From: Chloroflexota bacterium
GTDB taxonomy: Bacteria; Chloroflexota; Limnocylindria; Limnocylindrales; CSP1-4
Assembly: GCA_003171065.1 (NCBI GenBank)
Contig: PMXQ01000050.1
Span: 1 to 36,979, forward strand
Reading direction: 5' to 3'
DNA length: 36,979 nucleotides
The position numbers were made by a program, and so were the translations under genes. Below are positions 1-36,979 of the stretch, one piece after another. The notes under the pieces are model-generated. The model searched no databases and was not told where the DNA came from. It worked only from the letters and a program-made list of their open reading frames with translations. Every line of letters begins with the position of its first letter. Position 1 is the stretch's first letter.

Positions 1-636
1 CCGACCCCGCCCTCCCAGCTGACCGGCTACGTCTGGCCGCTCGTCAACGCCAGAGTCACGCTGCCCTTCGGGCCGAGCAAGTACGGCGATTTCCTGGTGA
101 ACGGCCAGCTGTTCCACGACGGCGTGGATATGGCCACCCATTGCGGCGACAACGTCATGGCGGCGCACGACGGGGTCGTCCTGACAGCCGGCCGGGACTA
201 CGTCGACTATATGGGCTGGAATGGCGATCTGACCCTCTACAAGAAGAAGTTCTCGTCGCCGGCCCTGAAAGCGTCGCTGCCGGTGGTCATCGTCATCGAC
301 GACCGGGACGGCTATTACAGCATCTACGCCCACGAGTCCCGGGTAACGGTCAAGGTCAACCAGCGCGTTACGGCCGGACAGGTGATCGGATACGAGGGTG
401 CGACCGGGGATGCCACCGGGTGCCACGTCCACTTCGGCCTGTACAGCCCGCTCGAGACGGCGACCTTCGCGAACCTGCCGCAGTACATCAAGGATTACCA
501 CCTCCCGGCCACCGAAACGGCCCGCATAAACCCGCTGCTGGTGCTGCCGTATCGGAACGACGTCACGGAGATGCGGACGCTTCGGCCCGCCGACGCTGCC
601 GCCTGGGCCGCAGCTCACCCTTCGGCGAGTCCATAA
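1..636 (+). CDS. M23 (LytM-type) metallopeptidase, C-terminal part
   Basis: The frame is open from base 1, so the 5' end lies outside the window; 211 codons remain. The visible protein is a peptidase_M23 domain, a zinc-dependent endopeptidase that usually cuts peptidoglycan cross-bridges outside the cytoplasm. The first zinc motif is HDGVD (His at 115-117, Asp at 127-129), matching the family HxGxD pattern. The second is CHVHFG (His at 424-426 and 430-432), the HxH motif. Between them, V-I-D-D-R-D-G-Y-Y-S-I-Y-A-H is the usual core strand. A GTG at 97 lies inside the domain and is not the real start. The gene converges on the HD-domain gene with a 56-base gap. Substrate is not readable; it could be a secreted cell-wall or murein-remodelling enzyme. 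Confidence 0.9.
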   Translation, partial: PTPPSQLTGYVWPLVNARVTLPFGPSKYGDFLVNGQLFHDGVDMATHCGDNVMAAHDGVVLTAGRDYVDYMGWNGDLTLYKKKFSSPALKASLPVVIVIDDRDGYYSIYAHESRVTVKVNQRVTAGQVIGYEGATGDATGCHVHFGLYSPLETATFANLPQYIKDYHLPATETARINPLLVLPYRNDVTEMRTLRPADAAAWAAAHPSASP

Positions 637-692
637 GCCAGAGGGCCGTCTGGCGGTCGGGCGGCGGCGGGCGAGCGGCCGGCGAGCGGCGG

Positions 693-2171
693 TCAGCCGG
701 CGCGGCGATAGCGCCTCGCCACCAGCGAGTACGCGGGCAATCTGCCGAGCGACTGACTGAGCGGCGCCGCGGGCGCGCCGTCCCGGCCCACGATGGCCAG
801 CAGCGAATCGGTGGCCGTGGCGTCGGCCGGGCGGGCGTCGATCTCGGCCAGATCAATGCTCACCAGCCCCGGCGTCACCTGCCCAAGCTCGACCTCTGCC
901 GCAGCTCGCGTCGCCTCGCGTTCCGGCCCCTCGTAGTCGCGGCGCAGTTCGGCCTCGGCGCGCCAGCGCGAACGGCGCAGCAGAATAGCCTGCCAGACCC
1001 GGCCGACTTCAGGCGTGACCGTCCCGTCGCCCGGTGCCGGCTCGTCGGAGAGGGCCTCGCCGCGTGCCCAGAGGGCTGCCTGGTGCAGCAGGGCGTACTC
1101 GTCGAGGTCCGTGTAGTGGCTCAGGGCCTCCGCCGGCGAGGCCCCGCCGAAGATCGCCAGGATGCTCGGCCGGAAGACCTCCGCCAGATCGAGGTCTATC
1201 GCCCGGACCGATCGATGGAAGTAGATCTGCTGATACATGAAGAGCCGCGCCGTCAGGAACATCTCCAGGGCTCCGAGCCCCGGTTCGTAAAGAGACAGCC
1301 CACGCGGGCCGATGAAGCTGTATCGGCGGAGCCGCTCCACGTCGATCGGTCCCGCTGAGACGCCGATGAGGTAGGCGTCGCGCCGGACGTAGTCGAGGTT
1401 GTCGACGGTGAAGACGCCCGACAGCAGGGGCTGCAGCCAGCGCAGCCAGCGCGGCATGCTCGGGTCCGCCAGAGCCGGCTTGGAGACCAGGAACGAGACC
1501 CAGCGGGGATCGATGCGTTCGTCCGCCCTCAGGGCGTCCCGCTCGGGAACGATGCCGGGGGCGCGCCGGATCGCCGCGATAGTGTCGCCCAGCTCGCGCT
1601 CGATGATCAGGGCCGAGAGGTCCTCGTGGGTGAGGCTCTTGCCTCCGCCGCGACGGGGATCGGCGGGGGCGGGGAAGTGGCACAGGACATGCTCGTCGAA
1701 GAAATGGGCGAACGGCCCGTGGCCGACGTCGTGCAGCAGCCCGGCGAGGCGAAGGGTCTCGACGACCAGGCCTTCGGAGGGCGCCACGGCGCTGGGATCC
1801 AAGCCTGCCAGCGCCGTCCGCAGGCTGGGATAGAGCTGGCGGGCCCACAGCCCCGCTTCGTTCATGACGCCCAGGCCATGCGTGAAGCGGCTGTGCTCGG
1901 CCGTGGGGAAGACCCAGCGGGCACTCTGCAGCTGGCTGATGCGGCGCATCCGCTGCAGCCAGGCCGAGTCGAGCAGGTCGCCCTCGGCCGCCTCTTCGGG
2001 CGCCAGGCCGAGCACGCGTGCGCGTTCGGGCGTGAGGCGCTTCGTCAGCTCGATGTAGCCGTGGATCGGGTCGCTGACGAGGTTGACGGCCCACATCTGC
2101 GGATGGGCCTGTCCATCAGTGGGCGGGCCGTCATGCTCGGTGACTCGCGCGGGGGCCGGCTTCAACTCCAT
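693..2171 (-). CDS. HD-domain phosphohydrolase (dNTPase-like, COG1078)
   Basis: The product is 492 aa. Two stretches typify this HD family, related to dGTPase and SAMHD1: H-S-R-F-T-H-G-L-G near residue 95, and L-L-H-D-V-G-H-G-P-F-A-H near residue 145, which carries the metal-binding HD pair. The N-terminus (V-S-D-P-I-H-G-Y-I-E-L) is also characteristic. Relatives hydrolyse deoxynucleoside triphosphates or other nucleotides in the cytoplasm; the substrate here is inferred only by family. I chose ATG 2171, although the frame stays open further upstream, because TACGCT lies exactly 6 nt before it and the homology begins just after. It is 55 bases downstream of the WYL regulator stop on the same strand, so it may be read from its own promoter and through from that unit. 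Confidence 0.85.
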   Translation of the reverse strand: MELKPAPARVTEHDGPPTDGQAHPQMWAVNLVSDPIHGYIELTKRLTPERARVLGLAPEEAAEGDLLDSAWLQRMRRISQLQSARWVFPTAEHSRFTHGLGVMNEAGLWARQLYPSLRTALAGLDPSAVAPSEGLVVETLRLAGLLHDVGHGPFAHFFDEHVLCHFPAPADPRRGGGKSLTHEDLSALIIERELGDTIAAIRRAPGIVPERDALRADERIDPRWVSFLVSKPALADPSMPRWLRWLQPLLSGVFTVDNLDYVRRDAYLIGVSAGPIDVERLRRYSFIGPRGLSLYEPGLGALEMFLTARLFMYQQIYFHRSVRAIDLDLAEVFRPSILAIFGGASPAEALSHYTDLDEYALLHQAALWARGEALSDEPAPGDGTVTPEVGRVWQAILLRRSRWRAEAELRRDYEGPEREATRAAAEVELGQVTPGLVSIDLAEIDARPADATATDSLLAIVGRDGAPAAPLSQSLGRLPAYSLVARRYRRAG

Positions 2172-2183
2172 GGGACAAGCGTA
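2172..2183 (-). promoter_or_regulatory. -10 box of a leaderless promoter for the HD gene
   Basis: On the minus strand TACGCT (2183-2178) is followed by 6 nt and ATG 2171, so transcription would begin at or next to the start codon. No Shine-Dalgarno is visible. The -35 is not clear. Confidence 0.5.
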
Positions 2184-2226
2184 GCCTCCCGCGAGCCGGG
2201 CTACCGCGCGACTGGGCTGCCGGGCC

Positions 2227-3405
2227 TCAGTACCGCGCCGCCGCCGCCCGGTAGGTGGCTGCCACCTCGTCCCGCAGCTCCGGGGGCGCCAGCACCTCGA
2301 CCTGCGCGCCCCACTCCAGGATCCAGCGCCGGATCTCCAGTGTGCCCGAAACCCGGCAGCGCCAGAGCACGCTGCCATCGGCCTCGCGCGTGACCTGCTC
2401 CGTCGGATGCCATGTCGTCTCGGTCACCAGGCCGGCGATCGCGGGGTCGAAACGAAGCACGACCTCCACCTCCTCCTGATCGGCGATGACGCCCCAGGCC
2501 CGACCCAGGCCCTCCTGCACCAGGCGCGGTTCGGGCGGCTCGAAAGTATCGGGCGTCAGCGAGAGCTCCAGGATCCGCTGCAGCTTGAAGGTGCGAATCG
2601 CGTCGCGCGACTCGTCGAAGCCCATCAGATAGAGCGCCCGCGTCGTCGCCGACGCTTCCAGCAAGTAGGGGTGGACACGCGATCGTCGCGGCGGCCGGCC
2701 GGGACTGTAAGTGGCGGCGTCGTAGACAAGCTCGACGACCCGCCGCTCGGCCCAGGCGCGGGCCAGAGTCCGCAGATTACGTGTCAACTGCTCATCGGGC
2801 GGCCGGCTCGCCAGGACGTCGATCGTCCGCTCCAGGTGCCGCGCGACGACGGGCGGCAGGATCTCCGCCAGCTTCTGGAACGCGGCGCCCATGTCGGGTT
2901 CGTAATGGTCGGCGAACTGGGCCGTCAGCCGCGCCGCGAGGAAGAAGGCCACGGCCTCGTCCAGCGTGAGGCGTAGCGGAGGAAGGAACGCCCCTTCGAC
3001 GATCCCCCATTTGCCGGCCTCACTCCACAGCGGGATCTCGATCTCGCCCTCCAGCGCCTGGAGGTCGCGATAGACGGTTCGCCTGGACATGCCCACAAAG
3101 CCGGCAATCGCGTCGGGAGTGGCGCCTTCGGGGTGGGCCTGCAGGTAGCGAATGACGCGATAGAAGCGGGCCAGCCGATCGTGCTTGGCGGAGGCTCGAT
3201 CGGGTCCACGATCGAAGGTCTGTCCGGACGCCGGGGCGGGCGAGGACGCCGGCGCGCGGGCGGAGGCCCACCTGGCGGCGGAACCCGGTGCGCGGTCGGG
3301 GTCGCGCGGCGCCGGGGCGGGCGAGGACGCCGGCGCGCGGGCGGAGGCCCGCTCCGGGGCCGGGCCGATCACCCGGTCGGGGTCGCGCGGCGCGGTCGGC
3401 GTCAT
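2227..3405 (-). CDS. HTH-WYL domain transcriptional regulator
   Basis: The product is 392 aa. After a Pro/Ala/Ser-rich, probably disordered N-terminal stretch of about 65 residues comes a winged helix (H-P-E-G-A-T-P-D-A-I-A then M-S-R-R-T-V-Y-R-D-L-Q-A-L). A WYL ligand-sensing domain follows in the second half (R-V-H-P-Y-L-L-E, then A-L-Y-L-M-G-F-D and I-R-T-F-K-L-Q-R-I). WYL regulators bind DNA and respond to nucleic acid or nucleotide ligands. ATG 3405 is chosen because it overlaps the stop of the upstream membrane gene (ATGA), implying translational coupling; the frame is open 60 codons further up, but that stretch lies inside the neighbour. The N-terminal linker contains an 81-bp tandem duplication (3230-3391). 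The target is unknown; autoregulation of the two-gene unit is a reasonable guess. Confidence 0.85.
   Translation of the reverse strand: MTPTAPRDPDRVIGPAPERASARAPASSPAPAPRDPDRAPGSAARWASARAPASSPAPASGQTFDRGPDRASAKHDRLARFYRVIRYLQAHPEGATPDAIAGFVGMSRRTVYRDLQALEGEIEIPLWSEAGKWGIVEGAFLPPLRLTLDEAVAFFLAARLTAQFADHYEPDMGAAFQKLAEILPPVVARHLERTIDVLASRPPDEQLTRNLRTLARAWAERRVVELVYDAATYSPGRPPRRSRVHPYLLEASATTRALYLMGFDESRDAIRTFKLQRILELSLTPDTFEPPEPRLVQEGLGRAWGVIADQEEVEVVLRFDPAIAGLVTETTWHPTEQVTREADGSVLWRCRVSGTLEIRRWILEWGAQVEVLAPPELRDEVAATYRAAAARY
3230..3391. repeat. 81-bp in-frame tandem duplication in the WYL regulator linker
   Basis: Units 3230-3310 and 3311-3391 are offset by exactly 81 bases (27 codons). The first 40 bases and the last about 19 bases are nearly identical and the middle has diverged. 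Each unit encodes a 27-residue stretch beginning P-R-D-P-D-R and ending S-A-R-A-P-A-S-S-P-A-P. Confidence 0.85.
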
Positions 3406-4592
3406 TGCCCGGTCGTCGGCGGCGAGATGCTGACGGGCTGGCCCCGGTCGGTCGCCGTGAGCTTGATCTGGACCGTCGCGAGCAGGCCGTGGGGCAGGAT
3501 CTCCTGGGCGTTTCCGTTGATCGAGCCACTGATCATCCCGATTTCGCCATCGCCGAAGACCCAGTAGTCGATCTCGCCGCGCCACGTCGCCAGACTCGCG
3601 TCGCCGACCAGCCAGACGACCTGCGGGAACGACGCTTCGAAGGTCGCCCCGTCGATCGCCACTCGGCAGTGGCGGGCACGTGCCCCTTCCACGTACTCGA
3701 GCCCGAAATCCTCGGCCGTCGCGCGGTTCCCGGGAGAGAGGGCCTGGGCGGAAGCCGTGCTATCGACCAGGTCCGAGTCGAGCGAGGCGTACGAGACGCT
3801 GCTCCAGCCCTGTCCGGGAGCCAGCTGCCATGCCGCAGAGCCGACTCGGATGGCGCCGAACTCGCCGAAGAGGTCGCTGCGCACGACCTGCGCCGTCCAG
3901 TCGACGTCGCCGCCGGAGCGCTGCCCGGTCAGCTCCACGGAGCCGATGGAACGCGAGTCGACGTTGCCCCAGACGTCGAGCACCAGCTGAGCCGTTGCCG
4001 CAGGCTGCAACGTCTGGTCACATTGGGGAGGCGTGAGCGCCGCGGAGGTGGGGCCGAACGGCGAATAGACGGCCGGTTTGCCGCTCAGCGCGGCGTTGTC
4101 GGCCAGGCTGACGCCGGCGAAAGCGCCTCCGATGAGCGTGGTCGTTACCAGCGCGAAGCCGATCGAGGCGGCCAGCCGTTTGCGGCCGATGCCAGTTTCG
4201 GCGATCAGCTGGCGGCTCACGCCCAGGCCGGCGAAGAGGCTCGTGGCGAGCAGCGCCACGGCCCATGGGTAGACGACCTCGACGGATGGCAGCAGCGGCT
4301 CGGACGTGCGCGCCAGAACCTGCACGGTGACGCTCACGATCGAAGGCACCAGCAGCAGCCCCGCCACGAGGCCGATCCAGAACACCCCGGCGGAGCCGCG
4401 GTTGCTCGTCACCAGCGGCGGCCACACGACCGGGGCTACGGCAACGAGGAGAGGCAGCGCGGCGGTAACGCCCACCAGCAGGTCCCATGGGCCGCCCGGT
4501 CGGTAGCCGATCAGAACGATGCCTCCGCCCGCGGCCCAAAGGACGGTGAGGGCGACGGCCAGGAGCCGAAGCTCGAAAAGGCGGACGCGCAC
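3402..4592 (-). CDS. Unknown membrane protein, five N-terminal helices and an exported C-terminal domain
   Basis: The product is 396 aa and I do not recognise a family. Hydrophobic segments lie near residues 9-30, 37-58, 68-92, 105-125 and 137-163. A soluble, polar region of about 230 residues then runs to the end, with a Cys near the membrane (P-P-Q-C-D) and another at A-R-H-C-R. The C-terminal region is beta-like and probably extracytoplasmic. The GTG start at 4592 has TAGACT 6 nt upstream and no Shine-Dalgarno. Its TGA overlaps the ATG of the WYL regulator, so the two are made together, and the membrane protein may supply or sense the signal that the regulator handles. That link is inference from coupling alone. 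Confidence 0.7.
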   Translation of the reverse strand: MRVRLFELRLLAVALTVLWAAGGGIVLIGYRPGGPWDLLVGVTAALPLLVAVAPVVWPPLVTSNRGSAGVFWIGLVAGLLLVPSIVSVTVQVLARTSEPLLPSVEVVYPWAVALLATSLFAGLGVSRQLIAETGIGRKRLAASIGFALVTTTLIGGAFAGVSLADNAALSGKPAVYSPFGPTSAALTPPQCDQTLQPAATAQLVLDVWGNVDSRSIGSVELTGQRSGGDVDWTAQVVRSDLFGEFGAIRVGSAAWQLAPGQGWSSVSYASLDSDLVDSTASAQALSPGNRATAEDFGLEYVEGARARHCRVAIDGATFEASFPQVVWLVGDASLATWRGEIDYWVFGDGEIGMISGSINGNAQEILPHGLLATVQIKLTATDRGQPVSISPPTTGQ

Positions 4593-4604
4593 GCCCGCAG
4601 TCTA
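4593..4604 (-). promoter_or_regulatory. -10 box of a leaderless promoter for the membrane/WYL unit
   Basis: TAGACT (minus strand, 4604-4599) is separated by 6 nt (GCGGGC) from GTG 4592. The same GGGCTAGACTG string recurs on the plus strand at about 15680, in front of the transhydrogenase operon. Confidence 0.5.
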
Positions 4605-5132
4605 GCCCGGATCCACCGGATCGCCGCTTGCATCTAGCTCGGTTAGCCGGCGCATTCCGGCGTTGGCTCCTGCGCTTCTCGCTCACGCACGTTGAATTGC
4701 GGATGCTCGTCGCCGCCTTGGCCTGCGCTCGTCGGCCCGACGATCTGCGTCGCGTGACCGGTGGATCCGGGTCTGGCGGCGAAACGGGCCCGCCGGAGCA
4801 GGCCGTCCCCGGCGGCCGGCGCACGTCAGGCCGCGCCTGTCAGGCCGTCCCTGGCGGGCCGAGCCTGACAGGAGGGCCCGGCGGCCGGCGCCGGCCCCGC
4901 CTACGTGGGTAGCGCTCACCGGAACCACCTAATCCGAACGAACCATTCGTGGACCGCAAGTACCTGGGACCTTAGGCCGTGCGGGGTATCGTGCCCGGCC
5001 GCGCCGGCGCCGACCCTTCCGGTACGGACGGCTGGAGCCAGGCCGGATCCACACCGGTCAGGGGCGATCCCGCGGATTCGGGCCAAGGCTTTGGTCGCCG
5101 ATACCACAGCGAAGGGTCGAAAGGCTAGCGAG
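4605..5132. other. Repeat-rich intergenic region
   Basis: No convincing gene lies here. It contains two or three copies of a CCGGATCCACCGG-type motif (4606-4620, inverted at 4756-4772, and a variant at 5043-5059). Two copies of a near-identical 17-base GC-rich direct repeat sit at 4799-4815 and 4841-4857. A perfect 10-bp inverted repeat, CCTGTCAGGC (4836-4845) against GCCTGACAGG (4863-4872), has no T-run after it. The short ORFs here have no homology I can see and no ribosome site. Confidence 0.6.
4836..4872. repeat. Perfect 10-bp inverted repeat
   Basis: CCTGTCAGGC at 4836-4845 is the reverse complement of 4863-4872, with a 17-base loop. It could be an RNA hairpin or an operator. No U-tract follows, so a standard terminator is unlikely. 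Confidence 0.7.
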
Positions 5133-5546
5133 ATGACGGGCAAGGCGGACCACCCGAGCGCAGACGACGCCGGGCAAACGGCAGGACGGCAGACGCCCTC
5201 CCGCGCGCGTGCCGCACGAAACTCGCAGGCGACGCCGGTGCCCATCGGCATCGACCCATCCGCGCCGATCCCCGAGCCGCTCGCCGACGAGACCACCGTC
5301 GCACCGGCGTCCGCCATGGCGCCGGACGTGCTCCCGCGAACGATCAAGACCCAGGCGTCGTATCGCCAGCTCGTCTCAAGCGGGCTCACCGGCGCCGAGG
5401 CTGCGGGCCTGATCGGCTACGTCTCCGGTCTGCCGGCGAACGTCTCGCCCTGGACAATGACCCAGATCAATCGACTGCTGTTCCTCCGAGCGCTCTACAA
5501 CGAAGCCAGATGGGGCGAAGCCGAGCGAAAGCCGGCCGCCGACTGA
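5133..5546 (+). CDS. Small hypothetical protein with a conserved-looking C-terminus
   Basis: The product is 137 aa from ATG 5133. The first about 70 residues are polar, Ala/Pro-rich and probably disordered. The last about 60 (T-I-K-T-Q-A-S-Y-R-Q-L-V, then G-L-T-G-A-E-A-A-G-L-I-G-Y-V-S-G-L, then W-T-M-T-Q-I-N-R-L-L-F-L-R) look like a small helical domain resembling a helix-turn-helix-like substrate-adaptor fold. I do not recognise the family. An upstream GTG/ATG in frame (from 4905) is possible, but that stretch looks non-coding. Upstream of the ATG only a weak purine run (GAAGGG, AAAGG) is present. It stands alone between the repeat-rich region and the SAM hydrolase. Confidence 0.6.
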   Translation: MTGKADHPSADDAGQTAGRQTPSRARAARNSQATPVPIGIDPSAPIPEPLADETTVAPASAMAPDVLPRTIKTQASYRQLVSSGLTGAEAAGLIGYVSGLPANVSPWTMTQINRLLFLRALYNEARWGEAERKPAAD

Positions 5547-5701
5547 TCGATCGATCGCCCGATCGGGCGGCGGCGACCACTCCGCACCTGCCCCGGCACG
5601 ACAACTGAAGAGAGCCCGCAGTTTCGAGGTCTCCCTCCTCCACTTCGAAACCGGCCTCGGACGTTTGCTGCGCGAGGTTCGCGGCGTCGCAGCGCCGGGG
5701 C

Positions 5702-5714
5702 TACCATGCTGCCC
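5702..5714 (+). promoter_or_regulatory. -10 box deciding the start of the SAM hydrolase
   Basis: TACCAT (5702-5707) lies 7 nt before GTG 5715. The ATG at 5706 falls inside this box and would sit at or before the transcript start, which argues for GTG 5715. Confidence 0.45.
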
Positions 5715-6551
5715 GTGGCTGAGCCCTTGGTTTCGCTCTTGACCGACTTCGGCCTGGCCGATCCGTCGGTGGCGGCCTGCAAGGGCGTCATTCTGCGCAT
5801 CAACCCCGACGTCCGGCTCATCGACATCAGCCACGGCATTGCCCGCCACTGCATAGCCCACGGCGCCGCGATCCTGTGGGCCGCTCTGCCATACCTTCCC
5901 GCGGGCGTTCATCTCGCAGCCGTGGACCCCGGCGTTGGGACCGAACGGCGGGCCATCGCGCTGCGCACCGGTCGCGGGGACCACCTCGTGGGGCCGGACA
6001 ACGGCCTGCTGCTGCCCGCCGCCGAGCGGCTCGGCGGGATCGTGGCGGCTCACCTGCTCGAGGCTCGGGCCTACCGCCTCGCCACAGTCAGCCGAACCTT
6101 CCACGCCCGGGACGTCTTCGCTCCCGCCGCCGCGTACCTCACCAGGGGAGTGGCGCTGGACGCCTTCGGGCCGGCGCTCGACCCCGCTTCGCTGGTCCGT
6201 CTGGAGACACCCGCGCCGGAGCACTCCGCCGGCTATCTGGACGCGAGCGTCGCCTTCGTGGATACCTGGGGCAACGTTCAGCTCATGGCCGAGCCGGCAG
6301 ATCTGGAGGCGGCCATTGGACGGGTGTCGAGCGGCGACGAACTGAGAGTCGAAGCGGCGGACGGGTCCTCGCTTGACGGCCCGAACGGGATCGAACTGCG
6401 CTGGCGACTCACGTACGGCGAGGCCGAGCCCGGCGAACCGCTCATCTGCCTGGACTCATACGGGCGTCTTGCGCTGGCGGTCAATCTGCAGAGCGCGGCC
6501 GAGAAGTACGGCCTCGAGGCCGATCGCCGGCTGCGAATCAGACGCCGCTGA
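5715..6551 (+). CDS. SAM hydrolase (DUF62, SAM hydroxide adenosyltransferase)
   Basis: The product is 278 aa from GTG 5715 (281 from ATG 5706). Family signatures are all present: S-L-L-T-D-F-G near the N-terminus, A-V-D-P-G-V-G-T-E-R-R, V-G-P-D-N-G-L-L, and T-F-H-A-R-D-V-F-A-P-A-A. This fold is shared with fluorinases and chlorinases, but the DUF62 branch uses hydroxide from water to split S-adenosylmethionine into adenosine and methionine. I see no insertion like the halogenases carry. The C-terminal domain (D-T-W-G-N-V-Q-L then D-S-Y-G-R-L-A-L) is the usual beta domain. The physiological purpose in the family is poorly known. It appears monocistronic and is followed by repeat-bearing non-coding DNA. 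Confidence 0.9.
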   Translation: MAEPLVSLLTDFGLADPSVAACKGVILRINPDVRLIDISHGIARHCIAHGAAILWAALPYLPAGVHLAAVDPGVGTERRAIALRTGRGDHLVGPDNGLLLPAAERLGGIVAAHLLEARAYRLATVSRTFHARDVFAPAAAYLTRGVALDAFGPALDPASLVRLETPAPEHSAGYLDASVAFVDTWGNVQLMAEPADLEAAIGRVSSGDELRVEAADGSSLDGPNGIELRWRLTYGEAEPGEPLICLDSYGRLALAVNLQSAAEKYGLEADRRLRIRRR

Positions 6552-6604
6552 GCTCCTCGTCCCGACGCGGGAACGGGCGCGCGGCGTCTGGCGTCGGGGC
6601 AAAT

Positions 6605-6667
6605 GCGGCACGGACGGTGCGCCTGGCGGCACGGACGGTGCGCCTGGCGGCACGGACGGTGCGCCTG
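6605..6667. repeat. Three exact tandem copies of a 21-bp unit
   Basis: Copies lie at 6605-6625, 6626-6646 and 6647-6667, each beginning GCGGCACGGACGGTGC. They directly abut with no spacer, so this is not a CRISPR array. The 21-base period would be in frame if translated, but no gene is apparent. Confidence 0.9.
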
Positions 6668-6699
6668 GCGGCGCTGACGTCCTGCACGGGCAAAAGCAA

Positions 6700-6777
6700 A
6701 CGCCCGAAGGAACCTTCTCGCTGCGTGGGTTTTGATGTCATCGCCGCCACTAGCAGTCGCTCGACCCCTTCGGGCGT
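6700..6777. repeat. 11-bp perfect inverted repeat enclosing 56 bases
   Basis: ACGCCCGAAGG (6700-6710) is the exact reverse complement of 6767-6777. The enclosed segment is less GC-rich and contains further short pairings (GGGT/ACCC). It is compatible with the closing stem of a structured RNA or with the ends of a short palindromic element. Confidence 0.6.
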
Positions 6778-6992
6778 GCTCAACACGCTACAGACGGGCG
6801 GGTCCCTCGTTCAATCGGGTTCTCCACCTAGATCCCATTTCGGGCAGGCGATTTGTCCACCGTTCATCCACCGTCCTTGCCCGATTCGTGGACGAGCCCG
6901 CCGGCGCGGAACGGCCCGAAACAGCCCCGGCCCGGACTCGGGCGGCCCAAAACGGAAAGGGAACGAATGAGTGAGCGATCGACCGGAAGAGC

Positions 6993-7556
6993 CTAGGCGG
7001 TCGACCCGCCGGTCTCGAAGCGCATCCGCGTCTCGATCCCGATCGCGGCCGGGATCCACGCCTCTTCGGCAATAGGCGCGACCAGGGCGTTGGCAAGGAT
7101 CCGCAGCGTGCCAGGCGGGACCGGGAAGATGGCCGCATCGGTGCCGGCAGAGGCCCAAACCACCGGGTATGGGCACAGATCCGGATCCATCACGATGCGG
7201 ACATCGTGGCCGTGGCCGAAGGGCGGGATCCCGCCGATCGAGAAGCCGGTGAGGTCGCGCGCCTCACGAGCAGTAGCTCGCCGGATGGCGGCCTCGCCGG
7301 TGACCGCGGCCAGCTGCGCGAGATCCACCCGGTTGCGCCCGGAGACCAGACACACGATCGGGACCAGTCGTCCGCCGGCCCGCGGCGCGACGAAGACGAG
7401 CGACTTGACGATCTGCCCCAGGTCCGCGCCAACGACCGCGGCCGCCTCTTCGGCGGTGTGCGTCGAGTCGTCGAAGATGGTTATGTCCAGCTTGACGCCC
7501 TTGCGGGACGCTGCCTGGACAACGCGCTGGATTGCTGGGTGCGACAGGTCGCTCAC
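6993..7556 (-). CDS. YbaK/ProX-type aminoacyl-tRNA deacylase
   Basis: The product is 187 aa, close to the 150-180 usual for free-standing YbaK-family proteins. These hydrolyse mischarged tRNAs such as Cys-tRNA(Pro) or Ala-tRNA(Pro) in the cytoplasm. Typical features are the N-terminal T-A-E-E-A-A-A-V-V-G, then I-V-K-S-L-V-F carrying the conserved Lys, L-V-S-G-R-N-R-V-D, and G-G-I-P-P-F-G-H near residue 110. A central V-M-D-P-D-L follows. GTG 7556 has TAGATT 7 nt upstream and no Shine-Dalgarno. Which tRNA it edits cannot be read from the sequence. Confidence 0.88.
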   Translation of the reverse strand: MSDLSHPAIQRVVQAASRKGVKLDITIFDDSTHTAEEAAAVVGADLGQIVKSLVFVAPRAGGRLVPIVCLVSGRNRVDLAQLAAVTGEAAIRRATAREARDLTGFSIGGIPPFGHGHDVRIVMDPDLCPYPVVWASAGTDAAIFPVPPGTLRILANALVAPIAEEAWIPAAIGIETRMRFETGGSTA

Positions 7557-7569
7557 GGCTCGAAATCTA
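7557..7569 (-). promoter_or_regulatory. -10 box of a leaderless promoter for the YbaK gene
   Basis: On the minus strand TAGATT (7569-7564) is followed by 7 nt and GTG 7556. Confidence 0.45.
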
Positions 7570-7796
7570 CCATGCGTTCGACTTGGTTTCCTTGAGAGTA
7601 TCGGCGGGTGGGATGCGATCCAACAGTCGGAGGACGCGGTCCCTCAACTAAAGGACCCCAATCGTGCGCCTTTGGTTCCCAGACTTTCTGTAGTCAATTC
7701 GTCGCATACGGTACTTTGGATCGTAGCTGCCAGAACCATTCTTCGCACGGCTTCTGCGCAACTCGGAACCGGGCTGGCGAGGGTCCCTCGCGCGGG
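7570..7796. other. Non-coding region upstream of the thiamine operon
   Basis: This divergent region between the YbaK gene and the thiamine promoter is less GC-rich than its neighbours. I see no gene in it and no clear operator. Confidence 0.5.
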
Positions 7797-7804
7797 TGTA
7801 GAGT
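7797..7804 (+). promoter_or_regulatory. Extended -10 promoter of the thiamine operon
   Basis: TGTAGAGT is an extended -10 element (TG plus TAGAGT at 7799-7804). The TPP aptamer begins about 20 bases downstream, the distance expected of a riboswitch transcript. No strong -35 is seen; CTGGCG lies at roughly the right place. The same TGTAGAGTC string occurs near 12429 and 22839. Confidence 0.55.
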
Positions 7805-7824
7805 CACCGGACAACTGAACAAAG

Positions 7825-7914
7825 ACAGGGGAGCGCCGGCGCGGCGCTGAGAGTGCGGAGCTAGATCCGCAGACCCTTGGAACCTGATCCGGATCATGCC
7901 GGCGAAGGGAGTCA
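7825..7914 (+). ncRNA. TPP riboswitch (THI element)
   Basis: The aptamer shows the conserved THI-box parts in order. ACAGGGGAGC opens it, with a P2/P3 stem (AGCGCC pairing GGCGCT), followed by CTGAGAGTGCGG. A local hairpin TGCGGA/TCCGCA comes next, then GACCC, and the signature ACCTGATCCGGATCATGCC closes with GGCGAAGGGAG. It binds thiamine pyrophosphate and lowers expression of the downstream genes. A terminator-like hairpin that contains the next ribosome site begins 10 bases later, so control may be at transcription, translation or both. Confidence 0.97.
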
Positions 7915-7923
7915 AGCACGGAG

Positions 7924-7953
7924 CACCTCTGTCGAGTCCGATGGAGGTGTTTT
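7924..7953 (+). terminator. Riboswitch expression platform: terminator that masks a Shine-Dalgarno
   Basis: CACCTC (7924-7929) pairs with GAGGTG (7944-7949) and is followed by TTTT (7950-7953), a short intrinsic terminator. The 3' arm together with the preceding base is GGAGGTG (7943-7949), a near-perfect Shine-Dalgarno 5 nt from ATG 7955. Forming the hairpin would therefore both stop transcription and hide the ribosome site. Confidence 0.75.
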
Positions 7954-7954
7954 C

Positions 7955-8080
7955 ATGCGCGAACAGACGGCCGGCAGGGCGGCGTTGGGGCGCACCGTTT
8001 CGACCGCCGTTTCGACTGCCGGGACGGCCGTCGTGGCGCCCGCCGCAGTGACCGAGAACGGGCGCCCGTGCGTGCGCTGA
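7955..8080 (+). CDS. 41-codon leader ORF of the thiamine operon
   Basis: The ATG at 7955 has the best ribosome site in the operon (GGAGGTG, spacing 5). The ORF encodes 41 residues, starting M-R-E-Q-T-A-G-R, rich in Ala, Thr and Val and with no recognised domain. Its TGA (8078-8080) lies 13 bases inside the pyrophosphokinase gene in another frame. That gene has a GTG start and no Shine-Dalgarno, so the leader probably delivers ribosomes to it by termination-reinitiation. The peptide may have no function of its own. An alternative is that a frameshift has split off the N-terminus of the kinase, but the kinase is already full length. Confidence 0.6.
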   Translation: MREQTAGRAALGRTVSTAVSTAGTAVVAPAAVTENGRPCVR

Positions 8081-8781
8081 TCGTCGCCGACGGTGACGTC
8101 CCGAGCCGCTCGGCGCTGTACGCGGGCTGGCCCCGCTGGGACAGCGACGTGGAGTTGATCGTGGCCGCCGACGGCGGCTGGGACAAGGCCGTGGAGCTCG
8201 GCCTGCGGCCGGCGCTGCTCGTGGGCGACGCCGACTCACTGCCCGAGGATCGCTTCGCGGAAATGGCCGCCGAGGGCGTCCCGGTCGAACGGTCGCCCAC
8301 GGCGAAGGACGAGTCCGACGCGGAGCTGGCGCTCCTCGCCGCTCTCCGGCGGGGGGCGACCCACGTGACGATCCTGGGGGCGCTGGGCGGTCGGCGTTTC
8401 GACCACTCGCTCGCGAACGTAGGCCTGCTCGCACTGCCCGAACCTGGAGTTGCGCAGGTGGAGCTGCTCGACGCGACGACGCGGGTGCGCCTCCTGTGCG
8501 CTCCGGCGGGCGGCGCGGCCCCGGTCCGGCTCGAGCTCCTCGGGGCCATGGGCGACCTGGTCTCGCTGCTGCCGCTTGGCGAGTCCGCCGAGGGCGTCAC
8601 CACATCCGGGCTGCTTTACCCGCTCCTCAACGAAACCCTTCGACCGGGCCCGGCCCGCGGGCTCTCCAACGTGTGCATCGCGACCGAGGCCAGCGTTTCG
8701 CTCCGCGTCGGCCGTCTGCTGATAGTCGAAATCAGAACGAACGTGCTAACCGGGCGCCCGGGGACAGGAGATCAGATGTGA
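8068..8781 (+). CDS. thiN: Thiamine pyrophosphokinase
   Basis: The product is 237 aa, near the 210-240 of the bacterial ThiN family. It transfers pyrophosphate from ATP to thiamine, giving TPP in the cytoplasm. Diagnostic stretches are A-A-D-G-G-W-D-K-A near residue 30, L-L-V-G-D-A-D-S-L (metal and ATP binding), S-P-T-A-K-D-E-S-D-A-E-L-A-L, and G-A-L-G-G-R-R-F-D-H-S-L-A-N. The C-terminal half is the usual substrate-binding beta domain. GTG 8068 is the start that preserves the whole first strand (R-A-L-I-V-A-D-G-D). It is the first enzyme of a TPP-riboswitch operon, and its TGA overlaps the GTG of ykoE (GTGA). Saved or imported thiamine would be phosphorylated here. Confidence 0.93.
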   Translation: MRALIVADGDVPSRSALYAGWPRWDSDVELIVAADGGWDKAVELGLRPALLVGDADSLPEDRFAEMAAEGVPVERSPTAKDESDAELALLAALRRGATHVTILGALGGRRFDHSLANVGLLALPEPGVAQVELLDATTRVRLLCAPAGGAAPVRLELLGAMGDLVSLLPLGESAEGVTTSGLLYPLLNETLRPGPARGLSNVCIATEASVSLRVGRLLIVEIRTNVLTGRPGTGDQM

Positions 8782-9365
8782 AAGCGCTGGCAGCTTATAG
8801 ACCCTCCACCGAGCGCTTCCGCTGGCGGACGGTCGATATCGTCGTCGTAGCTCTGCTGGCCGTCGCCTTCGGCGTCGTCTTCTGGGCCTGGGGGACGTAC
8901 GTCTGGGCATGGGGCAGCTTCCTCGGCCCCCAGACCGAGTCGCTTCTCACAGGCGTCTGGCTGCTTCCGGCCGTCGTGTGTCCGCTGATCGTGCGCAGGC
9001 CCGGCGCGGCGCTCTTTGGCGAGCTCGTGGCGGCTGTAGTCTCGGCGCTGCTCGGCAGCGTTTGGGGTCTGGACACGCTGGCGTCCGGGCTGCTCCAGGG
9101 CGCCGGCGCGGAAGTCGTCTTCCTCATCACCATGTATCGGGCATGGAATCCCGCGATCGCGATCCTGGCCGCGGCGGGAGCGGGGGTCGGCGAGGCGATC
9201 CACGACCTGATCGTCAGCTATCCCGGCATCGACTACGCAGGTCGGGCGGCCATCGGCGCGGCCGAGATCATCTCGGCCATCGTGGTTGTCGGGATCGGCG
9301 GCTGGCTGCTCGTTCGGGCGCTGCGACGGACCGGCGCGCTGCAGACGTTTCCGTCCGGAGCGTGA
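8778..9365 (+). CDS. ykoE: YkoE, substrate-binding membrane subunit of a thiamine-precursor transporter
   Basis: The product is 195 aa and strongly hydrophobic, with about five or six helices. After a cytoplasmic start comes F-R-W-R-T-V-D-I-V-V-V-A-L-L, typical of YkoE. It is the S component of an ECF-like importer for hydroxymethylpyrimidine or a related thiamine precursor. Conserved-looking Trp and Gly residues (W-A-W-G-T-Y-V-W-A-W-G) lie in the second helix. The GTG start overlaps the upstream TGA by 4 bases, and its own TGA overlaps the GTG of ykoD in the same way. The exact ligand is inferred from the family and the riboswitch. Confidence 0.9.
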   Translation: MKALAAYRPSTERFRWRTVDIVVVALLAVAFGVVFWAWGTYVWAWGSFLGPQTESLLTGVWLLPAVVCPLIVRRPGAALFGELVAAVVSALLGSVWGLDTLASGLLQGAGAEVVFLITMYRAWNPAIAILAAAGAGVGEAIHDLIVSYPGIDYAGRAAIGAAEIISAIVVVGIGGWLLVRALRRTGALQTFPSGA

Positions 9366-11074
9366 CCGAAGCCGCGGTCGGCGGACCGTCGATCTACCCG
9401 GCCGCCCCGCCCTCCATCGAGGCCGACGGGCTTGGCTGGACCTACGCCGGCAGAACCCGACCGGCCATCGAAGGCCTGACGTTTCGGCTGGAGGGGGGGC
9501 GAGTCTTGCTCGTTCTCGGCCCGTCCGGATCGGGCAAGAGCACTCTGGCTCGCGCCCTCGCGGGCCTGGTGCCGCACGTCCTGCCCGGCAGCTGGCAAGG
9601 CGGGCTTCGCGTCGGCGGGCTGGAGGTCGCCGATACGCCGGCCCGATTGCTGGGTGAGCGGATCGGCCTCGTCTTCCAGGACCCCGAAAGCCAGCTTGTC
9701 ATGTCGCGCGTCGACGACGAGGTCGCGTTCGGCCTGGAGAACCGCGGCTGGCCACGTCCGGCGATGGTGTCGCGCGTTCCCGACGCGCTGGCGCAGGTGG
9801 GCCTGTCGGGTTTCGAGCCGCGCAGCACAATCACTCTCTCCGGCGGCGAGAAGCAGCGCCTGGCAATCGCGGACATCCTCGCCGCCCGGCCGGGTCTGCT
9901 CGTGCTGGACGAACCGACGGCGAATCTCGATCCACCCGGGATGCACTCCATCTTCGAGCGGCTGGAGGTCCTGGCCCGGCGCCGCGAGCACACCATCGTC
10001 CTGATCGAGCACAGGCTGGACGCGGCCCTGCCTCTTGCCGACGACGTTCTGCTGATCGACGACGAGGGCCACCAGCTGGCCTTCGCGCCGGCCGGTTCCG
10101 TGGGCCGGGAAGCAGTGGAGCTGCTCGAGCGCAGCGGTGCCTGGGTGCCGCGGGCCTGGCGGGGCGCGCGACCAGCCGGCAAGCCAACGGGCGAACGGGC
10201 GGTCGAACTATCGGGCGAATCGGCGGCTTCAGGCAGCCGATCGGTTGAGGTTGGGGTGCTTCTGCTGGAGGCCGCCGACGTTCACATCGAATACCCTGCC
10301 GACGAGAGCGGGACGCGCGTGGCCCTGGACCGGGTGTCGGCTTCCGTGCGGGCCGGCGAGCGAATCGCCCTGGTAGGGCCGAACGGCGCCGGCAAGTCGA
10401 GCCTGCTGTTCGCGCTGGCGGGGCTGCTTCGGCCGGCGGCTGGGACCGTGCGGCTGCGCGCGTTGCCGCGGGACGGTGAAGCGGCCGAGCCGATGCGTGA
10501 TCCTTCGCGGTTGAGGGCGCGTGAGCTTGCTGCGCGGATCGGGCTGGTCTTCCAGGATCCCGAGCTCGGCTTCGTGGCGGGCACGGCGCGCGACGAAGTG
10601 AGCGCCACCGCCCGCGCCACCGCCGGTCGCGACGGCCCCTCGGCTGGCGCGCCGGACCAGCAAGGCGCCGACGGCGTGCTGGCTCACTTCGGCCTGGGCC
10701 ATCTCGCCGGCGAAGTCCCGTTTCGGCTCAGTCAGGGCGAACAGCGCCGCCTGAGCCTGGCCGCCCTCGCGCTTCGACCCCCGGCCGTCCTCCTGCTCGA
10801 CGAGCCGACCTTCGGCCTCGACCGGCGCGGAACCGAGGCAGTGCTGGCACTTCTGGACGACCGTCGAACCGCGGGGCAGGCCCAGATCCTCGCCACCCAC
10901 GACCCGCGGCTCCTGCCGGCTTGCGACCGCGTGGTGGCTCTGGATCGTGGCCGCGTCGTCTTCGACGGATCGCCGGACGCGTTCCTGGCCGCTCCGCCGT
11001 ACGAGCCCGCCGCGCCGTGGCGCGACGGCGTCGCGCACGGGCGGTCGACGGCACCCCGACAGGCCGACCGATGA
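9362..11074 (+). CDS. ykoD: YkoD, fused double ABC ATPase of the thiamine-precursor transporter
   Basis: The product is 570 aa carrying two complete ABC ATPase domains in one chain, the arrangement of YkoD-type energising subunits. Domain 1 has Walker A L-G-P-S-G-S-G-K-S-T near residue 52, signature L-S-G-G-E-K-Q-R near 159 and Walker B L-L-V-L-D-E-P-T near 179. Domain 2 has Walker A V-G-P-N-G-A-G-K-S-S near 338, signature L-S-Q-G-E-Q-R-R near 457 and V-L-L-L-D-E-P-T near 476. The linker (about residues 265-295) is Ala/Gly/Ser-rich. GTG 9362 is chosen for its GTGA overlap and because homology begins shortly after; the frame is open far upstream, but that part overlaps ykoE. It hydrolyses ATP on the cytoplasmic face to drive YkoE/YkoC. 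Confidence 0.93.
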   Translation: MTEAAVGGPSIYPAAPPSIEADGLGWTYAGRTRPAIEGLTFRLEGGRVLLVLGPSGSGKSTLARALAGLVPHVLPGSWQGGLRVGGLEVADTPARLLGERIGLVFQDPESQLVMSRVDDEVAFGLENRGWPRPAMVSRVPDALAQVGLSGFEPRSTITLSGGEKQRLAIADILAARPGLLVLDEPTANLDPPGMHSIFERLEVLARRREHTIVLIEHRLDAALPLADDVLLIDDEGHQLAFAPAGSVGREAVELLERSGAWVPRAWRGARPAGKPTGERAVELSGESAASGSRSVEVGVLLLEAADVHIEYPADESGTRVALDRVSASVRAGERIALVGPNGAGKSSLLFALAGLLRPAAGTVRLRALPRDGEAAEPMRDPSRLRARELAARIGLVFQDPELGFVAGTARDEVSATARATAGRDGPSAGAPDQQGADGVLAHFGLGHLAGEVPFRLSQGEQRRLSLAALALRPPAVLLLDEPTFGLDRRGTEAVLALLDDRRTAGQAQILATHDPRLLPACDRVVALDRGRVVFDGSPDAFLAAPPYEPAAPWRDGVAHGRSTAPRQADR

Positions 11075-11856
11075 GCGTGCTCCCGGCCCCTCTCGCGCCG
11101 ACCCGACCGGCCTTCCTGACCCGGACCACGCCCGCGGCGCGTCTCGTGGCCGGCACGGCATGGCTGGTCGCCAGCATCATCACCCTCGACCCGATCGTGC
11201 CCGTTCGGCTGTCCCTCGCCGCGATCGTCGCCCTGTGGCTCTGGTCGGGTCTGCCGCTGCGGCGCATCCCCCGCCGGCTTGCCCCGCTCGGCTTCGCCAT
11301 GCTGAGCCTGACCGCCTTCTCGATCCTGCTCTCGAGCGCCAACGGCGACATCTCGCTGGCGGCCGTCGCCCAGATCGGCCCGGCGCGGATCACCGGCCCG
11401 GCCATCTCGGCCGGCGTGGCCGTCGGTCTCCGCATCGTCGTGATCGCCCTGACGACCCTGCTTGTCTTCGGTCCGTCGGACCTGACGCGGATGGCCGACT
11501 CGCTGGTTCAGCAGTGGCACTTCCCGGACAGGTTCGCCTACGGCACGCTGGCCGCCCTGCGCGTCGCGCCGTTCATGGCCGGCGACTGGATCACCATCGG
11601 CGCCGCGCGTCGCCTACGCGGCATTACGCCCCGCAGTCCGGTCGGGCGCGTTCGCGAGGCGGGCGGGCGGCTGATGGTGATGCTCGTCTCCTCGATCCGT
11701 CGGGCCGAACGTCTCGCCCTGGCTATGGACGCTCGTGGCTTCGACAGCGGCGTCCGGCGCACCCACTTCCGCGAACTGCGGATGGGCTGGCGCGACTGGC
11801 TGACGATCACGGTGGCCCTCGCCGTCGCGGCAGCCGCGCTCTTCGTTGCCCGTTAG
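11071..11856 (+). CDS. ykoC: YkoC, ECF-type transmembrane coupling subunit
   Basis: The product is 261 aa with hydrophobic segments in the first half and a long cytoplasmic coupling region. Two Ala-Arg-Gly-like coupling motifs expected of EcfT proteins are visible: A-A-R-R-L-R-G near residue 180, and A-L-A-M-D-A-R-G-F-D near residue 220. They contact the ATPase grooves. ATG 11071 overlaps the stop of ykoD (ATGA). This is the last gene of the thiamine operon, and the next gene has its own promoter 35 bases on. No terminator is evident in that gap. Confidence 0.9.
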   Translation: MSVLPAPLAPTRPAFLTRTTPAARLVAGTAWLVASIITLDPIVPVRLSLAAIVALWLWSGLPLRRIPRRLAPLGFAMLSLTAFSILLSSANGDISLAAVAQIGPARITGPAISAGVAVGLRIVVIALTTLLVFGPSDLTRMADSLVQQWHFPDRFAYGTLAALRVAPFMAGDWITIGAARRLRGITPRSPVGRVREAGGRLMVMLVSSIRRAERLALAMDARGFDSGVRRTHFRELRMGWRDWLTITVALAVAAAALFVAR

Positions 11857-11878
11857 TCGCCGTCGCAGGACGCGCTGC

Positions 11879-11890
11879 TAATCTGTTGGC
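11879..11890 (+). promoter_or_regulatory. -10 box of a leaderless promoter for the Bcp gene
   Basis: TAATCT (11879-11884) is followed by 6 nt (GTTGGC) and ATG 11891. The string is close to the one before the methyltransferase (TAGGCT, 6 nt, GTG). Confidence 0.55.
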
Positions 11891-12376
11891 ATGAACAACG
11901 TGCCACAAGTGGGCGAGCTCGCCCCCGATTTCGAGCTTCACGACGACGAGGGGCGGACCCACCGCCTCTCGGAGAGACAAGGCCAGTTCACAGTCGTCTA
12001 TTTCTACCCGGCCGACGACACCCCCGGATGCACCAAGGAAGCCTGCGCCTTCCGCGACGCCCACGCCTCGTTCGACGACGCCCGCACGGAAGTCTGGGGC
12101 ATCAGCCCGCAGGGAGCCGCCAGCAAGGCGGCCTTCCGTGCCAAGTACGGGCTGCCCTTCGCGCTCCTCGCCGACGAGGACCACGCCGTGGCCGGCTCGT
12201 ACGGCAGCTGGGTGGAGAAGCAGAACTACGGCAAGACCTACTGGGGCGTGGCCCGTAATAGCTTCCTGGTGGGACCGGACGGGCGAATCGTCACCGTCTG
12301 GACGAAGGTCAAACCCGACGACCACGCCTCCGAAGTCCTGGCCGCCCTGCGAGAGGCCCGCGCGGCGCTCGTCTGA
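11891..12376 (+). CDS. bcp: Peroxiredoxin of the Bcp/PrxQ type
   Basis: The product is 161 aa, a standard length. It reduces hydrogen peroxide and organic peroxides using a thiol donor such as thioredoxin. The peroxidatic Cys is residue 47 in T-P-G-C-T-K-E-A-C, and Cys 52 in the same motif is the resolving Cys of the typical Bcp CxxxxC arrangement. Y-F-Y-P-A-D-D and A-F-R-D are also family signatures. The substrate-pocket Arg is expected near W-G-V-A-R-N-S-F-L. The start at 11891 fits the family N-terminus (G-E-L-A-P-D-F-E-L) and the leaderless -10. It is probably monocistronic. Confidence 0.95.
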   Translation: MNNVPQVGELAPDFELHDDEGRTHRLSERQGQFTVVYFYPADDTPGCTKEACAFRDAHASFDDARTEVWGISPQGAASKAAFRAKYGLPFALLADEDHAVAGSYGSWVEKQNYGKTYWGVARNSFLVGPDGRIVTVWTKVKPDDHASEVLAALREARAALV

Positions 12377-12611
12377 AACAGGCCTGCCGCGAAATCGCTG
12401 GCCGCAGGCGCCCTGGTCCGCGCCAGAGTGTAGAGTCCCGGACAGCAACAGAGGCCTCGCCCGTGGGGGGAGACGAGCGAAGCCTCGGGCGGCATGATAC
12501 CTCGCGTCTGCAAGACGCGGGGTCGCGTCTGAGGCCCGCTTACGCGTGCTGAAAGCGCGTCCGTTGCCGTCGGACAACGGTGAGATTCCACGCCCGGAGC
12601 CAGGACGCATC
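12377..12611 (+). other. Promoter and structured leader upstream of the PIG-L gene
   Basis: An extended -10 TGTAGAGT (12429-12436) opens a transcript of about 170 bases before ATG 12612. The leader contains a perfect hairpin, GCGTCT-GCA-AGACGC, then a second GCGTCT. It also holds competing pairings of GAGGC with GCCTC and of CGCCCG with CGGGCG, which cannot all form at once. I could not match it to TPP, glycine, SAM, fluoride, cyclic-di-GMP, T-box or ydaO consensus. Ahead of the promoter a weak hairpin (GCCTGC 12382-12387, GCAGGC 12404-12409) may end the Bcp transcript. Confidence 0.45.
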
Positions 12612-13388
12612 ATGATCGAAGAAACAGACTCCCCTCATACCTGGCGACCACGACGCTTCATGGTCATCGTCGGCCACCCCGACGACGCCGACTTCGGCCC
12701 GGCCGGCACGGCATCGGCCTGGATCGACGCCGGCTCCGAGGGCTGGCTGGTGTGCTGCACCTCGGGCGACGCCGGCGGCGAGGACCCTGAGGCGAACCCG
12801 CTCGAGCTGGCTCGGGCGCGCGAAGAGGAGCAGCGCCGGGCGGCTCGCATCGTCGGCTATCAGGGCGTGACCTTCCTCCATCAGCCGGATGGCAACCTGG
12901 TCAACGATCTGTCCCTGCGCGAGATGCTCGTCCGCGAGATCCGGACCTTCAGACCCGACGCGGTCCTGGCCGGCGATCCAGAGGTGGTGATCAATCGAGG
13001 CGGAGGCATCAACCACACCGACCACCGGGCGGCGGCCATGGCGGCCGTGGACTCCGTCTACCCGGCTGCCCGCAACCCGATGGCCTTCCCGTGGCTCCAG
13101 CGCCAGGGATTTCCCGCTCACCGAGTGCGGAGGCTGTACTTGATGTGGTCGAACCAGCCCGACGTCTGGATCGACGTCAGCGCGACCGCGGATCGGAAGA
13201 TCGAGGCCCTGCGGGCCCACGAAAGCCAACTCCACGATCCCGAGGCGGTGTTCGCTCGGGTGCGCGCCCGGATGGTCGAGCAGGGAGCCGCGATCGGCGT
13301 GGCCGCCGCGGAGAGCTACCGGCTTGTGGTTTTCGAGGCGGACCCGACAGAACCTGAGCCGGCGGCCGAGCGGCCGCAGGCGGGGTAG
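12612..13388 (+). CDS. PIG-L (LmbE-like) family deacetylase
   Basis: The product is 258 aa from ATG 12612; GTG 12546 would add 22 residues of unlike composition. The zinc site of the family is visible: G-H-P-D-D-A-D-F-G (residues 21-29, equivalent to AHPDD) and I-N-H-T-D-H-R-A-A (around 133-140). Relatives remove acetyl groups from N-acetylglucosamine conjugates, for example in mycothiol or bacillithiol synthesis (MshB, BshB) or antibiotic pathways. None of the partner genes of those pathways is in the window, so the substrate is open. The last 15 residues are Pro/Glu-rich. It lies behind a long leader of unknown function. Confidence 0.85.
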   Translation: MIEETDSPHTWRPRRFMVIVGHPDDADFGPAGTASAWIDAGSEGWLVCCTSGDAGGEDPEANPLELARAREEEQRRAARIVGYQGVTFLHQPDGNLVNDLSLREMLVREIRTFRPDAVLAGDPEVVINRGGGINHTDHRAAAMAAVDSVYPAARNPMAFPWLQRQGFPAHRVRRLYLMWSNQPDVWIDVSATADRKIEALRAHESQLHDPEAVFARVRARMVEQGAAIGVAAAESYRLVVFEADPTEPEPAAERPQAG

Positions 13389-13415
13389 GTCTTCGTTCGG
13401 GCCTTCGGGGCGTAG

Positions 13416-14780
13416 CTATTCGCGACCGGGCAGCAGCAGCAGCGGCCGCGCGCGCGGCCAGTCGTTCCAGAGGTCGGCCACTGCCTCGGCGCGACGACCA
13501 AGCATGAGGACCAGCTCGCCCATGGTGATCGACGGGGCTCTCTCGGCCAGGAGCGCGATCGGGTCCACTCGGACGTGGCGGTAGAGTTGAGCCGCCTCTT
13601 CGGGCCGCGGCCAGTTGCGAACGCGGACGGTGAGCAGACCCGCCTGACCGAGGGCCATCGAGAGCTCGCGCTGACCCGGTACGCGTCCGTCGGCAAACCC
13701 GCCCATGCCGTCGTAGCGGAATCCAAGCGCGGCCAGACCGCGTGCCACTTCGCGGGCCTCGTCCACGGTGAGCTGATCCCAGAACGCATTGCCCGCCGTG
13801 AATACGAAGCAGCCGTTGTCGATGGCCGTCGCCACGACTGCGTCCACGAAGTCGGAAAGGCACAGCTGCCAGCGACGCCGCTGCTCGGCATCCGGGCCCG
13901 CCAGCCAATCCACCAGGCGACTCATCGTGGTGCCGTCTTGCTGCAGGAGTCGAACGATCATGGGCGGCTTCGGCCCGCGGAGCTCGACCGGCGCCCCTGG
14001 CTCCTCCAATTGGGGAGCGGCGCCGGCGGCCACACCGATCGATGTGGGCGACGCGCCGATCGATGCGGGCGACGCGCCGATCGATGCGGGCGACGCGCCA
14101 ACCCCTGTGGCGCCGGCCTTGCGGATTCCGAAGGCCGGCGTGGTGGCGGGGGTTGGCGCCGCCGGGGTCACGGCCGGCTGCGTCTGCGCCCGGGCGGTCT
14201 GCGCAACCTGGGGTTCCGGGATCGGCCCCGCCGCCGACCCGCTGGAGGGATCGCCGGCCACAGCGGCTACCTCCTGGCCCTGCGAGGCGGCCAGCGCCTC
14301 CCGCGCCTCGCGGCAGGCTCCCACGGCGGACTCCGCCATGGCCCGGCTCGCCTCCGCGATCGCCGTCAGGCGGTCGAGCTCGGCTGCCAGCGCGTCGGTC
14401 GCATCGCGCTCTCGCTGGATCCGCGTCTGCGCACCGCGGACCGCGCCGTTGACACGGTTGATCTCGGCCAGCCAGGATGCGGCGGCCATCTCGACCTGAT
14501 CCCGCATCGTGGCCCTCCCGATCGCCTTGCGGAAGGTTTGGTGGGCCTCTTCCTTGGCGGCGCGAGTAGCCCGCGGATCGACCGCGGTCTGGGCAGATAC
14601 CAGGATCGCCAGCTGGGCATCCAACTGGAGGCGCGTCTGGGCGACGCGCTCCTCGGCAGCTTCCGCCTCTCGACGCGCCAGTTCGGCGAAACTGCATCGA
14701 ATCTCGACCAGCCGGCTCCAGTTCGATCCGAGATCGAGCGAATCGGCGCCTGCCAGGCTCCCCCGGTCATCGACCTGCAC
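13416..14780 (-). CDS. Unknown protein: coiled coil, Pro/Ala linker and C-terminal domain
   Basis: The product is 454 aa. Residues 30-165 are Ala/Glu/Arg-rich heptad-like sequence, probably a long coiled coil. Residues 165-275 form a low-complexity linker that includes three G-A-S-P-x-S-I repeats (21-bp units at 14037-14099). The last about 170 residues form a compact domain (I-V-R-L-L-Q-Q-D-G-T-T-M-S-R-L-V, then D-F-V-D-A-V-V-A-T-A-I, and F-R-Y-D-G-M-G-G-F-A-D-G-R). No signal peptide or membrane segment is seen. GTG 14780 has GGGGAGGA about 6 nt upstream, a clear Shine-Dalgarno. I do not know the family. It resembles a cytoplasmic scaffold or phage-shock-like protein only in shape. Confidence 0.65.
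   Translation of the reverse strand: MQVDDRGSLAGADSLDLGSNWSRLVEIRCSFAELARREAEAAEERVAQTRLQLDAQLAILVSAQTAVDPRATRAAKEEAHQTFRKAIGRATMRDQVEMAAASWLAEINRVNGAVRGAQTRIQRERDATDALAAELDRLTAIAEASRAMAESAVGACREAREALAASQGQEVAAVAGDPSSGSAAGPIPEPQVAQTARAQTQPAVTPAAPTPATTPAFGIRKAGATGVGASPASIGASPASIGASPTSIGVAAGAAPQLEEPGAPVELRGPKPPMIVRLLQQDGTTMSRLVDWLAGPDAEQRRRWQLCLSDFVDAVVATAIDNGCFVFTAGNAFWDQLTVDEAREVARGLAALGFRYDGMGGFADGRVPGQRELSMALGQAGLLTVRVRNWPRPEEAAQLYRHVRVDPIALLAERAPSITMGELVLMLGRRAEAVADLWNDWPRARPLLLLPGRE
14037..14099. repeat. Three 21-bp tandem repeats within a coding linker
   Basis: Units at 14037-14057, 14058-14078 and 14079-14099 differ by at most one base. They encode three seven-residue G-A-S-P-(A/T)-S-I repeats on the minus strand. 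Confidence 0.85.
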
Positions 14781-15028
14781 GTGGTCCTCCCCGTGCGCCG
14801 GTAAGGCCCGCCCTACAACGAGTCGCGCGAACCGGCGGCCGCGAGTGCCGACTGGCGCATACTGCGCAGCCGACCCAGGCGCGAAGGGCTGGGCGGACGG
14901 CCGGTCGTCGTCGAGCGGGAGGTTGTCCGAAACGCCGGAGCGGACGCCGCGGCGTCAGGACACAACCGCTGCGTGCCTGAGCGTGCCGAGATGCGCGAGC
15001 GCACTTGGATACGTGAGCGCGCCGAACG

Positions 15029-15361
15029 TCAGCCCTTGGGCGCGCCAGCAGCGCGGCGTCCGCGATTGGTGCGACGCTCAGGTGTGAGCAGTCCGACGAG
15101 GAAGCCGTCGCCGTGCTTTCGGACGGCGATCTCAACGTTGGCTTCGGCGGCTACGCGCAGCAATCGCTGCCGGATCGTTATCGGCTTTTCCGCAGGATCG
15201 AGCCGAACCGCGAAGACCTGCTCAGGACCTTTGAGCTGGGCAATGAGCCGCTTGAACTGGCGCTGTTGCTGATCCCGCTCCTTTGCGGCCGGGCTCAACT
15301 CGCGCGTCGGTGTGGCAGCTTTGTCCATGAGCGCCGGGTCGGCCTTGCGAACTGTAACCAT
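15029..15361 (-). CDS. Small basic hypothetical protein
   Basis: The product is 110 aa from ATG 15361, which has AGAGGA 7 nt upstream; a GTG/ATG further up at 15391 lacks a ribosome site. It is rich in Lys, Arg and Gln. A predicted helical start (A-K-E-R-D-Q-Q-Q-R-Q-F-K-R-L-I) is followed by I-R-Q-R-L-L-R-V-A-A-E-A-N-V-E-I-A-V and a basic Gly/Arg tail. It has no membrane segment. It may bind nucleic acid, judging only by charge. The next gene downstream on this strand starts 248 bases on, so co-transcription is possible but not shown. Confidence 0.6.
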   Translation of the reverse strand: MVTVRKADPALMDKAATPTRELSPAAKERDQQQRQFKRLIAQLKGPEQVFAVRLDPAEKPITIRQRLLRVAAEANVEIAVRKHGDGFLVGLLTPERRTNRGRRAAGAPKG

Positions 15362-15762
15362 GATGTTCCTCTCTCCCAGTCCACGACCCAATTTCGATGT
15401 GAGTCGCCGGCAGCCCCGGCGATAACAGAATCACTATACGCCTTATCCGCCTTCGTGGAAATGTGACCAGAGGGCATCCTCGAATGAGCCGAGGTATGGG
15501 CGCGAAGTTGATCTGGCGAGACAGGAGACCGTGTCGATCACCCGGAAATGTGAGATGTGCGATGGTTGGTCCTCGCCAGGATGCCGGCCGGACGATACCT
15601 GAGGTCGGTCTCCAACGGACGGCCTCGGGATCGAGCAAGAGCGGCGGTGCCAGTCGGCGCGGCACGGCCCGGCGAGCCGGGCTAGACTGTCGGGCGCGTC
15701 CTCGCTAGACGCTCCTGCCTTGAGCCGGTCGGTCCAAGATGCGTGCAGCAGGTGGTACCACC
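15362..15762. other. Divergent promoter region
   Basis: Towards the left, minus-strand TATAGT (15438-15433) gives a leader of about 65 bases before ATG 15361. Towards the right, GGGCTAGACTG (TAGACT 15683-15688) and a second TAGACG at about 15705 lie 60-80 bases before the transhydrogenase start. The middle 200 bases contain no gene I can support. Confidence 0.45.
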
Positions 15763-16923
15763 ATGAAAGTTGGCGTAGCCAGAGAGATCGCTCCGGAGGA
15801 GCGGCGCGTGGCGCTGGTCCCCGACGCGATCGCGAAGCTCCGGGGAGCGAACATGGCCGTGCTCGTCGAGCGCGGTGCTGGGGCCGCGGCCTCGTTCCCG
15901 GATCAGAGCTACGTCGAGGCGGGCGCGAAGGTCGTCAACACCGAGACCCTCTACTCGACCAGTGACGTCATTCTTTGCATCCACCGCCCCACTCCGGACG
16001 AGGCGAAGATGCTCCACGAGGGCCAGGTCGTCATCGGCCTACTCGCGCCCCTGCTCGATCCCCGCGCGATGGCTGGCCTCGCTCGCCAGAGAGTGACCGC
16101 CATCAGCCTCGACGCCATACCGCGCACGCTGTCCCGCACTCAGGGCATGGACGCCCTTTCGTCTCAGGCCAACGTCGGCGGCTACAAGGCGGTGCTCATA
16201 GCAGCGAACGCCTTCGGTCGATATTTCCCGCTCCTCACGACCCCTGCCGGCACCGCCAAGCCCGCCAATGTGCTGGTGCTCGGCGTGGGCGTGGCCGGGT
16301 TGCAGGCCATCGCCACCGCCCGCCGGCTCGGGGCGATGGTCAAGGCCTACGACGTCCGCCGCGACACCAAGGAGCAGGCCGAATCCCTGGGCGCACAGTT
16401 CGTCACGCTCAAGTCCGCGATCGAGGCCACCGGCCAGGGCGGATACGCTCGCGCCCTCACGGCTGAGGAGCAGGCCGCCCAGCAGGCCGAGTTGAACGGC
16501 ATCATCGCCACCTCGGACATCGTCATCACCACCGCCCAGGTCCCTGGTCGCCGCCCCCCCGTCCTCGTGACTCGCGCCGGAGTCGAGGGCATGAAGACCG
16601 GCTCGGTGATCGTCGATATGGCCGCCAGCGAGCTGGGCGGCAACTGCGAGTTGTCCAGGCCGGGCAAGGTCGTGACCAGCCCGAACGGCGTCGAGATCCA
16701 CGCCCCCCTCAACCTGCCCGCGTCGATGCCGACCGGGGCCAGCATTTTCTATTCGCGCAACATCTCCAACCTGCTGCTGAACTTCGTCGTCGACGGGAGC
16801 ATCAACCTCGACTTCGACGATGAGGTGACGGCCGCGACGGTGATCACTCACGGCGGCAAGGTCGTCCAGGCGGCGACCCTCAGGCTGCTCCAACCGGCCC
16901 CAAAGGGAGGCGCCCAGGCATGA
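15763..16923 (+). CDS. pntAA: NAD(P) transhydrogenase alpha subunit, NAD-binding part
   Basis: The product is 386 aa. It carries domain I of proton-translocating transhydrogenase, which binds NAD(H) and passes hydride to NADP at domain III. The N-terminus (K-V-G-V-A-R-E-I-A-P-E-E-R-R-V-A-L-V-P) is the alanine dehydrogenase/PNT signature. S-S-Q-A-N-V-G-G-Y-K-A-V-L-I-A-A, and the Rossmann motif V-L-G-V-G-V-A-G-L-Q-A near residue 175, follow. The loop R-R-D-T-K-E-Q-A-E-S-L-G-A is typical. ATG 15763 has AGGTGG 8 nt upstream; GTG/ATG 15739 is less well placed. The stop overlaps the next start (ATGA). The split three-gene form is normal in many bacteria. The complex links NADPH supply to the proton gradient. 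Confidence 0.95.
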   Translation: MKVGVAREIAPEERRVALVPDAIAKLRGANMAVLVERGAGAAASFPDQSYVEAGAKVVNTETLYSTSDVILCIHRPTPDEAKMLHEGQVVIGLLAPLLDPRAMAGLARQRVTAISLDAIPRTLSRTQGMDALSSQANVGGYKAVLIAANAFGRYFPLLTTPAGTAKPANVLVLGVGVAGLQAIATARRLGAMVKAYDVRRDTKEQAESLGAQFVTLKSAIEATGQGGYARALTAEEQAAQQAELNGIIATSDIVITTAQVPGRRPPVLVTRAGVEGMKTGSVIVDMAASELGGNCELSRPGKVVTSPNGVEIHAPLNLPASMPTGASIFYSRNISNLLLNFVVDGSINLDFDDEVTAATVITHGGKVVQAATLRLLQPAPKGGAQA

Positions 16924-17234
16924 ACGTCGGCACGCTCATTAACGATCTGACGGTCTTTGTGCTGGCGATCCTTCTCGGTTTCGAAGTGATCAGCCGGGTC
17001 CCGGCGACGCTGCACACACCGCTGATGTCAGGTACCAACTCGATTCACGGCATCATTCTCGTGGGCGCCATAGCCCTCGGGGCCGCGGCCGACAATCCGC
17101 TGACCGGCGCCATCGCCTTCATTGCCGTCGTCTTCGCCGGGACGAATGTCGTCGGCGGCTATTGGGTCACCGATCGGATGCTGCAGATGTTCAAACGACG
17201 CCCGGTCCCCAAGGCCGACAAGTCCGCCGAATGA
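16920..17234 (+). CDS. pntAB: NAD(P) transhydrogenase alpha subunit, membrane part
   Basis: The product is 104 aa with three or four hydrophobic segments, the alpha-subunit half of membrane domain II. D-L-T-V-F-V-L-A-I-L-L-G-F-E-V-I leads, then H-T-P-L-M-S-G-T-N-S-I-H-G-I-I, the strongest family signature, and N-V-V-G-G-Y-W-V-T-D-R-M-L-Q-M-F near the end. It helps form the proton channel in the cytoplasmic membrane. ATG 16920 overlaps the upstream TGA. A short charged tail ends 13 bases before the next ATG. Confidence 0.95.
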   Translation: MNVGTLINDLTVFVLAILLGFEVISRVPATLHTPLMSGTNSIHGIILVGAIALGAAADNPLTGAIAFIAVVFAGTNVVGGYWVTDRMLQMFKRRPVPKADKSAE

Positions 17235-17247
17235 CGAGGAGCCGGCC

Positions 17248-18708
17248 ATGAACCCAACCGACCTCGGGTACCTGGTGCAGTTCGCGTTCCTGATCGGGGC
17301 CTTGCTCTTCGCGATGGGCCTGCACCTGATGAACTCGCCGGCCTCGGCGCGCAACGGCAACCGCCTCTCGGCGATCGGCATGACCATCGCCGTCATCTCG
17401 GAGCTGGTCTTCGTCGCCAACTCGAGTCCGGGGATCGGCAACTGGGCGATCATCATTGGCGGCCTGGTGGTCGGTGGAGCGGCGGGCCTGCGACTGGCTC
17501 GAACGGTCGCGATGACCGCCATGCCGCAGCTCGTCTCGCTCTTCAACGCCATGGGCGGCGGGGCCGCGGCCCTGCTGGCCATCGACGACTTCGTCCGCCT
17601 GAGCGGTCAGCGCACCCCGGAAGGCGCGCTGGCGAGCCTGGACGGCTGGCTGATCCTCTTCATCGTCGTCGATGTCGTCGTCGGTTCGGTGACTTTCACC
17701 GGCTCGCTGATCGCGACGGCCAAGCTGATGGGCAGGCTCAAGGGCCAGCCGATCATCCTGCCGGGCGGGCGCTTCCTCTCGGCCGTCGCGTTGATCGTTT
17801 CGATCAGCTGCTCCATAGTGCTGGTGCTGGCCGGCGCCGGGCTGTTCAACTACGACACCGAGATCCTGAACGCTCTCCTCATCGCGGCCCTCGTCGGCGC
17901 CCTCATCTTCGGTGTGACGATGGTCCTGCCGATCGGCGGGGCGGACATGCCGGTCGTGATCTCGATGCTCAACGCCTTCACCGGCACCGCCGTGGCCATG
18001 GCCGGCTTCGTCGTCGGCAACGTGATCCTGATCGTTGCCGGAGCCCTCGTCGGGGCGTCCGGTGCGATCCTGACCAAGCTCATGGCCGACGCGATGAACC
18101 GCTCGATCGCCAACATCCTGGTCGGCGGCTTCGGCGTCGCCGAGGGCTCGCAGGCAGCGATGACGAGCGAGGGCGGCACGATCCGCGAGGTGTCCGTGGA
18201 CGACGCCGCGATCCAGCTCGCCTATGCCAGCAAGGTCGTCATCGTCCCCGGCTACGGCCTGGCGGTCGCGCAGGCACAGCACGGCGTCCGCGAGCTGGCC
18301 GACCTGCTGGAGGCTCGCGGGATCGACGTCTCGTACGCCATTCACCCGGTGGCCGGCCGGATGCCCGGCCACATGAACGTGCTGCTGGCCGAGGCCAACG
18401 TGCCCTATCCGCAGCTCAAGGAGATGGACGATATCAACCCCGAGTTCGAGCGGACGGACGTCGCCCTGGTGATCGGTGCCAACGACGTTACCAACCCCGC
18501 CGCCCGAACGGACCGCTCCAGCCCGATCTTCGGCATGCCGATCCTGGACGTGGACCACGCAAGATCGATAATCGTCATGAAGCGGTCGATGGGTCGCGGC
18601 TACGCCGGCGTCGACAACCCGCTCTACGTAAACCCGAAGACAGGGATGTACTTCGCCGACGCCAAGCAGGGCCTCGCGAATCTGATCGCGGCAGTCAAGG
18701 CCCAGTAG
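17248..18708 (+). CDS. pntB: NAD(P) transhydrogenase beta subunit
   Basis: The product is 486 aa. The N-terminal about 290 residues are membrane domain II, with a series of hydrophobic helices. The C-terminal about 180 residues are domain III, which binds NADP(H): V-I-V-P-G-Y-G-L-A-V-A-Q-A-Q-H, H-P-V-A-G-R-M-P-G-H-M-N-V-L-L-A-E-A and V-I-G-A-N-D-V-T-N-P-A-A are invariant-type stretches. ATG 17248 has AGGAG 7 nt upstream. The gene is 13 bases after the small alpha membrane subunit, completing the operon. No strong terminator follows; a CCGGATCCACCGG motif begins two bases past the stop. Confidence 0.96.
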   Translation: MNPTDLGYLVQFAFLIGALLFAMGLHLMNSPASARNGNRLSAIGMTIAVISELVFVANSSPGIGNWAIIIGGLVVGGAAGLRLARTVAMTAMPQLVSLFNAMGGGAAALLAIDDFVRLSGQRTPEGALASLDGWLILFIVVDVVVGSVTFTGSLIATAKLMGRLKGQPIILPGGRFLSAVALIVSISCSIVLVLAGAGLFNYDTEILNALLIAALVGALIFGVTMVLPIGGADMPVVISMLNAFTGTAVAMAGFVVGNVILIVAGALVGASGAILTKLMADAMNRSIANILVGGFGVAEGSQAAMTSEGGTIREVSVDDAAIQLAYASKVVIVPGYGLAVAQAQHGVRELADLLEARGIDVSYAIHPVAGRMPGHMNVLLAEANVPYPQLKEMDDINPEFERTDVALVIGANDVTNPAARTDRSSPIFGMPILDVDHARSIIVMKRSMGRGYAGVDNPLYVNPKTGMYFADAKQGLANLIAAVKAQ

Positions 18709-18943
18709 GCCCGGATCCACCGGTCGAGCGCCGCGCCCCGCCGCGCCCGAGGCGCCCGCCCGGCTGCGAGTTCGCTCAACTGGTCCGAATTCCGCATGGA
18801 CTCGACCCGAAGGCGGTGAGAAGATGGCCGGGCTGCCGACCGCTGCCGGGCGACATCATGCCCTGGGATCGCACGTGGCCTGTTCCCAGCATCGGCGATG
18901 GCGGTGAGTGGTAGCGCCCATCGAGCCGGAGGATGAGGCAAGC
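18709..18943. other. Short intergenic region upstream of the hybrid kinase
   Basis: It begins with a copy of the dispersed CCCGGATCCACCGGTC motif (18710-18726) and GC-rich sequence. A 27-codon ORF from ATG 18824 is possible but unsupported. No clear -10 was found. Confidence 0.4.
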
Positions 18944-22069
<3,126 letters not shown>

Positions 22070-22081
22070 CCGACCGGAGCA

Positions 22082-22768
22082 TCAGGCCTCTTCGGCCCCG
22101 GTCATCGTCTCGACGGCGACGCCGGGCAGCTGCCCGAGCTCCGAAAGAACCTTGTGGTCGAGGCCACCAACCGGCAGCCGCAGCTCCAGATCCATGAAGT
22201 GACCGCCCTTCGACTTCTCGCTCTGGACGCTCAAGATCTCGACCCGGTTGGACAGAAGAACCCGCGAGACGCCGGCGAAAGACTCGAGCTTCTTGAGACT
22301 CAGCCGGACGCGCACCACTCGTCCACCGGACAGCTCCAGCTTGGCGACCAGGCGATGGACGGGCCACAGCGAGAGCATCGCCAGCACGGTGCCCACGGCC
22401 GCCACGAAGTAGGACCCGGTTCCGGCGGCCAGACCCACCGCCGCGACGACCCACAGGCTGGCGGCGGTGGTGAGGCCGCGCACGTTCGTCCCGAACTTGA
22501 GGATCGCGCCCGCGCCCAGGAAGCCGATACCGGTCACGATCTGGGCCGCGATGCGGCTCGGGTCAACGCTGCCGGTGCCCGCAACCGCGTGGAAGCCGTA
22601 GATGGAGAGCACAGTGAAGATCGCCGAGCCCAGCGACACGAGCATGTGGGTCCGCACACCCGCCTGGTGGCCGTGGATCTCGCGCTCCAGGCCGATCATC
22701 GCCCCGAAGACGGCGGCCACAACGAGCCGCGTTGAGATGTCGATCTGAAACTGCAGATCGGTGGGCAC
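22082..22768 (-). CDS. MgtC/SapB family membrane protein
   Basis: The product is 228 aa. Four or five hydrophobic helices occupy the first about 140 residues, with the family signatures G-A-M-I-G-L-E-R-E-I-H-G-H, G-V-R-T-H-M-L-V-S-L-G-S-A, I-V-T-G-I-G-F-L-G-A-G-A-I and T-T-A-A-S-L-W-V-V-A-A-V-G. A cytoplasmic C-terminal domain of about 85 residues follows. MgtC relatives are tied to growth at low Mg and, in pathogens, survival in macrophages; some interact with the ATP synthase. The biochemical role here is unknown. GTG 22768 has GAGGTGA about 6 nt upstream. It converges on the hybrid kinase with a 12-base gap. Confidence 0.9.
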   Translation of the reverse strand: MPTDLQFQIDISTRLVVAAVFGAMIGLEREIHGHQAGVRTHMLVSLGSAIFTVLSIYGFHAVAGTGSVDPSRIAAQIVTGIGFLGAGAILKFGTNVRGLTTAASLWVVAAVGLAAGTGSYFVAAVGTVLAMLSLWPVHRLVAKLELSGGRVVRVRLSLKKLESFAGVSRVLLSNRVEILSVQSEKSKGGHFMDLELRLPVGGLDHKVLSELGQLPGVAVETMTGAEEA

Positions 22769-23085
22769 GCCACGTCACCTCGAGCTGGGCAGGGCGAGCC
22801 TGCGCCGCGCGGCGTCAGCCCGAGTCTGCTGGCCGCAGTGTAGAGTCCGGATCCGCCGGTTGGCGATCGGAGGACTGGGGTTGAGCTGCGGATGTGTCGG
22901 ATTCCCTAGGGAAACACCCTTGCCCCACTCGGCTGCGGGCCCGCCAGTACCCCACCGCGAGCCCGGTCGGTACCCTCAGTACGGATGAGCGATTGAGTTT
23001 CTCGGGCCGGAAGCGTTATCGTTCCCCACGCTGCAAGCGGCCTGCGCGGCGACTACTTTCGGGGGACGCAAACAAGGAGTCGGCT
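22769..23085. other. Non-coding region with two promoter-like sites
   Basis: An extended -10 TGTAGAGT (about 22839-22846) overlaps a copy of the CCGGATCCGCCGG motif (22847-22859). A nearer promoter for the miniprotein is CTGCAA (23031-23036), a 17-base spacer and TACTTT (23054-23059). Between them lie about 170 bases of GC-rich sequence with small inverted repeats and no gene I can support. Confidence 0.45.
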
Positions 23086-23154
23086 GTGGATCTCACCAAC
23101 CTGGCTCCGATCGTCCTGGCGTTTGTCGTGATCATTTGGGGCAAGCGCTGGTAG
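23086..23154 (+). CDS. 22-residue single-helix membrane miniprotein
   Basis: GTG 23086 has a perfect AAGGAG (23074-23079) 6 nt upstream, a candidate promoter (CTGCAA, 17 bases, TACTTT) 30-55 bases upstream, and a strong hairpin 17 bases after its TAG. The peptide has a short polar start (D-L-T-N-L), a hydrophobic run A-P-I-V-L-A-F-V-V-I-I-W and a basic end G-K-R-W. That is a minimal single-pass helix with a positive cytoplasmic tail. Its role is unknown; small helices of this size often regulate or stabilise larger membrane complexes. It does not resemble KdpF or CydX, the two examples I compared. Confidence 0.6.
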   Translation: MDLTNLAPIVLAFVVIIWGKRW

Positions 23155-23170
23155 ATCGGATGCGCCGCAA

Positions 23171-23200
23171 GAAACCCGGACTCTGAGTTCGGGTTTCCTT
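23171..23200. terminator. Strong hairpin terminator, possibly bidirectional
   Basis: GAAACCCG (23171-23178) pairs with CGGGTTTC (23190-23197). The stem extends through one G-T wobble and ACT/AGT to a CTG loop, 12 pairs in all. TTTCCTT follows on the plus strand and TTTCTT on the minus strand, so it may serve both the miniprotein and the oppositely oriented LuxR-type gene. Confidence 0.8.
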
Positions 23201-23263
23201 GTGTCCGCCGGACGGCGCGGCGGACGGAGGTGACGGAGGGACGCCGAGGAGGGCTGCCGCATT

Positions 23264-26200
23264 CTACGCGCGCTCGGTGAGCCCCAGCCTGATCGCCGCG
23301 GCGGCCGCTTCCACCCGTCCCGACACGCCGAGCTTCGTCAGGATGTTGCTGACATGCACGGCCACCGTCTTGCGCGTGATATAGAGCTGCCGGCCGATCT
23401 CGGGATTGCTGCGCCCCTCGGCGATCAGCGCCAGAACCTCCAGCTCGCGCTTGCTAAGGCCGAAGTCATGCTGCGCCTGCTGGACCGCCGACGCTGCAAA
23501 GTCGGCGACGATTCCCGACTCCCTGCGGAGCCCGGAGGCGCCGGCCGATTGGCCGGCAGTCGGGCCCGGCGCCCCTGCGCGGCTGCCCGGTGATGGAACC
23601 GCGGGCCGGGCCAGAACTCCAGGCCGACCGCTAGCGGCCCGCGAAGGAGCCCCGATAGGCTCGAGGCGTCCCTCCAGGGCCGCCTCAATCTGCTTGGGGA
23701 GCGGCAGCATGGCGCGCCGTGACAGCTCAGACACGGCCCGCAGGAGTGGCCACGCTCCGAGGCTATAGGCGCCTTCCGCGGCGGCGGTAAGCGGATCCCT
23801 GGCCACGGTCCGGGTGGACCGGCCACGGGCCCGATCGAGCAGAGCCTCGGCCTCCCGCCAGTGGGCCCGGGCAGCTTCGTACGGATCGCCCAGCTGGGCC
23901 CAGTCCGCGGCCAGCTGCGTCCAGGTGGCCGGGTCGTCGTGACCTTCGATCCGAGCCCGAAACGCGCGGGCCACTCGGATCGCCAGATCCGCCTGGCGAC
24001 GCGACCCGAACCTGGTCGGAACGCCGCAGCCCTTCACTACGGCCTCGGCCTGCAAGATGATCGGGAGACTCCGCTCGCGGGCGGCCGCCAGGGCAGCGAG
24101 GTCCCGGCGGCGGTGCGCGTCATCGGCAATGGTGGCGTCCACCTCCAGGCAGGTCGACGCCATGCGCGCCATCAGCAGCCAGTCCTCGGTGTCGCTGACC
24201 TTCTGCCAGCCGCGCTCTGCCGCCCGGCGGGCATCGACGAGGTCCTCCTGCCAGAGCGCGTAGGCAGCCGCCGTCTGCTGGGCCGGCACGGCGAACTGCG
24301 GGTCCTGGACGGTCTCGAGCGCGAGGAGGAGCTGCCCAAGCAGTCTGCCGGCAGACTCGCCCGCGCTCATGGCGACTTCGACCGTCGCGAGATTCAGGAG
24401 TGGCGAGAGGAACCAGATGCCCACAGGGTTCCAGCTCAGAGCGTCCAGACAGAGCCGGCGGCACTCAGGCCAGCGGCCCATGAAGTACAGCGATTCGGAG
24501 GCGTTGGCCCGCAGGAAGTTGCCGTATACCGTAGCCTGACCTTCCCGCTCGGCTTCCGCGATTCCCTCGTAGGCCATGGCTATCGCCTCCTCGCGGCGCC
24601 CGAGCAGGTCCAGGACGGTGGTGAGGTTGGCGTACACCCGGAACAGGTCGTCGAGCCGGCCGAGCGCCGCGGCGTCGACCAGCGTCTGGCGCAGCATCTC
24701 CACGGCCGGTTCGGGCTCCTCTCCCCAGGCCTCGGCCACGGCCAGCGTGCACGTGGCGTGGAGGAGCTCCTGGCGAGCCTCGTCGCCGACCTCGGTCGCC
24801 ACCGCGACCGCCTCCTGCGCGTACCGCCTCGCTTCCGAGAAGACCCCCTCGAGCATCCGGAACTGGGCCAGGGAGCCGAGGACGCGGGCCCGAGCTGCAG
24901 TCGGCTCGCGCGGGACGAGATCGACGGCCCGCTTGTAGGCCGCGAGCGATCCCTCCTGGTCGCCCGACGCGCGGCGGTACCGGCCCAGCTGCTCCATCAC
25001 CAGGCCGAGTGCGAGCCGCTCGTGCGGATCGTCCAGGGCGGCCGCGGCGGCCTCGCAGTAGGCCGAGGCACGAGCCGGGTCGCCGGCGGCGAAGGCAGCC
25101 TCGGCGGCCCGAACATACAGGTCGGACAGAGGCGGCGCGTCTTCCCCCAAACGCACGATCTCGTACAGGCCGAGGGCCTTCTCGTAGTGGGCGAGCGCGT
25201 CCGCTCCGGCGTCGAGGGCTTCGGCCGCCGCGGCGGCGGCCAGGGCTGCCTGCTCCGCCTCGGCCAGCTGGTGGGCGGCGAGGTGATGCGCCAGGGCGGC
25301 AGCCGGCTGCGGTGGAATGGCTGCGACGGCGTACGGTGGGGCCGCCTCCGCGGCCGACGACTCAGAGGCCCGATGGACGGCTCGTGAACGAGGGTATTCG
25401 TGAGCCGGCAGCCCCATCGGCGCGTCGGCGACTGCGGCTTCGGGCCCTGGATCGCCTCGCGCGGCGGCGGCAAGCGCGGCATGGTAGCGCCGCTTCGTCG
25501 CCGGCAGCAGATCGGTGGCGATAGCTTCGGCGATCAGCTCGTGGCGGAACCAGATCCGGCGTTCGCGACCACTCGCAGTGAGCCGCCCATCGGCAACCTC
25601 GACCAGGAACCCGTGATCGAGCCCCTCGGCCACGCCTGCGGCGATGTCCCCGTCCAGGCCGTCACCCATGCGTCCGCCGCTCGTCGAGCGCGGCGGTCGC
25701 GCCGGCGCCCGTCGCTCGAACTCCGTGGCCATCGCCATCAGCATCGGCCGCGTGACCGGCTCGCCGGTCAGGGACAGAAGCCGCAGCACGCGGCGGCACT
25801 CCGGGGAACGGAGTGAGGAGCGAGCCGTCACGAGCCGCTCGAACGAGCCCGCCAGAGAGACGCCGGAGAGCTCGCGCCTAGCCGCGAGCAGCTCCTCGGC
25901 GACGAGCGGGTTGCCGCGCGACCGCTCGGCCACGAGCAAGAGCGTCGTGGACGAGGGTCGCCCGCCCTCGATGGCTTCGATGAGCTGGCCCAACTCGGCC
26001 CGGTCCAGCGGCCCAACCTCGGCACTGACAACGGACGGCGTGGCGGCGAGAGATGCCAGCGTCGCCCGCAACGGATCGGAGCGCAGCAATCGGTCGGGCT
26101 GGTATGTCAGGACCAGCATGACCCGCTGGCCCCGCGAGACTCGCGCCAGGAAAGTGGCAAGGCTGCGGGTCGCGGCATCAGAGTAGTGCATGTCCTCCAG

Positions 26201-26737
26201 CAGCAGCGCCACCGGCTGGCGCTGGCCGAGCCGCTCGAGCAATCCCAGGACCGCCTCCAGCATGCGCGCCTCGCGCCACTCGGTGGCGACGACGCGCGGT
26301 CGTACGGGCAGCAGCTCCAGCGTCGCCAGGCGCGGCCGCAGGCTCGGCACCAGCCGGGCGATCGCGTCGCCCGTGGGGCCCACCAACGCCGCCAGGGTCT
26401 CATCCGAGACGGGCTGCAGCAGACGCTCCAGCGCCGCGCTGATCGGGGCGTAGGGCACGCCCGAGGTGGCCGCCATGGCGACCCCGTGGACAGCCGCGAA
26501 CGGATCCGCGAGCGCGCCGATGCGCCGCTCCGTCTCGGCCAGGAGTCGCGTCAAACCCAGGCCCGCGGTGCCCGAGAGAATGAGCGCGTTGGGCCTGCCG
26601 TCGGCCACGCTCTGCAACCCGACGGCCATTCGCTCCAGCGGGCGCTCACGTCCGACGAACCGGTCGCTCCAGAGCCTGCGGTGCGAGGAGCGCCCGTCGA
26701 AGCCGCGTCCGCCGCTCCGATCGATGCTGTTAGTCAT
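23264..26737 (-). CDS. Large ATPase-LuxR transcriptional regulator (LAL type) with degenerate Walker A
   Basis: The product is 1157 aa. Residues about 28-300 are an AAA/STAND-like ATPase region beginning [11 protein letters not shown]. Its Walker A reads G-T-A-G-L-G-L-T, with Leu (TTG) where the family has the catalytic Lys. The Walker B-like segment [10 protein letters not shown] is intact. The middle 600 residues are Ala-rich helical repeats of TPR character. The C-terminus is a LuxR helix-turn-helix ([15 protein letters not shown], then [18 protein letters not shown]). Relatives are MalT-like regulators switched by ATP and a ligand. Loss of the Lys suggests weak or no ATP hydrolysis, or control by protein binding only. 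The gene is divergent from the DNA methyltransferase. Confidence 0.88.
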
Positions 26738-26886
26738 GGCATTCCGAGACCCCAGTTGCGGCGCGGCTCATGGCAAAGCCTCGCCGTTCCCCTCGGCCCG
26801 CCTAGGGTAACCGCTGGACGCCCGGTTACGGGCGGCCATTCCGTATCGAGCTCGAGAAGGGCCGTCGCGCCTGCTAGGCTCGTTGG
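26738..26886. promoter_or_regulatory. Divergent promoter region, with leaderless promoter for the methyltransferase
   Basis: On the plus strand TAGGCT (26875-26880) is 6 nt from GTG 26887. On the minus strand TACCCT, about 70 bases before ATG 26737, is a candidate -10 for the LuxR-type gene. No operator palindrome stands out. Confidence 0.45.
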
Positions 26887-27813
26887 GTGAGCCCCAGGCA
26901 CCCCGACAACACCCTCAACGAACTCTCCGGCGAGGAATGGCTGTACTTCACCAAGTCCGTGTGGGGGACGGCCTATCCCTCCGAGCTCGGCCACGACCTC
27001 CGAAAACAGCACGGCGCCAACAAGCCGCCGCGGCTGATGGCACGCTTGATCGAGTTCTTCACGACCAGCGGAGAGCTCGTCCTGGACCCGTTCGCCGGAG
27101 TCGGCGGGACCCTGATCGGGGCGGCAATCGCACGTGGTCCGCGCCGTGCAATCGGGCTCGAGATCGAGCCTCGCTGGGTTGCGGTCTACGAATCGCTGTT
27201 GCGCAGCCTGGTGGCGGAGCGTGACGGACGCGGCCCGGTCGTGGCTGACATCGGCCCGAACGACCCGGGCGGCGAGCGAGCGTTCGACCCCTCGGGCCTG
27301 CAGATGCGCCTGGGCGACGCCATGCTCCTCCTGCCCGAGATCGAGGCCGACAGCGTCGACTTCGTCGCGACCGATCCGCCCTACAACATCCAGCTGCCTA
27401 TCACCATGGCCGGCGGAAAGCTGGCCGAACGGCACGCCAACCGCCGAACCGATTACTCGATGGTCACCGAGCATCCGGGCGACCTGGCCAACAGCGCCGA
27501 CTATGGGACGTTCCTCGATCGAATGGAGAGCGTCTTCTCGCATCTCGTACGCGTCCTCCGCCCGGAGCGTTACGCGGCCGTGATCGTCCGGGATGCCTAC
27601 CAGGACGGGCACTACATCTTCACCGGAGCGGATCTGGCTGAGCGCGCGACGCGCGCCGGCTTCACCGCGAAGGGCGATGTGATCTGGTACCAGGCCGGGA
27701 CGCGGTTGAGGCCTTACGGCTACCCCCGCTCTTATGTCCCGAATATCGCCCATCAGCACGTTCTCGTTCTGCGGCGGGAGCTGCGTCACTCGAAGGCGGG
27801 TCGACGGCGGTAG
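26887..27813 (+). CDS. Solitary DNA methyltransferase (adenine-N6 or cytosine-N4)
   Basis: The product is 308 aa. The SAM-binding motif I is L-D-P-F-A-G-V-G-G-T near residue 65 and the catalytic motif IV is T-D-P-P-Y-N near residue 160. They come in the order FxGxG then DPPY with no large separate recognition domain between or after them. The N-terminal E-L-S-G-E-E-W-L-Y-F-T-K is typical of a family of short DNA methyltransferases of the COG0863/COG1041 kind. DPPY fits N6-adenine or N4-cytosine. No restriction gene lies nearby, so this is an orphan enzyme and its target sequence is unknown. GTG 26887 follows a -10 box by 6 nt. Its last 152 bases overlap, tail to tail, the SH3-like membrane protein gene. 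Confidence 0.85.
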   Translation: MSPRHPDNTLNELSGEEWLYFTKSVWGTAYPSELGHDLRKQHGANKPPRLMARLIEFFTTSGELVLDPFAGVGGTLIGAAIARGPRRAIGLEIEPRWVAVYESLLRSLVAERDGRGPVVADIGPNDPGGERAFDPSGLQMRLGDAMLLLPEIEADSVDFVATDPPYNIQLPITMAGGKLAERHANRRTDYSMVTEHPGDLANSADYGTFLDRMESVFSHLVRVLRPERYAAVIVRDAYQDGHYIFTGADLAERATRAGFTAKGDVIWYQAGTRLRPYGYPRSYVPNIAHQHVLVLRRELRHSKAGRRR

Positions 27814-29737
27814 TGGCCGCCGTGTCGACCTCGGGCCCGGCAACCGGCTCGACCGCCGGTTCGGCTGGCGCTTCGACGGCGGGTTCGGTCACCCCCTCGA
27901 CGGAGCGCTCGACCGCGGGCTGGGCCGCCCGCTCGGAACCCACGACGGCGAACCCGGCTCGCTCCAGGTAGTCGCGAGCCAGCGCAGCGACCGACGGCCC
28001 CACGGCCGGCTCGGACTCAGCTGCACGGACGGGCTCAACTGCGGGCACAGGCTCGACTGCGGTCGCCTCGACCTCGGTCGCCTCGACCGGCTCGACCGAC
28101 GCTTCGACGATCGGGGCTGCCTCAAACCCGACCGCCTCGACCGAGTGCAGAACGTCGCTCCGGGCTCGCATGTAGGCCCCCAGGAGGCCGCCGACGTCCT
28201 CCGCCGGCGCCGCGGCCGGCGCCGCGACTGGCTGCTCGGCCGTCCCGCACGGAGGCTCGGGCGCCTGATGGAATCCCGGCTCGACCGCCGGCCCGACCGC
28301 CGCGGCGGCCTCGGCAGCCTCGGACGCGGATTCCGACACCGGGGCGGACAGGGTCATCCGGTGCACCCAGCCCGTTCGCCCGTCGGGGCACAGAACTCGC
28401 CAGTAGACGCCATGCCGCTCCAGGAGCTGGACCTCGTCGCCGCGATCGAGAAGGCCGATCTCGGAGGCACGAACCTCGTCAGGGCAGTTCAGCAGCCGAA
28501 CCAGGCGATACCGGATCTGGCGGCGCTCGTAGCTCTCGAGCGGCCGGACGCCCGCCTTGGCGAAGGACATGGTGGGTGCGTCGGCCACCATGCGAAGCGG
28601 ATCGGTCCTGCGGACCTGCTGCAGCGACGGCCGCCGCCAGCGTGGCAACTGCGACTCATCCACGACCCGCAGGCCTTGCGCAGCGCCCGTGTCCACCCCG
28701 GTGGCCGCCGCGGTGGCCAGGAGCGAGTCGGGCTCGGAATTGTCTCCGTCCCGGCGGCGCTTGCCGAAGATCACGAAAGCGGCCCAGGCCACACCACCTG
28801 TCGTCGCCGTGGCGATCGTCGGCACCAGCTCGACCAGGAGCGTCGGCAGCGAGGCGTGGTACCGGGCCAGCAAATCGATACGAGGCTGCCCGTCGACCCC
28901 GACGATCGGGCCTTGCGATTCGCCGACGGCTCCGCCGGCGCCATTGCTCGCACCGGCCAAGGCGGTTGACGGGTCGACCGTCCGGCCGTCGCCGGGGCTG
29001 GGATCGGCGGTACAGGCCGGCTCCTCCTGGCCGCCCTGCCCGCAGGCACCGGGCCCACTCGTGGCTGCGGCGCCGGAGTTCATGCGAGTCTGGCCCGAGT
29101 TGGTGGGATTGGGAGAGGCTCCGCCGCCGGGGGCCGGAGTGCCGCCCCGGGCCGGAGTGCCGCCGGGGGCCGGAGTGCCGCCTCCGGGGCCGTCGCCCGT
29201 GCCGCTCTTACCGCTGCCGCCCTTCCCTCGGTTGCCGGCCGCCGGCGTGGGGGCAGGTGTGCTCATGGCAGTCGATTCGGGCCTGGGTGACCTGGTCGGA
29301 GCGGCCGTGGGGTCGGCGCTGGACCGGGGAGCGTCGTTGCCCTTGACCTGGACATAGCCCGCCGCGATGGTCTCCTTACCACCCCTGGCATCGGTGGCGC
29401 TAAAGACGACGGCATGCCAACCCACGGTCGCCGCAACCGCGGTTTCGTAGCGCACGCCCTCCTTGAATGAGCCGGAGCCGGCGGTCATAAGTGAGGTCGT
29501 CCGATCCAGCGCTACCGCCACGTCGCTCGGGGCAGCCCCGGTGTCGTCCGTGAAGGTCACCGCCAGGGCGAGGGTTCCGCCTGCGTCGACCTGGCGCGGA
29601 GAGACGGAGGGATCGGAGAGGTGGCCCTGCGGGTGGTGGGCGGTGGCGCTGCCGACCGCCAGAGCGAGCAGGAGCAGCGCGAGCGGCGAGGCCAGAAGCC
29701 AGCTGGCGTGGAGCCCTCGATCGCGCCTTTTCGACAA
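27662..29737 (-). CDS. Membrane-anchored protein with SH3-like domain and long low-complexity linkers
   Basis: The product is 691 aa from TTG 29737, chosen because GGAGGT lies 7 nt upstream; GTG 29782 is open too but lacks a ribosome site. A basic start and hydrophobic run (A-S-P-L-A-L-L-L-L-A-L-A-V-G) form a signal peptide. Next comes a beta domain like those of copper-resistance or Y-domain proteins (A-H-H-P-Q-G-H-L-S-D-P-S-V-S-P), then a Gly/Pro/Thr-rich stretch. A single helix (T-T-G-G-V-A-W-A-A-F-V-I-F-G-K-R-R-R) lies near residue 325, with a cytoplasmic tail after it. Around residues 440-485 is an SH3-like module (D-E-V-Q-L-L-E-R-H-G-V-Y-W-R-V-L). The tail is Val/Glu/Pro-repeat rich. 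I cannot name a function. Its C-terminal 50 residues are antisense to the methyltransferase end. Confidence 0.7.
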   Translation of the reverse strand: MSKRRDRGLHASWLLASPLALLLLALAVGSATAHHPQGHLSDPSVSPRQVDAGGTLALAVTFTDDTGAAPSDVAVALDRTTSLMTAGSGSFKEGVRYETAVAATVGWHAVVFSATDARGGKETIAAGYVQVKGNDAPRSSADPTAAPTRSPRPESTAMSTPAPTPAAGNRGKGGSGKSGTGDGPGGGTPAPGGTPARGGTPAPGGGASPNPTNSGQTRMNSGAAATSGPGACGQGGQEEPACTADPSPGDGRTVDPSTALAGASNGAGGAVGESQGPIVGVDGQPRIDLLARYHASLPTLLVELVPTIATATTGGVAWAAFVIFGKRRRDGDNSEPDSLLATAAATGVDTGAAQGLRVVDESQLPRWRRPSLQQVRRTDPLRMVADAPTMSFAKAGVRPLESYERRQIRYRLVRLLNCPDEVRASEIGLLDRGDEVQLLERHGVYWRVLCPDGRTGWVHRMTLSAPVSESASEAAEAAAAVGPAVEPGFHQAPEPPCGTAEQPVAAPAAAPAEDVGGLLGAYMRARSDVLHSVEAVGFEAAPIVEASVEPVEATEVEATAVEPVPAVEPVRAAESEPAVGPSVAALARDYLERAGFAVVGSERAAQPAVERSVEGVTEPAVEAPAEPAVEPVAGPEVDTAATTAVDPPSSDAAPAAERERADGRYSGHKSGGSRKASTASRPGTRSHRPSR

Positions 29738-30078
29738 ATCCCATACCTCCGCGGACACACGATCCCGTCTTGCGCTGGACAATGGGACGGCTGGGGGGAG
29801 GGGGCAATGGTACGGGCGTCATGGCACCCAGGACCACGTCCGGCGACGATGCCCGTGGACCTGTCAGGCCGCCTTGCGGCAGTGGAACGGCGTGGGCCGC
29901 CGGACTGCACCAAACCGCACCGGATCGTTCCCTTTCTCCGCCCACGGCTCCGATGGGCCCAACAGAGACCGGTTCAATCGGGCGGTGCGCCCACGCACCG
30001 GGCGCCGGACGCGGTGCCAGCGGGCAACTGGTCAGGGCACGTAGTGCCTCTCCGGCCCTGTGGGCGCAGGATCGCAAC
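29738..30078. other. Divergent intergenic region
   Basis: On the minus strand a candidate -10 TACCAT (29812-29807) precedes the SH3-like gene by about 75 bases. On the plus side, an AGGAT at about 30068 serves the next ATG. A G-rich stretch (about 29790-29805) and no gene occupy the rest. Confidence 0.4.
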
Positions 30079-30777
30079 ATGACGCAGGCCGCCCTTCAGA
30101 CCCCTCGCGCTTCGATCAGCCACCGCTCCAACCCGATAGAGCTGACCGTCCTCGGCGCCGGTTGGCTCTCGATCGCCGCCACTCTCGCGTATGTGGCCCT
30201 GGCCACGCCGATCGTCAGCCGGCTCGTCCTCTCGGGCCGAATCGCTTCCAGCGGCAGCGCGGTCTTTCTGCTCGCAGCGGCGATGATCGCCACGATACCG
30301 CTCAGCCTGGCCACCGCCGGCATAGCCCGGCTGCTCGACGCGTTCCGGATCGCCCTGGAGCCGCGCTCCAGCGTCCTCCGGCGAGTGGCCGGGGGACTGG
30401 GGCATGACGCGCCGTTCGCCCCGCTCGCCATTTCCAACGGGTACGTGGTGCCGCAGGTGGCCGTGGGCCGCTTCGGTGCGGTCGTCTGTCGCCAGGCCCC
30501 AGGCGGCGGCTCGGTCGGCCGCTTCGGCGACCGCTGGGAAGTGGACGTCGAGGGCGAGTGGATGCCGCTCGAGCTTCCCAGTCGGAGGACTCGCCTCGGC
30601 TCGGCAGCGGATGGCACCCGCTTCGGCTCGGACGATCGCGACTTTGTGGTGAACGTCTACGCTGCAGTCGTGACGGCCCCCCACGAGGTGGACCGGGCGC
30701 CCTGGGCCTCGGTCTTGAAGCCGGATCAGATCCTGCCGTACCTGGCCGGCCTGCCCTCCGGGTCGCCGCGGTCCTGA
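30079..30777 (+). CDS. Hypothetical membrane protein, two N-terminal helices
   Basis: The product is 232 aa from ATG 30079, with AGGAT about 6 nt upstream. The frame is open to 29770, but that part looks non-coding. Two hydrophobic segments lie near residues 25-50 and 60-85 (S-A-V-F-L-L-A-A-A-M-I-A-T-I-P-L). A soluble domain of about 140 residues follows, containing V-G-R-F-G-A-V-V-C-R-Q-A, G-E-W-M-P-L-E-L-P-S-R-R and D-D-R-D-F-V-V-N-V-Y-A-A-V-V. I do not recognise the family. It is followed by a promoter-rich gap before the acetate genes. Confidence 0.6.
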   Translation: MTQAALQTPRASISHRSNPIELTVLGAGWLSIAATLAYVALATPIVSRLVLSGRIASSGSAVFLLAAAMIATIPLSLATAGIARLLDAFRIALEPRSSVLRRVAGGLGHDAPFAPLAISNGYVVPQVAVGRFGAVVCRQAPGGGSVGRFGDRWEVDVEGEWMPLELPSRRTRLGSAADGTRFGSDDRDFVVNVYAAVVTAPHEVDRAPWASVLKPDQILPYLAGLPSGSPRS

Positions 30778-31033
30778 GCGCGTCCCGAGAAGGGCCCCGG
30801 CCGCGTGCTGAGGCAGGTCGGCGCAGTGGTGGATCTGGCCTTTCGGCCCTCCGCCCGTCCAACAGGCTCGGGACTTACGGCCCGCAGCGGGCGCACATTG
30901 GCCCTACTCGCCGACGCTCCTGATCGCCGAAGCTCCGATGAGATCGCGGACGCCCCCTGCGCGCCACTCCCCCGCAGACGGGCGCCGACGTTGGGCCGGC
31001 AGGCCCACGCCATCCATAGACGAAGGCGGCAGC
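30778..31033. promoter_or_regulatory. Intergenic region with two operator-like boxes
   Basis: GGCCTTTCGGCCC (30837-30849) and GGACTTACGGCCC (30871-30883) share the form GGNCTTWCGGCCC, 34 bases apart. The GGGACTTNNGGCCC shape resembles boxes bound by DosR/NarL-type response regulators in other phyla. I saw no gene in the region. Confidence 0.35.
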
Positions 31034-31192
31034 TTGAGCACGACCTACTCCCCCCGCGACATCGACGTAGTCCTGCGCGACGGATCGCCGGTTCGCATCC
31101 GGGCGGCGAAGCCGACCGACGATGCGGCTGTCCGCGTCGCCCTGCTCCGCGCCGGGCGCGCGAACGACACAACCGCACCAGGAATGGGCTAG
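31034..31192 (+). pseudogene. Truncated N-terminus of a GNAT / CoA-ligase protein
   Basis: TTG 31034 opens 52 codons reading S-P-R-D-I-D-V-V-L-R-D-G-S-P-V-R-I-R-A-A then P-T-D-D-A-A-V-R. This is the start of the GNAT/ADP-forming acetyl-CoA ligase proteins (Pat or PatZ-like), normally several hundred residues long. The match ends after about 35 residues, and an unrelated short tail runs to TAG, 3 bases before pta. No GNAT acetyl-CoA loop remains. It is therefore a fragment, left by recombination. If translated, its stop is close enough to couple to pta. Confidence 0.65.
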
Positions 31193-31195
31193 AAG

Positions 31196-32197
31196 ATGAC
31201 GTCGAACGTCATGGAGTCCGTTTACGCGCGGGCACGCGCGGCGCACAAGACTGTCGTGCTGCCGGAGGCTGACGACGTCCGGACGGTGACCGCAGCCGAG
31301 CGGATCGTCCGGGAGGGCCTGGCCAAGGTCGTTCTGGTGAGCCCGCTCTGGAAGATCGAGGCCGCGGCGAAGGAAGCCGGCGCCGACATCAGCGGGTGCC
31401 GGATCGTCGATCCCGCCGCCTCTCCCGAGCGCGACCGGTTCGCCTCCACGCTCTTCGATCTCCGTCGCCACAAGGGGATGACCGAGAAGAAGGCGGCGGA
31501 ACTCGTCCTCGATCCGCTGTTCTTCGGCTGCCTGATGGTGCACGAGGGCGAGGCCGACGGACAGGTCTCGGGGGCTACCCACTCAACCGCCGACACGATT
31601 CGGCCGGCGCTCCAGCTCCTCGGCACCGCCCCAGACTGCGGGCTGGTTTCGGCGTTCTTCGTCATGATCGTCCCGGATTGCGAGTACGGCGAAGAAGGTG
31701 CGTTCATCTACGCCGACTGCGGCCTCGTCATCAACCCCAACGCCGAGCAGCTGGCGGAGATCGCGATCCAGAGCGCGAACACCATGCGGAACCTCCTCGG
31801 GTTCGAGCCGCGCGTCGCGATGCTGTCGCTCTCGACCAAGGGCAGCGCGAAGGACCCGATCGTCGAGAAGGTCGTCGAGGCGACCCGGATCGCGAAGGAA
31901 CGGCGCCCGGACATCGCAATCGACGGGGAACTCCAGGCCGACGCCGCGCTCGTCGACTGGATCGGCAAGAGGAAAGCGCCCGGCAGCCCGGTGGCCGGCA
32001 AGGCGAACGTGCTCATCTTCCCGGACCTCAACTCCGGGAACATCGCCTACAAGCTCACCGAGCGGCTCGCCAGAGCCAAGGCATTCGGCCCCGTGCTCCA
32101 GGGCCTTTGCAGCCCGGTAAACGACCTCTCGCGAGGGTGCGACGCGTTCGACATCGTGAACGTGGCTGCCATCACGGCAGCGCAATGCGCGAACTAG
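31196..32197 (+). CDS. pta: Phosphate acetyltransferase, short form
   Basis: The product is 333 aa, the size of Pta without the N-terminal regulatory domain. It interconverts acetyl-CoA plus phosphate with acetyl phosphate plus CoA in the cytoplasm. Characteristic stretches are V-V-L-P-E-A-D-D-V-R-T-V near the start, V-S-G-A-T-H-S-T-A-D-T-I-R-P-A-L, N-P-N-A-E-Q-L-A-E-I-A, S-T-K-G-S-A, D-G-E-L-Q-A-D-A-A-L and V-L-I-F-P-D-L-N-S-G-N-I-A-Y-K. With ackA it gives ATP from acetyl-CoA or, in reverse, activates acetate. Leu CTC and Ala GCG are favoured, unlike the CTG/GCC preference of genes upstream. Start at ATG 31196; a methionine at 31211 is the alternative. Confidence 0.96.
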   Translation: MTSNVMESVYARARAAHKTVVLPEADDVRTVTAAERIVREGLAKVVLVSPLWKIEAAAKEAGADISGCRIVDPAASPERDRFASTLFDLRRHKGMTEKKAAELVLDPLFFGCLMVHEGEADGQVSGATHSTADTIRPALQLLGTAPDCGLVSAFFVMIVPDCEYGEEGAFIYADCGLVINPNAEQLAEIAIQSANTMRNLLGFEPRVAMLSLSTKGSAKDPIVEKVVEATRIAKERRPDIAIDGELQADAALVDWIGKRKAPGSPVAGKANVLIFPDLNSGNIAYKLTERLARAKAFGPVLQGLCSPVNDLSRGCDAFDIVNVAAITAAQCAN

Positions 32198-32309
32198 CGA
32201 CCCGTGGAGGCGATCCGGCCCGCGGAGCGACTCGCGGAACCGTTCGCGGGGACGCGGACGGACCGGACTCGGTGAAGCTCAGCAGCAGGACAGGCGGATA
32301 GAACACCGA
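32198..32309. other. Short gap between pta and ackA
   Basis: These 112 bases hold no gene. The ribosome site for ackA is weak: GGCGGATAGAACACCGA precedes ATG 32310. Confidence 0.5.
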
Positions 32310-33557
32310 ATGAAGATCCTCGTGCTCAACAGCGGCAGCTCGTCGCTCAAGTACCAGCTCATCGACACACAGACCGAGGAAGTGGTCGCGAAGGGCCTCG
32401 CCGAGTGCATCGGCGTCGCCCAGCGATGCGGCCAGATCATCCAGGAGACGGAGTTCGCCGGGAAGATCGCGTTCGAAACCGAGATGAACTGCCACGACGA
32501 CGCGATGGACCGCGTGTTCGCGCTACTCACCGACCCCGAGAAGGGCGTCGTGAAGCGGGTCGACGAGATCGCCGCGATCGGGCACCGCGTCGTCCATGGA
32601 GGCGAGAAGTTCGTCCGACCGACGCTCATCACGGACGATGTCCTCTGCGAAGTCGAGAAAGTGAGCCAGCTCGCGCCGCTCCACAACCCGCCCAACCTCG
32701 CCGGCATCCGTGCCTGCATGCGGCTCATGCCCGGCATTCCGCAGGTCGCCGTGTTCGACACGGCCTTCCACGCGACGATCCCCGACTACGCGTACATGTA
32801 CGCGCTCCCTTACGACTACTACACCGCGTTCGGCGTGCGCCGGTACGGGTTCCACGGCACGTCTCACCAGTACGTGGCGGGCATCGCGCTCGACATGCTC
32901 GCGAAGGAGGGGATCGCGCCGGGTTCGTCGCGGATCATCACGTGCCACCTGGGCAACGGCTGCAGCATGACCGCCATCCAGGGCGGCCGCGCCGTCGACA
33001 CGAGCATGGGTCTGACCCCTGCCGAGGGCCTCGTCATGGGCACGCGCTCGGGTGATCTCGACCCGGCCATCCTCGTGTACCTCGCGCGCCGGCTCGACGC
33101 GCCGGCCTCGGACATTGACCGGATCATCAACAAGGAGAGTGGCCTGCTCGGCATCTCCGGCCTCTCGAGCGACATGCGTGACATCGTGGACGCGGCGGCG
33201 AAGGGCAACGCGCGGGCCGAGCTTGCGCTCGCGGTGTTCTGCTATCGCATCCGCAAGTACGTCGGCGCGTATGCGGCGGCCATGGGCGGCCTCGACGCGA
33301 TCGTGTTCACGGCCGGCATAGGCGAGAACAGCCCGATCGTGCGGGAGCGTGTCTGTCGCGATCTCGGCTTCCTCGGCGTCGAGCTGGACGCGACGAAGAA
33401 CGAGACGGAGCGAGGACGCGCCATCAACCTCGCGACGCCGGCGAGCCGCGTCCGCGTGCTGCTCGTGCCGACGAACGAGGAGCGGATGATCGCCCGGGAG
33501 ACGGCGCGCGTCATCGCCGGGTCGGCAGCGCCGTCGCCTCTTGTCGTGACACCCTGA
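32310..33557 (+). CDS. ackA: Acetate kinase
   Basis: The product is 415 aa, typical of the family. It transfers phosphate between acetyl phosphate and ADP. All signatures are present: N-S-G-S-S-S-L-K at the N-terminus, G-H-R-V-V-H-G-G, D-T-A-F-H-A-T-I-P (conserved Asp/His), Y-G-F-H-G-T-S-H (catalytic His region), H-L-G-N-G-C-S-M, and F-T-A-G-I-G-E-N-S for ATP binding. It directly follows pta on the same strand, so acetate and acetyl-CoA are joined in one module. Codon choice matches pta and differs from most other genes here. The last about 10 residues (A-A-P-S-P-L-V-V-T-P) are a short extra tail. Confidence 0.97.
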   Translation: MKILVLNSGSSSLKYQLIDTQTEEVVAKGLAECIGVAQRCGQIIQETEFAGKIAFETEMNCHDDAMDRVFALLTDPEKGVVKRVDEIAAIGHRVVHGGEKFVRPTLITDDVLCEVEKVSQLAPLHNPPNLAGIRACMRLMPGIPQVAVFDTAFHATIPDYAYMYALPYDYYTAFGVRRYGFHGTSHQYVAGIALDMLAKEGIAPGSSRIITCHLGNGCSMTAIQGGRAVDTSMGLTPAEGLVMGTRSGDLDPAILVYLARRLDAPASDIDRIINKESGLLGISGLSSDMRDIVDAAAKGNARAELALAVFCYRIRKYVGAYAAAMGGLDAIVFTAGIGENSPIVRERVCRDLGFLGVELDATKNETERGRAINLATPASRVRVLLVPTNEERMIARETARVIAGSAAPSPLVVTP

Positions 33558-33737
33558 GAATCGGGCGCCCGGGACACGACGCCGCGGTCGTGCGGAGCCA
33601 GTCGGTCCGGCGTCATGCCGCACGGGCGAGCCGGCAAGGGCCGGCCCGCACGCCGAGGCAGCATCCTGCCTGGCCATCCTGGCGCGTTCGCGGGCAGACC
33701 AGCGGCAGTTCGCCGGTCCACAATCTGACCCGGGAGC

Positions 33738-34601
33738 GTTCGCGGCCTCCTGGAGGCCTACCATCGACTCGCGGCCCCGGGCTTCATCGTCATCGCGCTG
33801 GTGCTGGCGTTCGGCCGTGACGACCATGCCGCGGTGGACAGTCACGCCTACTGGGTCGCCTCCACCGCGACCGACCCGTATGCAAACGCGGCCGTCGGTG
33901 GACGGGACGCTCACCTCTATTCGCCCGCCCTTCGCCCAGGCGCTGGCCCCGCTCGGCAATTTGCCTGGCACGTATTCCTGGTGCTGTGGACTCTCCTGCT
34001 TGCCGGCGCCATCTGGGCCCTGGTGGGCGAGTGGGCGCCGCTGTGCTCTTCATCCCCTTCGCGAGCTCGGAGATGGCTCTGGGCAACATCCACCTGCTGT
34101 TGGCCCTGGCCATCGCCGTCGGGTTCCGCTCGCCGGCCACATGGGCCGCCGTCCTGCTGACCAAGCCGACCCTTGGCGTCTGCTTACTGTGGTTCCTGCT
34201 GCGCGCGACTGGAGGCGTCTGGGCATTGCCCTGGGCTACAGGCCGGCGTGGTCGCCGTCTCACTGGCCCTGGCCCCGAACCTGTAGCTCGAGTACCTGGA
34301 CTTGCTGAAGAACAACGTCGGCGCGATCCCACAGGCGGCAGCGCTGGCCATTCCTGCCCTGCCGCGGGTGGCGGCGGCCGCAGTGGTCATGGCCGTTGCG
34401 GCGCGCCGCTCCCTGCCATGGCTCGTGCCGGTCGCAGCGACGATGGCCGACCCGATCTTCTGGCCGACGTCCCTGTGCCTGTTGCTGGCGATCCCGCGAG
34501 CGGCCAACCTTGGCTTTAGCCGGGGCTGGTTCGCGGACGGGCCACTGGGCCTGCTGAGCCTCAGGCTACCGCTGCGTCGCGTTCAGCCCGCCTCGGAATG
34601 A
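33738..34601 (+). pseudogene. Decayed membrane glycosyltransferase (GT87/DUF2029-like)
   Basis: Homology-like sequence continues through several reading frames. It runs F-I-V-I-A-L-V-L-A-F then V-D-S-H-A-Y-W-V-A (33741-33918). A compensated pair of frameshifts (about 33918-33965) follows; correcting it gives H-L-Y-S-P-A-F-A-Q-A-L-A-P-L, the standard motif. W-H-V-F-L-V-L-W-T-L-L-L-A-G-A resumes, then a shift near 34035 to L-F-I-P-F-A-S-S-E-M-A-L-G-N-I-H-L-L-L-A-L-A, T-K-P-T-L-G-V and so on. A TAG in the third frame and another shift near 34260 lead to L-E-Y-L-D-L-L-K-N-N-V-G and the last 90 residues. With at least three frame changes and a stop, this is a pseudogene of a polyprenyl-phosphate-sugar transferase type integral membrane protein. 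No start codon is evident. Confidence 0.8.
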
Positions 34602-34687
34602 AGGACCGGCCGGGCGACCCCTGAGCGCCGGCTTTCGATCCGCGCAGACGGGCTTCGGTCAGACTTCTTCCAGGCCGCCACCGAGCC

Positions 34688-36379
34688 TCATGCACGATCG
34701 ATCAGCAAGCGGCCATCCACCCAACCACGCCAGCCGTTGACGGCTCGAACGAGCGCCCAGGCCCCCGCGCGCGACTCCACGACCAGCTCGAGGCGCTCCG
34801 GCAGGATGAGCATGGGCGGGCGCGATGGGTCGGGGGCGTTCCAAGCGGCCATGCCGCCTGGGGGCACGAGGTGGGTCCAGGCCCAGGCCGGGGGCGCAGG
34901 CGGCGCCGGGGCGATCGGTGCCGGTACGGGTTGGGGCTGCGGTTGCGACTGGGCCGCTGCCTGGGGCGCGGCCGGTGCGAGTGTTGCGGCCGGCTCGGGC
35001 GTGGACTCCGCCGGGAGGGTGGGTTCGGCGGCGGGGGCCACAACGGGCGCGGCCATCGGGACGGCATAGGGCGCTGCTGCCGCCGGAGCGGCATACGGAG
35101 CTGCTGCCATCGGGACGGCATAGGGCGCTGCTGCCGCCGGAGCGGCGGGTGTGGCAGGAATGGGCGTGAACTGCACGGCGGCCAGCTGTGCCCGAATCGA
35201 CCGGATCTTGAGTCGCTGGCCATCGAGCGCCGGATCGGTCAGCGTGTCGGTTCGGCTCAGAATCATCGCGTATTCGATCTGGGCCGCCTGCAGCTGTCCG
35301 GTAAGCCGCGATCCCTGCGGGCCGCGAAGACGTCCGGCCGCGGTTCGAGCCGCCCGCCTGGACCACAGGCTGCCCAACGACGTGATCTCCGCCTCGGTGA
35401 TGACCTGCGGGTCGGGCTCCGGTGCGACGATCGCCCGGAAGTTCTTCTCTTCGCTCCTTGTCGCGAGCATGACCATCAGCATCAGCAGGAGGAGGAAGGG
35501 CAAGCCCTTGACCACACCGTACTCGATCCATTGGAACGTGCTCGGCTTGTCAACGCCGGGAGCTACGTTCAGGACGGACATCATCCACGGCGAGTCCCAG
35601 ACGAAGTGCGCGCCGACGCCGGCCACGACGAACGCCCCAAATACAAACAGGCGCTTGGGCAACCCGGCCTGCCGGCGCGTCACGAAGTACGCAAAGCCCA
35701 TGCCGGTCAGGCCGGCGAAGAGCACGTGGCTGTAAAGACCGCCGGCGACGACACGGATGAGGAAGGTGTCGATGACGGGCCCGGTCTGATCCAGGCCCTG
35801 GAACGCCGCCGTCGCACTGATGAAGTAGGAGACGTCCTCGACCACGGTGAAGCCCAGGCCGATCATGGCGCCGTAGACGAACCCGTCCATGACGCCATCG
35901 AACTCGGCCGGGGCGATCAGGAAGAGGACGACGACGCCGGTCAGCTTGAGTATCTCTTCGGTGACCGGAGCGATGACCGCCGCGCCCCAATCCGCCGTGA
36001 AGTTCGCTCCGGCGACCTTGCCCAGAACTGAGAGCCAGGCGTCGTTGGCGTAGCCAGCCAGGCTCACGGCAATGACGCCGCCCCAGACGAGCGCGGCCGC
36101 AAGCATCAGCTTGGGCTCACGCTCGAAGAGATCGAGCCGATAGACGATCAGGAAGACGGGGAGCGCATAGAGCAGGACCAGACCCCAGGAAAGAGTCAGC
36201 GCGGTGGGCAGCTGGCTGAACGTCGACTGCTCGTCGACGAAAAGGTAGCCGCCGATGCCCAGCAGGACGAGGAACAGCCAGAAGGCCGGCTGGCGCGGCT
36301 GGATCAGCGAGGCCTGCACACCCCAGCGCGGAGCGGGCGCGGCCTGGCCGGGAGAGGTCGGGGCGACGGAGGAGTTCAT
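34688..36379 (-). CDS. PrsW-family intramembrane metalloprotease with SH3-like tail
   Basis: The product is 563 aa. About eight hydrophobic segments occupy residues 30-310. The PrsW motifs are visible: T-E-E-I-L-K near residue 140 (the metal-binding EExxK), T-V-V-E-D-V-S-Y near 175, S-H-V-L-F near 213, and a late G-A-H-F-V-W-D near 258. PrsW cuts anti-sigma factors or regulatory membrane proteins within the membrane. The region 310-400 is charged and helical, followed by a Pro/Ala linker with a 54-bp tandem duplication (18 codons) and a C-terminal SH3-like module (L-E-L-V-V-E-S-R-A-G-A-W-A-L-V-R-A-V). ATG 36379 overlaps the stop of the upstream gene (ATGA), so the two products are likely partners. 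Confidence 0.85.
   Translation of the reverse strand: MNSSVAPTSPGQAAPAPRWGVQASLIQPRQPAFWLFLVLLGIGGYLFVDEQSTFSQLPTALTLSWGLVLLYALPVFLIVYRLDLFEREPKLMLAAALVWGGVIAVSLAGYANDAWLSVLGKVAGANFTADWGAAVIAPVTEEILKLTGVVVLFLIAPAEFDGVMDGFVYGAMIGLGFTVVEDVSYFISATAAFQGLDQTGPVIDTFLIRVVAGGLYSHVLFAGLTGMGFAYFVTRRQAGLPKRLFVFGAFVVAGVGAHFVWDSPWMMSVLNVAPGVDKPSTFQWIEYGVVKGLPFLLLLMLMVMLATRSEEKNFRAIVAPEPDPQVITEAEITSLGSLWSRRAARTAAGRLRGPQGSRLTGQLQAAQIEYAMILSRTDTLTDPALDGQRLKIRSIRAQLAAVQFTPIPATPAAPAAAAPYAVPMAAAPYAAPAAAAPYAVPMAAPVVAPAAEPTLPAESTPEPAATLAPAAPQAAAQSQPQPQPVPAPIAPAPPAPPAWAWTHLVPPGGMAAWNAPDPSRPPMLILPERLELVVESRAGAWALVRAVNGWRGWVDGRLLIDRA
35052..35146. repeat. 54-bp in-frame tandem duplication in the PrsW linker
   Basis: Bases 35052-35092 recur at 35106-35146, an offset of 54 bases. 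They encode A-A-P-Y-A-V-P-M-A-A-type repeats on the minus strand. Confidence 0.8.
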
Positions 36380-36979
36380 TGACCCACCTCAACGCTTGAG
36401 ATCATGGCCTTGAGGTCATCGACATCGTCTGCGAGATTGCCTTGAGCAGTCGCCACCACGAACTCGACTGCGTTGCCGGCGTCCATCAGGCAGATGAGCT
36501 CGCCATCGACTGTGCCCGATCCCGATGAGCCCGACACGATCGCCTCGAAGCCGACCATCGCCGCTTCGTGCCCGGACATGATTCCGTCCTGCTCGTCGCC
36601 GAACGAGATCTGCGCCTCGTCCGAGGAGAGCGACTGCTCTGCGTCCTGGAGGGCTGCGCTGGCCGTTCCAGAGTAGGGCTCGGCGGCCACGGTGAGCTGC
36701 ACGTCGGCCTTCTGAAGCTCGACAGGACCGCCGTTGTCACTCGTGTCGACGCGAACCCAACCGGGCGCGGCGACTATCGTTACGGAGCCGCCCACGTTTA
36801 CCGTGCCGGCGCTCGGCGCGGCTATGACATCGTCCAGACCGATGCCGCCCAGTACCACTCCCGCGATGATGGCCGCGACGACGACGGTGGGCAGCCACTT
36901 CTGACGGTCGACCAGCGGTTTGCGCGCGACCGCAGGAGCGACACCCGCCTGAGCCCAGCCGGGCTGGCCGTAGCCGGGC
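36376..36979 (-). CDS. Single-pass membrane protein, N-terminus outside the window
   Basis: The frame is open to the right edge with no stop, so the start is not in the window; GTG 36858 is only an internal codon. The visible 200 residues begin with a Pro/Gly/Gln/Tyr-rich stretch (P-G-Y-G-Q-P-G-W-A-Q) and a basic region. One hydrophobic helix follows (W-L-P-T-V-V-V-A-A-I-I-A-G-V-V-L-G-G). An extracytoplasmic domain of about 150 residues then has G-W-V-R-V-D-T-S-D-N-G, V-D-G-E-L-I-C-L-M-D and A-V-E-F-V-V-A-T-A-Q. Such a layout fits a membrane-anchored sensor or anti-sigma-like target. Its TGA overlaps the PrsW ATG, making it the obvious candidate partner or substrate. Confidence 0.65.
   Translation of the reverse strand, partial: PGYGQPGWAQAGVAPAVARKPLVDRQKWLPTVVVAAIIAGVVLGGIGLDDVIAAPSAGTVNVGGSVTIVAAPGWVRVDTSDNGGPVELQKADVQLTVAAEPYSGTASAALQDAEQSLSSDEAQISFGDEQDGIMSGHEAAMVGFEAIVSGSSGSGTVDGELICLMDAGNAVEFVVATAQGNLADDVDDLKAMISSVEVGQ

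Follow-up and report, generated by a model that had tools for sequence, protein, structure and literature searches.

Small membrane proteins of the MgrB, AcrZ, KdpF and CydX type are single-helix regulatory proteins that adjust a membrane partner, while dual-function small RNAs and RNAs with C-rich anti-Shine-Dalgarno (anti-SD) loops, such as S. aureus RNAIII, are a known system of another kind. The Fst/Ldr toxins (Fst, LdrD, SprA1 and Lpt) are described as peptides of 29–35 aa with one proline-bearing membrane helix and a charged C-terminus; the Fst mRNA is reported to hide its Shine-Dalgarno (SD) sequence in a stem-loop (PMC8309996). An AP-x3-G motif is quoted for Fst, Lpt and SprA1. As to input signals, most c-di-GMP-I riboswitches are reported to sense c-di-GMP and rare variants c-AMP-GMP (PMC7266159). 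The locus analysed here encodes a 22-residue peptide belonging to what we term the RW peptides. The window peptide is similar in size to small membrane proteins of the MgrB/AcrZ/KdpF/CydX type and is likewise predicted to form a single helix, but RW peptides have no sequence match to these proteins and no constant membrane-protein neighbour that would hint at a partner. We regard the family as new but of a familiar type, with a riboswitch link that is unusual and self-control by the RNA possible.

The window, by which we mean the whole 36,979-nt stretch of Chloroflexota DNA analysed, holds a complete small transcription unit on the plus strand between two Pfam-assigned genes on the minus strand: a divergent upstream gene for an MgtC-family membrane protein (22082..22768) and a convergent gene for a large LuxR-type regulator with the domain order AAA_16 - TPR_12 - GerE (23264..26737). 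Its promoter (22993..23022, +), read by eye and by comparison, consists of a -35 element TTGAGT (22993-22998) and a -10 element TATCGT (23017-23022) with an 18-nt spacer, and just 5' of the -35 lie three GTAC half-sites (22947, 22970 and 22979; 22947..22985, +), a candidate site for an activator or repressor. With a start site placed about 7 nt past the -10, the 5' UTR would be ~57 nt long (23029..23085, +). The SD sequence AAGGAG (23074..23079, +) lies within the conserved stretch AGGAGTCGGC(n)GTG, 6 nt from the start codon of the ORF VDLTNLAPIVLAFVVIIWGKRW (23086..23154, +), which runs for 22 codons from GTG (23086-23088) to TAG (23152-23154). A near-symmetric hairpin, GAAACCCGGACU-CUG-AGUUCGGGUUUC (23170..23198, no strand assigned), is read from the sequence (23171-23197) and its fold, with 12 bp and a 3-nt loop; the tail behind it, CTTGTG, makes only a weak U-tract, and the hairpin is probably a two-way terminator common to the small gene and the convergent LuxR-type gene. 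An earlier note had proposed a complete tiny gene here on the strength of the promoter pair, AAGGAG at 6 nt, 22 codons and the 12-bp hairpin, and each of these parts can be read in place.

A generic scanner run over 22500–24000 flagged no sigma-70 promoter and no terminator, as both elements fall below its thresholds, and their support is therefore comparative. Four SD-led ORFs of 15–40 aa, counted with our script's own SD pattern, occur on the two strands of the window, and that of the small gene has the most hydrophobic 15-mer (best Kyte-Doolittle value 2.54). AlphaFold2 predicts a single helix over residues 2–31 of a 32-aa relative from the same genus (G015), with a mean pLDDT of 85.4 and a pTM of 0.39. 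The earlier claim of a hydrophobic helix with a basic end is supported by the hydrophobicity of the peptide, by this predicted helix and by retention of the [K/R]RW end among relatives; from its hydrophobicity we infer that the peptide would lie in the membrane. An Rfam scan of the window returned a TPP riboswitch (7817-7927, +, 73 bits) as its only match, with no GEMM-class aptamer 5' of the small gene.

A 281-bp query covering the locus matched 18 of 61 genomes, namely 18 of the 21 from the window's genus and none of the 40 others. The three genus genomes initially missed were later found to carry ORFs of 30 aa (G014), 20 aa (G012) and five residues (G008, MGKRW), so that an ORF of 15–32 codons ending in [K/R]RW is kept in 20 of the 21 genus genomes, the window's own included. 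Across the genus the ORFs have 32, 30, 27, 23, 22, 21, 20, 15 or 5 codons, and despite these differences the frame is open in all 18 matched loci from a common SD and start to a [GW][KR]RW end, with at most one further residue. Frame 0 is free of internal stops throughout the 18, while frame +1 is interrupted in 14 loci and frame +2 in one; hydrophobicity is confined to frame 0 (best 15-mer averaging 2.28, with 0.19 and -0.37 for the other two). The hydrophobic stretch is short in the shortened forms of G002 and G016. In G008 (L130:1501-1518) the helix is gone and five codons, GTG GGC AAG CGC TGG followed by TAG, are left, yet promoter, AAGGAG, start, GKRW and a terminator-like hairpin are retained. 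In only one of five close pairs compared do synonymous changes exceed the others; with no synonymous excess, it is hydrophobicity, a proline and the C-terminal end that are kept, not each residue. The hairpin arms ACCCGG and CGGGTTT are present in 18/18 loci, as is the adjoining C-terminal coding end of the LuxR-type gene (one locus shows just 28 aa of it because the contig ends there), while the MgtC-family neighbour is not constant (more than 60% identity over at least 90 aa in 8/18). Loss of the peptide, or a broken frame, where the flanks persist had been named as the observation that would speak against a gene; when this was looked for, end, frame, SD and terminator proved to be kept in 20 of 21 genomes, with G008 the exception. 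This genome comparison confirms the ORF at 23086-23154 as a genuine stand-alone gene kept across related bacteria.

Upstream of the ORF, the pair TTGnnn-15-19-TAnnnT, a pattern fixed after the loci had been seen, is present at 16 of 18 genus loci, where dinucleotide shuffles would give 0.7. Together with an ORF kept in 20 of 21 genomes, this agrees with the earlier argument that chance would hardly supply every part. GTAC is also enriched in the 220 nt upstream of the 18 loci, with 41 occurrences against 13.0 expected (3.2-fold), and upstream of 25 further loci, with 56 against 15.8 (3.5-fold). The latter were non-duplicate and hand-chosen, two of them from the window's genus, and both GTAC expectations come from single-base shuffles, as opposed to the dinucleotide-preserving shuffles used elsewhere. 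Two GTAC sites stand 2 nt apart in 7 of the 25.

We define RW peptides by a hydrophobic helix, a C-terminus in [KR]W (most often [KR][KR]W) and, for the majority of long forms, a basic N-terminus, and searched for relatives with successive models (A1, A6, A7 and A8), taking matches at E <= 0.002. In the family-rank group this gave 85 matches of ~30–33 aa, some being doubtful, spread over 18 of 27 genera and 57 of 107 genomes; model A8 does not pick up the short forms found in the window's genus and leaves the window genome (G000) uncounted, so 57/107 is neither floor nor ceiling. Thirty-one matches are convergent, within 4 kb, to a LuxR-type regulator of the kind beside the window gene, LuxR position having been assigned for 48 match rows rather than all. 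In three g15 genomes the distance from peptide to LuxR-type gene is 2.5–3.4 kb, with an ORF between the two, identified by eye as sensor-kinase-like, in both of the g15 loci that were read. Another 31 matches lie on the same strand, 29–171 nt behind a c-di-GMP-I-GGC aptamer (RF03167). The 62 LuxR- or riboswitch-linked matches represent 47 genomes and 16 of the 27 genera, five genomes holding both classes; the remaining 23 include likely false matches in long frames, plus G085, which is beside a LuxR-type gene. In 39 LuxR 3' flanks, ORFs ending in [KR][KR]W number 16 on the convergent strand and none on the other; seven of these flanks (L104, L110 and L125-L129) were known beforehand to hold the peptide, a fortieth flank, the 137-base L118, was left out, and the G008 ORF was entered from an upstream TTG. 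One locus, L104 (G078:C3), carries two tandem LuxR-linked RW peptides with an SD-like sequence before each. Phylum-wide, matches outside the family-rank group came at E 0.001–0.006, mostly in long frames, and inspection of two short-frame matches (G347 and G503) found no RW peptide at the match.

The riboswitch-linked members set this family beside the c-di-GMP-I (GEMM) regulons, which they resemble in the 31 peptides directly behind RF03167 aptamers, but the window gene has no such riboswitch. Counted from the aptamer side, 86 RF03167 matches were taken in the group at E <= 0.001 (a match exceeding Rfam's own cut-off is present in 41 of 107 genomes), and an RW peptide stands directly behind 25 of them, against none of 20 aptamers sampled outside the family-rank group. 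Several of these sampled aptamers precede ORFs that look secreted by eye. In a separate Rfam scan of 20 loci, the gathering score was reached beside the peptides in L141, L143 and L144 (two RF03167, one RF01051). The most elaborate arrangement is found in G061 (L210, G061:C392:4000-6700), where three c-di-GMP-I-GGC aptamers and five RW peptides form a head-to-tail array of ~1.4 kb. Ordered pairs occur in L144, L211, L212 and L213, each with a first ORF of the MKxxLARF type followed by a longer one ending in EAGxRW plus one residue. The search turned up no copy linked to a riboswitch in the window's genus, whose short forms the model misses; directly behind the single aptamer of the window's own genome (G000:C89:6603-6679, L185) comes a 322-aa ORF that matches nothing in Pfam. 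Elsewhere in the phylum, in a different family, c-di-GMP-I-GGC aptamers occur as neighbouring doubles (G471:C1:3655104-3655355, G276:C1:1923683-1923946 and G395:C64:44003-44259). The RF03167 -GGC aptamers are of c-di-GMP type by family assignment, with c-di-GMP as their putative ligand.

What such a peptide does can be read in several ways, and the main rival to a regulatory membrane peptide is a type I toxin: a small hydrophobic product whose synthesis would damage or depolarise the membrane and which mRNA folding, together with an RNA antitoxin, would normally keep silent. Like the Fst/Ldr toxins, RW peptides are small, with one predicted helix containing a proline and a charged, basic end; 14 of the 18 loci retain AP ahead of the helix, SD pairing within the mRNA is possible, copies stand in tandem in G078 and G061, and CCUCC loops in g13 and g15 would be able to pair with an SD. 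The likeness does not extend to the glycine of AP-x3-G, four places beyond P, which alignment A1 shows in 1 of 18 loci, nor to the [KR]W end. No toxin family profile in Pfam, NCBIfam or PADLOC matched, although such profiles have weak power for peptides of 22–33 aa. More generally, Pfam and NCBIfam gave no plausible family (matches at E 0.008–0.24 to unrelated-looking families), PADLOC matched no family, PHROGs offered three unnamed families, all weak (E 0.047–0.15), and we found no description of the RW peptide family in the literature searched, mostly without subscription full texts. On the antisense strand of the transcript, promoter-like pairs number 0 in 18 loci against 0.7 expected, a comparison with little power. 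A fixed place beside one regulator (18/18), with riboswitches ahead of sister copies, does not resemble a mobile addiction module. A cis-antisense type I module loses weight because no antisense promoter was seen (to the small extent that this test allows), because the glycine is rare and because the locus is constant; we consider a toxin unlikely, while still giving it real weight.

In a second rival the gene serves chiefly to make a small RNA, regulatory or dual-function, with loops that pair to SD sequences, and the short ORF is secondary. Third-base choice suggests that the RNA, too, is constrained. GC3 is 0.85 over 11 genes of the window, yet the Ala codon column of the LAP segment has T as its third base in 17/17 sequences (1.5 expected) and the CTT column in 14/17 (1.1 expected), and KRW has its Arg written as CGC in 17/18 (7.1 expected). 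The first of these columns falls in a predicted pairing, P1, of GGAGUCGG (23076-23083) with CUGGCUCC (23101-23108), which would bury the SD and leave the start codon in a loop (23076..23108, +; RNAalifold and minimum free energy (MFE) fold of the window transcript). The other two fall in P2, predicted within the ORF between CUGGCGUUUGUC (23116-23127) and GGCAAGCGCUGG (23140-23151) by the MFE fold (23116..23151, +). It is at the codons predicted to pair, in P1 with the SD and in P2 as CUGGCGCUUGUC x GGCAAGCGCUGG, that the constraint is strongest. Over 16 aligned sequences, 99.1% of P1 cells are paired, mostly invariant, and 88.8% of P2 cells. Pair covariation equals that of shuffles (16 of 18 sequences, L012 and L018 left out), a test that is uninformative because P1 pairs hardly vary; model R1 was built on 11 of the 18.

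The window transcript folds better than its shuffles (z -2.60), and the window ORF better than its synonymous recodings (z -4.0). Over the 18 loci the recoding signal is weak, a mean z of -0.65 driven by few loci, with an SD-pairing z of +0.36, and a stem spotted by eye in the 5' UTR has a mean z of -0.56, no clear gain in stability over shuffles. The LAP segment is missing from G016, and the predicted fold there (L018) pairs the SD with another stretch. The LAP codons likely hide the SD in the mRNA; in view of the weak recoding signal and the covariation at shuffle level, we grade this as likely and go no further.

Beyond this third-base constraint, an RNA product would account for G008, which keeps promoter, SD, start, GKRW and terminator-like hairpin with five codons only, and for the loops of g13 and g15. 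There, CCUCC stands in the loops of both the post-stop and the terminator hairpin (7/7 and 4/4 loci, respectively; anti-SD loops in L125-L129, L066, L147, L037, L039, L148 and L149), and over 22 loci CCTCC, a word chosen after the loci had been seen, occurs 42 times against 15.3 expected. RW transcripts resemble dual-function and RNAIII-type RNAs in being short, structured and ORF-bearing, a likeness to which g13 and g15 add CCUCC loops. The window's genus, however, lacks CCUCC in the 3' part (0 in 18 loci, 2.4 expected), and frame, hydrophobicity and C-terminal KRW survive the changes of length, so that we regard the RNA as main product as quite improbable.

A role as leader peptide or attenuator, acting on a gene further along, might be suspected from the very short ORF, the hairpin that follows it and the C-terminal Trp; for the window gene it is contradicted by gene order, the next gene downstream being convergent on the opposite strand in 18/18 genus loci, and even in the two g15 loci where the same-strand sensor-kinase-like ORF comes next it lies past a terminator-like hairpin, which leaves this reading only a very slight probability. 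That the ORF is a chance frame in a conserved intergenic region, as substitutions that are not mainly synonymous might suggest, is contradicted by its conservation in 20 of 21 genus genomes and by homologues of constant context in 16 of 27 genera, and we give it practically no credence.

We return to the regulatory membrane peptide. Comparison shows a promoter, SD, frame, C-terminus and terminator that are conserved as predicted elements, relatives in other genera and sister copies behind putative riboswitches. That the gene encodes a single-helix membrane peptide of a lineage-special family, with a role in the envelope and an mRNA that restrains its own start, is our best explanation, held with evenly balanced confidence. 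Besides conservation and context, it is favoured by the GTAC enrichment, by the third-base constraint at codons predicted to pair and by the window ORF's better fold relative to its recodings; counting against it are the weak recoding signal over 18 loci, covariation at shuffle level, the lack of a synonymous excess in close pairs, the lost helix of G008, the short hydrophobic stretches of G002 and G016, and the failure to find a riboswitch-linked copy in the window's genus with a model that misses its short forms. A regulator at the GTAC sites would switch the promoter, and at LuxR-linked loci the neighbouring LuxR-type regulator may control this GTAC-operator promoter. The transcript would fold with its SD paired to the LAP codons, and translation would start only once this pairing is relieved. 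The peptide would then insert in the cytoplasmic membrane with its basic-aromatic KRW end at the interface, and may tune a membrane-protein partner or the state of the envelope within a regulated programme. In sister genera, the input to that programme would be a c-di-GMP-class signal acting through the riboswitch, a link that points to a cyclic-dinucleotide, surface-lifestyle programme.

More tentatively, as a possibility about which we keep considerable doubt, the lineage as a whole may use tiny regulated membrane peptides of 5–34 codons, fed in some genera by a cyclic-dinucleotide riboswitch, often in tandem pairs, and in other genera by a GTAC promoter on the LuxR side. Their mRNAs would carry their own anti-SD elements (codons here, 3' loops elsewhere), each transcript being perhaps both messenger and translation regulator, and the pairs would form a membrane switch for surface lifestyle.

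An overlooked 69-base ORF has in this way led to a family with a testable input signal, given the 25 of 86 aptamers that directly precede RW peptides. The c-di-GMP-type riboswitches before some members are a first lead to the role of the RW peptide family, and the link between aptamer and peptide would allow a binding assay and a reporter to tie the family to cyclic-dinucleotide signalling. Within one genus, moreover, the gene ranges from 32 codons down to 5 while promoter, start, C-terminus and terminator stay constant, which raises the question of how short a functional gene can be.
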